From: Photobacterium pectinilyticum
GTDB lineage: Bacteria; Pseudomonadota; Gammaproteobacteria; Enterobacterales; Vibrionaceae
DNA: 64,000 nucleotides
NCBI RefSeq assembly: GCF_024357955.1
Contig: NZ_JANEYT010000005.1
Coordinates: 62,001-126,000, forward strand
Direction of reading: 5' to 3'
The position numbers and the translations under genes are program-made. This document shows positions 1-64,000 of this stretch, one piece after another. The notes under the pieces were generated by a model. It ran no database searches, was not told the origin of the DNA, and worked only from the letters and a program-made list of their open reading frames with translations. How positions within the stretch are numbered: position 1 is the stretch's first letter; every line of letters starts with the position of its first letter.

Positions 1-674
1 TTGACTGGGCGCTGGGAGTAAGTGTTTTTCAGCACCGCCAGCTGGATCCAGCCACGCAGAACCTCTTCGTCACCGGTAAGGGTAACGGATTGGAGCTGGT
101 TATTGCTGTAGTTGGACAAGTCCTGCCACAGATTCTGCCAGTTCGCGGCTTTCTGGTCATTGTTCAGGTACTGATCCAGTGCGGTACGCGAACGGGCTGC
201 GTTGAGCGGCTGGTTGGTCTGACGGAAAAGCTCAGCCCGCAGCATGTGGTAGCGCAGGTACTGGCTGTCGGCCAGGGTCCACCATGGCTGGAAGTTCAGT
301 GAATCAAGGGCGGCCTTAGGCTGGCCTTGCTGATAGCCCAGGGTCGCCCGTGCTAACTGCCATTCTGCCATCTGCAGCGGATCCATGTTCATCCGGCCTA
401 GGCGGGTGGCAAGTTGGTTGGCTTGGCTCCACTGGCCTTCCTTGATTAGCGCTTTGAGCGCCAGGATATTCCAGTTGATGCTCTCGGCACCTTCACTTGA
501 CTCGGCTTTGATCAGATAATTGGCTGCACTATCAGTAGCGGCAGCTGTAATATCGGTGGCCACGACAGGCTGGTTAGAGGTACTACAGCTTGCCAAAAGC
601 ACGGCAAGGGCTACAGGGGCTAACAGTCGTGATACACTTTTACGCTTATGGGTAAAATTGAGCATTGAATTCAT
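1..674 (-). CDS. lpoA: LpoA, outer-membrane lipoprotein activator of PBP1A (5' part, runs off the window)
   Basis: LpoA spans the periplasm from the outer membrane and activates the peptidoglycan synthase PBP1A. Only about the first 224 residues are inside the window; the 3' end lies beyond position 1. The reading frame opens at an ATG at 674, with a second ATG three codons later. It has a lysine/arginine-rich N-terminus, a hydrophobic stretch and a lipobox ending in LASC, so lipoprotein processing is expected at that cysteine. The remainder is helical TPR-like sequence typical of the LpoA N-domain. It is divergent from rsmI, the same arrangement as in E. coli and vibrios. Identity rests on motif, context and residue pattern. 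Confidence 0.88.
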   Translation of the reverse strand, partial: MNSMLNFTHKRKSVSRLLAPVALAVLLASCSTSNQPVVATDITAAATDSAANYLIKAESSEGAESINWNILALKALIKEGQWSQANQLATRLGRMNMDPLQMAEWQLARATLGYQQGQPKAALDSLNFQPWWTLADSQYLRYHMLRAELFRQTNQPLNAARSRTALDQYLNNDQKAANWQNLWQDLSNYSNNQLQSVTLTGDEEVLRGWIQLAVLKNTYSQRPV

Positions 675-726
675 TCAACTGTGACAAATTACTCTCTATA
701 TTAATTGCAGATGAGATCTTAGACAA

Positions 727-1587
727 ATGAGTGAGACCAATTCATGCATGGTAGATGTCGCAACTTTGTACATCGTACCTACTCCAATCGGTAATTTGGC
801 GGACATTACGCAGCGTGCATTGGACGTATTGGCAAATGTCGATTTGATTGCCGCCGAGGATACGCGACATACATCGCGCCTTCTGACCCATTTTTCGATC
901 TCGACCCGCACCTTTGCGCTTCACGATCACAATGAACAGCAAAAAGCTGATTATCTGATCGAAAAACTTCAGGCCGGTACCAGTATCGCACTTGTGTCCG
1001 ATGCCGGTACGCCGCTGATCAGTGATCCAGGATACCATCTTGTCAATCGTTGTCGTCAGGCGGGTGTTAAAGTTGTCCCGCTGCCGGGGCCTTGTGCGGT
1101 TATTACTGCGCTTAGCGGTGCAGGCTTGCCGTCTGATCGTTTCAGCTTCGAAGGCTTCCTACCACCCAAGAGCAAGGGGCGTCGTGACCGTTTCCAGGAG
1201 CTGGCCGATGACGAGCGTACGATGATTTTCTATGAGTCACCGCACCGTATCACGGATTCTCTGGCTGATATGTTGGCCGTACTGGGTCCTGAGCGTCAGG
1301 TGGTCTTGGCTCGTGAGTTGACCAAAACCTTCGAGACAATTCACGGCGCACCGCTGGGTGAGTTGATCGACTGGCTTGGTGAAGACAGCAACCGTACCCG
1401 CGGTGAGATGGTCTTGCTGGTTGCGGGCCACCGTGCCGAGAAAGAAGATCTGCCGGCTGATGCCCTGCGTACACTGGGTCTGCTGGTTAAAGAGCTGCCA
1501 TTGAAAAAGGCTGCGGCCCTTACGGCAGAAATCCACGGAGTGAAGAAGAACGCGCTGTATAAGTGGGGATTGGAAAACCTCGACTAA
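727..1587 (+). CDS. rsmI: 16S rRNA (cytidine1402-2'-O)-methyltransferase RsmI
   Basis: RsmI adds the 2'-O-methyl group to C1402 in the decoding centre of 16S rRNA, using S-adenosylmethionine. The 286 aa length equals that of the E. coli enzyme. The tetrapyrrole-methylase fold is visible: [11 protein letters not shown] near the N-terminus, AAEDTRHT, the [12 protein letters not shown] loop, and the C-terminal [20 protein letters not shown]. The start at 727 is the first ATG; a second ATG at 748 would also keep the whole domain. It is divergent from lpoA across 52 bp that must hold both promoters. A weak inverted repeat (1587-1601) followed by a T-rich stretch may terminate it. The partner enzyme for the same nucleotide, RsmH, is encoded about 760 bp downstream. 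Confidence 0.95.
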
Positions 1588-1667
1588 TGGCCTATAGCCA
1601 TCTTGTTGTTATTTCAACCGCCTCTGGATTTTGTAGGATTTTTCACTGGTAACTGTGAGCCAAGTCC

Positions 1668-1675
1668 TATACAAT
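1668..1675 (+). promoter_or_regulatory. Putative -10 element of the rnpB promoter
   Basis: TATACAAT lies about 10 bp before the expected 5' end of RNase P RNA. I do not see a good -35 hexamer at standard spacing, so only the -10 is proposed. Confidence 0.45.
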
Positions 1676-1681
1676 CGCCTG

Positions 1682-2074
<393 letters not shown>

Positions 2075-2079
2075 TTAGT

Positions 2080-2133
2080 ACAAAAGGTGATGTGAGGTCT
2101 CTTGCGAGGCTTTGCATCACCTTTTGTCGTTTT
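2080..2133 (+). terminator. rnpB intrinsic terminator
   Basis: A 12-bp perfect stem, CAAAAGGTGATG (2081-2092) with CATCACCTTTTG (2115-2126), follows rnpB directly and is followed by a short T-rich stretch (TCGTTTT). Confidence 0.85.
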
Positions 2134-2180
2134 AGCCCCGCAATAAATATCAAGTGATTGTTAGAATTGCGGCCCTCGGC

Positions 2181-2210
2181 TTGACATCTTTTTTATCAAA
2201 TACGTACACT
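2181..2210 (+). promoter_or_regulatory. dcw-cluster promoter (Pmra-like) with a single MraZ-box-like TGGGA
   Basis: TTGACA (2181-2186) and TACACT (2205-2210) are 18 bp apart, a good sigma70 promoter 139 bp before rsmH. Directly downstream, GTGGGAAATT (2216-2225) resembles one MraZ box. The tandem TGGGA repeats usual in gammaproteobacterial mra promoters are not seen. A hairpin (2298-2318, nine pairs including one G-U, three-base loop) lies in the leader without a T-run. Confidence 0.65.
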
Positions 2211-2348
2211 TTGCAGTGGGAAATTGCAGAAAATGCTTTTAAAACATTGTTTTAATAGCCTAAGTTTATGAATTTCCACTGTTACTGGATTTTATGCCAG
2301 TTCGTTGATAACGGACTGTACGGTTTCACAAGAGCTGAATAAATACTT

Positions 2349-3296
2349 ATGTCTGAACAGTTTGAGCACGTCTCGGTTTTACTTCATGAATCTGTTGATG
2401 GTTTGGCCATCAAACCAGATGGTATCTACATCGATGGGACATTTGGCCGTGGTGGACACAGTCGATTGATCCTTTCCCAGCTAGGTGAAAACGGGCGCCT
2501 TTACAGTATTGACCGTGATCCTCAGGCGATTGCCGAAGCCCAGAAAATTAATGATCCTCGGTTTAATATTATCCATGGCCCGTTTTCTGGCATGGAGCAA
2601 TATATGGAAGAGCGTGACTTGATCGGCCGCGTGGATGGCGTGCTGCTGGATTTAGGTGTGTCTTCCCCGCAGTTGGACGATGCTGAACGCGGCTTTAGTT
2701 TTATGCGTGATGGGCCGCTTGATATGCGTATGGACCCGACATCAGGGATCTCGGCAGCGGATTGGCTGGCTGAAGCAGAAGCTGATGATATAGCCTGGGT
2801 ACTGAAAGAGTTCGGGGAAGAGCGTTTTGCCAAGCGTATCGCCCGCGGCATTGTGGCATACCGAGAAGATCCGGAAAACGAGCCGTTGACCCGTACCACC
2901 CAGTTGGCGAAGCTGATTGCCAATGTTTCGCCGTTCAAGGATAAACACAAGCACCCTGCAACGCGCAGCTTCCAGGCGATCCGTATTTATATCAACAGTG
3001 AGCTAGAAGAAATCGAGACAGCGTTGAAAGGTGCGGTCAATATTCTGGCAACCGGCGGTCGTTTGTCAGTGATCAGCTTCCATTCGCTGGAAGATCGGAT
3101 GGTGAAGCGTTTTATCCGCAAGCAGAGTAAAGGGCCGGAAGTACCAGCTGGCTTACCGTTGACCGAAGAGCAAATCAAGGCACTGGGTAGTGCAGATCTC
3201 AAGCAGGTAAGTAAAGCGATTAAACCGTCACAAAACGAAGTGAGCGGTAATACTCGCTCTCGTAGTTCAGTGCTGCGCTTGGCCGAACGCCTATGA
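2349..3296 (+). CDS. rsmH: 16S rRNA (cytosine1402-N4)-methyltransferase RsmH
   Basis: RsmH (MraW) methylates N4 of C1402 in 16S rRNA and is the first gene of the dcw cluster here. At 315 aa it is close to the E. coli length of 313. The SAM-binding motif GTFGRGGHS is near residue 30. Also visible are [16 protein letters not shown], the DMRMD block, and the C-terminal [13 protein letters not shown]. The ATG at 2349 aligns with the expected N-terminus. It overlaps ftsL by 4 nt, indicating translational coupling. In many relatives mraZ precedes it; here the upstream 215 bp hold only a promoter and leader. Confidence 0.97.
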
Positions 3297-3613
3297 AGCA
3301 ACAACCGGAACCTACAGATAACCTGGCCCAGATAGTAGGCCGGGATCTGTTATCTGTCGGTCGTATTCCGATGATATTGTTGGTTCTGGTGTTGGTTTCT
3401 GCATTGGGAGTGGTTTTGATCACCCATCACTCCCGTCAAATGATTGCCCAGCAGGAGCAGTTGCTGATCGAGCGGGATCAGCTCGATATCGAGTGGCGTA
3501 ATCAGATCCTTGAAGAGAGCTCACTGGCCGAGCATAGCCGTATTGAACGTTTAGCCGAACAGGATATGGACATGCAACGTCCATCACGTGATAGCGAAGT
3601 TATTGTCAAATAA
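3293..3613 (+). CDS. ftsL: Cell division protein FtsL
   Basis: FtsL is a small bitopic protein of the FtsQLB complex that signals to FtsWI at the septum. The 106 aa show the expected plan: a cytoplasmic tail of about 30 residues, one transmembrane helix ([17 protein letters not shown]), then a periplasmic coiled coil rich in E, Q, L and R. Sequence conservation in this family is low, so identification rests mainly on topology, length and position between rsmH and ftsI. It overlaps rsmH by 4 nt and shares one base (TAATG) with ftsI. Confidence 0.93.
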
Positions 3614-5391
3614 TGAAGAAAACAAAACCTATCAAGCGTTCTGATAAGCAGAATCAACGTCGACAAAAAGCGCCACCGGCATTTATCCCGTGGCGCTTTG
3701 GTGTTATTTGCGCATGTATATTCTTGGCGTTGGTGGCCCTTGTGGGTCGCTCGGCCTATATTCAGGTCCTCGAGCCTGGCAAGTTGATCCAGGAAGGGGA
3801 TCTGCGCTCACTTAGGGTCAAGGCTCTGCCTTCTGCCCGCGGCATTATCTCCGATCGCAATGGCGAGCAACTGGCTGTCAGTGTGCCGGTTCAGGCTGTA
3901 TGGGCTGATCCGGTGCAGATTTTTAAACGTAATGGCTTGGCCCAGCCCGAGCGCTGGTATGCCCTTGCCGATGTCTTGGGGATTGATCGTCAAGGGTTGA
4001 TGACCCGCATTGAGAAAAACAGCAAGCGTCGTTTTATCTACTTGCAACGCCAGGTGAGCCCGGCCATGGCTGCTTATGTCAGTAAGCTCAAGCTACCCGG
4101 TGTTGGCCTGAAAGATGAATCCCGCCGTTTCTACCCTGCCGGCGAGGTCAGCGCGCATCTCGTTGGTGTTACCGGTATTGATAGCCACGGCCTCGAAGGG
4201 GTCGAGCGAACCTATGATGGTTGGCTGACCGGAGAGCCGGGACGCCGTACCGTGCGCAAAGACCGTTATGGCCGTGTCGTTGAGAATATTTCCCTTAAAA
4301 AGCGTGAGCCGGGCAAGTCACTTAGCCTGAGTATCGATCAGCGACTTCAAGCTGTTGCTTATCGTGCGGTGAAACAAGCGGTCGCCGATTATCAGGCAAC
4401 ATCCGCATCGGTGGTGATGGTTGATGTACGAACCGGTGAAATAATGGCGATGGTTAACGCGCCTTCTTATAACCCGAATAACCGCGATCAGTTGCAAAGC
4501 TTTAGGATGCGTAACCGGGTCATTACCGATGCCATGGAACCGGGGTCGACCATCAAGCCATTTGTAGTCTTGGCTGCGATGGAAAATGGTGTTGCGGATG
4601 AAAATACCGTTATCGATACCGGCAACGGGCTGATGCAAATTGGTGGTAGCCGAGTGCGAGATGTTTCGCGGGTTGGCAAAGCCAATCTCGCCAAAATTCT
4701 GCAAAAGTCCAGTAATATCGGGGTGAGCAAGCTTTCGTTGGCGATGCCGGTCGATGCGGTGCTGGGGATGTACAGCAGCGTGGGGATGGGGGACGCCTCG
4801 GGGATCAACCTGATCGGCGAGGCACAAGGTTTTTTCCCCAACCGCCGTCGGTGGTCTGATTTTGAACGGGCTACTCTCTCCTTCGGCTACGGTATCTCGG
4901 TGACCCCAATCCAGTTAGTGCGCGCTTACGCCACTTTGGGTGCGATGGGCGTCAACCGACCGCTTTCTATCCTGAAGACCGAAGCGGTTGTGCCTGGGCG
5001 CCAGGTCGTGTCGGCCGAGAACACCCGTGAGCTACTCGATATGCTTGAACTGGTCACCCACAAAGGGGGCAGTGCCCACCGTGCAGCGGTACCGGGATAC
5101 CGGGTCGGCGCAAAAACAGGTACGGCGAAAAAAGCGGTTGCAGGTGGCTACAGTGATGAATATGTTGCGATGACCGCTGGACTGGCGCCGATCAGTAACC
5201 CAAGGTTGGCGATGGTCGTGGTGGTCAACGAACCCCAGGGTGATGCTTACTACGGTGGTGCCATTGCTGCGCCGATTTTCTCCGAAGTGATGGAGAGTGC
5301 ATTGCAGATTTTGAATATCCCGCCGGATGCGGGAACGCTTGAAGATTTAAACGTTGTGAACCACAGAGGCAATACCCATGCCGGAACCTAA
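3613..5391 (+). CDS. ftsI: Septal peptidoglycan transpeptidase FtsI (PBP3)
   Basis: FtsI cross-links septal peptidoglycan together with the glycosyltransferase FtsW and is the target of several beta-lactams. At 592 aa it is near the E. coli length of 588. It has a short basic cytoplasmic tail, a membrane anchor at about residues 28-45, a PBP dimerisation/pedestal domain, and a transpeptidase domain with the three class B motifs: S312-T-I-K315 (catalytic serine), S366-S-N368, and K501-T-G-T504. It is coupled to ftsL by a one-base overlap and overlaps murE by 14 nt. All active-site residues are intact. Confidence 0.97.
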   Translation: MKKTKPIKRSDKQNQRRQKAPPAFIPWRFGVICACIFLALVALVGRSAYIQVLEPGKLIQEGDLRSLRVKALPSARGIISDRNGEQLAVSVPVQAVWADPVQIFKRNGLAQPERWYALADVLGIDRQGLMTRIEKNSKRRFIYLQRQVSPAMAAYVSKLKLPGVGLKDESRRFYPAGEVSAHLVGVTGIDSHGLEGVERTYDGWLTGEPGRRTVRKDRYGRVVENISLKKREPGKSLSLSIDQRLQAVAYRAVKQAVADYQATSASVVMVDVRTGEIMAMVNAPSYNPNNRDQLQSFRMRNRVITDAMEPGSTIKPFVVLAAMENGVADENTVIDTGNGLMQIGGSRVRDVSRVGKANLAKILQKSSNIGVSKLSLAMPVDAVLGMYSSVGMGDASGINLIGEAQGFFPNRRRWSDFERATLSFGYGISVTPIQLVRAYATLGAMGVNRPLSILKTEAVVPGRQVVSAENTRELLDMLELVTHKGGSAHRAAVPGYRVGAKTGTAKKAVAGGYSDEYVAMTAGLAPISNPRLAMVVVVNEPQGDAYYGGAIAAPIFSEVMESALQILNIPPDAGTLEDLNVVNHRGNTHAGT

Positions 5392-6889
5392 AGTATTACA
5401 CGCCGTTGGTGAGCTATTATCGCCATGGCTGGAGGGCCTTTGCCTACCTGAATCAGTGGCCGCGGTCTCCATTTCGGGGATGACCCTCGATAGCCGGCAG
5501 ATCAAGCCAGGTGAGATGTTTGTCGCCGTTAAGGGCCACAGTGTTGATGGCCGACGGTTTATTGCTAAGGCGCAACAGGCCGGAGCGGCATTGGTGTTGG
5601 CACAAGCCGATACCGAGCAGCCGTATATCGAACAAAGCACTGAAGGTGCAGTGATTTATCTTCCTCTTCTTGGAGAGTTGCTCTCGGCCATTGCCAAGCG
5701 TTTTTATGGGGCTCCTGATGAGCAAATCGAGGTTGTTGCCGTTACGGGCACCAATGGCAAAACCACCATCAGCCAGTTGCTGGCGCAATGGGCGATGTTG
5801 TTGGGTCAGCCGGCTGGCGTGATGGGAACAACGGGTAATGGCCTGTTAGATCAGATCCAACCTGCGACCAACACCACCGGAAGTGCACTTGAAATCCCTT
5901 GTGTATTACAGCAGATGGCGACTCAGGGAGCTCGCTTTGCGGCAATGGAAGTGTCTTCTCATGGTTTGGTACAGGGGCGAGTAAAAGCGCTAGCATTCAA
6001 AGCCAGTATCTTTACCAACCTAAGCCGTGATCATCTTGATTATCACGGTGATATGGCCAGCTATGCCGAGGCCAAGAAAACCTTGTTTACCGAGCACCAG
6101 TGTGGTGTGGCGGTGATTAACGCTGATGATGTGGTTGGTCGTGAATGGCTGGCCGATCTACCGCATGCGGTTGCTGTCGCCATGGAGCTGAAGCACCTAG
6201 CTGGCCATACCGGCAAGCAGCTTTGGCTGGAGTCGGTTGAGTACAGCGCCCAAGGTGTGAGCGTGGCCTTTGATTCAAGCTGGGGAGTCGGGCAATTTAC
6301 CGCGCCGCTAGTCGGGGCGTTTAATGTCACTAACTTACTACTGTCACTGGCAACGCTGCTGGCGACAGGTCATCAGATGTCAGCGTTGCTGGCTGTTGCA
6401 CCGCAATTGCAGGCCGTAACAGGGCGGATGGAAGTTTTTCAAAAGCCTGACAAACCTATGATGGTTGTTGATTATGCTCACACCCCCGATGCGCTGGAGA
6501 AAGCCTTGCAGGCTTTGCGCGTGCATTGCCACGGCCAACTTTGGTGTATTTTCGGCTGTGGTGGCGACCGCGACCGCGGCAAGCGCCCCTTGATGGCGCT
6601 GGCAGCGGAAAACTTGGCAGATAAGGTTATCCTGACCGATGACAACCCGCGCAGCGAGTCACCGTCGGCCATTATGGCGGATATGCTGGCTGGACTGGCA
6701 AAGCCGGAGCTGGCCCAAACGATTCACGATCGCCGTGAAGCGTGTCAGTGGGCACTTACCCAAGCGGGTACCGACGATATCGTGTTGGTGGCGGGTAAAG
6801 GCCACGAGGACTACCAAATTTTAGCAGGCCGCACCATTCATTACTCTGACCGCGAGACGGTCGCCGAACTGCTGGAGGCAAAGGTATGA
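5378..6889 (+). CDS. murE: UDP-MurNAc-L-Ala-D-Glu:meso-diaminopimelate ligase MurE
   Basis: MurE adds the third stem residue to the peptidoglycan precursor in the cytoplasm. At 503 aa it is of normal length. The Mur ligase ATP loop TGTNGKTT is at 123-130, followed by the central-domain EVSSHGL segment. The DNPR motif at 422-425 marks meso-diaminopimelate rather than lysine specificity, as expected for a Gram-negative wall. The start at 5378 lies inside the end of ftsI (14 nt overlap), and the stop overlaps the murF start by 4 nt. Confidence 0.97.
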   Translation: MPEPKVLHAVGELLSPWLEGLCLPESVAAVSISGMTLDSRQIKPGEMFVAVKGHSVDGRRFIAKAQQAGAALVLAQADTEQPYIEQSTEGAVIYLPLLGELLSAIAKRFYGAPDEQIEVVAVTGTNGKTTISQLLAQWAMLLGQPAGVMGTTGNGLLDQIQPATNTTGSALEIPCVLQQMATQGARFAAMEVSSHGLVQGRVKALAFKASIFTNLSRDHLDYHGDMASYAEAKKTLFTEHQCGVAVINADDVVGREWLADLPHAVAVAMELKHLAGHTGKQLWLESVEYSAQGVSVAFDSSWGVGQFTAPLVGAFNVTNLLLSLATLLATGHQMSALLAVAPQLQAVTGRMEVFQKPDKPMMVVDYAHTPDALEKALQALRVHCHGQLWCIFGCGGDRDRGKRPLMALAAENLADKVILTDDNPRSESPSAIMADMLAGLAKPELAQTIHDRREACQWALTQAGTDDIVLVAGKGHEDYQILAGRTIHYSDRETVAELLEAKV

Positions 6890-8274
6890 TCCCGGTACAA
6901 CTCTCTCAATTGGCTGATGTATTGGGTGGAAAACTGTTCGGTAATGACATCACTATTTCTGCGGTATCCACCGATACCCGCCAAATCGCGGATAATACCC
7001 TGTTTATTGCCCTGATTGGCGAACGCTTTGATGCCCATGACTTCTGCCACAACGCCAAAGAGCAGGGGGCTGCAGCTTTGTTGGTGAGTAAGCACTTACC
7101 GGTTAACCTACCTCAGCTGGTGGTTGATGATACCCATAAGGCACTTGGCCAACTGGGTGCGTGGCTTAAGGCTGAAATGGAACTGCATCATGGTTTGAAA
7201 ACGGTAGCACTGACTGGCAGCTGCGGGAAAACCACGGTGAAGGAAATGGCGGCTGCTATTTTGGCGCTCAAAGGCAAGGTGCTGGCAACAGGTGGTAACT
7301 TCAATAACGATATCGGTGTACCGCTGACCTTGCTTCGGCTTGAGCCTGAGCATGAGTTTGCGGTGATTGAGCTGGGCGCCAATCACCAAAAAGAAATCGC
7401 CTACACCACGAATTTGGTCAAGCCGCAGGTGGCGTTGATCAACAACCTGGCTGCCGCTCACCTCGAAGGGTTTGGCTCGCTGGACGGTGTGGCAAAAGCC
7501 AAGGGCGAAATATTCGAAGGTTTAGAAGAGCGAGGTAAAGAGGCCGTTGCCATTATCAACCTTGACTCTAATGCCCAGGATAAGTGGCACCAAATGCTGG
7601 AAAACCATCAGTTACAGACGTTTTCTGCTACTCAGCCTGAAGCAGATTTTCATGCGGTTGATATAAGTATTAACAGTATGGGCCGTGCTTGCTTTACAAT
7701 GCGCACCCCCACAGCAACATTTCCGGTTAGTTTGACACTGGCTGGTGGCCATAATGTTGCCAATGCCCTTGCTGCCGCAGCGTTGGCAATGGCGATGGGC
7801 GCAACCCCGGAGCAGGTACAAGCTGGTCTGGGCGGCGTGGCCAATGTGAAAGGCCGTGTTGATGTTACTGAACCGTGCCCTAATTTGAGGCTGGTGGATG
7901 ATACCTACAATGCCAGTGTCGCGTCGGTTAAGGCCGCTATCGACCTATTGGCTGGCTTTGAAGGGCAGCGTTGGTTCGTGTTGGGGGATATGGCCGAGCT
8001 GGGCGATGACAGTGTATCACTGCACCGAGAAGTGGCAGAGTATGCCCTTGAACGTCGCTTGGATAAGGTTATGACCTTTGGCAGTGCCAGCCAAATAGTC
8101 AGTACGCTGAACAACGGCCAACATTTTAACGATAAAACAGCACTGATCGAGACTTTGCAGCAGCAGCTTGATCCTTTGCTCAATGAAGATAACACCCAAG
8201 TGACAGTGCTGGCAAAAGGAGCGCGTAGCTCCCGCATGGAAGATGTGATTGTTGCACTGCAGGAATATAAATAA
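6886..8274 (+). CDS. murF: UDP-MurNAc-tripeptide:D-Ala-D-Ala ligase MurF
   Basis: MurF completes the pentapeptide by attaching D-Ala-D-Ala. The 462 aa protein has the ATP loop TGSCGKTT at 110-117, [22 protein letters not shown] and the C-terminal-domain entry VDDTYNA, all family features. Its dipeptide substrate must come from a ddl gene elsewhere, because ddlB is not in this cluster. It overlaps murE by 4 nt and mraY by one base. Confidence 0.96.
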
Positions 8275-9356
8275 TGATTTACTGGTTAGCTGACTTACTG
8301 GAATCGACATTTCCATTTTTTCGCCTGTTTGAATACCTGACTTTCCGCGCCATTATCAGTATCTTGACGGCACTGATGATTTCGCTGTGGATGGGGCCTC
8401 GCCTGATCGCCCGCCTGCAGATGCTGCAGATCGGCCAGGTGGTCCGTCACGACGGCCCTGAGTCGCACTTTAGCAAACGTGGTACCCCAACGATGGGCGG
8501 GATCATGATCCTGGCAGCGATTGCGATTACCGTCTTACTGTGGGCTGATCTGAGCAACCCGTATGTCTGGGCGGTACTCACCGTCATGTTGGGCTACGGT
8601 GCGGTTGGCTTTGTCGATGATTACCGCAAGGTCGTTCGCAAGAACACCGATGGTCTGATCGCGCGCTGGAAGTATTTCTGGCAGTCGGTGATTGCGCTGG
8701 GCGTGGCCTTTGCTCTGTATATTCATGGTCAAGATACTGTTGCAACCCAGCTGGTGGTGCCATTCTTCAAGGATGTTATGCCGCAGCTTGGTTTGTTCTA
8801 CATCGTCTTTACCTATTTCGTGATTGTTGGTACCAGTAATGCGGTAAATCTGACCGATGGCCTTGATGGCTTGGCAATCATGCCGACCGTCATGGTTGCG
8901 GGTGGTATGGCCTTTATTGCTTGGGCTACCGGCAACGTTAATTTTGCTAACTACCTGCATATCCCATACCTGAAAGATGCCAGTGAATTGGTTGTCGTTT
9001 GTACCGCAATTGTCGGGGCTGGTTTGGGCTTTTTGTGGTTCAACACCTATCCGGCACAAGTCTTTATGGGCGATGTTGGTTCGCTTGCCTTAGGCGGTGC
9101 ACTGGGCACCATCGCCGTATTGGTTCGCCAGGAACTACTGCTGGTTGTGATGGGCGGTGTATTCGTGATGGAAACCGTATCGGTGATCCTGCAGGTTGGT
9201 TCATACAAGCTGCGTGGTCAGCGGATCTTCCGCATGGCACCGATCCACCACCACTATGAATTGAAAGGTTGGCCGGAGCCTCGTGTGATCGTGCGTTTCT
9301 GGATCATTACCCTGATGCTGGTACTGATCGCGCTGGCGACCCTGAAGGTACGATAA
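8274..9356 (+). CDS. mraY: Phospho-MurNAc-pentapeptide translocase MraY (lipid I synthase)
   Basis: MraY transfers phospho-MurNAc-pentapeptide to undecaprenyl phosphate in the inner membrane, forming lipid I. Its 360 aa equal the E. coli length and form about ten hydrophobic helices. Conserved catalytic loops are present: GTPTMGG near residue 70, the FVDDYRK aspartate pair near 115, the [12 protein letters not shown] segment near 190-201, the FMGDVGS motif near 265, and the [12 protein letters not shown] loop near 325. It shares one base with murF and is 1 nt from murD. Confidence 0.98.
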
Positions 9357-9357
9357 A

Positions 9358-10743
9358 ATGAAAGGCTTGGAAGGTGTTAAACGGGTTGTGGTGATCGGGC
9401 TGGGTATGACCGGCCTGTCGGTGGTGAACCATTTGTTGAGGTCGACTCAGCCATTGGATATCAAGGTCATTGATACCCGCGAGCACCCTCCTGGCCGTGA
9501 GCAATTGCCCGAGTCAGTCGCGCTGTGCAGTGGCCAGTGGCAGATGGAGTGGCTGATGGCGGCCGATTTGATTGTCTCAAGCCCGGGGATCGCTTTGGCC
9601 ACCCCGCAGCTGCAGCAAGCGGCTACCGCCGGCATTGAGATTGTCGGTGATATCGAACTGTTTGCCCGTGCGGTCGACAAACCTGTGGTGGCGATCACTG
9701 GCTCCAATGGCAAGAGCACTGTCACTAGCTTGGTTGGCGAAATGGCCAAAGAAGCCGGTATTAACGTCGGTGTCGGCGGCAATATCGGTTTTGCCGCCTT
9801 GGATATGCTAGCGCAAGTTCATGACCTATATGTGCTTGAACTTTCTAGTTTCCAGCTCGAAACCACCTCTAACCTATCTCTTAAAGCTGCGGCATACCTG
9901 AATTTGTCCGAAGATCATATGGACCGCTACCCAGGTGGCTTGGCGCAGTACAGCGCCGCCAAGATGCGTATTTTTGATTATGCCGAATTGGCAGTGTTCA
10001 ACCGCGACGATCTGGCGACTCAGCCGGGTGCTGACAATCTAGTCTCTGAACAGAAAGCCTTCAACGGTGATCTGGTAAGCTTTGGCCTGAATGACGGTCA
10101 GACAAATCACACCGACCGCTATGGGTTGGTGATGCTTCAAGGTGAAGAATGGCTGGCCGTGGCTGGTGAGCCTATTATGCCAAGTAACGATATCGCCTTG
10201 GTAGGGCGCCACAATGTGGCCAACAGCCTTGCCGCATTGGCGTTGGCCGATGCCGTTGGTATCGAACGTGGTGCCGCCTGCCGAGCGCTACGCCGTTATA
10301 ATGGTCTGGCCCACCGCTGTCAGCTCGTTGCCGAGCAACATGGCGTGAAGTGGGTCAATGATTCCAAGGCGACAAATCTGGCCAGTACCCTGGCAGCTCT
10401 TAATGGTTTGCAGCTCAACGGCAAGCTTCACTTGTTGGTTGGTGGTGATGGCAAGGGGGCGGATTTTTCCGAGCTAGCGCCAGTCTTGGCAGCCTTAGAT
10501 ACCCAGTTGTATTGCTTTGGCCGTGATGGAAATCAGTTTGCCCCGCTAGTCTCCCAGCCTGTAGTGGTCGAGACGATGGAGCAAGCCATGTCACAGGCTG
10601 CGCAAACAGCCAGTGCTGGAGATATGATCTTGTTATCGCCGGCCTGTGCGAGCCTCGATCAATTTGCTAACTTTATGGTACGTGGTGATACGTTTGTCGA
10701 ATTGGCACTATCATTACAGCACCAAGTAGGCATGGAAAGCTGA
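9358..10743 (+). CDS. murD: UDP-MurNAc-L-Ala:D-glutamate ligase MurD
   Basis: MurD adds D-glutamate as the second stem residue. The 461 aa chain has an N-terminal Rossmann domain (VVIGLGMTG), the Mur ligase ATP loop TGSNGKST at about 114-121, [25 protein letters not shown] and the C-terminal [10 protein letters not shown]. All are diagnostic of MurD among the Mur ligases. It sits 1 nt after mraY and shares one base with ftsW, so it is part of the same transcript. Confidence 0.97.
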
Positions 10744-11951
10744 TGGCGGGAGCGGTAAAGGAAGGGATGGGGCAGTTTTTTGATTGGATGACAAAGCCGG
10801 CGGCACAGAGCCCGTATGACAGACAGTTGGTCTGGATTGCGTTGGCCTTGATGGTGACTGGCTTGGTGATGGTAACATCTGCCTCGGTCCCGATTGCGAC
10901 CCGCTTGACGGATATGCCGTTCTATTTTGCCCTACGCCATGGTTTTTTCCTTTTTTGCTCACTGGTATTGGCCAGCTTTGTTTTGATGATCCCGCTTGAG
11001 AAGTGGCGTCAGTACAGCGTGCCAATGTTGATCCTCTCTATGGTTTTGCTGGTGCTGGTGCTCGGGGTTGGCCGTTCGGTCAATGGTGCATCGCGTTGGA
11101 TCCCGCTGGGGATTTTCAACCTTCAGCCAGCCGAAGTGGCCAAGCTTTCCTTGTTCCTCTTCATGTCCGGCTACCTGGTTCGGCAGTACGAGCAGGTTCG
11201 ACAGTCGTTTGTCGGTTTTGCTAAACCCTTGCTGGTCTTGGCGTTACTTGGTGCTCTGCTGCTAGAACAACCTGATCTCGGCTCATTCGTGGTGATGTTC
11301 GTGACTACGGTCGGCATGTTGTTTATTGCTGGCGCCAAACTGTGGCAGTTTATTGTGATGATTGGTTCGGCTTGCTTTGGCATTGGTCTGCTAATCGTCT
11401 TCGAACCCTACCGTTTGCGACGGGTGACCTCGTTTATGGATCCGTGGGAAGATCCGTTCGGTAGTGGCTACCAGTTGACTCAATCTCTGATGGCCTTCGG
11501 ACGAGGGGAATGGTTCGGGCAAGGTCTTGGTAACTCAATCCAGAAACTGGAATACCTGCCAGAGGCGCATACCGACTTTGTATTTGCAGTGCTGGCCGAG
11601 GAAGTCGGCTTGATCGGTGTTACGGTCGTTTTACTGCTTATCTTCGCATTGGTTTTCAAAGCGCTGATGATTGGCCGCCGTTGCCTGCAGACCGAGCAGC
11701 TATTTGGTGGCTTCCTCGCCTTTGGCTTTGGCTTCTGGTTTGCTTTTCAAACCTTGGTCAATGTGGGGGCCGCGGCGGGAATGGTGCCGACCAAGGGACT
11801 GACCCTGCCGCTGATCAGTTACGGTGGCTCAAGTTTATTTATTATGGCTACTGCGGTCGCCATTTTGATTCGAATTGATTATGAGCAGCGGATAGCTGCC
11901 AAAGCGATGCCGGATCCGGAAGTAGAAGAAAATGACAATGAACAAGAATAA
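10743..11951 (+). CDS. ftsW: Septal peptidoglycan glycosyltransferase FtsW (SEDS family)
   Basis: FtsW polymerises glycan strands from lipid II at the septum with FtsI. It has 402 aa and about ten transmembrane helices. SEDS hallmarks are visible: [25 protein letters not shown], the [10 protein letters not shown] to [13 protein letters not shown] loop, [16 protein letters not shown] (including the essential aspartate), and the C-terminal PLISYGGSS. It follows murD with a one-base overlap, and its last 20 nt overlap the start of murG. Confidence 0.97.
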
Positions 11952-13008
11952 ACGCCTGCTGGTTATGGCGGGCGGGACCGGAGGACATGTCTTTCCGGGG
12001 CTAGCTGTCGCCAAGCGGTTACAGCAAGAAGGTTGGGACATCCGCTGGCTAGGTACTGCTGATCGTATGGAAGCCGAGTTGGTACCGAAACACGGTATTG
12101 ATATTGACTTTATCAAGGTCAAAGGGTTACGAGGCCAAGGTATTTCCCGCTTGTTGGCGGCGCCTTTCAAAATTGTCGGCGCGATTATGCAGGCAAGAAA
12201 ATATATTAAGGCGTGGCAACCAGATGCCGTGCTGGGCATGGGCGGCTATGTCAGTGGTCCGGGCGGTGTTGCCGCTTGGTTGTCAGGTGTCCCTGTGATC
12301 TTGCATGAGCAAAACGCGGTGGCAGGCTTGACCAACCAATGGCTGTCCCGCATTGCAGCCCGTGTGCTGCAGGCGTTCCCTGGTGCCTTCCCGAATAGTG
12401 AGGTTGTCGGTAATCCTGTACGTCAGGACGTGGTGTCACTGGCATCGCCTGCGCAACGTTTTGCTGAGCGTGATGGCCCTATCCGGATCTTGGTAATGGG
12501 CGGCAGCCAAGGCGCGCGGATCCTTAATCAAACTCTGCCTCAAGTTGCGGGTTTACTGGGCGATCGTGTCACAGTGTGGCACCAGGCAGGTAAAGGTGCT
12601 CAGGCCCAAACTGAGCAGGATTATAGCCAATATGCCAACCAGCAGGCCAACAACATCCGAGTCACCGAATTTATCGATGATGTGGCAGCAGCCTATGCTT
12701 GGGCCGATATCGTTGTTTGTCGCTCGGGTGCCCTAACCGTTTCTGAGCTATCGGCAGCTGGCCTTGGCGCCGTGTTTGTGCCATTCATGCACAAAGATCG
12801 CCAGCAGGCGCTAAATGCTGACCATTTGGTCCAGTGCGGTGCCGCGAAAATGATTGAGCAGCCCGAGTTGACCGTAGAAGGTCTGGCTGACACCTTACAG
12901 CAATTAGATCGTGCACAGCTGGCCAAGATGGCACAGGCAGCACGTGACGCAGCGATTGTTGATGCCGACCGCCGGGTGGCGGAAGTGATCAAGTCGCTGG
13001 CAAAATAA
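11932..13008 (+). CDS. murG: UDP-GlcNAc:lipid I N-acetylglucosaminyltransferase MurG
   Basis: MurG makes lipid II on the inner face of the membrane. The 358 aa GT-B fold protein has the N-terminal [10 protein letters not shown] loop (14-23), [18 protein letters not shown], the second glycine-rich loop GGSQGAR and the C-domain [10 protein letters not shown]. Two in-frame ATGs (11932 and 11938) are possible; both lie inside the end of ftsW. murC begins 17 nt downstream. Confidence 0.96.
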
Positions 13009-13025
13009 TAAGACGAGACAAAGTG

Positions 13026-14486
13026 ATGAGTAAACTGGATAACCAGCAATTAGCAAAAATTAGAACCATGGTGCCAGAGATGCGCCGCGTAGAGCGTATC
13101 CACTTTGTTGGAATCGGTGGTGCCGGCATGAGCGGTATCGCGGAAGTATTGGTTAACGAAGGCTACCACGTTAGCGGTTCAGACTTGGCGCCAAATGCGG
13201 TGACCAACCGGTTGGCAGAAAAAGGGGCGGAGATTTTCTTTGGCCATGCTGCCACCAATGTCGAAGGATCCAGTGTAGTGGTGGCCTCGACCGCCATTGA
13301 CCAGAGCAACCCTGAACTGACTGCTGCCCGCGAGCTGCGTATACCTGTGGTTCGCCGTGCGGAAATGCTGGCAGAGCTGATGCGCTACCGCCACGGTATC
13401 GCGATTGCTGGCACCCATGGTAAAACGACAACCACCGCGCTGGTTACCCAGATCTATTCTGAAGCGGGGTTGGATCCAACGTTCGTCAATGGTGGTTTGG
13501 TCAAGAGCGCAGGCACTAACGCCCGGCTGGGATCGAGTCGTTACCTGATCGCTGAAGCTGACGAGAGTGATGCATCATTCCTGCACCTGCAGCCGATGGT
13601 ATGTGTGGTGACGAATATTGAAGCTGACCACATGGATACCTATGGTGGTGACTTTGAAGTGCTGAAACAGACATTTATCGATTTTCTTCACAACCTGCCG
13701 TTTTATGGTTTGGCGGTGATGTGCATTGATGATCCTGTGGTGCGTGAGCTGCTTCCCAAAATTGGCCGTCAGGTTATTACTTATGGCTTCTCTGAAGATG
13801 CTGATGTGCGTTTGGTTGATTATGATCAGCGCGGTCAGCAGGGACACTTCTCTATACTACGTAAAGACAAACCAGCCTTGGAAATCAAACTGAATATTCC
13901 AGGTAAGCACAACGCCCTGAATGCGACGGCAGCTGTCGCTGTTGCGTCTGAAGAAGGTGTTGCCGATGAAGCGATCATTCACGCTCTGGCTGGGTTTGAA
14001 GGAACAGGCCGACGTTTTGACCATCTTGGCGATTTCGAGACAGGTAACGGCAAAGTGATGCTGGTTGATGATTACGGCCACCACCCGAGTGAAGTGGATG
14101 TGACGATTCAGGCCGCCCGTGCAGGCTGGGAAGAAAAGCGTCTGGTCATGGTGTTCCAACCACACCGCTATAGTCGGACCCGTGATCTGTATGACGATTT
14201 TGCTCATGTTCTCGAGCAAGTTGATGTACTTGTTATGCTGGACGTGTATTCTGCCGGTGAAGTGCCGATTGCTGGCGCGGATGGCCGCGCTTTGTGTCGC
14301 ACTATTCGTGGTCGTGGTAAATTGGATCCGATTTTTGTCCCTAATATCGATGCATTGCCATCTGCTTTGGCCAATATTCTACAAAATGATGATTTGGTTC
14401 TGACACAGGGAGCTGGCGATGTTGGCAAAATCGCTCGTCAGTTAGCAGATATGCAACTGAATATTGAGCAGATGAGCCAACAATAA
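13026..14486 (+). CDS. murC: UDP-MurNAc:L-alanine ligase MurC
   Basis: MurC commits UDP-MurNAc to peptide addition. From the ATG at 13026 it is 486 aa; a GTG immediately upstream at 13023 is an alternative first codon. Motifs: [15 protein letters not shown] (about 26-40), GSDL, the ATP loop GTHGKTTT (129-136), [22 protein letters not shown] and VDDYGHHP. It is the last murein gene of the cluster. Instead of ddlB, a 216-bp gap with its own promoter separates it from ftsQ. Confidence 0.96.
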
Positions 14487-14578
14487 ATTTTGGCTGTATA
14501 AAAAATATATATTTGGCTTGTTTTTTGCCTTGATTTAAGCTTATAGCCAAGGATCTGCGAGGAATCGGCTATCAGATG

Positions 14579-14607
14579 TTGGAGAGCTGCAGCTTGCTCG
14601 CTATAAT
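14579..14607 (+). promoter_or_regulatory. Putative promoter for ftsQ-ftsA-ftsZ
   Basis: TTGGAG (14579-14584) and a perfect TATAAT (14602-14607) are separated by 17 bp, about 95 bp before the chosen ftsQ start. The AT-rich murC-ftsQ gap also contains an inverted repeat, AAAAGCGG (14624-14631) with CCGCTTTT (14654-14661), in the leader; it has no clean T-run after it. Confidence 0.6.
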
Positions 14608-14702
14608 CTGTCAACTTTACGTGAAAAGCGGAAAGGGTGAGGGAATGTCTTTGCCGCTTTTGCTGGTTAGTTATCGGCTATGACATCGGGATTAAACTAT
14701 TT

Positions 14703-15470
14703 ATGGCTGATAGTGTCCTAAAAAGAATATCGTTTTCTCCTGCGGCATCATTACAAAACCGCGGGGGATTGGCTTTTTTTCTCTTTGTGATCGGGTTTGT
14801 TGCCTGGCTTTTCAGCGCGGCAATCAACTGGATGACAGATGCCAACCGGCTGCCGTTGTCACAGCTGGTGATTCAAGGTGAGTTACACTACCTCACTCCC
14901 GGTGATGTCCGGGAAGGTATAATGCACCTTGAACAGCTAGGCAGTTTCATGACCCAAGATGTTGATGACATTCAGCATGCCCTGGAGGCCATGCCCTGGG
15001 TCGCTCGGGCTGCTGTGCGCAAGCAGTGGCCGGATACCCTCAAGGTATTTATTGGTGAGCAAGATCCCGCAGCGTCTTGGAATGGCCATAATTTGGTCAA
15101 TCAGGACGGTGAGGTGTTCGAGGCATCGCCTGATCAGGCTGGGCAATTGCTGGTGGGTTTAGCAGGACCCGAAGGGACCAGTTTAGAAGTATTGTCTGCG
15201 TTGCACGAAATGCAACCAAGGTTACAGCATGCGGGCTTTGAAATTGCTACGCTGGCATTAAATGAACGTCGAGCTTGGCGAGTTTGGTTAACCAACGGCG
15301 TCAGGCTTGAATTAGGGCGTAAGGAGCGAATGGAGCGAATCGAACGTTTCATTGCCTTATCCCCGCAATTAGAACAGCAAGGACAGGCTATCGAGTACAT
15401 AGATTTGCGCTATGATACCGGGGCTGCTGTAGGCTGGGTCATCGATCCAGATCAAAGCAAAACCAAATAG
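14703..15470 (+). CDS. ftsQ: Cell division protein FtsQ
   Basis: FtsQ is the scaffold of the FtsQLB complex. With the ATG at 14703 the protein is 255 aa, with a cytoplasmic tail of about 25 residues, one transmembrane helix (GLAFFLFVIGFVAWLF), a POTRA domain starting near LPLSQLVIQGELHYL, and a beta domain ending IEYIDLRYDTGAAVGWV, a strong FtsQ signature. An upstream in-frame GTG at 14637 would add 22 residues without family support, so I prefer 14703. It is followed 52 nt later by ftsA. Confidence 0.93.
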   Translation: MADSVLKRISFSPAASLQNRGGLAFFLFVIGFVAWLFSAAINWMTDANRLPLSQLVIQGELHYLTPGDVREGIMHLEQLGSFMTQDVDDIQHALEAMPWVARAAVRKQWPDTLKVFIGEQDPAASWNGHNLVNQDGEVFEASPDQAGQLLVGLAGPEGTSLEVLSALHEMQPRLQHAGFEIATLALNERRAWRVWLTNGVRLELGRKERMERIERFIALSPQLEQQGQAIEYIDLRYDTGAAVGWVIDPDQSKTK

Positions 15471-15522
15471 ATCGGCTCGGCCGCAGCCTGTTTGGCTTAA
15501 GAGAACTATAAGAGTAGGCGCT

Positions 15523-16779
15523 ATGACGAAGGCGGCAGATAAAAAACTGATAGTAGGCCTGGATATTGGTACGTCCAAAGTCAGTGCTTTAGTCGGTGAA
15601 GTGCTACCGGATGGCGAAGTTAACGTCATCGGAGAAGGTAGCAGTCCGTCCAGTGGGATGGACAAGGGCGGAGTGAATGATCTTGAGTCTGTAGTCAAAT
15701 CGGTACAGGGCGCGATCTACAAAGCAGAGCTGATGGCAGATTGCCAGATCTCTTCGGTATTTCTGTCTCTGTCAGGCAAGCATATCCGCTGCCAGACGGA
15801 AGAAGGCATGGTGCCGATTTCTGACAAAGAAGTCACTCAGGATGATGTTGATAATGTCATTCACACCGCTAAATCGGTAAAAATTAGTGATGAACATAAA
15901 GTTTTACATGTAATTCCTCAAGAATTTGCTATTGATTATCAAGAGGGAATTAAAAATCCTGTTGGTTTATCTGGGGTACGCATGGAAGCCAGTGTTCATT
16001 TGATCACCTGCCATAACGACATGGCGCGAAATATCGTCAAGGCGGTAGAGCGCTGTGAACTCAAAGTCGATCAGCTTATTTTCTCCGGTTTGGCAGCTAG
16101 TCATGCAGTATTGACGCCTGATGAGCGTGAGCTCGGTGTATGCGTGGTTGATATTGGTGGCGGTACGATGGATATTGCTGTCTGGACCGGTGGCGCTTTG
16201 CGTCATGCGGCCGTGATTCCTTATGCGGGTAATGTTGTGACCAGTGACATTGCCTATGCGTTCGGTACCCCGTTGGGTGATGCCGAGGAAATTAAAGTTA
16301 AATATGGCTGTGCATTGAGCGAGCTGGTTAGCAAAGATGCCAAGGTCGATGTACCGAGTGTTGGTGGTCGTCCGTCGCGCAGCCTACAGAGTCAAACGTT
16401 GGCCGAAGTGATAGAGCCCCGCTACAGCGAGCTGTTGGGGTTGGTTAATCAGAAGCTGATAGAAGTACAAGATCAACTGCGTAATGCAGGAGTTAAGCAT
16501 CAGCTGGCAGCAGGCATTGTCCTGACCGGCGGTGCCGCTCAGATGGAAGGCTTGGTGGAGTGCGCTGAGCGCGTATTCAGCAACCAGGTACGTGTCGGCT
16601 TACCACTGAATATGGTAGGACTGACCGAACATGTGCAATTCCCACATTATGCGACTGCAGTAGGCTTACTGCATTACGGAAAGGATAGTCAGACATTTGA
16701 CGATAGTGAAATTGAGCAGAAACGTTCTGTTTCTGGTTTTTTCTCTAAGCTTAGTGGCTGGTTAAGAAAAGAATTTTAA
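15523..16779 (+). CDS. ftsA: Cell division protein FtsA
   Basis: FtsA is an actin-like ATPase that tethers FtsZ filaments to the membrane. The 418 aa chain has phosphate-1 motif LDIGTSKV near the start, the FtsA-specific 1C subdomain, phosphate-2 VVDIGGGTMDIAV and adenosine motif LTGGAAQMEG. A C-terminal amphipathic membrane-targeting helix (GFFSKLSGWLRKEF) ends the protein. Length matches E. coli (420). ftsZ starts 33 nt downstream with a GGACGGAGAG ribosome-binding region. Confidence 0.97.
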   Translation: MTKAADKKLIVGLDIGTSKVSALVGEVLPDGEVNVIGEGSSPSSGMDKGGVNDLESVVKSVQGAIYKAELMADCQISSVFLSLSGKHIRCQTEEGMVPISDKEVTQDDVDNVIHTAKSVKISDEHKVLHVIPQEFAIDYQEGIKNPVGLSGVRMEASVHLITCHNDMARNIVKAVERCELKVDQLIFSGLAASHAVLTPDERELGVCVVDIGGGTMDIAVWTGGALRHAAVIPYAGNVVTSDIAYAFGTPLGDAEEIKVKYGCALSELVSKDAKVDVPSVGGRPSRSLQSQTLAEVIEPRYSELLGLVNQKLIEVQDQLRNAGVKHQLAAGIVLTGGAAQMEGLVECAERVFSNQVRVGLPLNMVGLTEHVQFPHYATAVGLLHYGKDSQTFDDSEIEQKRSVSGFFSKLSGWLRKEF

Positions 16780-16812
16780 ACCTGATGCGAACAGGATGGA
16801 CGGAGAGAACAC

Positions 16813-18006
16813 ATGTTTGAACCGATGATGGAAATGTCTGACGAAGCAGTAATTAAAGTCATAGGCGTTGGCGGCGGCGGTGGTAACGCAGTCGATCACA
16901 TGGTACGTGAATCAATCGAGGGTGTTGAGTTTATCAGTGTAAACACTGATGCTCAGGCACTTCGTAAAACCAATGTAAGTACAGTGATCCAGATCGGTGG
17001 GGCAATCACCAAAGGTCTGGGTGCGGGCGCTAACCCACAGGTTGGCCGTGACTCGGCATTGGAAGATCGCGAAGCGATCAAGGCAGAGCTTGATGGCTCT
17101 GACATGATTTTCATCGCAGCTGGCATGGGTGGCGGTACCGGTACTGGTGCAGCCCCGATCATTGCCGAAGTGGCGAAAGAGCTAGGGATCCTGACTGTTG
17201 CGGTGGTGACTAAGCCATTTAGCTTCGAAGGCAAAAAGCGCATGGCGTTTGCCGAGCAGGGTATTGAGGAGCTGTCAAAACACGTTGACTCGTTGATCAC
17301 TATCCCTAACGAAAAACTACTCAAAGTGCTTGGCCGTGGTATCACGTTATTGGATGCTTTTGCCAAAGCAAATGACGTATTGAAAAATGCGGTACAGGGT
17401 ATTGCCGAGCTGATCACCCGCCCGGGTATGATCAACGTCGACTTTGCTGACGTACGCACTGTTATGTCTGAAATGGGTCATGCCATGATGGGCAGCGGTG
17501 TTGCAACTGGTGATGACCGTGCTGAAGAAGCGGCGGAAATGGCTATTTCAAGCCCGCTTCTTGAAGATATCGACTTGGCTGGCGCGCGTGGTGTTCTTGT
17601 TAACATTACAGCGGGTCTGGACATGCGTTTGGATGAGTTCGAAACGGTCGGTAATACAGTGAAGGCGTTTGCTTCTGACAACGCAACCGTTGTTATCGGT
17701 ACATCGCTGGATCCAGAAATGTCTGACGAGCTACGAGTAACGGTTGTGGCGACGGGTATTGGCAAAGAATGCAAGCCTGACATTACCTTGGTGACGGGAA
17801 CGGCTAAGCCTGTACAGGCTGTGGCTTCTGAGAAGCCTGCGGCAGCGCCTGCATCGGCGGAAGAAGCTAAAGCGGCGCCATTGAACCAGCCTGCTGCGGC
17901 AGCTGATTCTGCCAACCCGCAGGCGGCAACGGCAGCAAATCCTAAGCCTCAGGCGGATCACGACTACCTTGATATCCCAGCATTTTTGCGCAAGCAAGCT
18001 GACTAA
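16813..18006 (+). CDS. ftsZ: Tubulin-like division GTPase FtsZ
   Basis: FtsZ polymerises into the Z ring. The 397 aa protein has the GGGGGNAV loop (about 20-27), the tubulin signature GGGTGTG at 106-112 and the T7 loop [12 protein letters not shown] low-complexity Ala/Pro linker (about 335-380) leads to the conserved C-terminal peptide [14 protein letters not shown], which binds FtsA and ZipA (and ZapD, also encoded in this window). Nothing is missing relative to the family. Confidence 0.98.
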
Positions 18007-18019
18007 GCGCGCAAATATT

Positions 18020-18048
18020 TTGGGAAGCTGGTTAAAAAGTGATATAAT
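18020..18048 (+). promoter_or_regulatory. lpxC promoter
   Basis: TTGGGA (18020-18025), 17 bp, and a perfect TATAAT (18043-18048) with an extended TG one base upstream. It lies just after the ftsZ stop and about 70 bp before lpxC, so lpxC can be expressed independently of the dcw transcript. Confidence 0.72.
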
Positions 18049-18120
18049 ATCCGCTCTTGCCTTTTTTTTAACGAAGGGTAAGGGCCGATATGATGGCAAT
18101 TTAATAGTTGAGACAAGCAG

Positions 18121-19038
18121 ATGATAAGACAACGTACACTGAAAAGCATTGTGCAAACGACTGGGGTGGGACTTCACTCTGGCCGTAAAGTGACGCTTAT
18201 TCTTCGTCCTGCTGCTGCAAACACTGGTGTGATTTATCGCCGTACCGATTTGAATCCGCCTGTTGATTTTCCAGCAGACGCAGACTCGGTTCGCGACACC
18301 ATGTTGTGTACAGCCTTGGTTAATGAACAAGGCGTACGTATCTCAACCGTTGAGCACCTTAACGCTGCCTTGGCAGGAATGGGTATCGATAATGTAATTA
18401 TCGAGGTTGATGCACCTGAAATCCCTATTATGGATGGCAGTGCAAGCCCGTTCATCTACCTGCTGCAGTCTGCTGGTATCGATACCTTGAATACGCCAAA
18501 GCGCTTCTTGCGTATCAAAAAAACTGTTCGCGTCGAAGATGGTGACAAATGGGCAGAACTTCGTCCTTTTAACGGGTTCCGTCTGGATTTCGCTATCGAT
18601 TTTAATCACCCGGCGATTGAATCAGAGCAGCAGCGTTTGGTTCTGGATTTTTCCAGCCAGTCATTTGTCAAAGATATCAGTCGTGCCCGTACTTTCGGCT
18701 TCATGCGTGATATCGAATACCTTCAGTCGCAAAACCTGTGTCTGGGTGGTAGCTTTGATAATGCCATCGTGCTTGATGATTACCGTATCCTTAATGATGA
18801 AGGGCTGCGTTTCGACAACGAGCTTGTGACCCACAAAGTACTGGACGCCATTGGTGACCTTTACATGTGTGGCCATAACATCATTGGTGAAATGGTGGCT
18901 TATAAGTCAGGTCATGCGCTAAACAACATGCTGCTGCGTGCAGTACTTGCTGATCAAGAAGCGTATGAGTGGGCGACCTTCACTGACGAGCAGCAGGTTC
19001 CTGTTACCTTTGCTCAACCAGGTATGGTACTGGCGTAA
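18121..19038 (+). CDS. lpxC: UDP-3-O-acyl-N-acetylglucosamine deacetylase LpxC
   Basis: LpxC carries out the committed step of lipid A synthesis and is a zinc hydrolase. It has 305 aa, the same as E. coli. The zinc and active-site residues are visible: the TVEHL segment with His79, and the [10 protein letters not shown] segment that supplies the second His and the Asp. The N-terminal [16 protein letters not shown] is characteristic. It is the last gene of the cluster, followed by a strong terminator. The C-terminal tail, which in E. coli is read by FtsH, is present ([10 protein letters not shown]). Confidence 0.97.
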
Positions 19039-19066
19039 TATTGCCTTGTACTCGCGAAAAGATTTT

Positions 19067-19097
19067 AAAAACGCCGGACCTTGTCCGGCGTTTTTTT
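19067..19097 (+). terminator. Intrinsic terminator of the dcw/lpxC transcript
   Basis: CGCCGGAC (19072-19079), loop CTT, GTCCGGCG (19083-19090), flanked by A and T runs. It could work in both directions. Confidence 0.93.
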
Positions 19098-19577
19098 ATG
19101 CCTCGGCTTTGGTAGGTTGACGGTATTTGGAGCGTTGAGCACGCATTACTCTGCTTTATGGGATAAAAGTGGCGGTTAAGTTCTAATATTTCGAATATGA
19201 AAAACGTCGTCAGGGCATTTGCCATAGGCGACATCGCCAATATGGCTTATTATATCTAGCTTGGGAGGGGGTTGGACCAAGTGTATTTGGCTGATTGAAG
19301 TCTGCTGAGGTTTCCCTCCATGGATAGCCGATGGTGTTCAATTTCTGGTATTGTTTTCATTTATCCCTTGAAATGGTCAATTTGTACCACAATATCATCA
19401 TTAACCATTGTTTTTCGTATCGGCTTCCGTAGTCACACCAGTGGCGAATTTAGACGGGACAGGGATGATTAATCGCAAGTCTAAGTCTAGCGTCTTGTTG
19501 ATATAATCCCGGTTGAAAAATTCAAATTAAGAATTCAGCCTGATGGGCTGAACTAACTAAGAGAAAACGGCAACGCC
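19098..19577. other. Gene-free interval between lpxC and secA, containing the secA promoter and leader
   Basis: No convincing coding region is seen on either strand in these 480 bp. There is no SecM-like reading frame with an arrest motif. A minus-strand frame at 19004-19240 overlaps the lpxC end and looks random. A basic 16-codon minus-strand tail beginning MRAQRSKYRQ and ending at a stop near 19100 is too short to call. At the right end are an extended -10 promoter (TGATATAAT, 19499-19507) and a leader hairpin, TTCAGCC (19534-19540) with GGCTGAA (19546-19552). Confidence 0.6.
19499..19507 (+). promoter_or_regulatory. Extended -10 promoter of secA
   Basis: TGATATAAT with no clear -35, about 70 bp before the secA start. 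The hairpin at 19534-19552 lies in the transcribed leader, upstream of the ribosome-binding region. Confidence 0.6.
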
Positions 19578-22304
19578 ATGTTATCAAAACTACTGACCAA
19601 AGTTATCGGTAGCCGTAACGACCGCACACTGCGTCGTATGCGCAAAATTGTTGACCAGATCAACAAGCTTGAACCTCAATTCGAAAGCTTGCAGGACGAA
19701 GAACTAAAGGCCAAAACGGTTGAATTCCGCGAGCGTATTGAGCAAGGTGAAAGCCTTGACGAGCTACTACCTGAAGCCTTTGCTACCGTACGTGAAGCAT
19801 CCAATCGTGTGTTTGGTATGCGCCACTTCGACGTTCAGCTGATCGGTGGTATGGTACTGAATGCTTGCCAGATCGCGGAGATGCGTACTGGTGAAGGTAA
19901 GACCCTGACAGCGACCCTGCCAGCCTACCTCAATGCCCTGACCGGTAAAGGCGTGCACATTGTTACGGTGAATGACTACCTAGCTGCACGTGATGCTGAA
20001 ACCAACCGCGCTTTATTTGAATTCCTAGGTATGACGGTTGGCGTTAATGTGCCAAACATGCCGCCTCAGGCGAAGAAAGAAGCCTACGCAGCCGACATCC
20101 TATACGGCACAAACAACGAATTTGGTTTTGATTACCTGCGTGACAACATGGCGTTCCGCCCAGAAGACCGCGTACAGCGCGAGCGTTTCTTCGCGGTAGT
20201 CGATGAAGTCGACTCCATCCTTATCGATGAAGCCCGTACCCCGCTTATCATTTCTGGTCCAGCCGAAGATAGCTCGGAGCTATACACCAAGATCAATACT
20301 CTGATCCCACAGCTGGTGAAGCAGGATCAAGAAGACAGCGAAGAATACCGCGGTGAAGGCCACTACACGGTTGATGAGAAGTCGAAGCAGTCCCACCTTA
20401 CCGAAAACGGTCAGGAGTTTGTCGAAGACTTGCTTAAGCAACACGGCATGATGGAAGAGGGCGATACGCTTTACTCGCCAGCAAACATCAGCCTGCTGCA
20501 CCACGTTAATGCCGCATTGCGTGCCCATGTGCTGTTCGAGCGTGACGTTGACTACATTGTTAAAGATGATGAAGTGATCATCGTTGATGAGCACACCGGT
20601 CGTACCATGCCGGGCCGCCGCTGGTCTGAAGGTCTGCACCAGGCTGTTGAAGCCAAAGAAGGGGTGAAGATCCAAAACGAGAACCAGACGCTGGCGTCTA
20701 TCACGTTCCAGAACTACTTCCGTCTTTACTCCAAGCTGTCAGGCATGACAGGTACCGCTGATACCGAAGCATTCGAATTCCAGTCTATCTATGGTCTTGA
20801 AACGGTTGTGTTGCCAACCAACAAGCCGATGATCCGTGATGACATGGGTGATTTGGTTTACATGACCGAGCTAGAGAAATTTGCGGCGATCAGTGAAGAC
20901 ATCAAAGAGCGTGTCGAAAAAGGTCAGCCGGTGCTGGTTGGTACTGTTTCGATTGAAAAATCTGAATTGCTTTCTAACGCGCTGAAGAAGCAAGGTATCA
21001 AGCACGAAGTCTTGAATGCCAAGTTCCACGAGCGTGAAGCCGATATCGTTGCTCAGGCTGGTGCGCCTCGTGCGGTGACTATCGCAACCAACATGGCTGG
21101 TCGTGGTACGGATATCGTACTGGGTGGTTCATGGCAGAGCGAAGTGGCGAAGCTGGATAACCCAACAGACGATCAAATCGCCAAGATCAAAGCCGATTGG
21201 CAGCAGCTGCACGATGCCGTGCTGGCGTCTGGTGGTCTGCACATTATCGGTACCGAGCGCCATGAATCTCGCCGTATTGATAACCAGCTGCGTGGTCGTT
21301 CAGGTCGTCAGGGTGATGCCGGTTCATCGCGCTTCTATCTATCGATGGAAGATGGCCTGATGCGTATCTTCGCTTCGGATCGTGTTTCGAACATGATGAA
21401 GAAGCTGGGTATGGAAGAAGGCGAAGCGATTGAGCACCCATGGGTGACCAAGGCGATTGAAAACGCTCAGCGCAAGGTTGAAGGCCGTAACTTCGATATC
21501 CGTAAGCAGCTGCTTGAATTCGATGATGTGGCCAACGACCAGCGTAAGGTGGTTTACGAGCTGCGTGACGAGTTGATGAACGCTGAAGATATCAGCGAGA
21601 TGATCGAACAGAACCGCGAAGACGTGATCCAATCTGTTATCGATGGCTACATCCCGCCACAATCCCTGGAAGAAATGTGGGATATCCAAGGCCTAGAAGA
21701 GCGTCTGAAAGCCGATTACGATATGGAATTGCCTATCCAGGAGTGGCTGGACAGCGAAGAAAAACTGTACGAAGAAGCGCTGCGTGAGCGCATCGTAGAG
21801 CAAGCTGTTGAAATTTACCGTCATAAAGAAGACGTTGTGGGTGCGGAAGTGCTGCGTAACTTCGAGAAGACGGTAATGCTGCAAAACCTTGATACGCTGT
21901 GGAAAGAGCACTTGGCGGCAATGGATCACCTGCGCCAGGGTATCCACTTGCGTGGCTACGCCCAGAAAAACCCAAAACAGGAATACAAGCGTGAGTCGTT
22001 TGAACTGTTCGAAGGTATGCTGGAAAGCCTGAAATCTGACGTTATTGCGATTCTGAGCAAGGTACGTGTTCAGCAGCAGGAAGAGGTTGAGCGTGTTGAA
22101 GAAGAGCGCCGCCGCCAAGCTGAAGAGCTTGCTCGCCGTCAGCAATTCCAGCACCAGAATGCGGAAAACCAAATTGCTGACGAAAGCCAAGAAAGCGATG
22201 AAGCTGCACCATACCAACGCGAAGAACGCAAGGTAGGCCGTAACGAGTCTTGTCCATGTGGCTCTGGCAAGAAGTACAAGCAATGCCACGGTAAGATTAA
22301 CTAA
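19578..22304 (+). CDS. secA: Preprotein translocase ATPase SecA
   Basis: SecA drives preproteins through SecYEG. At 908 aa it is close to the E. coli length of 901. Walker A is MRTGEGKT (102-109), Walker [15 protein letters not shown], and helicase motifs [12 protein letters not shown] and [11 protein letters not shown] are present. The C-terminus is a charged coiled segment followed by the zinc-binding tail [13 protein letters not shown], which contacts SecB and lipids. It stands alone between a promoter and a terminator; the secM slot upstream is empty. Confidence 0.98.
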
Positions 22305-22324
22305 CCGGGTTGCTTAACTCATAC

Positions 22325-22350
22325 AAAAGGCCGCTTTGCGGCCTTTTTCT
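22325..22350 (+). terminator. secA terminator
   Basis: AAAGGCCGC, TTT loop, GCGGCCTTTTT immediately after secA; a classic intrinsic terminator. Confidence 0.92.
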
Positions 22351-22405
22351 TATGCTTCACTTAATAAAGAGATCTGATGATCAGGCAATGAGAGAGTAAA
22401 CGGCT

Positions 22406-22819
22406 TTGGAAAAGAAACAGGTGTGGATATCGGCAGGGATCATTCTTAATGCCGAACAAGATAAAGTATTCATAACCCAGCGTGCTGCTAAGACCCATAA
22501 GGGCGGTTTTTGGGAGTTTGCCGGCGGCAAGGTCGAAGCAGGCGAAACGGCCGAGCAGGCGGTTGTTAGGGAGCTGTATGAGGAAGTCGGCATACAGGCG
22601 ACTACGCTGGAACACTTCATGGCGTTGGTGCATGACTACCCGGAGAAGTCGTTGAAGTTCGATTTCTTTTTGGTACGTGCATTTGAAGGCAAGGCGTTCG
22701 GCAAAGAAGGCCAGCCAAGTGAATGGGTTCGGTTGGATGAGTTGGTCAAATATGCCTTCCCTGAAGCCAATGACGTCGTGCTCGAGAAGTTGATGGGACT
22801 TTGCGAGGCTAGTGGCTGA
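22406..22819 (+). CDS. mutT: 8-oxo-dGTP diphosphatase MutT (Nudix hydrolase)
   Basis: MutT removes 8-oxo-dGTP from the nucleotide pool and prevents A:T to C:G transversions. It has 137 aa with a complete Nudix box (GGKVEAGETAEQAVVREL followed by YEEVGI, about residues 37-60). The start is a TTG at 22406: an in-frame stop lies three codons upstream, there is no ATG before the domain, and AGAGAG at 22391-22396 fits as the ribosome-binding site. It follows secA as in E. coli. Confidence 0.92.
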   Translation: MEKKQVWISAGIILNAEQDKVFITQRAAKTHKGGFWEFAGGKVEAGETAEQAVVRELYEEVGIQATTLEHFMALVHDYPEKSLKFDFFLVRAFEGKAFGKEGQPSEWVRLDELVKYAFPEANDVVLEKLMGLCEASG

Positions 22820-22845
22820 AGGCGATCGGCCAGTGAGCTCTATAT

Positions 22846-22882
22846 AAAAGGGTGGCTTATCAAAAGTAAGCCACCCTTTTTT
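22846..22882. terminator. Bidirectional terminator between mutT and yacG
   Basis: AAAAGGGTGGCTTA pairs with TAAGCCACCCTTTT, with A-rich and T-rich flanks, between convergent genes. It probably serves both mutT (+) and the pil-coaE-yacG transcript (-). Confidence 0.9.
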
Positions 22883-22940
22883 AATCAGTGAGTAATGCTT
22901 CTATAGGCTCTTCCTCTAGCCCATAGCCCCTCGCCAGACA

Positions 22941-23159
22941 TCAATATCCCATATCTTCCGACCAACCGTCGGAATCAGACATATCCGGTGCACCTGGGAT
23001 CGCTTTCTCTTCTTCAGCCCACTCGCCCAAGTCGATCAGCTGGCAGCGTTTGCAGCAGAACGGGCGGTACGGGCTATGCTCTCCCCACACAACATCAGTT
23101 TGGCAGGTCGGGCATTTCACCACGGTGATCGGTGTGGCTGGTGTGTTGGATTGCGTCAC
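22941..23159 (-). CDS. yacG: DNA gyrase inhibitor / zinc protein YacG
   Basis: YacG is a small zinc-ribbon protein that in E. coli binds GyrB and inhibits gyrase. The 72 aa frame has the four cysteines as CPTC (near residue 16) and CCKRC (near 36), then DLGEWA and an acidic tail, all typical. It is the last gene of the minus-strand block, 8 nt after zapD, in the conserved order coaE-zapD-yacG-mutT (mutT convergent). Confidence 0.93.
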
Positions 23160-23167
23160 TTGTTACC

Positions 23168-23905
23168 TCAGCAAATCGCTAGTTTAAATTCAATCGTCTC
23201 GGCAATACCGGCACCTTCTTCAAATGGCATGAAGCGGATGGCAAACCGGCTGCGATGTCCCGATATCATAGGGTAGACACCATGGCTAGGGCAAATATCA
23301 AGTCGGATCAGGCTGGCTTCATCCGTATCATGCTGGAAGAAACCGCCACGTGCGACCTGGTTTTGGAACTGGCCGCTTTCTCGTACCAGCTTGAGCCAAA
23401 GGTTTAGGGCAATACTTAGCTCTTTGATTTGTAAGAGCCAGTTGCCCAGATCGCTCTGTTTGTGAGCAAGCGGCAAATGCAGCCAGTGGTGTAGGGCCGG
23501 TAAATCAAAGCAGCAGCTGCCTCCCGGGATCGACAGGCGTTGTTTGATCCCGCCGAGGAAGCGGTCTTCGCGCAGGGCTTGGCCCAGGCGATTGGCGGTC
23601 AACAACTGGTGTTGGGCCTGCTCCAATTGATCGAGCAGGGCCAGCAGGGCGGTTTGATCCACCCCGTCAATGTTGAGCCAGTGCTTGAGTCGTCCGCGTT
23701 GCTTGTCCAGATCTTTAGCGAGCTCTGCCTTGAGCTGGATCTGGTCGAGAATTTCCAGCAAATCAAACAGAGCGCGAAAAAATAGCTGATGCTGCCATGG
23801 ATCGGTGAGATCGCTAGCATGGTGCATCTGACGGATCAGGTACTCCAAGCGAAGGTAAATTCGTACCTTTTCGTTTAACGGGTGTTCAAAGCGGTTTACT
23901 TGCAT
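23168..23905 (-). CDS. zapD: Z-ring associated protein ZapD
   Basis: ZapD (formerly YacF) cross-links FtsZ filaments through the FtsZ C-terminal peptide, which is also encoded in this window. It has 245 aa and begins with the family's FEHPLNEKVRIYLRLEYL stretch. It is all-helical at the N-terminus with a beta-rich C-terminal part, as in known ZapD structures. It sits between coaE (19 nt gap) and yacG (8 nt gap) on the same strand. Confidence 0.94.
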   Translation of the reverse strand: MQVNRFEHPLNEKVRIYLRLEYLIRQMHHASDLTDPWQHQLFFRALFDLLEILDQIQLKAELAKDLDKQRGRLKHWLNIDGVDQTALLALLDQLEQAQHQLLTANRLGQALREDRFLGGIKQRLSIPGGSCCFDLPALHHWLHLPLAHKQSDLGNWLLQIKELSIALNLWLKLVRESGQFQNQVARGGFFQHDTDEASLIRLDICPSHGVYPMISGHRSRFAIRFMPFEEGAGIAETIEFKLAIC

Positions 23906-23924
23906 ATCAACCTACCCAAATTAG

Positions 23925-24545
23925 TTAGCACTGCGGTGTATTGTTTTGCTGGCGGCTCAGCGCCAGGTATTCTTGGTGCAGTTTGGCCACTTGCTGCTCG
24001 AGGTTGTCACCATTGCCATTATTGCAGATCACATCGTCGGCAGCAGCAAGGCGCTGTTCACGGCTGGCCTGAGAAGCAAGAATGCGGCGAACCTGATCGG
24101 CAGGGACATTGTCCCGCTGCTGGGTCCGGGCAACCTGGATCGCTTCATCGACATCGACCACCAACAGGCGATCGGTCATTGCCTGAAGGTTATTTTCTAC
24201 CATAAGCGGGACAACCAGCAAGCAATACGGTGATTGGGTGGCCGCGATATCCTGCTGCATCTTTTTCCTGATCATCGGATGCAATAATTGGTTAAGCCAC
24301 TCTTTTAATTGACTATCACTGAAGATGGCTTCACGCAGCTTACTGCGATTGAGCGACCCATCTGTCAGTAAGATGTCAGAACCCAACCTCTCCACAATGG
24401 CCTGCAAGCCAGCACTGCCGGGCTCAACCACTTCGCGGGCAACGATATCGGCATCGATGATATCAATGTGCTGGGCGGCAAATAAATTAGCGATAGTTGT
24501 TTTGCCGCTACCGATCCCGCCAGTTAATCCGATTACAAGAGACAT
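23925..24545 (-). CDS. coaE: Dephospho-CoA kinase CoaE
   Basis: CoaE phosphorylates dephospho-CoA in the last step of coenzyme A synthesis. The 206 aa protein starts with the P-loop GLTGGIGSGKTT (about 6-17), followed by DADIVAREVVEPG and the LID region with basic residues (RTQQRDN). It is 3 nt downstream of pilD. The link between a pilus peptidase and coaE is conserved in many gammaproteobacteria. Confidence 0.96.
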   Translation of the reverse strand: MSLVIGLTGGIGSGKTTIANLFAAQHIDIIDADIVAREVVEPGSAGLQAIVERLGSDILLTDGSLNRSKLREAIFSDSQLKEWLNQLLHPMIRKKMQQDIAATQSPYCLLVVPLMVENNLQAMTDRLLVVDVDEAIQVARTQQRDNVPADQVRRILASQASREQRLAAADDVICNNGNGDNLEQQVAKLHQEYLALSRQQNNTPQC

Positions 24546-24548
24546 ACA

Positions 24549-25418
24549 TTAAAGCCCTAGGTAGGAGGTTAGATACCAATTGAGCAACGGCTCGCCCCAC
24601 AGCATCGCCACCCAGCCGGCAGTCGCCAGATAAGGGCCGAACGAAAAAGGTTGTTGGCCGTCTGCCTGTTGGCGGCGCAGCATGATAATGCCGCAGATAG
24701 CACCGACCAGAGAGGAAAACAGCACGACAAACGGCAGTAACTGCCAACCCAGCCAAGCGCCGAGCGCAGCCAGAAGTTTGAAGTCACCGTATCCCATGCC
24801 TTCTTTACCGGTTAGTAACTTGAAGGCCCAGTACAAGCTCCATAGTGATAGGTAGCCAGCCATGGCACCAATAATGGCATCTCGCAGGCTGACCGGGGAG
24901 ATCCCCAGTAGCGACAGCATCAAGCCAGCCCACATTAGCGGCAGGGTGATTTGATCCGGCAGTAACATCTTGTCGATGTCGATAAAGGTCAGGGCGATAA
25001 GCGCAAAGCTGAATAAAATGACCGCCAGTGACCACGTCGAAGGTGGTAGGTAGAGAGCGACAGTGGTACTTACGGCGGCGGTCAACACTTCGATGGCCGG
25101 ATAACGGGCACTGATACTGGCTTTGCAGTGGCGGCACTTACCTTTAAGCAGCAGCCAGCTGATCACCGGAATGTTATCCCACATGCTGATCTGTTGCTGG
25201 CAGTGAGGGCAACGTGAACGCGGGACACTGAGGTTAAAGGTACTGGTGTCTTGCTGCGGGCCAAGCTCAGGAAAATACTCGATGCAGTCAGCTCTCCATT
25301 GGCGTTCCATCATAATTGGCAGGCGGTGGATCACCACGTTGAGGAAACTACCAATTAGCAATCCGAAAATTGCCGCAAAAACAGGAAATAACCAAGGATA
25401 TACAGACAGCAGCGTCAT
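24549..25418 (-). CDS. pilD: Type IV prepilin peptidase / N-methyltransferase PilD
   Basis: PilD cleaves the leader of type IV pilins and type II secretion pseudopilins and methylates the new N-terminal Phe, in the inner membrane. The 289 aa protein has an N-terminal helix, a cytoplasmic zinc domain with two CxxC pairs (CPHC, CRHC), then several helices carrying the two catalytic aspartates in FIDIDKMLLPD and GYGDFKLLA. The 141-bp gap before it, after pilC, is the largest in the pil block. Confidence 0.96.
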   Translation of the reverse strand: MTLLSVYPWLFPVFAAIFGLLIGSFLNVVIHRLPIMMERQWRADCIEYFPELGPQQDTSTFNLSVPRSRCPHCQQQISMWDNIPVISWLLLKGKCRHCKASISARYPAIEVLTAAVSTTVALYLPPSTWSLAVILFSFALIALTFIDIDKMLLPDQITLPLMWAGLMLSLLGISPVSLRDAIIGAMAGYLSLWSLYWAFKLLTGKEGMGYGDFKLLAALGAWLGWQLLPFVVLFSSLVGAICGIIMLRRQQADGQQPFSFGPYLATAGWVAMLWGEPLLNWYLTSYLGL

Positions 25419-25559
25419 GAAAAAACTCTCATATTACTCAATGGGGATATTGTAGGGGAATCGTGCCGGAGGATAAAGGCAGATCCTAGGAAAAGCGGTT
25501 GCTAAAACCTTGAAGACCATAGCCAAGAAGACCATGGCCTAGGCCCTCGCACCTTACGT

Positions 25560-26780
25560 CTAGCCAACCACACTCATCAGCTTGAACACTGGCATATACA
25601 TAGCAACCAGTAGCCCGCCGATGACCCCGCCGAGGAACAGGATAATCAGCGGCTCTAGAATTTTACCCAGATTATCGACCGTATTGTCGACATCGCTTTC
25701 GTAGGTGAAGGCAATCTTGTTAAGCATGTCATCAATAGAGCCTGACTCTTCGCCGATCATTACCATTTGTAGCATCAGCTCGGGAAAAACTTCGCTGTGG
25801 CGCAGGGCGAGGTGAAGCGGCATACCAGCAGCCGTATTGCTGTGCGCGCCTTCAATAGCTTGCTCGATAAAGCGGTTGCCTGCGGTCTTGCCGGCAGCCT
25901 CTATACCTGACAGTAGCGGGATCCCCGAAGAGAAGGTGGTGGCAAGGGTGCGGGCGAAACGGGCAATTGCGGCTTTGAGCATGATAGGCCCGACAATAGG
26001 AAAGACGAGCAGGGCTCGATGGACCCGAAGTTTATTTTTGTCTGACCTACGGTAGGCCATGACGGCAAGTATGGAGACGGCCAGTAAGCCCAGTGCAAGG
26101 AGGGGGCCGTCGCTAAGCAAGAAGTTAGACACATCAATGATTTTCTGGGTGAGCCACGGCAGTTCAGCGCCAAATCCTTTGAAAATATTAGCAAATTGCG
26201 GGATCACGAAGATCAGCATCAACAAGGTAACAAGGATGGCGGTAATCGTGACCATGATGGGGTAAATCATCGCCTTGATGACCTTTTTGCGCATGGCTTC
26301 GCTTTTTTCCCGGTAGGTCGCAAGACGTTCAAAGGCTTGTGCTAAATGGCCAGTTTGCTCGCCAGTGGCGACGAGATCGCAATAGAAGTTATCGAACAAC
26401 GGCGAGCTGGTATTCAAGGCTCTGGCCAGACTTAAGCCAGCTTCGACCTGATTGCTGACCATCGTTAGCGTGGCTCTGGCTTCGGCTTTGTTGTGGCTAT
26501 GAGCAATCAGCTTGAGCGCCTGCACCACCGGGACACCAGAGTTGACGATAGTTGCCAGTTGGCGGGTGATGGCGGTGACATCTTTAGAGGTAAACTGGTT
26601 GCGCCGCTTGCTCAGCGTCGAGGGCTTGTAGCGTTTGATTTTCTTAGCCTGGATTTGTTGCTCATTGAGCTTGGCCCGGATTTCTTGCTCTTGGTAGCCA
26701 ACCATGATGCCGGATAGGCGCTTACCGGTAGGGTTGATCCCGCGCCAGCGGTAATAGCGTATTTTTCTTTCCTGAGCCAT
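25560..26780 (-). CDS. pilC: Type IV pilus inner-membrane platform protein PilC
   Basis: PilC is the polytopic platform that couples the PilB motor to pilin assembly. The 406 aa protein has two repeated GspF/PilC domains (about 70-190 and 275-395), each with the usual helices, and motifs such as ATGEQTGHLAQAFERLA and MIGEESGSIDDMLNKIA. The start at 26780 has a good ribosome-binding sequence (AAGGACTCCCC region). It is downstream of pilB by 75 nt. Confidence 0.95.
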   Translation of the reverse strand: MAQERKIRYYRWRGINPTGKRLSGIMVGYQEQEIRAKLNEQQIQAKKIKRYKPSTLSKRRNQFTSKDVTAITRQLATIVNSGVPVVQALKLIAHSHNKAEARATLTMVSNQVEAGLSLARALNTSSPLFDNFYCDLVATGEQTGHLAQAFERLATYREKSEAMRKKVIKAMIYPIMVTITAILVTLLMLIFVIPQFANIFKGFGAELPWLTQKIIDVSNFLLSDGPLLALGLLAVSILAVMAYRRSDKNKLRVHRALLVFPIVGPIMLKAAIARFARTLATTFSSGIPLLSGIEAAGKTAGNRFIEQAIEGAHSNTAAGMPLHLALRHSEVFPELMLQMVMIGEESGSIDDMLNKIAFTYESDVDNTVDNLGKILEPLIILFLGGVIGGLLVAMYMPVFKLMSVVG

Positions 26781-26855
26781 GGGGAGTCCTTATTTAGCTA
26801 GGTGTCCGTGTTCTTTTAAGGTGGTGCTATGTGAGCATGTGTAAGCCAGGTGGCT

Positions 26856-28556
26856 TTACACGAAATGGAGCACACGCTGCAGCTCAGCCAAGCTGGTGGT
26901 ACCTTGGCATAGTTTTTCGATACCGGCCTGTTTGAGGGTGATCATGCCTTGCTGGCAGGCGATGTCTTCGAGTTCTAACGTGCTGGCACCTTGCATCAGC
27001 GCTTGGGATAGCGGACGGGAAAAGGGCATGATTTCGTAAATGCCGACTCGGCCCAAATAGCCTTTGTTACAGTCATCACAACCGTTTGAGCTAGCCTTGA
27101 ACAGTTTGGCATTCGGCGGTATGTCGAGCTTGGCACACAGCAACGGGTCGATATCGTCCGGCTCCTTGCAATGCGGGCACAGCCTGCGTGCGAGGCGCTG
27201 GGCAATGATCAGGCTGAGCGATGAGGCCAAGTTGAAATCTTCGATCCCCATGTTGGTCAATCGGGTGATGGTTTCGGCGGCTGAGTTAGTATGCAAGGTG
27301 GAGAGTACGAGGTGGCCGGTCTGGGCAGCTTTGACCGCAATGCCACCGGTTTCGATATCACGAATTTCGCCGACCATGACCACATCCGGGTCTTGGCGTA
27401 GGAAGGCCCGCAGCGCTTCGGCAAAGCCCAAGCCGGTTGCGGGGTTGATCTGTACCTGGTTAATCCCCGGCAGGTTGATCTCGACCGGATCTTCGGCGGT
27501 GGAAATATTGCGTGCTTCGGTATTAAGGATCCGCAACCCGGCATACAGTGATACGGTTTTGCCGCTACCGGTCGGGCCGGTCATCAGGATCATGCCCTGT
27601 GGCTGGTTCAATGCAGCAAGGTAGGCTTTTTTCTGACCGTCGTTGTAACCAAGCAGATCAATGTCGAGCTTGCTGCTGCTGGCATCGAGGATCCGCAATA
27701 CCACTTTTTCACCCCACATGGTGGGCAGGGTCGAGACCCGTAGATCAACCGAAACCGCCTCTGATAGTTTGAGCTTGATCCGGCCATCTTGCGGGATCCG
27801 CCGCTCGGCAATATCGAGCCGCGACATTACCTTGAGACGGGTTGAGAGTCGGCGCGACAGATTCGCTGGTGGGGTCGCATATTGGTGCAAAATCCCATCG
27901 CAACGAAAGCGGATCCGGAAAGTCTTTTCGTAGGGCTCGAAATGGATATCCGAGGCGTGTTTGCGCAGTGCATCGAGCAGGGTTTGGTTGATATAACGGG
28001 TCACCGGGGCGCTGTCGTTGCTGAGATCCGTGGTGTCATCGATCAGCTCGCCATCACTGAGATCGACCAGCTCGGTCAGCTCACTGTCGCTGATGCCGCG
28101 TTGTGGCGCGTGCTGCTCGGTGCCCTTGAGCTCGCTGCCGTAGACCCGGCGTATGGCTGCTTCAAGCTGTTTGTGTTCGAGTAACATTGGTTCGACATGC
28201 TTGCCGGTGGCAAAACGGAATTCATCGAGGGCATCGAGGTAGGTCGGATCGCACAGGCCGATAAACAGGGTATTGTCGGTGGCACTTAATGGCAGTACTC
28301 GGTGGCGCAGTATTAAGTCACGCAGGTTGAGAGTTTTGCAGCACTCGGCATAGTCGTACTGGTGGGCATCAACCAGCGCAACAGCAAAAATCACTTCCAG
28401 CTGACGGGCTAGGTCCTGACTGGTCATGATCCCCAGTCCAATCAAGGCAGCAGGTACAGACAGTTTTTCTGCCTGTACCTGATCGATCACCTGTTGCAAC
28501 TGCACCGGGCTGATTAGCTCAGCCTGGTGCAGAATAGAAGCGAGGTTGGTGTGCAT
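26856..28556 (-). CDS. pilB: Type IV pilus extension ATPase PilB
   Basis: PilB is the hexameric ATPase that powers pilus extension. I take the ATG at 28556, which overlaps the pilA stop as TAATG and gives an N-terminus (MHTNLASIL) resembling vibrio PilB; a GTG 15 nt upstream is possible. From this start it has 566 aa. The N-terminal GSPII_E domain is followed by Walker A TGPTGSGKT (326-334), the Asp box AEDPVE, Walker B DPDVVMVGEIRD and His-box HLVLSTLHTN. A tetracysteine zinc motif (CPHC...CDDC) lies near the C-terminus. Confidence 0.95.
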   Translation of the reverse strand: MHTNLASILHQAELISPVQLQQVIDQVQAEKLSVPAALIGLGIMTSQDLARQLEVIFAVALVDAHQYDYAECCKTLNLRDLILRHRVLPLSATDNTLFIGLCDPTYLDALDEFRFATGKHVEPMLLEHKQLEAAIRRVYGSELKGTEQHAPQRGISDSELTELVDLSDGELIDDTTDLSNDSAPVTRYINQTLLDALRKHASDIHFEPYEKTFRIRFRCDGILHQYATPPANLSRRLSTRLKVMSRLDIAERRIPQDGRIKLKLSEAVSVDLRVSTLPTMWGEKVVLRILDASSSKLDIDLLGYNDGQKKAYLAALNQPQGMILMTGPTGSGKTVSLYAGLRILNTEARNISTAEDPVEINLPGINQVQINPATGLGFAEALRAFLRQDPDVVMVGEIRDIETGGIAVKAAQTGHLVLSTLHTNSAAETITRLTNMGIEDFNLASSLSLIIAQRLARRLCPHCKEPDDIDPLLCAKLDIPPNAKLFKASSNGCDDCNKGYLGRVGIYEIMPFSRPLSQALMQGASTLELEDIACQQGMITLKQAGIEKLCQGTTSLAELQRVLHFV

Positions 28557-29002
28557 TAGCTTGCTGGGCACCAGTCTGTATTGCCATTACCTGTACATGT
28601 AGTCTCCCATACAACGCCATTAGTTGATAAAGTAGGGGTCAGTACAACAGTTGCTCCAACAGGAAGAGAGCCTTTTGCTACAGCTGTTGCTACTACGGTG
28701 CCAGTTGATGCTCCAAGTGTTGCCTGGGCCACTGTTGAATCAATAGTGAAATCGTCTGTAGCACTTTTCTGAAATTGTTGTTGGGCTGGAACACCACCAT
28801 TACCACTTGAACAGTCACTTTTACCATCAAGAAGACAGATTCCAACAGCGGTTTTAAATGCGGCAGTAGCACTTAGCATCTCACTGGCATGAGCTCGCTT
28901 GGTGTAATTTTGATAAGCAGGTACAGCAAACGCACTCAATACACCAATAATCGCCACCACTATCATCAATTCAATCAGCGTAAAGCCTTTTTGTCCTTTC
29001 AT
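28556..29002 (-). CDS. pilA: Type IV major pilin PilA
   Basis: This is a type IVa pilin precursor of 148 aa. The leader MKGQKG precedes the cleavage site before Phe7, followed by [20 protein letters not shown], which includes the Glu at mature position 5. Two cysteines near residue 60 and two near the C-terminus ([12 protein letters not shown]) can form the disulfide loops. An AAGGA ribosome-binding site precedes the ATG. It is the promoter-proximal gene of pilABCD. In vibrios this pilus serves chitin adherence and DNA uptake; that role is inferred here. Confidence 0.95.
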
Positions 29003-29249
29003 TGTTTTGTCCTTGTCTTGTAACCATCACTGTTTATGTGTAGCCAGCATACGCTTGATATTCATGGTGTTTTATTGCCTGCGAAAGGTTGCGGGAAATG
29101 GTTCTAATAAATGAGTGGGATCTTGCAATCTTTGCAGTAAACAATGCGAGTGACTTTGCGCTAGCACGGAGAGGGTAAAGAGGATGTAATGAATGAAAGT
29201 TTTTGATTTTATTGTCAATATGTAGGTTTTTGCTGCCAGTGACCCCAAA
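29003..29249. other. pilA upstream region, no gene
   Basis: About 250 bp between pilA and the nadC terminator should hold the pilA promoter (minus strand). I see no unambiguous sigma70 or sigma54 element. A short inverted repeat TGCAA-TCT-TTGCA lies at 29124-29136. A 72-codon minus-strand frame at 29034-29252 has no protein-like character and is left out. Confidence 0.5.
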
Positions 29250-29275
29250 CAAAAACAGGCTCCATTCGGAGCCTG
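29250..29275 (-). terminator. nadC terminator
   Basis: On the minus strand CAGGCTCC-GAAT-GGAGCCTG is followed by TTTTTGTTT; it lies 30 bp after the nadC stop. Confidence 0.9.
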
Positions 29276-29305
29276 CTCTGATATTCGCGTAAAGACTGAC
29301 TACGC

Positions 29306-30229
<924 letters not shown>

Positions 30230-30421
30230 TTAATCGGGGCGGGAGGCGCTCCCGGGTTACTGGTACTGATCATACCGCGATGCGAGGTGAGATCCTAGGA
30301 TAATCAGGCCCTAGGCTGAGCCGTCATAGGCGATGGGAAGGGCGAAAGCAAGAACAATAGCTTGACTCGCCGTTGGACTGTTAAACTCTGTTTGAGATAG
30401 CCCAGAGCCAAAGGATATAAA

Positions 30422-30976
30422 ATGCTAACAATCAACCAAGAGCATTGGCTGGAAGGGGTCAAGCATGTCCCTTCACCGTTTCACGATGCCAGACCGGACT
30501 GTGACGATATTTCGCTGCTTGTTGTGCATAATATCAGTTTGCCGCCAGGCCAATTTGGCGGCCCTTATATCGAACAGCTGTTTACCGGAACCCTAAAACC
30601 TGACGCACATCCCTATTTCGAGTTAATTTCTGGCTTTCGGGTATCAGCCCATTGTCTAATTATGCGAAATGGCGTTATTATTCAATTTGTTCCATTTGAT
30701 TGTCGGGCTTGGCATGCTGGTGTGTCGACATTTGCAGGTCGTGACAAGTGCAATGACTACTCAATCGGAATTGAACTGGAAGGTACGGATACCCTGCCAT
30801 ATACCCAGACCCAGTATGACACCCTAGCTGCGCTGACCCAAGTGCTGCTTGATCACTATCCCCGCATGAACGCTAGCCGGATCACTGGTCATGAATTTAT
30901 CGCACCCGGGCGAAAAACCGACCCAGGGTTGGCATTTGATTGGCTTGCTTTTAAGTCTTCAATTTTGCTCAAATAA
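30422..30976 (+). CDS. ampD: 1,6-anhydro-N-acetylmuramyl-L-alanine amidase AmpD
   Basis: AmpD is the cytoplasmic zinc amidase that recycles anhydro-muropeptides; in many bacteria its loss induces AmpC beta-lactamase. The 184 aa match the E. coli length (183). The zinc ligands His36 (LLVVHNIS), His157 (ITGHEFIAPG) and Asp167 (KTDPG) are all present, as is the GIELEG strand. There is no signal peptide, consistent with a cytoplasmic site. ampE, which follows in E. coli, is absent; pdhR comes next. Confidence 0.96.
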   Translation: MLTINQEHWLEGVKHVPSPFHDARPDCDDISLLVVHNISLPPGQFGGPYIEQLFTGTLKPDAHPYFELISGFRVSAHCLIMRNGVIIQFVPFDCRAWHAGVSTFAGRDKCNDYSIGIELEGTDTLPYTQTQYDTLAALTQVLLDHYPRMNASRITGHEFIAPGRKTDPGLAFDWLAFKSSILLK

Positions 30977-31030
30977 TCGCCCCTTAGCCGCATGGCTGAT
31001 GCAGAAATTGGCGAGGAAGTGTAACAAACA

Positions 31031-31045
31031 AATGGTCTGACCATT
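31031..31045. promoter_or_regulatory. Distal GntR-family palindrome, possible second PdhR (or FadR-like) site
   Basis: AATGGTCTGACCATT is a perfect 15-bp palindrome with the core TGGTnnnACCA shared by PdhR-type and FadR-type operators. It lies 55 bp after ampD and 188 bp upstream of the main PdhR box. It has no T-run, so it is not an obvious terminator. Confidence 0.45.
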
Positions 31046-31171
31046 GTTGGTTTCTTCGCCTCATCTTGCTCTAACCCCTGTTGAATACTAGTGTTTGTCA
31101 TGTTTTAACAAGTTTTCATAATTTGAAATTTTTGTTAAATAACCCCTCGTTCTATGATTTCAGTCAAGTTG

Positions 31172-31199
31172 TTGCTAGACATCTTCAATTATTTATGTA
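31172..31199 (+). promoter_or_regulatory. pdhR-aceEF promoter
   Basis: TTGCTA (31172-31177), 16 bp, TATGTA (31194-31199). The transcript would start near 31206, placing the PdhR operator just downstream, as in E. coli Ppdh. Confidence 0.5.
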
Positions 31200-31218
31200 A
31201 AATTTCCAACTACAGTTT

Positions 31219-31235
31219 AATTGGTAATACCAATT
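31219..31235. promoter_or_regulatory. PdhR operator
   Basis: AATTGGTAATACCAATT is a perfect 17-bp palindrome matching the known PdhR consensus AATTGGTnnnACCAATT. It lies 57 bp before pdhR and just after the predicted start site, so PdhR would block transcription of its own operon until pyruvate releases it. Confidence 0.9.
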
Positions 31236-31291
31236 ACCCGCATTCCGGACTACCTTGAAACGTAATAAGTGCAACTAAGAATCAATAACTA

Positions 31292-32065
31292 ATGACTTAT
31301 AAACGAATTCGCCAACCTAAGCTCTCCGATGCTATCGAGCAGGAACTAGAGCACCTGATCCTAGAGGGAATCCTATCCCCGGGTCAGCAGCTGCCGCCTG
31401 AACGTGAGCTGGCCAAGCAATTCGATGTTTCTCGCCCATCTGTCCGTGAAGCTATCCAGCGCCTAGAGGCAAAAAAACTGCTCACGCGCCGTCAGGGTGG
31501 CGGAACCTTTGTGACCGAAAAGCTATGGCAGAGCTTTTCCGAGCCACTGTTGGAACTACTTTCCGCCCATCCAGAGACCCAGCTAGACCTACTGGAGTCG
31601 CGCCACGCCCTCGAGGGCCTGGCTGCCTACTATGCCGCCTTGCGCGGAAACTCTGAAGATTTTACCCGTATCCGTGACTGCCATGCGCGGATACAGGAAG
31701 CCCAGCAGCAAGGTGATATGCCGGCCGAAGCCGCCGCTGTGATGCAATACCTGATAGCGGTGACCGAGTCCGCTCACAATGTGGTATTGCTCCATATCAT
31801 CCGTAGCCTTGCCCCTCTGCTGGAGCAAAACGTATTACAAAACTTTGAGCTCCTGAACCGTCGCCCCGATGTGGTGGAAAAGGTGCGCAATCATCGAGCC
31901 AACATTGTCCAAGCGATTGTTTCGGGTGAGCCCGAACAGGCCCGCGAAGCATCGCATGCACATTTGGCTTATATCGAGGAAACCTTGTTGGATTTATCGC
32001 GAGAAGACAGTAGACGAGAACGCTCTCTTCGCCGCATTCAACAACGCAAGGACGGGCTGGATTAG
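31292..32065 (+). CDS. pdhR: Pyruvate-sensing GntR-family repressor PdhR
   Basis: PdhR represses the pyruvate dehydrogenase operon and is released by pyruvate. The 257 aa protein has an N-terminal winged helix (about 5-75, with [21 protein letters not shown] and RQGGGTFV) and a helical FadR-type C-terminal ligand domain. A perfect PdhR operator lies in its own promoter region. It is followed by aceE after 84 bp with no terminator, so pdhR-aceE-aceF is probably one transcript. Confidence 0.95.
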
Positions 32066-32149
32066 AGCACCTCTCATATAAGCCGAGGGCGCTAGTAAAC
32101 AGTCGCGACATTGTTAGTTTTGTAGATTATCAACGAAAGGATAGATCGC

Positions 32150-34828
32150 ATGTCTGAAGTCATGAAAAATGACGTGGATGCACTGGAAACTCAAGAGTGG
32201 CTAGCAGCCCTAGAGTCAGTGGTTCGTGAAGAAGGTGTAGAACGCGCCCAGTACCTACTTGAGCAAGTACTGGACAAGGCTCGTCTTGATGGCGTAGATA
32301 TGCCAACAGGAATGACAACCAACTACATCAATACGATCCCAGCGGCACAGGAACCTGCATACCCAGGTGATACAACACTTGAGCGCCGTATTCGTTCCAT
32401 TATTCGTTGGAACGCAATCATGATTGTACTGCGTGCTTCTAAGAAAGATTTGGACCTAGGTGGCCACATGGCTTCTTACCAGTCCGCCTCTGCATTCTAC
32501 GAAGTATGTTTCAACCACTTCTTCCGTGCACCAAACGACGTTGATGGCGGCGATTTGGTTTACTACCAGGGTCACATCTCTCCAGGTATCTATTCTCGCG
32601 CATTTGTTGAAGGCCGCCTGACTGAAGAGCAGCTAGACAACTTCCGCCAAGAAGTAGACGGTAAAGGTATCCCATCATACCCGCACCCTAAACTAATGCC
32701 TGAATTCTGGCAGTTCCCGACAGTTTCTATGGGGTTGGGCCCAATCTCTGCTATCTACCAAGCGCGCTTCCTTAAGTACCTTGAAGGCCGTGGTCTGAAA
32801 GAGACTTCAGCGCAACGCGTTTACGCGTTCCTGGGCGATGGTGAGATGGATGAGCCAGAATCACGCGGCGCGATCTCTTTCGCTGCACGTGAGAAGCTGG
32901 ACAACCTATGTTTCCTTATCAACTGTAACCTGCAGCGTCTAGATGGCCCTGTTATGGGTAACGGTAGCATCATCCAAGAGCTTGAAGGCCTATTTAAAGG
33001 CGCAGGTTGGAATGTTGTTAAAGTTATCTGGGGTAGCAACTGGGATTCTCTGCTAGCGAAAGACACTTCCGGTAAGCTTCTTCAGCTAATGAACGAAACG
33101 ATCGACGGTGACTACCAGACATTCAAGTCGAAAGATGGCGCCTACGTACGTGAGCACTTCTTTGGTAAGTACCCAGAAACCGCGGCACTTGTTGCTGATA
33201 TGACTGATGACGAAATCTTCGCGCTTAAGCGTGGTGGTCATGATTCATCTAAACTGTTCGCTGCATTCAACAATGCAAAAGAAACAGGCGGCAAGCCAAC
33301 CGTGATCCTCGCTAAGACTGTTAAAGGTTACGGCATGGGTGAAGCGGCAGAAGGCAAAAACATCGCTCACGGTGTGAAGAAAATGGACATGACTCATGTT
33401 CAGCACCTGCGCGACCGTCTAGGCCTACAAGACATCCTTTCAGATGAGAAGATCAAAGATCTTCCATACCTGAAACTGGAAGAAGGGTCGGCTGAGTACG
33501 AATACTTGCATGCTCGTCGTAACGCACTGCATGGTTACACGCCTAAACGCCTGCCTAAGTTTACTCAAGAGTTCAAAGTGCCTGAGCTAGACGCGTTCTC
33601 TTCTCTACTTGTAGAGCAAAAGCGTGACATCTCTACCACAATGGCTTACGTACGTACGCTAAACATCCTTCTGAAAGATAAGAGCATCGGTAAGAATATC
33701 GTGCCGATCATCTGTGATGAAGCGCGTACTTTTGGTATGGAAGGTCTATTCCGCCAGGTGGGGATCTACAACCCACACGGTCAAGAGTACACACCTGAAG
33801 ACCGCGGTGTAGTCTCTTACTACAAAGAAGCGACTTCTGGTCAGGTTCTACAAGAAGGTATCAACGAACTTGGTTCAATGGCATCTTGGGTTGCTGCTGC
33901 AACGTCATACAGCACCAACGACCTGCCTATGATCCCGTTCTACATCTACTACTCAATGTTCGGTTTCCAACGTATTGGTGACATGGCATGGCTAGCAGGT
34001 GATCAACAAGCTCGTGGCTTCCTTCTAGGTGCGACAGCTGGTCGTACAACCCTGAACGGTGAAGGTCTACAGCACGAAGATGGTCACTCGCACATCCAGG
34101 CGAACACTATCCCTAACTGTATCTCTTACGACCCAACGTTTGCTTACGAGCTAGCGGTGATCATGCAAGACGGTATCCGTCGCATGTACGGTGAGAACCA
34201 AGAGAACGTGTTCTATTACCTAACGGTAATGAACGAAAACTACGCCATGCCAGCAATGCCGGAAGGCGCTGAAGAAGGCATCCGTAAGGGTATCTACAAG
34301 CTAGAATCTTACGCGGGCACTGAGTCTGCAAAAGAGCGCAAAGTTCAGCTGATGAGCTCTGGTACTATCATGAACGAAGTACGCAAAGCTGCACAGATCT
34401 TGAGCGATGACTACGGCGTTGCTTCTGATGTTTACTCCGTGACGTCATTCAATGAGCTAACACGTGACGGTCAGGATGCAGAGCGCTTCAACATGCTTCA
34501 CCCAGAAGCAGAAGCGAAAGTACCTTACATCACTGAAGTGATGGGTACTGAGCCCGCTATTGCTGCGACTGACTACATGAAGAACTACGCAGAACAAGTT
34601 CGTGCGTTCATGCCTTCTGAGTCTTTCAAAGTACTTGGTACTGACGGTTTCGGCCGCTCTGACAGCCGTGCGAACCTACGCCGCCACTTCGAAGTTAATG
34701 CTGGCTACGTAGTTGTTGCTGCACTGACTGAACTGGCTAAGCGTGGTGATGTTGAGAAATCAGTAGTTGCACAAGCAATTGCTAAGTTCGACATCGACGC
34801 AGACAAGATCAACCCGCTATACGCGTAA
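32150..34828 (+). CDS. aceE: Pyruvate dehydrogenase E1 component AceE
   Basis: AceE decarboxylates pyruvate with thiamine diphosphate and passes the acetyl group to the lipoyl domains of AceF. At 892 aa it is the homodimeric E1 type (E. coli 887). The ThDP motif runs from GDGEMDEPE to the asparagine-rich [16 protein letters not shown]. Other family blocks include [15 protein letters not shown], the [18 protein letters not shown] segment and [10 protein letters not shown]. Leucine and glycine codon choice (many CTA, CTT, GGT) differs from flanking dcw genes, which suggests high expression. Confidence 0.98.
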
Positions 34829-34842
34829 GAGGCAAATTAAAC

Positions 34843-36732
34843 ATGGCAATCGAAATTAATGTACCTGACATCGGTGCAGATGAGGTTGAAGTTACTGAGA
34901 TTCTTGTTAGCGTTGGCGACAAGGTTGAAGAAGAGCAGTCACTGATCACTGTCGAAGGCGACAAGGCTTCTATGGAAGTTCCAGCTTCTCAGGCGGGTAT
35001 CGTTAAAGAAATCAAAGTGGCTGAAGGCGACACTGTTTCTACCGGTTCACTAATCATGATTTTCGAAGCAGAGGCTGCCGCTGCAGCACCTGCTCCTGCG
35101 GCTGAAGCCGCGCCTGCTGCTCCAGCAGCAGCGGCTCCTGCGACTTCAGAACTTAAAGAAGTTCACGTACCGGATATCGGTGGCGACGAAGTTGAAGTAA
35201 CTGAAATCATGGTTGCAGTTGGCGACAGCATCGAAGAAGAGCAGTCTCTTCTTACTGTTGAAGGCGACAAAGCATCAATGGAAGTACCAGCACCATTTGC
35301 CGGTACGCTAAAAGAGATCAAAGTAGCAGCAGGCGATAAAGTATCGACTGGCTCTCTTATCATGATCTTCGAAACTGCAGGTTCTGCACCTGCGGCAGCA
35401 GCTCCAGCGGAAGCGCCAGCGGCGGCTCCTGCAGCCTCTGCTGCAAAAGAAGTCAATGTGCCAGATATCGGCGGTGATGAAGTCGAAGTGACTGAAATCA
35501 TGGTTGCAGTTGGCGATACAGTGGAAGAAGAGCAATCTCTGATCACTGTTGAAGGTGACAAGGCTTCGATGGAAGTTCCTGCACCATTCGCGGGTACGGT
35601 TAAAGAAATCAAGATTGCAGCAGGCGACAAAGTGTCAACTGGCTCGCTAATCATGGTATTTGAAGTGGCTGGCACTCCGGTGGCGGCAGCGCCAGCACCT
35701 GCAGCGGCTCCTGCGGCAGCAACGCCAGCACCTGCTCCAGCAGCATCTGCGGCAGCTACTCCAGCAACTCCAGCTACAACGGGTGAATTCCAGGAAAACC
35801 ACGAGTACGCACACGCGTCTCCAGTTGTTCGTCGTTTAGCGCGTGAATTCGGTGTTAACCTCTCCAAGGTTAAAGGTACGGGTCGTAAGAATCGTATCCT
35901 GAAAGAAGACGTTCAGAGCTTCGTGAAAGAAGCGCTTAAGCGTCTTGAGTCTGGTGCGGCGGCATCTGGCAGCGGTGACGGCTCTGCGCTAGGTCTACTG
36001 CCATGGCCGAAAGTTGACTTCAGCAAGTTCGGTGAGACCGAAGTTCAGAAGCTTTCTCGTATCAAGAAGATCTCTGGTGCTAACCTGCACCGTAACTGGG
36101 TAATGATCCCTCACGTTACACAGTGGGACAACGCAGATATCACAGCGCTTGAAGCATTCCGTAAAGAGCAGAACGCGATTGAAGCGAAGAAAGATACTGG
36201 CATGAAGATCACGCCACTTGTGTTCATCATGAAAGCGGTAGCGAAAGCGCTTGAAGCCTTCCCTGCATTCAACTCTTCTCTATCTGATGACGGTGAAAGC
36301 CTGATCCTGAAGAAGTATGTGAACGTAGGTATCGCAGTTGATACGCCAAACGGCCTTGTTGTTCCTGTCTTCAAAGACGTGAACAAGAAAGGTATCTACG
36401 AGCTATCTGATGAGCTGAAAGCGATTTCGAAGAAAGCACGTGCCGGTAAGCTGACGGCTTCTGATATGCAGGGCGGTTGTTTCACTATCTCAAGCCTAGG
36501 CGGTATCGGCGGTACTGCATTCACACCAATCGTGAATGCACCAGAAGTTGGTATCCTGGGTGTATCTAAGTCTGAAATGAAGCCAGTGTGGAACGGTAAA
36601 GAGTTCGAACCACGCCTACAGCTTCCACTGTCACTATCATACGACCACCGTGTGATCGATGGTGCGGAAGGTGCTCGCTTCATTACATACCTGAACGCGT
36701 GTCTGTCTGACATTCGCCGTCTGGTACTTTAA
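34843..36732 (+). CDS. aceF: Dihydrolipoamide acetyltransferase E2 AceF with three lipoyl domains
   Basis: AceF forms the core of the pyruvate dehydrogenase complex. In the 629 aa there are three tandem lipoyl domains, each with a [10 protein letters not shown] loop (lipoyl lysines K41, K143 and K240). Long Ala/Pro linkers lead to a peripheral subunit-binding domain (about 330-367, [20 protein letters not shown]) and the catalytic domain with [12 protein letters not shown] near the C-terminus. The three-lipoyl layout is as in E. coli. It starts 14 nt after aceE. Confidence 0.98.
34846..35685 (+). repeat. Three in-frame lipoyl-domain repeats inside aceF
   Basis: Three related units of about 230 bp, spaced about 300 bp apart, encode near-identical lipoyl domains separated by Ala/Pro linkers. 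They are protein-domain repeats, not a mobile element, but could recombine with each other. Confidence 0.85.
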
Positions 36733-36750
36733 GGTTTCTTAGCCCAACCT

Positions 36751-36774
36751 CCATGCCTGCAAAAGCGGGCATGG
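36751..36774 (+). promoter_or_regulatory. Intercistronic hairpin between aceF and lpdA
   Basis: CCATGCCTGC, AAAA loop, GCGGGCATGG: a ten-pair stem with one G-U, no T-run following. It may stabilise or process the upstream mRNA. A possible weak promoter for lpdA follows (TTTTCA 36810-36815, TAAAAT 36833-36838). Confidence 0.5.
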
Positions 36775-36914
36775 AAGTGTTGTGTAGCTCACAGGCTATA
36801 GCAATTTTCTTTTCAGTTTGTTAACACCTCTGTAAAATCGTTAGCTAGCTGAAACAAGAAATAGAACACGAATACTTAGCCTGTTAGGGATAAAAGACTT
36901 ACAACGAGGTCATG

Positions 36915-38342
36915 ATGAGTAAAGAAATTAAAGCCCAGGTAGTGGTGTTGGGTTCAGGCCCTGCAGGTTACTCTGCGGCATTCCGTTGCGCCGACTTAGG
37001 TCTGGATACGGTTCTAATCGAAAAATACAGCACGCTTGGTGGTGTATGTCTGAACGTGGGTTGTATCCCATCTAAAGCACTGCTTCACGTTGCTAAAGTC
37101 ATCGAAGAAGCAAAAGCAATGGCTGAGCACGGTGTCGTATTCGGTGAACCTCAAACCGATATCAACAAAATCCGTGTTTGGAAAGAAAAAGTAATTACCC
37201 AGCTTACTGGCGGTCTTGGCGGTATGGCTAAGATGCGTAAAGTTAACGTAGTTAACGGTTACGGTAAATTTACGGGTCCTAACACTATCGTTGTTGAAGG
37301 CGAAGACGGTCCAACAACTGTTAACTTCGATAACGCTATCGTTGCGGCAGGTTCTCGTCCTATCGAGCTACCGTTTATCCCGCACGAAGATTCACGTATC
37401 TGGGATTCAACTGACGCGCTTGAGCTGAAAGAAGTACCAGAAAAGCTACTTGTGATGGGTGGCGGTATCATCGGCCTAGAAATGGGTACGGTTTACCACG
37501 CGCTGGGTTCTCAGGTTGACGTTGTTGAAATGTTCGACCAGGTAATCCCTGCTGCTGACAAAGACATCATCAAAGTCTTCACTAAACGCATCAAGAAGAA
37601 ATTCAATCTGATGCTAGAGACGAAAGTAACGGCTGTAGAAGCGCGTGAAGATGGTATCTACGTGTCAATGGAAGGCAAGAAAGCACCAGCTGAAGCCGTT
37701 CGTTACGATGCAGTACTTGTTGCTATCGGCCGTGTACCAAACGGTAAGCTAATCGACGCTGAAAAAGCGGGGATCGAAGTTGACGAGCGTGGCTTCATCA
37801 ACGTTGATAAGCAGATGCGTACTAACGTTGCTCACATCCACGCTATCGGTGACATCGTTGGCCAGCCAATGCTTGCTCACAAAGGTGTGCATGAAGGTCA
37901 TGTAGCCGCTGAAGTTATCTCTGGTAAGAAGCACTACTTCGACCCTAAAGTCATTCCTTCCATTGCGTACACTGAGCCAGAAGTCGCATGGGTTGGTAAG
38001 ACGGAGAAAGAAGCAAAAGCTGAAGGTATCAACTATGAAGTTGCGACTTTCCCTTGGGCTGCTTCTGGTCGTGCCATTGCCTCTGACTGTGCTGACGGTA
38101 TGACGAAGATGATCTTCGACAAAGACACGCACCGCGTGATCGGTGGTGCTATCGTTGGTACTAACGGTGGTGAGCTACTGGGTGAAATTGGTCTAGCGAT
38201 CGAGATGGGTTGTGACGCCGAAGATATCGCGCTAACTATCCACGCTCACCCAACGCTACACGAGTCTGTTGGCCTGGCTGCAGAAGTATTCGAAGGTTCA
38301 ATCACTGACCTTCCAAATGCCAAAGCGGTTAAGCGTAAGTAA
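36915..38342 (+). CDS. lpdA: Dihydrolipoamide dehydrogenase E3 (Lpd)
   Basis: Lpd reoxidises dihydrolipoamide with FAD and NAD+ in the pyruvate and 2-oxoglutarate dehydrogenase complexes and the glycine cleavage system. From the ATG at 36915 it has 475 aa; another ATG directly precedes it at 36912. FAD motif VVLGSGPAGYSAA, the redox disulfide GGVCLNVGC (C45, C50), NAD-binding GGGIIGLEMG and the C-terminal catalytic HAHPTLHE are present. The 182-bp gap from aceF, with a possible promoter, allows separate expression for its other partners. Confidence 0.97.
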   Translation: MSKEIKAQVVVLGSGPAGYSAAFRCADLGLDTVLIEKYSTLGGVCLNVGCIPSKALLHVAKVIEEAKAMAEHGVVFGEPQTDINKIRVWKEKVITQLTGGLGGMAKMRKVNVVNGYGKFTGPNTIVVEGEDGPTTVNFDNAIVAAGSRPIELPFIPHEDSRIWDSTDALELKEVPEKLLVMGGGIIGLEMGTVYHALGSQVDVVEMFDQVIPAADKDIIKVFTKRIKKKFNLMLETKVTAVEAREDGIYVSMEGKKAPAEAVRYDAVLVAIGRVPNGKLIDAEKAGIEVDERGFINVDKQMRTNVAHIHAIGDIVGQPMLAHKGVHEGHVAAEVISGKKHYFDPKVIPSIAYTEPEVAWVGKTEKEAKAEGINYEVATFPWAASGRAIASDCADGMTKMIFDKDTHRVIGGAIVGTNGGELLGEIGLAIEMGCDAEDIALTIHAHPTLHESVGLAAEVFEGSITDLPNAKAVKRK

Positions 38343-38365
38343 TTGCTACTTTGCTAACGACTATG

Positions 38366-38391
38366 AAAAAAGCGCCCTAGGGCGCTTTTTT
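38366..38391. terminator. lpdA terminator (probably bidirectional)
   Basis: AAAAAAGCGCCC-TA-GGGCGCTTTTTT, strongly symmetrical, between convergent transcripts. Confidence 0.93.
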
Positions 38392-38403
38392 TGTTTTTAC
38401 TTA

Positions 38404-38434
38404 GGCTATTGGCTATTGGCTATTGGCTATTGGC
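38404..38434. repeat. Tandem heptamer repeat, GGCTATT x4
   Basis: Four exact copies of GGCTATT plus GGC lie just after the lpdA terminator. A second short tandem, ATCGCCC x2 plus ATCGCC, follows at 38492-38511. Its reverse complement unit recurs at 47436-47454. Confidence 0.9.
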
Positions 38435-38491
38435 AACCGGCTTTAGACAAAAAGGTAGAGCGGTTAGTGGTATTCGGTTGTTTGGATGGAC

Positions 38492-38511
38492 ATCGCCCAT
38501 CGCCCATCGCC
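38492..38511. repeat. Short tandem repeat (ATCGCCC)
   Basis: Two full copies and one partial copy of ATCGCCC end four bases before the lipoprotein stop codon on the minus strand. The complementary motif GGCGATGGGCGAT appears again at 47436-47448. Confidence 0.8.
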
Positions 38512-38514
38512 GTC

Positions 38515-38991
38515 TTACGGATACGCATACTCACCGCCATCCACCGCGAACACATCGGTAACAGGGCTGATACCGGTATCGGCGAACATTACTACCATCA
38601 ACAATGACTGTTGTTGCTTGCCAATCGTCAGAGTTTGGTTAAGCAGGCCATCATCAATGACCTGCAACAGTAACTGTGAGTCTGGATTGGGGACCGGAGA
38701 GTTGTCATCACCACTCCATTGCTGGTAAAAGCCGACATAAACGCGTTGGTCGGTGAGAGACCGTAGGTCGATATTAACCTCGAGTTGCTGACTAGTGGTG
38801 AAATCATAGTCCGGTGCTACCTTGATACTCGCCATGGTCACCGTGTCGTCTTCGCTGGTGCTGTTTTCGGAAGAAGAAGCTGGTGAGCTTGAATTCGAAC
38901 TGTCATCACCGCCTCCACCACCACCACAACCGGTCAGTCCCAAGGCCAATATCCAACTGCAAATTAAGAGCGTAAATTGTTTCATCATCAA
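38515..38991 (-). CDS. Small lipoprotein with polyglycine and Ser/Asn/Glu-rich linker, function unknown
   Basis: I do not recognise this family. The 158 aa protein begins with a signal peptide (MMMKQFTLLICSWILALGL) and lipobox LTGC, and the cysteine is followed directly by six glycines. A Ser/Asn/Asp/Glu-rich linker follows (about 28-50), then a beta-rich domain of about 105 residues. A non-Asp residue follows the lipid-modified cysteine, so outer-membrane sorting is likely by the Lol rule. It lies 57 nt downstream of the LruC-domain gene on the same strand and is probably co-transcribed, perhaps as a surface or periplasmic partner. Confidence 0.75.
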   Translation of the reverse strand: MMMKQFTLLICSWILALGLTGCGGGGGGDDSSNSSSPASSSENSTSEDDTVTMASIKVAPDYDFTTSQQLEVNIDLRSLTDQRVYVGFYQQWSGDDNSPVPNPDSQLLLQVIDDGLLNQTLTIGKQQQSLLMVVMFADTGISPVTDVFAVDGGEYAYP

Positions 38992-39048
38992 TTCCTCTGT
39001 TCTTCCAATTATTGCTATTCCAAGCTATTGCTCTTAGGGGCCATGCTG

Positions 39049-41121
39049 TTATTCGAGGCCATAGAGGTGTTGGCTAACCCTTTTTGATTTAATAAACCAG
39101 TCGACATGGGCACCTGTTGTGGCGTAATCGAAAAACCGAGGGTATGCCAATAACATATCGACTTGCTCCAGTGGGTGAGACCAAGTCTCAGTGACGATAA
39201 ATCCCCATGGCAGGCCATTTTCGGTGCGGTATAGACTGCCGATTCCATTGTCACTGCGATCATCGTAGTTACCCATCAGCTCAAGGCTGGCATTACCGAG
39301 ATCGGTTGGCTCGTAGTCATCCAGATGAATTTCAAGCCCGCGCCCAACGGACGTACCTTCGCCATGGTTGAAGCCATCGACTGCAAAAATGAAGGGATCA
39401 AATGGAGCTGCCGGCAGGGTCCAAGACTTCACTCCAGCGATGAGGGGCAAAGTGACAGAGAAGTTGAATTTCTCGATCTCTTGGCAGTTTTCCCGTGTAC
39501 GATGGAAGCGACAACTGGTCTGGGCGTGAGCACTGAGATCTTGCGAAATAATGATCACAGCATTTCCTTGGCCTGTTTCTAGTGGTGAGTCGGCAACCAC
39601 ACGCCCGTTTCGAGTGAAAATAATGTTATCTTCATCGACTGAGCTACGGCTGAGTCGTGGTAGATGAATACCAAAGCCGTTGCGATAGTCGGCTCCAAGG
39701 GCCTGCAACGTCCCTGAGATCTTGATCTGGCGGGCATCATCGTTTTGATCGGTTTTGATCTCGATTTGATAGCGCATCACTACATCATTGAGATCGTAGT
39801 CGCCTTCACGGGGCCAGCTGTCTTCAAATGCGGCGGTAAAAGGTCCGTAGCGGGAGATATTAAGTTGAGCGTTTTCTAAAGTGACTTGGTAGTCTTCCAC
39901 TTCGCCATCGGGCGCCCCACCAAACGCGGGTAGGTTTTCTGCACTGCTAAGGCGGAATCTCGCCCAAGTCTCACCAGCAGTAACAAAATCAGGTACATTG
40001 ACCACCAATGAGTTCATGCCTGCAGACAATGCCTGACCTGTACTGATTTGTTCATTGTTGTCACTGAAATCACCGTCTTTATTCCAGTCAATCCAGGCAT
40101 TAAGAAAGCCGCCTGCTTGATTGGCTGTAACGGTGATCATAGCTTGCTCACCATTTTGTAACGGGGTAATGATGACGCCGTCCTCATCGTCGACTCCTGT
40201 TGCATCATCACTCGTGCCAACGACTGATTCACTGTCAGGCGCAACGCCGCCAAGGAAGAGAGAATTGTTGCTGAGATCGTGGCGGGCACCGTTATTGTCA
40301 ACAGAGGTCTGATAACTGTCCGGGGCATCGCCTAAATCAATGGATTCAATTTCGACAGGAGCTGAGGCGCAACGTACCCCGTCGTTGAGACCAGACTTCG
40401 GCCCGGCAGCAAATTGAACAGCCGTTGTATCGATATTGTTTGGGTCCGAGACATCGATGGTAAAAATGATCCCGTCCTGATTGCGGCTGAAATAGAAATT
40501 GCCACTGGCCTCGAAGTAGGCGGCACCGAATGTTCCTGTTACCCCGGCATTACCCAAAATGGTTTTGCTACCGTCATTTGGGTTGATGCGGTAGAAATGC
40601 CCCTGCTTGTTGTCGACCGCATAAATATTGCCGTCGTCCGGGTGGAAGGCAAAGTCGGTTATCTTCATACTGCCATCGCTGCCCTCTATTTTTCTGCCCT
40701 TGAGGTAATTCGGGTCGTTTTCGTCGAGTGGAATTGTGTACAGCCCCGATCGGTAGAGATAGTAGGTGTTATTGGCGACATCGCCGACATAAAAAGGCGA
40801 ATCTGGCAAGCCGGTGACAGGCAGGGTGGTTGCCTTGAAGTCATTGCCAACCTGTACCACTTTTTTCTGGGTGGTGTTGAAGGCATAAATGAAGTTGTCG
40901 GTTTCATTGTAGCCCGCTGCATTGAGGTTCCCTGTTTGCCCAACATCCGTTTGCAGGGTCTGAAACGCACCGGTCAGTAGGTTTACGCCGTATATGTTGG
41001 TTTGTGAGTCCTGCATCAGAAATGCAGTGTATGGGCAGGTATCGAAGGCTGCACTTGCACTGTTGGCGTTGTGACTCAATAACAAAAAAGGCACTACCGA
41101 AAGTAAAAATTTTTTATCCAT
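39049..41121 (-). CDS. Secreted LruC-domain protein with GEVED and N-terminal propeller-like region
   Basis: The 690 aa protein has a signal peptide (about 1-24). Residues 30-250 are repeated short beta segments with kinship to the NHL/propeller-like N-domain often joined to LruC. Residues about 262-415 are an acidic GEVED-type module: DLGDAPDSY at the start, a DWNKDGDFSD calcium-loop-like motif, and GEVEDYQV at its end. The LruC domain (DUF4842) follows from about 425 with AFEDSWPREGDYDLNDVV. No C-terminal anchor or sorting motif is seen. A strong ribosome-binding site (AAGGGGG) precedes the ATG. It pairs with the downstream lipoprotein. Function is unknown; extracellular matrix or surface binding is a guess from domain type. 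Confidence 0.8.
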   Translation of the reverse strand: MDKKFLLSVVPFLLLSHNANSASAAFDTCPYTAFLMQDSQTNIYGVNLLTGAFQTLQTDVGQTGNLNAAGYNETDNFIYAFNTTQKKVVQVGNDFKATTLPVTGLPDSPFYVGDVANNTYYLYRSGLYTIPLDENDPNYLKGRKIEGSDGSMKITDFAFHPDDGNIYAVDNKQGHFYRINPNDGSKTILGNAGVTGTFGAAYFEASGNFYFSRNQDGIIFTIDVSDPNNIDTTAVQFAAGPKSGLNDGVRCASAPVEIESIDLGDAPDSYQTSVDNNGARHDLSNNSLFLGGVAPDSESVVGTSDDATGVDDEDGVIITPLQNGEQAMITVTANQAGGFLNAWIDWNKDGDFSDNNEQISTGQALSAGMNSLVVNVPDFVTAGETWARFRLSSAENLPAFGGAPDGEVEDYQVTLENAQLNISRYGPFTAAFEDSWPREGDYDLNDVVMRYQIEIKTDQNDDARQIKISGTLQALGADYRNGFGIHLPRLSRSSVDEDNIIFTRNGRVVADSPLETGQGNAVIIISQDLSAHAQTSCRFHRTRENCQEIEKFNFSVTLPLIAGVKSWTLPAAPFDPFIFAVDGFNHGEGTSVGRGLEIHLDDYEPTDLGNASLELMGNYDDRSDNGIGSLYRTENGLPWGFIVTETWSHPLEQVDMLLAYPRFFDYATTGAHVDWFIKSKRVSQHLYGLE

Positions 41122-41251
41122 TGTTAAATTTCCCCCTTAGCTAATTAGCACTAATCAACTTTGATACCACAATTTCAAGCTACTGTTTTATTTGGGTTTG
41201 TTTCGGGGGTGAAGAGTATGGGAATGTACAGTTTTGCAAATTATTGAAAAA

Positions 41252-41479
41252 CTATTGGGTGGAAGTTGTATCTTGCGAAGCATTATGTCGAAGCGGTTGC
41301 AACTCAGCTGGTGACTTTGGATCGTGGCGTTGACCAGTGTTACTGGTACGATCAGCAATAGAGGCATCGAACAATTGATACTGGTTTTTGATATCATTCA
41401 GACGCTGGATTATTTTGCTTTCATCTGCTTGCATTTTGCCAGCATGATAAAGGTCGGTAACAAAGTGGCTGGTCGCCAA
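41252..41479 (-). CDS. Uncertain small protein or gene remnant, no ATG start
   Basis: A minus-strand frame ending at a TAG (41252-41254) reads like real protein, with helix-forming segments such as KLILATAKQLATSHF and IIQRLNDIKNQYQLFD, then a polar tail. The frame is open back to a stop at 41567-41569. The only usual start codons are a TTG at 41479 and an internal ATG, and no convincing ribosome-binding site is seen. It may be a small gene with a rare start, or the 3' remnant of a decayed gene. I do not recognise the family. Confidence 0.3.
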   Translation of the reverse strand: MATSHFVTDLYHAGKMQADESKIIQRLNDIKNQYQLFDASIADRTSNTGQRHDPKSPAELQPLRHNASQDTTSTQ

Positions 41480-41560
41480 TTGCTTGGCAGTTGCCAGGAT
41501 CAGCTTTTGTTTGATTGTGAATCGGTTAACGTCACAGTCTTTATAGTTTTGTCTGAAAAT

Positions 41561-41581
41561 GTGAACCTAGCGTGCGTTCAC
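41561..41581. promoter_or_regulatory. Inverted repeat GTGAAC-N9-GTTCAC upstream of the patatin gene
   Basis: Six-base perfect arms end 13 bp before the ATG at 41595. It could be an operator or a leader hairpin; the binding factor is unknown. Confidence 0.35.
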
Positions 41582-41594
41582 GGAATAAGTAGCC

Positions 41595-43907
41595 ATGACT
41601 CAAGAACAGCCATTTGTGGCAACTCACAGTGTGTTTTGCTATCTGCAGTACTGTTATAGAACTTTAGTGCTAAGCGTCACACTTTTGTGCGTGTTCAGTG
41701 TCCCTTTTGCTTCCATAGCATTTGCCGAGCAGCGGCCGAAGATCGGTGTCGTGCTGGGCGGTGGCGGTGCCAAGGGCGCAGCGCACATCGGGGTGCTCAA
41801 GGCGCTGGAGGATCTGCAGATCCCGGTCGATTACATTGCCGGAACCAGTATGGGCGCCTATGTCGGTGGCCTTTATGCGACCGGGATGAGCGCTGATGAG
41901 ATTGAGGCGTTGCTGACCAGTGTTGACTGGGAGCAGGGCTATCAAGATCGGGTCATGCGCGGTGATCGCCGGGTTAGGGAAAAGCAGCAAGAAGATCGTT
42001 ATCAAATCACGAGTGAGCTGGGTTTTGGGTTTTGGGAGCTGAAAGCACCGAGGGGGATTGTCCAGGGGCAGACCATGGGGGCGATTCTACGCTCGACCTC
42101 CGGCAATTTACCGGTATTTGATAGTTTTGATCAGTTGGTGATCCCCTACCGTGCGGTCGCTACGGATATTGAGAACCTTGAGCCAGTGGTACTTGATAAA
42201 GGCGACTTAGCCGAGGTGATGCAGGCCAGTATGTCAATTCCCGGTTTACTGCCGCCCAAGGAGGTAAAGGGCAAGCTATTGGTTGATGGTGGGATCACCG
42301 ATAACCTGCCGATTGAGGTGGTCCGCAACATGGGAGCGGATATCATTATTGCGGTTGATATCAGTAACGAATTCAAAAAACGCGATGAGCTGAATACTTA
42401 TTTTGCCGTCATGGATCAGCTGACGGACTTTATGGTTCGCTATAACGCTGACCGCCAGATTGCCTTGTTATCAGATAAAGACTTCCTTATTCGACCTAAT
42501 ATCCGCGGCATTAACACTGCTGATTTTGCCCGTATGCCGCTGGCTTTCGAGAGCGGTTATGTTGAGGTGATGGCTATGGCTGATGAGTTAAATCACCTTG
42601 GCCGCAGTACTTGGTTCCAGGATTACGTCGATAATAAACAGAAGCGCCGTCGCCATCTGGTGCCGCTTGATGAACGGGTGGTCGATGAAATCCGGTTGGA
42701 AAATAACAGTAGCTATGCCGATGGTGTACTGCTTGATCGCTTGGAGCTGGAAGCTGGCAAGGCAATTAGCTCGGAGGAGTTGGACGCGAGTGTAAGTAGT
42801 TTATATGCCCTCGACCGTTTTGAGCGGGTCGATTACCGCATTGAAAAAATTGACGGTGAGAATGTCATTTTACTCAATGTGGAGGAGAAAAGTTGGGGGC
42901 CAAACTTCATCGACTTCCGTTTTGCCCTTGAAGATGATTTTGAAAACAGTACTGATTACTCCTTTGGTATGGCGTTCAATGTCACCGGGCTTAGCCGCGC
43001 TGGGGCTGAGTGGCGCACCGAGCTGGAATATGGCTCGGACAAGCGTATTGCGACGGGGCTATACCTGCCTTTTGTCAAAGATCATGACTGGTTTTCCTTG
43101 ATAACGGCTGAGTATAAAAATACCGATTACAATATTCCCTTATTTGGGGAAGAGCCTGCTTTAGAAGATATTGATATATTCATTCCTGCAAATTATACCG
43201 ATACCATTTTTGATGCTTCGTTCGGTTGGCAACCAAAGCTGTGGCAAGAGTTCAGGATGGGAATGCGTTATATCAGCGGGGAAACGGAGGTATTGGGTTT
43301 TCCAAACTTCGGGGTTGATAAGCGTAAGAGTCAGGTTGGCTATATCCGTTACAGCCTAGATACATTGGATGACTTTATGCTGCCCAAGCAAGGTAACCTG
43401 CTTGAACTCGAGTTGGCCGCATCGGATGACAAAAGTCGTTTCGATGGGAGTGAGTTTGATGATTTTTCTGTGCATTTTGATATGAACTGGAAGGGAGCGG
43501 TGACCTATGGTGACCATACCTTCATGGGCAAGGCAGAATACGGCCGGGTGAGTTCGGACTTTGACCTGCGGCTCGATCCTAAAGAGCTGGGCGGCTTCCT
43601 TAATTTGTCCGGGATCCCGAAAAACAGCTTATCGGGCAACAACAAAATATTCACCGCTGCCATTTATCGCTATAACCTGACGGAGCAGGACTTTGGCTTG
43701 TTCAAATCCTCGGTCTTCTTCGGTGGCTCAGTGGAATACGGCGGGGTCTATAACAATTCCGATCTGAATTTCAAGGATGTCCCGCTCTATACTGCAGGCA
43801 GCCTGTACTCGGGGATCACCACGCCCGTCGGTCCGCTTATCTTGGCTTATGGCCGTACCGAACAGTCAAATCATGCGTTTTATGTCTTTTTTGGCGGGGC
43901 GTTGTAG
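41595..43907 (+). CDS. PlpD-type patatin phospholipase autotransporter (type Vd secretion)
   Basis: The 770 aa protein has a long N-terminal signal region (about 1-44), then a patatin lipase domain with oxyanion loop GGGGAKG (55-61), nucleophile GTSMG (Ser85) and catalytic Asp231 in DGG. A POTRA-like domain follows at about 365-425 (VVDEIRLENNSSYADG to VEEKSWGP), and then a BamA/TamA-like 16-strand barrel to the C-terminus. This is the layout of PlpD from Pseudomonas, in which the barrel exports the lipase domain. All catalytic residues are intact, so it should be an active phospholipase A at or beyond the outer membrane. The last residue is Leu rather than the common Phe/Trp. Confidence 0.88.
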   Translation: MTQEQPFVATHSVFCYLQYCYRTLVLSVTLLCVFSVPFASIAFAEQRPKIGVVLGGGGAKGAAHIGVLKALEDLQIPVDYIAGTSMGAYVGGLYATGMSADEIEALLTSVDWEQGYQDRVMRGDRRVREKQQEDRYQITSELGFGFWELKAPRGIVQGQTMGAILRSTSGNLPVFDSFDQLVIPYRAVATDIENLEPVVLDKGDLAEVMQASMSIPGLLPPKEVKGKLLVDGGITDNLPIEVVRNMGADIIIAVDISNEFKKRDELNTYFAVMDQLTDFMVRYNADRQIALLSDKDFLIRPNIRGINTADFARMPLAFESGYVEVMAMADELNHLGRSTWFQDYVDNKQKRRRHLVPLDERVVDEIRLENNSSYADGVLLDRLELEAGKAISSEELDASVSSLYALDRFERVDYRIEKIDGENVILLNVEEKSWGPNFIDFRFALEDDFENSTDYSFGMAFNVTGLSRAGAEWRTELEYGSDKRIATGLYLPFVKDHDWFSLITAEYKNTDYNIPLFGEEPALEDIDIFIPANYTDTIFDASFGWQPKLWQEFRMGMRYISGETEVLGFPNFGVDKRKSQVGYIRYSLDTLDDFMLPKQGNLLELELAASDDKSRFDGSEFDDFSVHFDMNWKGAVTYGDHTFMGKAEYGRVSSDFDLRLDPKELGGFLNLSGIPKNSLSGNNKIFTAAIYRYNLTEQDFGLFKSSVFFGGSVEYGGVYNNSDLNFKDVPLYTAGSLYSGITTPVGPLILAYGRTEQSNHAFYVFFGGAL

Positions 43908-43966
43908 TGTAATAAGCTGAAATAAGGGCGAAAAAAATCTGGTTGGGTCAACACTTCCTTACATTT

Positions 43967-43983
43967 ATTCAAAACTTTTGAAT
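43967..43983. promoter_or_regulatory. Perfect 17-bp palindrome upstream of acnB
   Basis: ATTCAAAA-C-TTTTGAAT lies about 62 bp before the predicted acnB transcription start, a usual position for an activator. I do not recognise the factor. Confidence 0.4.
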
Positions 43984-44022
43984 GTTGTGAAAAACGACTG
44001 GATTTTAATATTACGTTAAATC

Positions 44023-44031
44023 TGGTATGCT
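44023..44031 (+). promoter_or_regulatory. Extended -10 promoter of acnB
   Basis: TGGTATGCT (44023-44031), with no strong -35. The 145-nt leader that follows contains a hairpin, TTTGGCC (44143-44149) with GGCCAAA (44155-44161), close to the start codon, and two near-identical CTTC(C)AAGGATG copies (44102-44112, 44131-44142). Confidence 0.5.
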
Positions 44032-44181
44032 CGGTAGACGGTTTTGGTCTCCGTTGGCTGAAATAGTAACATTTCCTATGTGACCGAAGGAGTAACACTG
44101 CCTTCAAGGATGCTAACGGCAGATCAATCACTTCCAAGGATGTTTGGCCAGTGCGGCCAAACCTAAAATGAGGAATATGTC

Positions 44182-46779
44182 GTGCTTGAAGCCTACCGTA
44201 AACACGTCGAAGAACGTGCTGCAGAAGGAGTTGTTCCAAAGCCGCTCGATGCTGAGCAAGTTGCCGCTTTGATTGAATTACTGAAGACCCCACCGGCAGG
44301 TGAGGACGCCTTTCTGCTAGATCTGCTGGAAAATCGTATTCCCCCTGGTGTTGATGAAGCGGCCTACGTTAAGGCTGGATTTCTTGCGGCATTGACTAAA
44401 GGTGAAGCGCAGTCCCCAATCGTCAGCAAGGAAAAAGCTGCAGAGTTGTTGGGTACGATGCAAGGTGGTTACAACATTGAGCCGCTGATTGCACTGCTTG
44501 ACGATGATGCTCTGGCCCCGATTGCGGTTAAGACGTTGTCCCATACTCTACTGATGTTCGATGCCTTCTATGACGTCGAAGAGAAAGCGAAAGCCGGCAA
44601 TGCATTTGCCAAGCAGGTGATCCAATCTTGGGCGGATGCCGAGTGGTTCCTGTCCAAGCCTGAGCTGGCAGAAAAAATCACCCTGACCGTATTCAAAGTG
44701 ACTGGCGAAACCAATACCGATGATCTGTCACCGGCACCGGATGCGTGGTCGCGTCCTGATATCCCGCTACATGCCTTGGCGATGTTGAAGAACGAACGCG
44801 AAGGTATCGAACCTGATCAGCCGGGCTCGATTGGCCCTATCAAGCAGATCGAAGCACTGAAAGCGAAAGGTCATCAGCTGGTTTATGTCGGCGATGTTGT
44901 TGGTACCGGCTCATCACGTAAGTCGGCGACTAACTCGGTGCTTTGGTTCATGGGTGACGATATCCCTAATGTACCTAACAAGCGTGCTGGTGGTTATGTC
45001 CTGGGCGGTAAGATTGCGCCAATCTTTTTCAATACCATGGAAGATGCGGGTGCGCTGCCGATTGAAGTGGATGTCACCGCGCTGAACATGGGCGATGTGA
45101 TTGATGTCTACCCGTTCAAGGGTGAAGTACGCCGCCATGGTAGTGATGATGTTGTATCGACGTTTGAGCTGAAAACCGATGTGCTGATTGACGAAGTGCG
45201 TGCTGGTGGCCGTATTCCACTGATCATTGGCCGCGGCCTGACTGATCGGGCCCGCCAATCACTGGGCCTACCATCATCTGATGTGTTCCGCCGCCCTGTT
45301 GCGGTTGAAGATTCAGGCAAAGGGTATACCTTGGCCCAGAAGATGGTGGGTAAAGCCTGCGGTGTCGAGGGTATTCGTCCTGGGACGTACTGTGAGCCGA
45401 AAATGACAACGGTAGGCTCACAAGATACCACCGGCCCAATGACCCGTGATGAACTAAAAGATCTGGCGTGTCTTGGTTTTTCGGCTGAATTGACCATGCA
45501 GTCGTTCTGTCACACTTCGGCCTACCCTAAGCCGATTGATGTGAACACCCACCATACCTTGCCTGATTTCATCATGAACCGCGGTGGCGTGTCGTTACGC
45601 CCGGGTGACGGTGTTATTCACTCATGGCTGAACCGTATGCTGCTGCCTGATACCGTGGGTACAGGTGGTGACTCACACACCCGTTTCCCTCTGGGTATTT
45701 CGTTCCCGGCAGGCTCTGGTCTGGTCGCATTTGCTGCCGCAACCGGTGTGATGCCGCTTGATATGCCAGAATCTATTTTGGTGCGCTTCAAGGGTGAGAT
45801 GCAAGAAGGGATCACCCTACGTGACTTGGTGCATGCCATCCCTTATTACGCGATCCAGCAAGGTCTGTTGACGGTAGAGAAAGCCGGTAAGATCAACGAA
45901 TTCTCTGGCCGTGTACTGGAAATCGAAGGTGTTGAGCACCTAACGGTAGAGCAGGCATTTGAGCTTTCTGATGCGTCAGCCGAGCGCAGTGCTGCAGGCT
46001 GTACGGTGAAGTTGTCGCAAGAATCGATTGCTGAGTACTTGAACTCTAACATCGTGATGCTTAAGTGGATGATTGCCGAAGGTTACGGCGACCGCCGTAC
46101 TATCGAGCGTCGTATCACGGCAATGGAAGCGTGGTTGGCGAACCCTGAGTTGATGGAAGCAGATAACGATGCCGAGTACACGCATGTTATCGAAATCGAC
46201 CTGGCAGAGATCAACCAGCCTATCTTGTGTGCACCAAACGATCCGGATGATGCACGTCTGCTTTCTGATGTGCAGGGGACAGCGATTGATGAAGTGTTCA
46301 TCGGTTCGTGTATGACCAACATCGGTCACTTCCGTGCGGCAGGTAAACTGCTTGAGAAGTTCGGTGGTCAGCTTGATACCCGCCTGTGGGTGGCTCCGCC
46401 GACCAAGATGGATAGAGATCAGCTTACCGAAGAAGGCTACTACGGAATCTTCGGTCGCGCTGGCGTACGTATCGAAACCCCAGGTTGTTCATTGTGTATG
46501 GGTAACCAGGCCCGTGTCGCTGACAAGGCAACGGTGATGTCGACATCGACCCGTAACTTCCCGAACCGTTTGGGTACTGGTGCCAATGTTTACCTGTCTT
46601 CTGCTGAACTCGCAGCGGTCGGTGCTATTCTTGGCCGTATTCCAACCAAGGAAGAGTACCTTGAGTACGCCAAGCAAATTGATGCGACGGCAGCGGATAC
46701 CTACCGTTACCTCAATTTCCACCGTATGGAACAGTACACCAAGAAAGCCGATGATGTGATCATCCAGCAACCGGCTTAA
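44182..46779 (+). CDS. acnB: Aconitate hydratase B / 2-methylisocitrate dehydratase AcnB
   Basis: AcnB isomerises citrate to isocitrate with a 4Fe-4S cluster; the apo form binds mRNA in E. coli. The protein has 865 aa, the same as E. coli. The start is a GTG at 44182 (AGGAATAT ribosome-binding region), giving the family N-terminus [16 protein letters not shown]. The N-terminal HEAT-like domain is followed by the swivel domain and then domains 1-3. Cluster cysteines are in [11 protein letters not shown] and [11 protein letters not shown]. Domain order (swivel before the catalytic core) is specific to AcnB. Confidence 0.98.
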
Positions 46780-46797
46780 GGGTAAGCTGCTACGAAT

Positions 46798-46826
46798 AAA
46801 AACGCCTCCAGTTGGAGGCGTTTTTT
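46798..46826. terminator. Bidirectional terminator between acnB and doxX
   Basis: AAAAACGCCTCCA-GT-TGGAGGCGTTTTT; symmetrical with A and T flanks, serving convergent genes. Confidence 0.93.
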
Positions 46827-46855
46827 ATGGTATCAAGAATAAAGGTTTAAGCCGT

Positions 46856-47308
46856 TTACTCTTTCGCCAATGCCTTGGCTTTACGGCGCTTGCTGAGCCA
46901 CAAGTGCTCAAGACCGATACGACCACCGCCTTGTATCATCAGGGTGAGGTAAACCAGTGAATAGATAAAGGCTAGCTCTGCATCCGCCCAGCCTTTTAGC
47001 ATACCTACCGCATAGGCTGCCGTCCCCATAGTAAATAGCAATACCAAAGCGCTGATACGGGTGAGTATACCCAGCATCAGTGCAATAGAACCAAGCACTT
47101 CGGCTAGCATTGCCAACACCAGGCTTGGGGCAGAGCCAATGCCGAACGGGTCGATAAAAGTAGGGGCTAGCTCACTGAAGTTCATTAATTTGCCAACGCC
47201 GTGGGTCAGCATCGCCCCGCCGATGGCCAAACGGAGCAACAGCAGTAGCAGGTCTTCGATACGGTGAGATCCGTTTCGACCGGATAGGAGAGCAAGTAGT
47301 TTGTCCAT
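46856..47308 (-). CDS. DoxX-family inner-membrane protein
   Basis: This is a DoxX/YphA-type protein with four hydrophobic helices and the family's LLLLRLAIGGAMLTHGVGKL segment near the N-terminus and MLAEVLGSIALMLGILTRISAL in the middle. I prefer the ATG at 47308 because AGGA lies 7 nt upstream, giving 150 aa; an ATG at 47323 would add five residues. The specific role is unknown; family members are linked to redox or small-molecule handling at the membrane. It ends against acnB in convergent orientation. Confidence 0.85.
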   Translation of the reverse strand: MDKLLALLSGRNGSHRIEDLLLLLLRLAIGGAMLTHGVGKLMNFSELAPTFIDPFGIGSAPSLVLAMLAEVLGSIALMLGILTRISALVLLFTMGTAAYAVGMLKGWADAELAFIYSLVYLTLMIQGGGRIGLEHLWLSKRRKAKALAKE

Positions 47309-47435
47309 GACAGGATCCTTCATGAGAAAAAGAGTAGCTTGTCCTATTAGACTACGAGGGAGATGACCCTAATCTGAATGACACGGATCAATGTGTGGTT
47401 CTGTGAGGAAGCTAACACCTTTGGGTTAGGCACGT

Positions 47436-47454
47436 GGCGATGGGCGATAGGCTA
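47436..47454. repeat. GGCGATGGGCGAT-type short repeat
   Basis: GGCGATGGGCGATAGGCTA matches the reverse complement of the tandem at 38492-38511. A related single unit, GGCGATGGGAAGGGCGA, is at 30329-30345. All three are intergenic or at a gene end. Confidence 0.6.
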
Positions 47455-47517
47455 GAGGAGATATAACTCCCGTAAAGTCGACAAGGCTCGTCCATCTGGT
47501 ACGGGAAGCAGGCACAA

Positions 47518-47546
47518 ACAGAAAAGCCGATACAGATGTACCGGCC
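47518..47546 (-). terminator. Terminator of the glycerate operon
   Basis: On the minus strand GCCGGTACA-TC-TGTATCGGC is followed by TTTTCTGTTT, 30 bp after the glycerate kinase stop. Confidence 0.82.
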
Positions 47547-47575
47547 TTTGATATTCGTTTGCTACTCTGATTGGA

Positions 47576-48712
47576 CTAGCGTTTGCTTACAGTCAGCATG
47601 GCGGCAACGTTGCGAGCGGTCATCTCGACGTTGAATGCCGCTTCATCCATGGCGGTTTGAAGATCCATCGCGCGCGGCGTAACACTGAATACCGCATCGA
47701 TACCGTGGTCGTAGACCGCGTCGCAATCGTCGGCCAGACAACCAGCGATACCGATCACTGGGATATGGAAGCGCTTGGCGGTACGGGCAACACCGATTGG
47801 CGTTTTGCCATGGACCGTCTGGCTGTCGATGCGGCCTTCACCGGTGATCACCAAATCAGCATCCGCGCACACATCCACTAGGTTTACCGCATCCATCACA
47901 ATGTCGATACCTGGACGCAGGCTCGCATCCAACAGGCCAAGCAAGGCGGCACCAAGACCACCGGCAGCACCGGCACCGGCCATGTCTTTTACATCACGGC
48001 CTAGCTGGGATTTGATGATACCAGCGTAGTGGGCCAGATTCGCATCAAGCTGCTCGACCATTTGTGGTGTTGCACCTTTTTGTGGGCCGAAGATATGCGA
48101 TGCGCCTTTCGGGCCGCATAGTGGGTTGTCGACATCACAGGCGACTTCCAGTTTTACGGTCGCTAGGCGAGGGTCAAGGTTGGTTTTGTCGATGGTGGCA
48201 ATACGGGCCAGCTCAGCGCCGCCAAAACCTATCTCTTCATTGTTTTCGTCCAGCAGACGGATACCCAGCGCTTGTGCCATACCGATACCGCCGTCGTTGG
48301 TGGCACTGCCGCCGATACCAACGATGATGTGCTCGACGCCGTTGTCCAGCGCCGCTTTGATCAGCTCACCGGTCCCGAAAGTGGTGGTTTTCAGCGGATT
48401 GCGCAGCTCTGGCGCGACCAGGTGCAGGCCTGAGGCCGCTGCCATTTCGATGATTGCTGTGCGACCATTGCCCATCACACCGTAGAAACCGTCTACCAGC
48501 TCGCCCAGCGGGCTAGTTACAGATTGCTCGATGATAGAGCCGTTAGTGGCATCAACCAGAGATTGAACGGTGCCTTCGCCACCGTCAGCCATTGGTAATT
48601 TGTGGTATTCGGCTTCCGGTAGGACTTGGCGGAAACCCGCTTCGATAGCCGTTGCCACTTCCATGGCCGTCAAACTTTCTTTGTATGAATCTGGGGCAAT
48701 AATAATTTTCAT
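47576..48712 (-). CDS. Glycerate kinase (GarK/GlxK family)
   Basis: The enzyme phosphorylates D-glycerate with ATP; enterobacterial members of this family make 2-phosphoglycerate. The 378 aa protein starts MKIIIAPDSYKESLTAMEVA, typical of the family, with ADGGEGT near residue 43, GIGGSATNDGG near 130, ACDVDNPLCGP, and GEGRIDSQTVHGKTP. It is 12 nt downstream of a GntP-family permease and in the same set as a CdaR regulator, so glycerate is the likely transported substrate. Confidence 0.93.
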   Translation of the reverse strand: MKIIIAPDSYKESLTAMEVATAIEAGFRQVLPEAEYHKLPMADGGEGTVQSLVDATNGSIIEQSVTSPLGELVDGFYGVMGNGRTAIIEMAAASGLHLVAPELRNPLKTTTFGTGELIKAALDNGVEHIIVGIGGSATNDGGIGMAQALGIRLLDENNEEIGFGGAELARIATIDKTNLDPRLATVKLEVACDVDNPLCGPKGASHIFGPQKGATPQMVEQLDANLAHYAGIIKSQLGRDVKDMAGAGAAGGLGAALLGLLDASLRPGIDIVMDAVNLVDVCADADLVITGEGRIDSQTVHGKTPIGVARTAKRFHIPVIGIAGCLADDCDAVYDHGIDAVFSVTPRAMDLQTAMDEAAFNVEMTARNVAAMLTVSKR

Positions 48713-48724
48713 GGCGATAAATCC

Positions 48725-49990
48725 TTAAACGAAGAAACCGAAAACACCGAAGATGAGGGTAGAGACGACGGCAATCATCAGGCCGACAGCTGACTCGTAA
48801 GGGATCAGCTTGAGGCGCTCTTTGATATCCATATGAACGGCGCCACCTGTGGCATGGAAGAAGCTGCCGTGTGGCATGTGATCCATAACAGTGGCGCCAG
48901 CGTGGATCATCGCGGCACCAGCCAGCGCAGGTACGCCCAGCTCAAGGATGGTGTGGCTAAATACGCTAGAGGCAACCGCCGTACCGGCAGTAGTGGAAGC
49001 CGTTGCCAGTGCCATCATCGAGCCTGAAATAGGTGCGAGCAGATAAGACGGCAGCCCAGAGGCTGTGAGTAGATCAATCAGACCGTCTTTCAGGCCAGAG
49101 TTGGCAATGATGCCTGCCAGAGTACCGGTACCCAGAAGCATAACGGCAACCGGTGCCATACGGGTCAGGCCGGACACGGCAAAGTGGTTGGTATCACGGA
49201 AGCGGCCCATGATCACTGCACCGGCCAAGCCACCTAGCGGCAGGGCGATCAGTGGGTCAACATTGATCCCGGCAATCGGGCGCAGCGCCAATAGGGCGAT
49301 AGCGATAAGTGGCGCGACAATGGCTGCTCCGAATTTCGGTAGGCGACTATGGTCGACGGCGACAACTTCGTGCTCGGCGACTTTGCTGCCACGGTTAACC
49401 AGTTTTTTTGCAATGAAGTAAGCGAACGCCATACCGCACAGGCCAGGGATCACGCCAGCTGCCATTACTGACGTTAGCGGGACATTGAAGGCATCGGCCG
49501 CGGCAATCGCATTGGGGTTGGGTGACATGATGTTACCGGCTTTACCGCCACCGACCATGGCCAGCAAGATAGCCATTTTCGACAGATCGGCACGGCGTGC
49601 AATCGCCAGTGCGATTGGGGCCACAGTGATAACCGCGACGTCAACGAATACGCCGACGGCGGTCAGGATCATCGTAGCGACGGCCAGTGCCAGCAGGGCA
49701 CGGGTCTCGCCGACTTTCTTGACGATGGTTTCAGCGATAGAAGTCGCTGCACCAGACTCAATTAACACACCGGCAAGGACACCGGCAGCTAAGATTCGCA
49801 GTACTGCGGTAACAATGCCCTGGGCACCGCCGATCATCAGGTTAACAGTATCGGTCAGTGACACACCACCGATAATACCACCGACGAGGGCACCGATGAT
49901 CATGCCGTAGGCGGGTGGGACTTTTTTCAGGATCAGGCTAATGGCCACTACCAGTGCTGCCAGAGCACCCAGTGTTGATACTTCTACCAT
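48725..49990 (-). CDS. GntP-family permease, probable glycerate transporter
   Basis: This 421 aa membrane protein of the gluconate:H+ symporter (GntP) family has about twelve hydrophobic segments and family motifs such as GGGKAGNIMSPNPNAIAAADAF and the late TASTTAGTAVASSVF region. Substrate is inferred from the adjacent glycerate kinase; gluconate or another sugar acid cannot be excluded from sequence alone. Its own promoter probably lies in the 159-bp gap after cdaR. Confidence 0.87.
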   Translation of the reverse strand: MVEVSTLGALAALVVAISLILKKVPPAYGMIIGALVGGIIGGVSLTDTVNLMIGGAQGIVTAVLRILAAGVLAGVLIESGAATSIAETIVKKVGETRALLALAVATMILTAVGVFVDVAVITVAPIALAIARRADLSKMAILLAMVGGGKAGNIMSPNPNAIAAADAFNVPLTSVMAAGVIPGLCGMAFAYFIAKKLVNRGSKVAEHEVVAVDHSRLPKFGAAIVAPLIAIALLALRPIAGINVDPLIALPLGGLAGAVIMGRFRDTNHFAVSGLTRMAPVAVMLLGTGTLAGIIANSGLKDGLIDLLTASGLPSYLLAPISGSMMALATASTTAGTAVASSVFSHTILELGVPALAGAAMIHAGATVMDHMPHGSFFHATGGAVHMDIKERLKLIPYESAVGLMIAVVSTLIFGVFGFFV

Positions 49991-50117
49991 GTTCTATTCC
50001 ACGTCAAAATTAAAAAAGAAAAAAAGAAAATTCCTAACTGCGGTGGAATGTACTCGGGCAAGCGGCTTTTGGCTTTAGGCGAGATGACGAAAAATCATCA
50101 CCTCAGGTTTGATTTTT

Positions 50118-50131
50118 TGTGCGGTTGCACA
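50118..50131. promoter_or_regulatory. Palindrome in the gntP-type permease promoter region
   Basis: TGTGC-GGTT-GCACA, 128 bp upstream of the permease start; a second inverted repeat GATGAC...TCATC is at about 50083-50099. Either could be an operator for CdaR, whose gene ends 19 bp away. This is inference from position only. Confidence 0.35.
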
Positions 50132-50149
50132 GTTTGGTGGTTTTTTAAA

Positions 50150-51286
50150 CTAGCATGAAAGGGCGAGATACAACCGGGTTTTGTCAGGTAAGCTATTGAA
50201 ATTTATCTTTGTTATCTTCTCGATACGATCAATCCGGTAACGCAGGGTATTGCGGTGAATATGGAGCATTTCGCATGTTTGAGCTAAATCACAATTCTGA
50301 GCAAAAAATACCTTAAGGGTCTTGAACAGGGTCCCTTTAGGATCATTAGCCTTGAGATCGTCGAGTGGTTTGACCAATTGCTCGTAGCGCCAAGGGTCGT
50401 CTTTGAGCCCGCTGAGGAGTACAGGCAGCAGGTGATCTTGGTAGAACAAGACATCCCCGCCGTTTTTACCGGCGTTGAGGGTTGCCTGGGCCGTTTGGAA
50501 CGAGCGTGATAACCCCGGTAGACCGGGAAAGTAGTCACCAAGGGCGATCTGGATTGAGAAGTGGCTTTCCTTGGCAACCCGGCGCATCAGCTTGTTGATC
50601 CGTTTTTCCTCGATATCCCGTGACCATCCCGCATCTTCTAGGGTGATGGGTTTTAGCACCACTATCTCATTGAGCGACACCGAATGGATTCCGACCAGGT
50701 TGTCGCGCTCAGGGTATTCGAGTAGATGCACCATTTTTTGCAGGTGTTCGAGTGATAGTGACTCGCCTTCTGCAGGGAGTACCTTGACCAAGGCGGCTAT
50801 GCGCGGTTGGGCCAGATCCAGATCGAGCTTCTGGGCAATGGAGAGCAGTTGGGTATCATTGAGCTCGGTGCCTTTGATCAGCTGCAATACCAACTCTTCG
50901 CGGTGACGTTTGTTCCACTGCACCTGAGACATCAAGGCTTCTTGTTCGACGATCAGCTCGGCAGTCATTTTGACCAGTTCGCCATAGTTACGCACTTGAT
51001 CTGGCGTGCCGGAAACCCCTACCACACCTATAATTTGGTCGCGGAAGACGATAGGCAGGTTAATACCGGGCTTTACCCCTTTGAGTTGCAGTGCGGTACC
51101 GGGATCAATTTCGACTACCCGGTTGTCAGTGATAGCGAGTACAGCACCTTCATGGCGCTGGTTGAGGCGACTGGGATCGCCAGAGCCAATGATCCGGCCA
51201 TATTCGTCCATCACATTGACCGAATAATGGATGATTTTCATCGTCCGCTCGACGATTTGTCGGGCAATGGTCGCATTGAGTTGCAT
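50150..51286 (-). CDS. cdaR: Sugar-diacid/glycerate-responsive transcriptional regulator CdaR
   Basis: CdaR (SdaR) activates glucarate, galactarate and glycerate genes in E. coli. The 378 aa protein has the N-terminal diacid-recognition domain (about 1-135: ARQIVERTMKIIHYSVNVMD, GVVGVSGTPDQVRNYGELV), a GGDEF-like middle and a C-terminal PucR-type helix-turn-helix (CEMLHIHRNTLRYRIDRIEKI). It is upstream of the permease and kinase on the same strand and is their likely regulator. Confidence 0.92.
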   Translation of the reverse strand: MQLNATIARQIVERTMKIIHYSVNVMDEYGRIIGSGDPSRLNQRHEGAVLAITDNRVVEIDPGTALQLKGVKPGINLPIVFRDQIIGVVGVSGTPDQVRNYGELVKMTAELIVEQEALMSQVQWNKRHREELVLQLIKGTELNDTQLLSIAQKLDLDLAQPRIAALVKVLPAEGESLSLEHLQKMVHLLEYPERDNLVGIHSVSLNEIVVLKPITLEDAGWSRDIEEKRINKLMRRVAKESHFSIQIALGDYFPGLPGLSRSFQTAQATLNAGKNGGDVLFYQDHLLPVLLSGLKDDPWRYEQLVKPLDDLKANDPKGTLFKTLKVFFAQNCDLAQTCEMLHIHRNTLRYRIDRIEKITKINFNSLPDKTRLYLALSC

Positions 51287-51404
51287 TTTTGTGTCAGATC
51301 CTGAAAATGTGCGCTCTTGCGCGAAGAGGCGGGTTTATTACCCTGCTTCAGTCGAGTTTACCATCATTGCACTTTAGATCACTGACATCACACAGAGGAT
51401 AGCT

Positions 51405-51773
51405 ATGGATTACGATTTTAAAAAGAATACCCTGGACGGTAGCTATCATGCGGTTTTCTCTATGGGGCATGAAGCTCTTGGGCGCTGGCTGTTGGAAGAG
51501 ATCGGCAAGGACTTTGACAAGATGGACACCGTGATGTCCCAGCTTGGTGCACTGAAAAACAGCACTCAGGAATGGCGCATTATTGGCGATGAGTTAACCC
51601 TGACTTTGCAGGACAATGAGGCTGTGGTTCAAGCTAATTACTTGTTTTCAGAAGATGATGCGGAGCTGGAAGACAACATGGACTTTTATGATGAAGAGGC
51701 TGTGGCGGTATGCGGTTTTGAGGACTTTGCACAGGTTTTGACGGCATGGCGCGGATTCGTTACCCGTTTTTGA
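51405..51773 (+). CDS. yacL: UPF0231 family protein YacL
   Basis: YacL is a small acidic protein of unknown function that is found next to acnB in many gammaproteobacteria. The 122 aa show the family's MDYDF start, [11 protein letters not shown], and a C-terminal [21 protein letters not shown]. The ribosome-binding site AGAGGA precedes the ATG. Here it is separated from acnB by doxX and the glycerate operon. Confidence 0.92.
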
Positions 51774-51815
51774 GTCAACCAGCTTGGCTGAGGGGCTTAT
51801 TGCTTCATTTCGGTG

Positions 51816-51848
51816 AAAAGGCTGCACTATTACGGTGCGGCCTTTTTT
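51816..51848 (+). terminator. yacL terminator, overlapping a putative NtrC site
   Basis: AAAAGGCTGCAC (51816-51827) pairs with GTGCGGCCTTTT (51835-51846) with one G-U, followed by a T-run. The inner stem is the NtrC-like sequence listed next. Confidence 0.9.
51823..51839. promoter_or_regulatory. Putative NtrC (GlnG) binding site upstream of glnK
   Basis: TGCACTA-TTA-CGGTGCG matches 11 of 14 positions of the NtrC consensus TGCACCA-N3-TGGTGCA. It is centred about 96 bp before the predicted sigma54 start of glnK, a usual enhancer distance. Confidence 0.6.
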
Positions 51849-51901
51849 GTATCAAAGTCACACTATTATATAAGCTGTTGAAAATAAAGAGTTAAAAAAG
51901 T

Positions 51902-51916
51902 TGGCACGTTGCTTGT
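51902..51916 (+). promoter_or_regulatory. Sigma54-like promoter of glnK-amtB
   Basis: TGGCACG (51902-51908), N4, TTGT (51913-51916). The -24 element is perfect; the -12 is GT in place of the consensus GC. Transcription would start near 51927. glnK-amtB operons are classically NtrC/sigma54 dependent. Confidence 0.65.
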
Positions 51917-51965
51917 TTATTATTGAACTGTGATTGAGAAGGAATTCCGTTTTGAGGAGCAGGCA

Positions 51966-52304
51966 ATGAAAGTGATCAACGCAATAATCAAACCATTTAA
52001 GTTGGACGATGTACGTGAAGCGCTAGCGGATGTTGGGGTTGAGGGAATGACGGTTTCTGAGGTGAAGGGATTCGGTCGCCAGAAAGGCCACACCGAGTTG
52101 TACCGTGGGGCAGAGTACCAAGTGGACTTCCTACCAAAAGTTAAGCTGGAAATTGCGACTCAGGCAGAAAATCTAGAGGCTATTATCGATGCCATTTCAA
52201 AGGCAGCCCAGACCGGCAAGATTGGTGATGGAAAGATTTTTGTTTACGACCTAGACCATGCAGTACGTATTCGTACCGGTGAAACGGATTTAGAAGCTTT
52301 ATAA
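51966..52304 (+). CDS. glnK: Nitrogen regulatory P-II protein GlnK
   Basis: GlnK senses 2-oxoglutarate, ATP/ADP and uridylylation state, and blocks AmtB when nitrogen is plentiful. The ATG at 51966, with GAGGAG upstream, gives the family length of 112 aa. An upstream in-frame start at 51930 adds 12 residues but lies almost at the predicted transcription start, so it is rejected. The T-loop has the uridylylation site Tyr51 (TELYRGAEYQVDFLPK). Linkage to amtB and a sigma54 promoter favour GlnK over GlnB. Confidence 0.95.
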   Translation: MKVINAIIKPFKLDDVREALADVGVEGMTVSEVKGFGRQKGHTELYRGAEYQVDFLPKVKLEIATQAENLEAIIDAISKAAQTGKIGDGKIFVYDLDHAVRIRTGETDLEAL

Positions 52305-52329
52305 GAATTAAGCGTAGGGGACGAAGATT

Positions 52330-53559
52330 ATGGAACTAGCAACAACTGTAAGTGAACTGCGTTATGCACTCGACACTTTTTACTTCTTGATTTCTGGTGC
52401 GCTGGTCATGTGGATGGCTGCGGGCTTTGCCATGCTGGAAGCAGGTTTGGTGCGCTCTAAGAACACCACTGAAATTTTAACCAAAAACTTCTGCTTGTAT
52501 GCCATCGCTTGTACTATGTACCTGATTGTCGGTTACAACATTATGTATGTTGATAACGGCGAAGGGGGTTGGATCCCTTCCATTGGTGCCCTGATTGGTA
52601 CACAGGCTGAAGGGGCTGATCACTCACTGGAATCTGATTTCTTCTTCCAGGTGGTATTTGTGGCAACGGCGATGTCTGTTGTTTCCGGCGCAGTTGCCGA
52701 GCGTATGAAGCTGTGGTCATTCCTCATTTTCTCAGTCATTTTGACAGGCTTCATCTATCCGCTAGAAGGTTACTGGACCTGGGGCGGCGGCTTCCTGGCT
52801 GAAGCGGGCTTCAGCGACTTTGCTGGCTCAGGTATCGTCCACATGGCCGGTGCAGCAGCAGCTTTGTCGGGTGTCTTGCTACTGGGTGCTCGTAAGGGTA
52901 AATATGGCAAAAACGGCTCTATTCACCCAATCCCGGGCTCAAACATGCCGTTGGCTACTCTGGGTACCTTCATTCTGTGGCTGGGCTGGTTCGGCTTCAA
53001 CGGTGGTTCGCAGTTGATGGTGTCTGACTTTGAAAATGCTACGGCTGTTGGCCAGATCTTCCTGAACACCAACGCTGCCGCTGCCGCTGGCGCAATTGCT
53101 GCACTGGCTGTGTGTAAGACTACATGGGGCAAGGCTGACTTGACCATGATCCTCAACGGTGCACTGGCTGGTCTGGTCGCGATTACCGCCGACCCACTAT
53201 CTCCATCACCAATGGCTTCAGTTATTATCGGTGTGGTCGCAGGTGCGCTAGTGGTGTTTAGCATTATTGGCTTGGACAAGATCAAGATTGATGATCCAGT
53301 TGGTGCTATCTCGGTTCACGGTGTGTGTGGCTTCCTTGGTTTGATGGTTGTACCTTTCAGCAACGCTGATGCGACATTTGGTGCACAGCTGCTAGGGGCT
53401 GCAGTTATCTTTGGCTGGGTATTTGCTGCAAGCTTGGCGGTATGGGCAGTACTGAAGTACACCGTTGGTATCCGAGTGACCGAAGAAGAAGAGCTGGCGG
53501 GTATGGATCTTCACGATTGTGGTATCGATGCTTACCCAGAGTTTGTCAGTGTGAAATAA
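52330..53559 (+). CDS. amtB: Ammonium channel AmtB
   Basis: AmtB conducts ammonium/ammonia across the inner membrane. The 409 aa protein has about eleven transmembrane helices, the early AGFAMLEAGLVRSKN signature, and the twin pore histidines in SGIVHMAGA and SVHGVCGFLG. The N-terminus has no clear cleavable signal peptide, unlike E. coli AmtB. It follows glnK by 25 nt and is followed by a terminator. Confidence 0.96.
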   Translation: MELATTVSELRYALDTFYFLISGALVMWMAAGFAMLEAGLVRSKNTTEILTKNFCLYAIACTMYLIVGYNIMYVDNGEGGWIPSIGALIGTQAEGADHSLESDFFFQVVFVATAMSVVSGAVAERMKLWSFLIFSVILTGFIYPLEGYWTWGGGFLAEAGFSDFAGSGIVHMAGAAAALSGVLLLGARKGKYGKNGSIHPIPGSNMPLATLGTFILWLGWFGFNGGSQLMVSDFENATAVGQIFLNTNAAAAAGAIAALAVCKTTWGKADLTMILNGALAGLVAITADPLSPSPMASVIIGVVAGALVVFSIIGLDKIKIDDPVGAISVHGVCGFLGLMVVPFSNADATFGAQLLGAAVIFGWVFAASLAVWAVLKYTVGIRVTEEEELAGMDLHDCGIDAYPEFVSVK

Positions 53560-53587
53560 GTAACATATATTTAGTTCACAACTTTAA

Positions 53588-53617
53588 GAAAACGCTGTCA
53601 ATTGGCAGCGTTTTTTT
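53588..53617 (+). terminator. amtB terminator
   Basis: AAAACGCTG...GCAGCGTTTTTTT, an intrinsic hairpin with a T-run 29 bp after amtB. Confidence 0.9.
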
Positions 53618-53638
53618 GTTTGTTAATGTCACAAGCCA

Positions 53639-53666
53639 TTGCTTTAAAAGTAGGCTACATTATAAT
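53639..53666 (+). promoter_or_regulatory. fbpA promoter
   Basis: TTGCTT (53639-53644), 16 bp, perfect TATAAT (53661-53666). A Fur box begins 9 bp downstream, across the start site. Confidence 0.65.
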
Positions 53667-53674
53667 TACATCTC

Positions 53675-53693
53675 ATTGAGAAGTATTATCATT
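53675..53693. promoter_or_regulatory. Fur box controlling fbpABC
   Basis: The core TGAGAAG-T-ATTATCA (53677-53691) matches 12 of 14 positions of the 7-1-7 Fur consensus TGATAAT-N-ATTATCA. Its place at the transcription start predicts repression under iron-replete conditions. Confidence 0.8.
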
Positions 53694-53726
53694 ACATTTT
53701 GCGTTTACTTTAAGGGAAGGATCACA

Positions 53727-54740
53727 ATGAAAAAGCTGTTGGCATCGGCAATTCTATTGGGCTTAGCGGCTCCACAAGCGGCTATCGCAGCGGAAGAAGT
53801 CAATGTTTACTCTTACCGCCAGCCATTCTTGGTCGAGCCTATGTTCAAAGAGTTTACGGCTGAAACCGGTATTAAAGTAAACGTGAAGTTTGCAAAAGAA
53901 GGTTTGGCGGAAAAGCTACAGCAAGAAGGCCAGTACAGTCCTGCCGATGTGGTTTTGACAACAGACATTAGCCGCCTGGTAGAGCTTTCTGACAAAGAGC
54001 TTGTACAAGCTGTTGACAGCAAAGTGATTGATGCCAATGTCCCTGCACACTTCCGCGACAACGAAGACGAGTGGTTTGCCCTGACGCTACGTACCCGTAA
54101 CGTGTACTCATCGCGTGATCGTGTTGGCCGCCTGCCTGCGGACTTTGATTATACCGACCTTGCCAACCCTGAGTGGAAAGGCAAAATCTGTACTCGTTCA
54201 GGTAAGCACCCGTACAACATTTCTTTAGTTTCTTCGATGGTTGCTCACTACGGTGAAGCAGAAACCAAAGCGTGGCTAGAAGGCTTTAAAGCAAACCTAG
54301 CTCGTAAGCCACAGGGTAATGACCGTGCACAAGTTAAAGCGGTGAAAGAGGGTCTGTGTGATCTGGCGGTCGGTAACAGCTACTACCTGGGTAAGATGGT
54401 TAACGACGAGAAGCAGAAGTCTTGGGCTGAAGCGGTATACATCAACTTCCCTGGCCAGAAAAGCAATGGGACCCACGTAAACGTAAGCGGCATGGCCATG
54501 GCGAAATACGCGCCTAACCAGGAAAATGCCCAGAAACTGATGGAATTCCTGACTGGTGACAAAGCACAGCAGATGTACGCGGAAGTCAACTATGAATACC
54601 CGGTGAAAGAAGGCGTAAACCGTTCGGAGCTGGTGGCATCTTGGGGTGACTTCAACGCTGATGATGTCTCACTAGACAAAGTTGCGGAGTACCACAGCAC
54701 AGCAATCAAACTGCTAGACGAAGTGAAGTTTGATCTGTAA
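53727..54740 (+). CDS. fbpA: Periplasmic ferric iron-binding protein FbpA (ABC importer)
   Basis: FbpA captures Fe3+ in the periplasm for the FbpBC importer. The ATG at 53727 with a GGAAGG ribosome-binding site gives 337 aa starting with a clear signal peptide (MKKLLASAILLGLAAPQAAIA, cleavage before AEEVNV). The class 1 iron-binding fold features VYSYRQPFL, DVVLTTDISRL, VGNSYYLGKM and NYEYPV; tyrosines in the last two are likely iron ligands. A long upstream open extension to 53442 overlaps amtB and is not used. Confidence 0.93.
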   Translation: MKKLLASAILLGLAAPQAAIAAEEVNVYSYRQPFLVEPMFKEFTAETGIKVNVKFAKEGLAEKLQQEGQYSPADVVLTTDISRLVELSDKELVQAVDSKVIDANVPAHFRDNEDEWFALTLRTRNVYSSRDRVGRLPADFDYTDLANPEWKGKICTRSGKHPYNISLVSSMVAHYGEAETKAWLEGFKANLARKPQGNDRAQVKAVKEGLCDLAVGNSYYLGKMVNDEKQKSWAEAVYINFPGQKSNGTHVNVSGMAMAKYAPNQENAQKLMEFLTGDKAQQMYAEVNYEYPVKEGVNRSELVASWGDFNADDVSLDKVAEYHSTAIKLLDEVKFDL

Positions 54741-54754
54741 TTGGTTACAAAAAG

Positions 54755-54771
54755 TGGGGCGTAATGCCCCA
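54755..54771 (+). terminator. Attenuating hairpin between fbpA and fbpB
   Basis: TGGGGC-GTAAT-GCCCCA followed by TTTATT. It is a weak terminator, suited to keep binding-protein mRNA in excess over permease mRNA. Confidence 0.6.
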
Positions 54772-54923
54772 TTTATTGCGTAAGGCTAAGTACTTTTTCC
54801 AATGAGTTGTGGTAGTTTTTCCCTTCCTGTAGCAAGGTTTTCCCCCTGTGTCGGGAAGGCTTACTGAAGGTCGTATTATTCGGTGCCACATCTTGATTGC
54901 AAAAGGTACTTAAGTAGTAAGCA

Positions 54924-56552
54924 ATGAAAGAAAAATATCTCTTTTGGCGAACCAGCGGCTGGGGCTTTTCCCTGCTGCTGGTTTTGCCTATTCTGGCCAT
55001 TTTTTACACCGCCCTCGGTGAGACTGATGACGTCTTTTCCCACTTGATGGGAACTGTGATGCCGACCTATGCCGCCAATACTTTCTGGTTGGTCACAGGT
55101 ACGATGTTATTGGCACTGCTATTCGGTTTACCGTCAGCCTGGATCATGGCGATGTGCCGACTCCCTGGTGAGAAGGTGCTGCAGTGGTCATTGGTACTGC
55201 CGCTCGCCATGCCGGGGTATATCATCGGTTATATCTATACCGACTGGTTCGATTTTGCCGGCCCTGTTCAGATCTTGCTGCGCGATATCTTTGGCTGGCA
55301 AACCATTCATGATTACTGGTTCCCGAATATCCGCTCGCTCGGTGGCGCATGCTTGGTATTGGCACTGGTGCTCTATCCTTATATTTACTTGCTGGCCCGT
55401 GCTGCCTTCATGGAGCAAAGTACTAGCTTGCTGCAATCGGCTCGCCTGCTTAAATGTAGTCCGTGGGACAGTTTCCGCCGCATCTCTTTGCCGTTGGCCC
55501 GCCCATCGATAGCGGTTGGTTTGTCGCTGGTTGCAATGGAAACGCTGGGGGATTTCGGTACCGTTAGCTATTTCGCTGTCAACACCCTGACTACGGCGGT
55601 TTATGATACGTGGCTTGGCTACTCGAACCTCAATGCTGCGGCAAAAATCTCGGCGATTATGCTGCTGGTGATTTTTGTTTTGATCAGCGCGGAGCGTTTC
55701 AGCCGCCGTAAGCAGAAAATGTTCCAGCAGGAATTCGAACATGGCGATGATATTCGCTATCCCCTTTCTGGCTGGAAAAAGTGGGCGGCGCTGAGCTGGT
55801 GTTGGGGCTTGATTGGTTTTGCCTTCCTAATGCCGCTGATGCAGCTGAGTTACTATGCTTGGCATTACTTTGGTGACAGCTGGACTAGCCAGTTCCAGCA
55901 GTACAGTATCAATAGCTTGAAAGTGTCTCTTATTGTCGCTGTTCTGGCCGTAGCCCTGGCGCTAATTGTAAACTTTTATCGCCGTCTGGATGGTCGAGGT
56001 ATTACTGTTGTGCCGACCCGTATTTCCTCACTGGGCTATGCAGTACCGGGTACGGTGCTGGCTATTGGGGTGATGATCCCGTTGACCAGCGCTGATCATC
56101 TTCTCAATGATTTTACTATTGCCAATGGACTTGGTCGCCCAGGGCTGATTTTTTCCGGCACCATGTTTGCCATTGTCTTTGCTTTTGTGGTGCGCTTTGC
56201 TGCTGTGGCTGTTGGTAGTATTGAAAGCAGTCTGGCCAAGATCCCGCCTTCTCTCGATATGGCCTCCAAGACCATGGGGTATGCCTCAATGGCGATGCTG
56301 CGCCGGGTTCATTTGCCATTGATCCGCCGTGGTTGCCTGATTGCGGGGTTGTTGGTGTTCATTGAGTCGATGAAAGAACTTAATGCGGCGCTATTGTTAC
56401 GCCCGTTTAACTTCGAGACCTTGGCAACCTATGTTTATAATTTCGCATCTGATGAGCAGCTTGAACTGGCTGCCTTGCCGGCGATCCTACTGGTCATTGT
56501 TGGCTTGATCCCACTGGTGATGGTTAACCGTTCTTTGGAGCAGAAACACTGA
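54924..56552 (+). CDS. fbpB: Ferric iron ABC transporter permease FbpB
   Basis: This is a 542 aa permease with twelve predicted helices in two homologous halves, each carrying the EAA loop next to the ATPase contact (first half near residue 175-195, LLQSARLLKCSPWDSF; second near 440-460, PPSLDMASKTMG). The fused two-half form is usual for iron-type importers. It follows fbpA by 183 bp, with a weak hairpin between, and shares one base with fbpC. Confidence 0.94.
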   Translation: MKEKYLFWRTSGWGFSLLLVLPILAIFYTALGETDDVFSHLMGTVMPTYAANTFWLVTGTMLLALLFGLPSAWIMAMCRLPGEKVLQWSLVLPLAMPGYIIGYIYTDWFDFAGPVQILLRDIFGWQTIHDYWFPNIRSLGGACLVLALVLYPYIYLLARAAFMEQSTSLLQSARLLKCSPWDSFRRISLPLARPSIAVGLSLVAMETLGDFGTVSYFAVNTLTTAVYDTWLGYSNLNAAAKISAIMLLVIFVLISAERFSRRKQKMFQQEFEHGDDIRYPLSGWKKWAALSWCWGLIGFAFLMPLMQLSYYAWHYFGDSWTSQFQQYSINSLKVSLIVAVLAVALALIVNFYRRLDGRGITVVPTRISSLGYAVPGTVLAIGVMIPLTSADHLLNDFTIANGLGRPGLIFSGTMFAIVFAFVVRFAAVAVGSIESSLAKIPPSLDMASKTMGYASMAMLRRVHLPLIRRGCLIAGLLVFIESMKELNAALLLRPFNFETLATYVYNFASDEQLELAALPAILLVIVGLIPLVMVNRSLEQKH

Positions 56553-57586
56553 TGAGTCACGCATTATCTGTTAAAGACCTAACCTGTAAATATCATGGTC
56601 AGGCGGTATTGGAAAACCTCTCATTGCCGGTAAAAGACAATGAGATTGTCTGCCTGTTAGGCGCCAGTGGTTGTGGCAAAACAACGCTGCTCAAGGCTAT
56701 CGCCGGCCTGCTGCCATTGGAAAGCGGGGTCATTCATATCAATGGCCGTATTATTGCCGATGAGCATACGTGGTTGCCGCCGGAGAAGCGAAACATCGGT
56801 ATGATCTTCCAGGACTATGCGTTGTTCCCGCACCTGACGGTAGCGGAAAATATCGCCTTTGGCCTGCGTGATTGGAGTAAGGCGAAAGTGGCTGCCAAGA
56901 TCCAGCAGATGTTAGAGCTGGTTCGCTTGACTGGACTTGATAGCCGTTATCCGCACCAGTTATCCGGTGGTCAGCAGCAGCGTGTTGCTATTGCCCGGGC
57001 ATTGGCTTGCGAACCGGATTTGATCTTGCTGGATGAACCGTTCTCCAATATCGATACCCAAGTGCGCCACGGTTTGATCAAAGAGATCCGCCGTATTTTC
57101 AAGGCACAGGGAGTCACGGCAATTTTCGTTACCCACAGTCGTGAAGAGGCGTTTGCCTTTGCCGACCGCATGGCGGTCATGAACAACGGGGTGATTGAGC
57201 AGTTTGGTAGCGCAACGGAGCTTTACTACCGTCCAAGCAGTCGCTTTGTGGCAGAGTTTCTTGGTACCGGCTCTTACCTGCCGGTGACACTTGCGGGCGG
57301 TAATACCTTGTCGACGCCGTTCGGCGCGATTAACGTCAACAGCACGCCTGCTAGCAATGGTGATGCTGAGTGGCTGCTTCGCCCACAGAACCTCAAGGTA
57401 CAACCGGCAGACGACGGGGCTGGGGTGATTACCGAGCAACTGTTTATGGGAGATATCTGCCGCTATACGGTCGAATTCCAAGGCCACAGCCTGATTGTCA
57501 ATTCACACCTTATCTTGCAGATTGGCGAGAGAGTTGCAGTCACTCTGGAGCCGCATGAGCCAGTGGTGTTTGCGGCGGCAAGTTAG
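56552..57586 (+). CDS. fbpC: Ferric iron ABC transporter ATPase FbpC
   Basis: FbpC powers iron uptake. The 344 aa protein has Walker A GASGCGKTT (about 37-45), a Q-loop at FQDYALFPH, signature LSGGQQQR, Walker B LILLDEPF and the H-loop THSREEA. A C-terminal TOBE-like regulatory domain occupies about residues 240-344. It is coupled to fbpB by a one-base overlap and is the last gene of the Fur-controlled operon. Confidence 0.95.
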   Translation: MSHALSVKDLTCKYHGQAVLENLSLPVKDNEIVCLLGASGCGKTTLLKAIAGLLPLESGVIHINGRIIADEHTWLPPEKRNIGMIFQDYALFPHLTVAENIAFGLRDWSKAKVAAKIQQMLELVRLTGLDSRYPHQLSGGQQQRVAIARALACEPDLILLDEPFSNIDTQVRHGLIKEIRRIFKAQGVTAIFVTHSREEAFAFADRMAVMNNGVIEQFGSATELYYRPSSRFVAEFLGTGSYLPVTLAGGNTLSTPFGAINVNSTPASNGDAEWLLRPQNLKVQPADDGAGVITEQLFMGDICRYTVEFQGHSLIVNSHLILQIGERVAVTLEPHEPVVFAAAS

Positions 57587-57619
57587 CTCAACTAGTTTTT
57601 CTCATTGGCAGTACAAAAT

Positions 57620-57647
57620 ACAAGGCCGGTCTTATGACTGGCCTTGT
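57620..57647. terminator. Terminator between fbpC and litR
   Basis: ACAAGGCCGGTC-TTAT-GACTGGCCTTGT with one G-T pair, followed by TTGTG on the plus strand and ATTTTG on the minus. It probably serves both convergent genes. Confidence 0.75.
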
Positions 57648-57652
57648 TTGTG

Positions 57653-58243
57653 TTACTTTTTGAGTAGTGCTTTAATGTGGCTAGTTGCTAAAGCCTGCAT
57701 TTCTTCTCGTTCAGGGTTGATATTAGCTTGCAAGTAGAGGACATAGCATAAGCCCTGGAATTGCCATGCACGATCGCAGGCAGAAAGATCATCTGAGAGG
57801 TTTGCTTGTTCGAAGTATTCGGTAACTTTGGTGAAATGATCCTTGTTGCTACTGACAAAATGGGGCCAGATCTCCTCGCGGACAGAAGTGCTCCACTCGA
57901 ACCATACTTTTATCCAGTCTTGCTGATCTATTACCTCATCAATAAGGTGGTAGCAAACCTCGGTGAGCTGTTTTTCTAGTGGTTGCCCACTGGTAAAGCT
58001 GTCGGCCATCATCACTTTGAAGCGTTGCTCTACTTGGGTCAACACCTCTTCGACCAAGGCTTCACGGGTTGGGAAATAGTTGAAAACAGTGGCAACTGAA
58101 ACGTTGGCCATGTCGGCGATATCTGCATGGCCCGCTCGGCCGATGCCGCGTCTTGCAAAAACATCCAAGGCAAAGTTGAGAAGCTGTTCTTTGCGTTTCT
58201 CTGGGGATAGACGAGTCCTTGTTTTTTTCGCGAACGTATCCAT
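57653..58243 (-). CDS. litR: Quorum-sensing master regulator of the LuxR/HapR/LitR family (TetR-type)
   Basis: This is the vibrio-type TetR regulator at the end of the LuxO-Qrr cascade, controlling genes for high-density behaviour. With the ATG at 58243 it has 196 aa; an open extension to 58318 is not used, because the family begins M-D-x-x-AKKTRTRLSPEKRKEQLL exactly here. The helix-turn-helix HADIADMANVSVATVFNYFPTREALVEEV and DWIKVWFEWSTSVREEIWP match HapR/LuxR closely. It is next to hpt, as hapR is in V. cholerae. The leader carries a putative Qrr target. Confidence 0.9.
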   Translation of the reverse strand: MDTFAKKTRTRLSPEKRKEQLLNFALDVFARRGIGRAGHADIADMANVSVATVFNYFPTREALVEEVLTQVEQRFKVMMADSFTSGQPLEKQLTEVCYHLIDEVIDQQDWIKVWFEWSTSVREEIWPHFVSSNKDHFTKVTEYFEQANLSDDLSACDRAWQFQGLCYVLYLQANINPEREEMQALATSHIKALLKK

Positions 58244-58252
58244 GTCGATGAT

Positions 58253-58290
58253 TCCTAGCTCAATTGTCATTATTTTGATTGTGATTAGTT
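58253..58290 (-). promoter_or_regulatory. Putative Qrr small-RNA target in the litR 5' leader
   Basis: On the minus strand, TGACAATTGAGCTAGGA (58253-58269) next to the start codon can pair with the Qrr core CCTAGCCAACTGACG as I recall it: six pairs from GCTAGG, a bulged A, then most of CAACTGAC. The AGGA at its end is the litR ribosome-binding site, so pairing would block translation. Confidence 0.5.
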
Positions 58291-58395
58291 CTGCTTGTAA
58301 CTTTACAGTAGCAACCATTTATATTCAATCGTGTTTTATTCATTCTGTATCATATGATTGACAGGGGCGATAAAATAACTATTACTTTTTAGTGG

Positions 58396-58404
58396 TGATA
58401 GAAT
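58396..58404 (+). promoter_or_regulatory. Extended -10 promoter of hpt
   Basis: TGATAGAAT (58396-58404), with no strong -35. An upstream TTGACA at 58358-58363 might belong to another start. Confidence 0.45.
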
Positions 58405-58466
58405 AAGGCTCCGTTTTTACCGCAAGCCGACAGGCGGCTGATTGAGCCGTACTGATGGAGATAAAG

Positions 58467-59000
58467 ATGAAACATACCATTGAAGTAATGATTTCTGAGC
58501 AGGACGTTCAGGCACGTGTATTGGAGCTGGGAAAGCAAATTACTGAACATTATAAAGATTCAAAAGATCTTGTGATGGTGGGCCTATTGCGTGGCTCGTT
58601 TGTATTTATGGCTGATCTGGCTCGTGCGATTGAACTTCCACACGAAGTCGACTTCATGACTGCATCAAGCTATGGCAATACCATGGAAAGTAACCGTGAT
58701 GTCCGTATCCTTAAAGATCTGGATGATGATATCAAGGGCAAGGACGTACTGTTAGTTGAGGATATTATCGATACTGGTAATACCTTGACCAAGGTACGTG
58801 AGATCCTGTCGTTGCGTGAGCCAAATTCGATTGAGATATGCACCCTGCTCGATAAGCCGGAGCGCCGTGAAGTGCACGTTGACGTTAAGTGGGTTGGTTT
58901 CGAAATCCCTGACGAGTTTGTGGTGGGTGTCGGTATCGACTACGCACAGAAATACCGCCACTTGCCTTTTATCGGCAAGGTTATCCCACAAGAAGACTAA
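58467..59000 (+). CDS. hpt: Hypoxanthine phosphoribosyltransferase Hpt
   Basis: Hpt salvages hypoxanthine (and guanine) to IMP/GMP using PRPP. The ATG at 58467, with GGAG upstream, gives 177 aa beginning [13 protein letters not shown], as in E. coli; an ATG four codons earlier is less likely. The PRPP-binding motif [14 protein letters not shown] (about 92-105) and the early [13 protein letters not shown] are clear. It is divergent from litR across 223 bp and ends at a terminator shared with can. Confidence 0.96.
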
Positions 59001-59022
59001 ACGTTTGAGCTTGTAGGGTATG

Positions 59023-59053
59023 AAAAAAGCGACTGCATGGCAGTCGCTTTTTT
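59023..59053. terminator. Bidirectional terminator between hpt and can
   Basis: AAAAAAGCGACTGC-ATG-GCAGTCGCTTTTTT, symmetrical between convergent genes. Confidence 0.94.
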
Positions 59054-59074
59054 ATGTTTAAAGGCCCACTTATT

Positions 59075-59728
59075 TTACCCTTTGCTAGGTAGAAGCTCAG
59101 CCATTGCAGCTTGGTAGGCAACTTCCAGTGATTCGCGGCTAGTTGCCGTGACCCCTAGGTCACTCAGTACCCCATCGTTGATACCGTAGATCCAGCCATG
59201 GATTTTGATTTGCTGGCCGCGTTCCCACGCCTGTTGCATTATGGTCGAATTACCGAGATTGTAAACTTGACTGGCAACGTTGATCTCGCACAATTTGTTG
59301 TCCCACTCCTCGCGTGGTAGTTGGCCTAAGTCAGAGCGGTGCTTCATGTAAAGATCGCGGATATGCAGTAGCCAGTTGTTGATAAGGCCAAGCTGTGGGT
59401 TCTCGATAGCGGCAGTGACACCGCCACAGCCATAGTGGCCACAAACGATGATATGGCGAACTTTCAGTACATCAACCGCGTACTGAACCACGGATAGACA
59501 GTTGAGATCGGTGTGGATCACTTGGTTGGCGACGTTACGGTGAACAAAGAGTTCGCCGGAGTCTAATCCGGTTAGGCGTTCGGCGGGAACGCGGCTGTCG
59601 GCACAGCCGATCCAGAGGTACTCGGGATGTTGGGCTTCCGCAAGGTGGCTGAAGAACTCAGGCTTTTCTTCCTTAATGTTTTCTGACCAAGCTACGTTAT
59701 TTGCGAATAGCTGTTTAATATCTGCCAT
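59075..59728 (-). CDS. can: Beta-class carbonic anhydrase Can
   Basis: Can hydrates CO2 to bicarbonate and supplies carboxylases. The 217 aa protein has the zinc ligands Cys42, His98 and Cys101 with the catalytic dyad Asp44-Arg46 (CADSRVPAE and GHYGCGGV). It also has the FVHRNVAN segment. It is convergent with hpt and divergent from yadG, the same order as in E. coli. Confidence 0.96.
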
Positions 59729-59924
59729 GATGATGCCTTTCTCTGATATTTTATACCCACAGTACAGGGAAGCTCCCTGATCCTGAGGAAAAACAATTTA
59801 CATAGGTATCAGTCCTGTAGAAGTTCTGAGAACTATGTAAACCGGCTTAACTATACACAAGCTGGTTGAATAGCAAATCGGAGTAGTTGTCCGAAGAAAG
59901 TTTCTAACATTAAGATCGCATTTT

Positions 59925-60857
59925 ATGAACGCTTTGGAAATAAAAAACTTAAACAAAACCTATAAAGGTGGCGTTAATGCACTGAAAAATATGAGCCTAT
60001 GTGTTAAGCAAGGCGATTTTTTTGCTTTGCTAGGCCCAAACGGGGCTGGTAAATCAACCACAATTGGCGTGATCAGTTCATTAGTGAATAAAACCTCGGG
60101 TGAGGTGAAAGTGTTTGGCTATGATCTGGATACTCAACTGGTCGAGGCCAAGAAGCAACTGGGGTTGGTGCCGCAGGAATTTAACTTCAACCAATTTGAG
60201 ACGGTCGAGCAGATCGTGATTAACCAAGCTGGTTACTACGGGGTGGAAAAGGCATTGGCTAAGGAGAGGGCGAAGAAATACCTCTCTCAGCTGGATCTGT
60301 GGGGTAAGCGCAAAGAACGTGCCCGTAACCTTTCTGGTGGGATGAAACGCCGCCTGATGATTGCTCGTGCATTGATGCACGAGCCGCGCTTGCTGATCCT
60401 TGATGAGCCAACCGCTGGCGTGGATATCGAGTTGCGTCGTTCGATGTGGGAGTTTTTGCGTGAAATCAACCGTGAAGGGGTGACGATTATTCTCACCACC
60501 CATTATCTCGAAGAAGCAGAAATGCTATGCCGCAATATCGGCATTATTAACCACGGTGAGCTGATCGAGAATACCTCGATGAAAGCACTGCTTGGCAAGT
60601 TGGAGGTCGAAACCTTCATTCTGGATGTCAAACTGAACGGCAATAAGCCTGTGCTCGAAGGCATGGGCTGGAAATTGCCGGATAACCACACTTTGGAAGT
60701 TGATATCAACAAAGGGGACAGCCTCAATCATGTGTTTACCCAGCTGACCGAGCAGGGGATTGATGTTATCTCAATGCGCAATAAGGCTAACCGCCTTGAG
60801 GAGCTGTTTGTTACTTTGGTCAGTAATAGCAAGAACAAGCAAGGAGCCCAATCATGA
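59925..60857 (+). CDS. yadG: ABC-2 type exporter ATP-binding protein YadG
   Basis: YadG is the ATPase of an ABC-2 export system of unknown substrate. The 310 aa protein has Walker A GPNGAGKST (37-45), Q-loop VPQEFNFNQ, signature LSGGMKRR, Walker B LLILDEPTAGVD and H-loop TTHYLEEAE, then a C-terminal extension of about 85 residues. It overlaps yadH by 4 nt. The pair sits between can and the pan genes, as in E. coli. Confidence 0.92.
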   Translation: MNALEIKNLNKTYKGGVNALKNMSLCVKQGDFFALLGPNGAGKSTTIGVISSLVNKTSGEVKVFGYDLDTQLVEAKKQLGLVPQEFNFNQFETVEQIVINQAGYYGVEKALAKERAKKYLSQLDLWGKRKERARNLSGGMKRRLMIARALMHEPRLLILDEPTAGVDIELRRSMWEFLREINREGVTIILTTHYLEEAEMLCRNIGIINHGELIENTSMKALLGKLEVETFILDVKLNGNKPVLEGMGWKLPDNHTLEVDINKGDSLNHVFTQLTEQGIDVISMRNKANRLEELFVTLVSNSKNKQGAQS

Positions 60858-61624
60858 ACCGGCAGTATTGGATCGCATTTAAAAGCCTTATCACTAAAGA
60901 AGTGAACCGCTTTGCCCGGATCTGGGTACAGACCATGGTGCCACCCGCCATTACCATGACCTTGTATTTTGTTATTTTCGGTAACCTGATCGGCAGCCGT
61001 ATCGGGGAGATGGGCGGTTTTAGCTACATGGAGTATATCGTTCCCGGCCTGATCATGATGTCGGTGATCACCAACTCATACTCTAACGTGGCCTCATCGT
61101 TCTTCAGTGCCAAGTTCCAGCATAATATCGAAGAATTGTTGGTGGCACCGGTTCCCAACTATATCATCATTGCCGGTTTTGTCGGTGGTGGGGTACTGCG
61201 TGGTCTTGGGGTAGGCGTTATTGTCTCGGTGGTCTCTTTGCTGTTTGTCGACCTGCAGATTGCGCACTTTGGTGTGGTAGTCGCAACGGTACTGATGACA
61301 TCGGTGGTCTTTTCATTGGGTGGCTTGATCAATGCTGTGTTTGCCAAAACCTTTGATGATATCAGTATTATTCCAACCTTTGTCTTAACGCCTTTGACCT
61401 ATCTCGGTGGTGTGTTTTATTCACTGAGTTTGTTACCGGAGTTCTGGCAAGGTGTCTCCAAGCTGAATCCGATAGTCTACATGGTCAATGCGTTCCGCTA
61501 TGGCTTCCTAGGTGTGTCAGATGTCGGTATCGGTACATCTTTCGCGGTACTGGGGGTCTTCACTGCTATTCTGTATAGCTTGTGTTACTACTTGATCTCG
61601 CGCGGTATTGGCCTGCGTTCGTAA
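60854..61624 (+). CDS. yadH: ABC-2 type exporter permease YadH
   Basis: YadH is the membrane partner of YadG. The 256 aa protein has six hydrophobic segments and the ABC-2 signature region VFSLGGLINAVFAKTFDDISIIPTFVLTPLTYLGGVFYSLSLLP. Substrate is unknown. A terminator shared with panC lies 31 bp downstream. Confidence 0.92.
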   Translation: MNRQYWIAFKSLITKEVNRFARIWVQTMVPPAITMTLYFVIFGNLIGSRIGEMGGFSYMEYIVPGLIMMSVITNSYSNVASSFFSAKFQHNIEELLVAPVPNYIIIAGFVGGGVLRGLGVGVIVSVVSLLFVDLQIAHFGVVVATVLMTSVVFSLGGLINAVFAKTFDDISIIPTFVLTPLTYLGGVFYSLSLLPEFWQGVSKLNPIVYMVNAFRYGFLGVSDVGIGTSFAVLGVFTAILYSLCYYLISRGIGLRS

Positions 61625-61655
61625 CTGGCGAGCAAAAAATCGATTAAGCAAAAAT

Positions 61656-61683
61656 AAAAATCCCGGCATTGGCCGGGATTTTT
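61656..61683. terminator. Bidirectional terminator between yadH and panC
   Basis: AAAAATCCCGGC-ATTG-GCCGGGATTTTT. Confidence 0.94.
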
Positions 61684-61704
61684 CATGGTGATGGCAAAGG
61701 AAGA

Positions 61705-62583
61705 TTATTCCTCCGCAGCTGCTGCCGTTGCGGTATTGAGCTCAACCACTTGGTTGTCGATAAGGCGGGCTTTACCGAGGAAGGCTGACATCAAGATCAC
61801 TGCTTGCTGGGTGTCTTCGCTAACAGGTTGTAGGCTGACAGCATCGCGGATATAGACTTCATCCGGTTGTAATCCAGCTGCGCGCAACTGGTCATTGGCA
61901 TCCATTACGATTTCAGCGTAATCGGTGCGGCCACCGCGCATTTGGCTGCTGATCCAGCGCATGGTGCGGGCCAGTACAGGTGCACGCTGACGCTCGTCGA
62001 CGGTCAGGTAGCCATTGCGTGAACTCATGGCCAGACCATCCATCTCTCGAACGGTAGCTACGCCAACAACGTCAATGTCCATCGCAAGGTCGATCACCAT
62101 CTGGCGGATCAGGGCCAGTTGCTGGTAGTCCTTCTCACCAAAACAGGCGATATCTGGCTGAACAATATTGAACAGCTTGGCTACAACCGTCGAGACGCCA
62201 CGGAAGTGACTTGGGCGCAATGCACCTTCAAGCATGGTGGATAGCCCTGGTACTTCTACAAAAGTTTGGCGATCCAGGCCTTCTGGGTACATGTTGCCGG
62301 GCGTCGGTGTAAAGATCAACTCCACCCCTTCGCTGTTCAGCTTGGCTAGATCGTCTTCCAGCGTACGCGGGTAGTTGTCGAGATCGTCTGCCTTGTCGAA
62401 CTGCATCGGATTGACAAAAATGCTAACCACGACCACATCTGCCAATTCACGGGCCTTGCGTACCAGTGTCAGGTGGCCTTCATGCAGGTTTCCCATTGTC
62501 GGTACGAAAGCAATCCGGCGGCCTTCACGGCGCCAGCTTCGGATTTGCTCTCGGATCGGGGCAATCTCGGCGAATGTTTGCAT
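61705..62583 (-). CDS. panC: Pantothenate synthetase PanC
   Basis: PanC condenses pantoate and beta-alanine with ATP to give pantothenate. The 292 aa protein has the nucleotidyl-transferase motif [11 protein letters not shown] (about 29-39, HxGH type), [10 protein letters not shown], the [12 protein letters not shown] segment, and a KMSKS-like SSRNGYL near 190. It is 9 nt downstream of panB. panD, which lies between yad genes and panC in E. coli, is not here. Confidence 0.96.
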
Positions 62584-62592
62584 TTTTATTCC

Positions 62593-63387
62593 TTATTCAA
62601 AGGTATGTTCTGGGCCCGGGAAGGTTCCGGCCTCGACATCTTCTAGGTATTTGGTAACGGCTGCACGCATCTCGCCGGTTTCTGCCAGGTAATTTTTGGA
62701 GAAACGGGGCATATAGTTTGCTGAGATCCCGAACATATCGTGCATCACCAGGATCTGACCATCGGTCACATTACCTGCACCAATGCCAATAACGGGTACT
62801 TCAACGGCCTTGGTGATGCGTTCTGCCAAGCTGGCCGGTACGCATTCGAGCAAGATGATCTGTGCACCCGCATTTTTCAGCAGGATAGCATCTTTTACCA
62901 TCTGCTCAGCGTGGTCGGAGTCACGTCCTTGCACTTTGTAGCCGCCAAAAATATTGACAGATTGAGGGGTTAGCCCCAAATGCGCACAGACTGGTACAGC
63001 GCGTTCGGTCAATTTGGTCACGGTTTCAGCGAGCCAGGCACCGCCTTCCAGCTTGACCATGTTGGCACCGGCACGCATCAAGGTGGCGGCATTTTCACAG
63101 GCTTGCTCAGGTGTGGCGTAGCTCATAAATGGCATATCAGCCATCAGTAACGAATTCGGGCTGCCAGCACGAACACTTCGGGTGTGGTAAGCGATATCAT
63201 CAACCGTTACCGGCAAGGTGTCTGGCTTGCCTTGCAGTACCATACCCAAGGAGTCACCGACCAGCATAACTGGGACGCCTTGTTGTTCGAACAGCTGGGA
63301 AAAGCTGGCATCGTACGCGGTAACTGAGGCAAATTTACGACCTTCCTGCTTCCATTTCATCAGGTCGTTGATAGTGATCTTTTTCAT
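62593..63387 (-). CDS. panB: Ketopantoate hydroxymethyltransferase PanB
   Basis: PanB makes ketopantoate from 2-ketoisovalerate and methylene-tetrahydrofolate, the first step to pantothenate. The 264 aa barrel has the start [48 protein letters not shown] and [19 protein letters not shown]. It is 28 nt after folK and shares the folate theme with it. The pcnB-folK-panB-panC order is as in E. coli. Confidence 0.96.
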
Positions 63388-63415
63388 GTGTTCTCCCTTT
63401 GGTCCTGAGAAACGG

Positions 63416-63901
63416 TTACTGAGACCAGATGCCCAGCCCGTTGCGGTCTACCTGCTCCAGCAGTGTTTGTAGCGGAGTGTGATCCGGCAGTACCAACTCA
63501 GGGGCAATTTCAGCGAGTGGGTATAATACAAACTCGCGAACTTTCATTCCGTAGTGCGGTACCGTAAGGCGCTCGCAGTGATGTTCAAGGTCGCCATAAA
63601 GGACAATATCAAGATCTAGCGTACGTGGCCCCCAGCGCTCAGCCTTGCGGACACGACCGTGCTCTTGCTCGATAGACTGGGTACAGTCGAGCAGAGCCAA
63701 TGGGCTGAGTTCGGTTTCGACAGCGATGACAGCATTGATGTAATCTGGCTGATCCTGTGGTCCCATCGGGGTGCTGCTGTAGAGCGAGGACACGGCGATC
63801 ACATTGAGATCGGGGTGCTGCTTGAGCACCTCGATCGCACTGTTGGCCTGGGCGACAGGATCGGACAGGTTACTGCCGATCGCAATGTAGGCTTGGATCA
63901 T
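63416..63901 (-). CDS. folK: 6-hydroxymethyl-7,8-dihydropterin pyrophosphokinase FolK
   Basis: FolK transfers pyrophosphate from ATP to the pterin in folate synthesis. The 161 aa protein has the family's AIGSNLSDP start, [21 protein letters not shown] and [16 protein letters not shown] (metal and ATP ligands). Its start overlaps the pcnB stop by 4 nt (ATGA), so the two are translationally coupled. Confidence 0.96.
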
Positions 63902-64000
63902 GATGATTTAGCCTGTGGCTTCTTGCGGCGCTGCGGACGACGGCGGCGGCGCGGTGCACCTGTACCACCCTCGTTGATTTCCTGGACCATCTGATGTCGC
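63898..64000 (-). CDS. pcnB: Poly(A) polymerase PcnB, C-terminal end (partial)
   Basis: Only the last 34 codons are inside the window. They encode a very basic tail ([20 protein letters not shown]) typical of the disordered C-terminus of PcnB, which polyadenylates RNA and controls decay. Its stop overlaps folK as in other gammaproteobacteria. Identity rests on the tail's composition and the pcnB-folK linkage. Confidence 0.8.
   Translation of the reverse strand, partial: RHQMVQEINEGGTGAPRRRRRPQRRKKPQAKSS

Follow-up and report, generated by a model that had tools for sequence, protein, structure and literature searches.

A LruC-domain protein and its dedicated lipoprotein partner as a probable two-piece surface module in Photobacterium pectinilyticum

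Background

Several described surface proteins share parts of the locus analyzed here. In Leptospira, LIC13086 contains DUF4842, and the LruC and LIC13086 proteins are located in the outer membrane, while BACOVA_00967 of Bacteroides ovatus (PDB 3OQQ) is a putative calcium-binding lipoprotein (all according to PMC8280789). DUF4842 is also borne at the C terminus of DUF3494 ice-binding proteins (PMC9957290), and GEVED (PF20009) was defined in fibrillar adhesins, where it lies beside ligand-binding domains (PMC10952558). SslE, MtrC and OmcA are surface lipoproteins exported by the type II secretion system (PMC9245377). Our literature search yielded no function for the LruC domain.

We analyzed a 64,000-nt stretch of DNA from Photobacterium pectinilyticum (hereafter, the window), which encodes a protein with the LruC/DUF4842 domain common to LruC/LIC13086 and BACOVA_00967. 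These, however, are single-chain lipoproteins, whereas the window protein is non-lipidated, its anchor lies on a separate partner, and it carries a beta-propeller and GEVED as cargo of its own. The C-terminal module of DUF3494 ice-binding proteins is the same as in the window protein, but sits on another exported cargo domain, and the ice-binding domain is absent from the window protein. With CshA-type fibrillar adhesins it shares GEVED; however, the CshA_NR2-type ligand-binding domain was not matched in it (Pfam, E up to 1), and none of 15 GEVED proteins that lack LruC has the partner (for 11 of them, 500 nt or more of 3' sequence was available).

The locus and the LruC protein

A sequence-only reading had placed three envelope genes between lpdA (36912-38342) and acnB (44182-46779), and all three positions were confirmed: genes for a lipoprotein (38515-38988, minus strand), a LruC-domain surface protein (39049-41121, minus strand) and a PlpD-type patatin (41595-43907, plus strand). 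Its interpretation held in part, in that the link between LruC and lipoprotein stood and the two-part surface structure gained indirect support, whereas the divergent lipase as a component was not supported. A perfect, terminator-like stem (38363-38394) lies between the convergent lpdA and the pair operon; across the region, neither direct repeats nor promoters exceeded chance expectation. PADLOC gave no match for the LruC-lipoprotein pair.

The LruC protein has 690 residues and, as judged by eye, a signal peptide. Pfam detected DUF6923, a beta-propeller (residues 35-252, E 2.2e-25; 40366-41019, minus strand), GEVED (residues 340-414, E 2.7e-17; 39880-40104, minus strand) and DUF4842 (residues 464-670, E 8.5e-50). 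The last overlaps the LruC domain (TIGR04456, residues 429-676; 39094-39837, minus strand), which scored 242.7 bits against a curated cut-off of 36. In the structural model, residues 26-285 align with propeller folds and residues 419-690 with PDB 3oqq (Z 22.8, rmsd 2.9 over 250 residues, 20% identity; Foldseek E 1.3e-10), which was also the sole significant PDB sequence match to the LruC domain. PHROGs gave no match for this protein.

A calcium-loop-like motif, which had been noticed earlier, is indeed present at residues 433-446 (39784-39825, minus strand), where EDSWPREGDYDLND follows the pattern EDxxPxxGDxDxND. E433, D434, P437, D441, D443, N445 and D446 are invariant across 54 gammaproteobacterial sequences, and the equivalent residues are invariant in nine further sequences, eight from Bacteroidota and one from a phage record. 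This conserved acidic site of the LruC domain is probably a calcium site.

The partner lipoprotein

The listed open reading frame of the lipoprotein begins at TTG 38991 (158 aa); inspection by eye favors ATG 38988, which follows AGAGGAAT and gives 157 aa. Its glycine-rich start, noted earlier, was borne out: the lipobox, LTGC, spans residues 19-22 of the longer, 158-aa frame (38926-38937, minus strand) and continues into GGGGGG, i.e., CGGGGGG. We built a partner profile from 61 sequences, leaving out L123:844-2295 and the short or doubtful rows L108, L125, L144 and L160; the lipobox cysteine is invariant in this 61-row alignment. The beta-sandwich domain (residues 60-158; 38518-38814, minus strand) was delimited by hhalign and an AlphaFold2 model, in which the core forms seven strands with pLDDT of about 96. 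According to the models, both the LruC and the partner halves have a confident fold.

The window partner had no Pfam or NCBIfam match above the curated cut-off, and no Pfam family matched more than one of the 61 members at E 0.01. NCBIfam matches of the members to fusolisin (21 members) and SslE (six) fell on the signal and linker where ranges were shown, and PHROGs likewise gave weak signal/linker matches only. In PDB, the best sequence matches of the partner profile were to the AcfD homologue/SslE (E 9e-5), followed by MtrF and the MtrC/OmcA family (E 0.03-0.17), all confined to the first 57 profile positions. SslE, MtrC and OmcA therefore resemble the partner in the signal and Cys-Gly/Ser linker, but the likeness is limited to this low-complexity N terminus and their folded parts are unrelated to that of the partner; by analogy, it hints at an export route and no more.

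Structure comparison returned TssJ/SciN, hydroxyisourate hydrolase and Ig-like folds as nearest, all with Z below 8. TssJ/SciN of type VI secretion, like the partner a small beta-sandwich lipoprotein of the outer membrane, headed this crowded list (Z 6.7, 3.5 A over 93 residues; Foldseek E 0.018-0.15). TssJ holds its partner TssM at the outer membrane. A Z score below 8 may reflect merely a common arrangement; the TssJ/SciN family had no significant sequence match to the partner, and no type VI secretion genes lie beside the pair. We define the partner as a family by its lipobox, Gly-rich linker, core profile and adjoining LruC gene, and by these features the window protein is a member.

Pairing of LruC and partner genes

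The suggestion that LruC and the lipoprotein belong together was examined by profile search in 61 Vibrionaceae genomes, and the rare co-occurrence that would have spoken against it was not seen. The partner lay directly 3' of 53 of 56 LruC genes (57 LruC rows, with the G057 piece 592989-593108 merged with its neighbor). At the remaining three a lipoprotein lies directly 5', assigned on weaker evidence (by eye and weak profile scores, for L258 by eye only). Conversely, among the matches listed in these genomes, all 54 core-covering partner matches adjoined an LruC gene and none was found elsewhere; one of them is a second partner-like match 1.07 kb downstream of an LruC gene. These 54 are matches with a model end reaching position 140, down to about E 1e-4; the others covered mainly signal and linker, and two reached positions 104 and 120 in frames of more than 1000 aa. 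In a wider scan of Gammaproteobacteria, the partner was present at 64 of 65 LruC loci, the sole miss being at a contig end. It was also found at 30 of the 30 best LruC loci and, by profile, at 29 of 30 loci in an Alteromonadaceae-centered set (the sets of 30, 56, 65 and 30 loci partly overlap). The intergenic gap had a median of 11 nt, and 57 of 60 gaps did not exceed 60 nt. The possible downstream partner in Plesiomonas (L082; hmmsearch E 0.44, doubtful lipobox) was excluded from the pairing counts.

The partner is retained by LruC proteins with other N-terminal domains (L162, L163, L165, L166, L171, L172, L193), including those of DUF4114 type (L230, L249, L253). Over the same 50 proteins, partner distances correlated with those of the LruC domain at r 0.82, compared with 0.66 for the propeller and 0.71 for GEVED; the partial r was 0.66 for the LruC domain versus 0.18, with the LruC-coding end adjoining the partner gene as a confounder. 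By computation, the gene pairing is obligate and the partner is specific for the LruC domain.

Operons often group proteins of one process that do not touch each other, and the two products might be independent surface lipoproteins or adhesins that are merely co-transcribed and make no physical contact. We consider this quite improbable: it would leave the confinement of the listed partner matches to LruC neighborhoods unaccounted for, gene order is reversed, with the partner 5', in L256-L258, L090, L073 and L074 while linkage persists, and a fused form exists (see below).

Some partners lack a lipobox (DUF4114-type loci L247, L252 and L253; the frame in L238 is doubtful), and in L069 the LruC protein bears its own lipobox, yet a partner-like lipoprotein follows. 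Because of these cases, tethering alone is insufficient to explain the partner.

A fused form in Bacteroidota and phages

In Bacteroidota, a lipobox was seen by eye near the N terminus of the LruC frame in all eight loci read, and the domain that follows it is matched by the partner domain (hhalign probability 94, score 43.3). Among the controls, none of 200 column shuffles scored above 16.5, and the reversed profile reached 8.3, GEVED 19.2, the propeller 14.9 and LruC 13.1. By hmmsearch, five of the eight Bacteroidota N-termini were found at E below 0.01, and the Leptospira N-terminus was above this value. Queried against PDB, the Bacteroidota N-terminal profile matched nothing up to E 10, and the N-terminal part of 3oqq scored 3.4 bits against the fusion profile, which is not significant alone. 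On this profile evidence, the partner and the N-terminal domain of the Bacteroidota fusions are judged to be homologous, forming a pair that occurs both split and fused.

Viral contigs contained no relative of the window LruC protein when it was used alone as query, and a search with the Bacteroidota alignment detected 11 loci. The split pair occurs in L094 and L096 and a fusion in L095, L097 has a LruC lipoprotein without the partner domain, L098-L101, L103 and L104 encode other lipoproteins, and L102 has no readable LruC frame. LruC proteins without a recognized partner domain include those of L075, the 310-aa L097, and L098-L101, L103 and L104, with unfolded N-termini.

It might be argued that the lipoprotein serves the LruC domain as a dedicated chaperone for secretion or folding. 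Such a lipid-anchored foldase would work in the periplasm or while the outer membrane is being crossed, and would be absent from the final surface structure. A helper of this kind, no less than a subunit, could be linked one-to-one with the LruC domain irrespective of cargo, and could coexist with LruC proteins that themselves bear a lipobox (L069). However, the Bacteroidota homologue shares a chain with LruC, so that there the product would retain its chaperone, and some partners have no membrane anchor; we regard this explanation as unlikely, though less so than that of independent proteins. Pairing beside nearly every LruC gene examined in the relatives, together with apparent fusion in another phylum, suggests one two-piece surface device, and in this way the two-part surface structure envisaged in the sequence-only reading appears to be indirectly borne out.

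The PlpD neighbor

The divergent gene had been described as a PlpD-type, type Vd autotransporter lipase, and its predicted domains agree with this, as both Patatin (residues 52-242, E 1.1e-34) and POTRA (residues 363-432, E 2.3e-6) were found by Pfam. PADLOC gave weak phospholipase-effector matches to the patatin domain. PlpD and the LruC pair are divergent neighbors in the window, in at least G131 and G137, and in L105, an arrangement that would be expected of a three-component locus in which the lipase is co-regulated with the pair or acts on it. This is very improbable: plpD directly adjoins acnB in 20 of 20 PlpD loci, including that of the window, seven Photobacterium genomes (G007, G022, G032, G052, G064, G072, G099) have a strong PlpD match (E 0) and no LruC match, and in G097 and G060 the pair adjoins lpdA, with acnB on the far side and no plpD match between. 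Moreover, in Vibrio genomes with comparable contigs, plpD and the pair are on different contigs (e.g., G012, G040, G055). PlpD matches at E up to 0.001 occurred in 97 of 101 genomes, but several were weak (E 1e-5 to 4e-4) and are probably other patatins. PlpD was thus rejected as part of the system.

A proposed surface module

Taken together, we favor the reading that the products of the two minus-strand genes are the halves of a single surface module, which we consider probable. We infer a two-chain, mostly lipid-anchored and probably calcium-dependent module that displays variable cargo. The small protein would be an outer-membrane lipoprotein in which a flexible Gly/Ser/acidic linker joins the lipid-anchored cysteine to a compact beta-sandwich. 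The large one would be exported, with the propeller and GEVED preceding the C-terminal LruC domain and its acidic, calcium-loop-like site. The partner sandwich may then dock non-covalently onto the LruC domain and so keep the cargo on the cell surface, where it would serve in adhesion or bind ligands. A single lipoprotein chain would contain both halves in Bacteroidota, in the order lipobox, partner-type domain, cargo and LruC. Calcium dependence, surface location and an adhesive role of the pair are all presumed here, and type II secretion as the export route is guessed from an N terminus of the CGGGG type.

A broader and more tentative possibility, to which we give less than even weight, is that LruC and the partner domain are halves of a portable surface-display clamp, split or fused, in Gammaproteobacteria, Bacteroidota and some phages. 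The lipid anchor would usually come from the partner, onto which the calcium-loaded LruC domain would dock, and cargo of any kind (propeller, GEVED, DUF4114 or ice-binding domain) could be mounted between the halves, as a non-covalent counterpart of sortase-type sorting. As a check of portability, we searched 36 LruC-bearing genomes (L157 left out) and found no DUF3494 match over the cut-off.

In Leptospira, LruC proteins count as candidates for vaccines and diagnostics (PMC9901810, PMC8280789). They also occur in gut Bacteroidota. A dedicated partner domain offers a first handle on LruC, which becomes testable as half of a complex. If the clamp is real, diderm bacteria and some phages would have a further means of displaying proteins that needs neither sortases nor T9SS signals, and the occurrence of DUF4842 on many cargo domains would be explained.

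Genomic context of the LruC pair

The sequence-only reading had placed an LruC/GEVED protein, a lipoprotein and a divergent PlpD-type gene at this locus, and all three are present as claimed. The exported LruC protein (690 aa; 39049..41121, minus strand) combines a DUF6923 propeller and a GEVED domain with LruC/DUF4842 at its C terminus. The lipoprotein, here called the partner, is encoded on the same strand 57 nt past the LruC gene (38515..38988) and has the lipobox LTGC, followed by GGGGGG. The patatin/POTRA gene plpD (41595..43907, plus strand) is divergent to this pair. In this Photobacterium genome, which has one LruC gene of this kind (one match to TIGR04456), the pair and plpD lie between lpdA (36912-38342) and acnB (44182-46779). 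The pair was adjoined by lpdA in the eight best loci (L001-L008), all from Photobacterium. acnB adjoined plpD in 20/20 loci, and in two genomes (G097 and G060) the pair is flanked by lpdA and acnB, and plpD gave no match there. Thus, lpdA-plpD-acnB is a conserved block in which the LruC pair is a lodger. Elsewhere in the window, a bacterial class A RNase P RNA was detected (1684-2073).

In the non-subscription literature covered (PMC8280789, PMC9957290, PMC10952558, PMC9245377, PMC9040878, and listings of papers on LruC, DUF4842, 3OQQ, BACOVA_00967, DUF6923, PF16130 and TIGR04456), no partner lipoprotein was mentioned; papers naming LruC together with Vibrio were, by title, all on Leptospira.

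Occurrence of the partner with LruC

Among 197 Vibrionaceae genomes, the LruC protein had matches in 137, weak matches to GEVED regions included, and the lipoprotein alone in 112; the lipoprotein profile matched all of the 30 best LruC loci. For a cleaner count, 61 genomes were searched with a 61-row partner alignment and with TIGR04456, which matched in 34 of them. A partner match was located directly 3' on the same strand at 53 of 56 LruC genes, and an LruC gene adjoined each of the 54 selected partner matches, which bears out the co-occurrence raised in the sequence-only reading. At the three remaining LruC genes, a CGGG-type lipoprotein is located directly 5'; two of these lipoproteins are like the N-terminal domain of the LruC fusions described below (hhalign probability 89) and less well like the common partner core (probability 60), and the third was assigned as partner by eye. 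Twenty further stretches, mainly loci without a partner match in the lipoprotein search plus some second copies, contained 22 LruC genes, all with the partner 3' (22/22). In several Vibrio loci (L010-L012, L017, L021, L026, L055-L057, L059), a small ORF (~100-120 aa) with the motif SNTLTQS[LI]DG[QH]RRYLT follows the partner and is a possible third member.

A scan of genome contigs gave 406 confirmed loci, the best 80 of which were analyzed; several of these and of the loci from the genome searches are the same gene. An LruC domain was present in 65 of the 80, from Vibrio, Photobacterium, Aliivibrio, Enterovibrio, Ferrimonas, Marinobacter, Shewanella, Pseudoalteromonas, Colwellia, Thalassotalea, Psychromonas, Leucothrix and others, and the partner was directly 3' at 64 of the 65; the exception, L124, stops at the contig end. 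As a control, GEVED proteins without LruC among the same best 80 of 406 loci had a partner in 0/15 cases (500 nt or more of 3' sequence was covered for 11 of the 15). Thus, the link of the partner is with LruC rather than with GEVED or the propeller.

A family-wide search around a Colwellia genome detected LruC in 38 of 196 genomes; in 30 loci examined, the profile match was 3' in 28 and 5' in one (L250), and at L247 a related 178-aa protein without a lipobox follows the LruC gene. LruC occurred in just 5 of 274 genomes sampled from the class, the window's genome counted. There, the partner lies 3' at L071 (E 9e-34), a weakly related lipoprotein lies 5' at both L073 (E 3e-6) and L074 (E 6e-11), and no partner was found for the LruC gene of L075. 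At L075/L080 (G273:C102), this LruC-domain gene is directly downstream of an MshL/PilQ-type secretin-like gene, as judged by eye.

Across 50 pairs, partner distances correlated with those of the LruC domain at r 0.82 versus 0.66 for the propeller and 0.71 for GEVED of the same protein, and the partial correlation was reached by 0/1000 label permutations; however, the LruC-coding end of the gene is also closest to the partner gene, so DNA linkage confounds this correlation.

Probable homology to fused LruC proteins

In Bacteroidota, a lipobox was seen by eye near the N terminus of the LruC protein in 8/8 loci inspected; in L086 it is upstream of the annotated start. When the gammaproteobacterial partner core was searched against these loci, the best match after the true V. 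campbellii partner was the stretch directly past the lipobox in 5/8 Bacteroidota proteins (E 0.0005-0.009), and the remaining three and the Leptospira protein gave no score. An alignment of the N-terminal domains of the eight Bacteroidota fusions, one fused viral contig and three phage partners was then compared with the partner profile (probability 93-94, score 43-44; 42.3 with the eight bacterial fusions alone). As controls, none of 200 column shuffles exceeded 16.5, the reversed profile scored 8.3, and profiles of LruC, the propeller and GEVED gave 13-19. Therefore, the partner is very probably homologous to the first domain of fused LruC proteins.

Predicted structure and role of the partner

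The partner core (residues 60-158) was modeled as a confident 7-strand sandwich (pLDDT ~96) with loose PDB neighbors (Z up to 6.7, TssJ first). In the LruC protein model (mean pLDDT 89, pTM 0.70), residues 419-690 match 3oqq of Bacteroides ovatus (Z 22.8). The acidic motif EDxxPxxGDxDxND was invariant in the gammaproteobacterial and Bacteroidota/phage sequences compared. DUF4114, also found in some LruC proteins, is annotated at the site of a similar motif; L230 and L253 contain DUF4114 and LruC/DUF4842 in one protein. The common [FY]ED...GDxDxND type motif hints at a calcium-binding design that the two domains may have in common.

We propose that the partner sandwich and the LruC domain would form one two-chain module, with the lipid anchor usually on the partner, that would keep cargo domains at the cell surface. 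A simple pattern identified a lipobox in 97 of 116 partner frames, and inspection of the other 19 revealed it in 16, counting a split frame (L160) and one cut at the locus edge (L250); L252 and L253 have none, and L238 gave no call either way. At L069 (G107:C34, 5856-11065), two LruC genes are in tandem, each followed by a partner-like lipoprotein, and a lipobox is also present in the second LruC protein itself. Given this protein and the partners without a lipobox (L247, L252, L253), tethering alone does not account for the partner, which favors a putative structural subunit or, as the main rival reading, a chaperone.

LruC in plasmid and phage records

With tblastn, LruC domains were found in 27 plasmid records, Bacteroidota and Leptospira among them. 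The LruC pair is present on V. campbellii plasmids (L081, NZ_CP030790.1, and four like records), and therefore it can be mobile. Three loci filed as phage have the split form, with a separate small lipoprotein directly 5' of LruC: L091 in a 735-kb phage record (LR756501, 2991-4753) and L094 (3023-4801) and L096 (3013-4801) in IMG/VR contigs; L095 has the fused form. A host-surface module encoded by phage would be unexpected.
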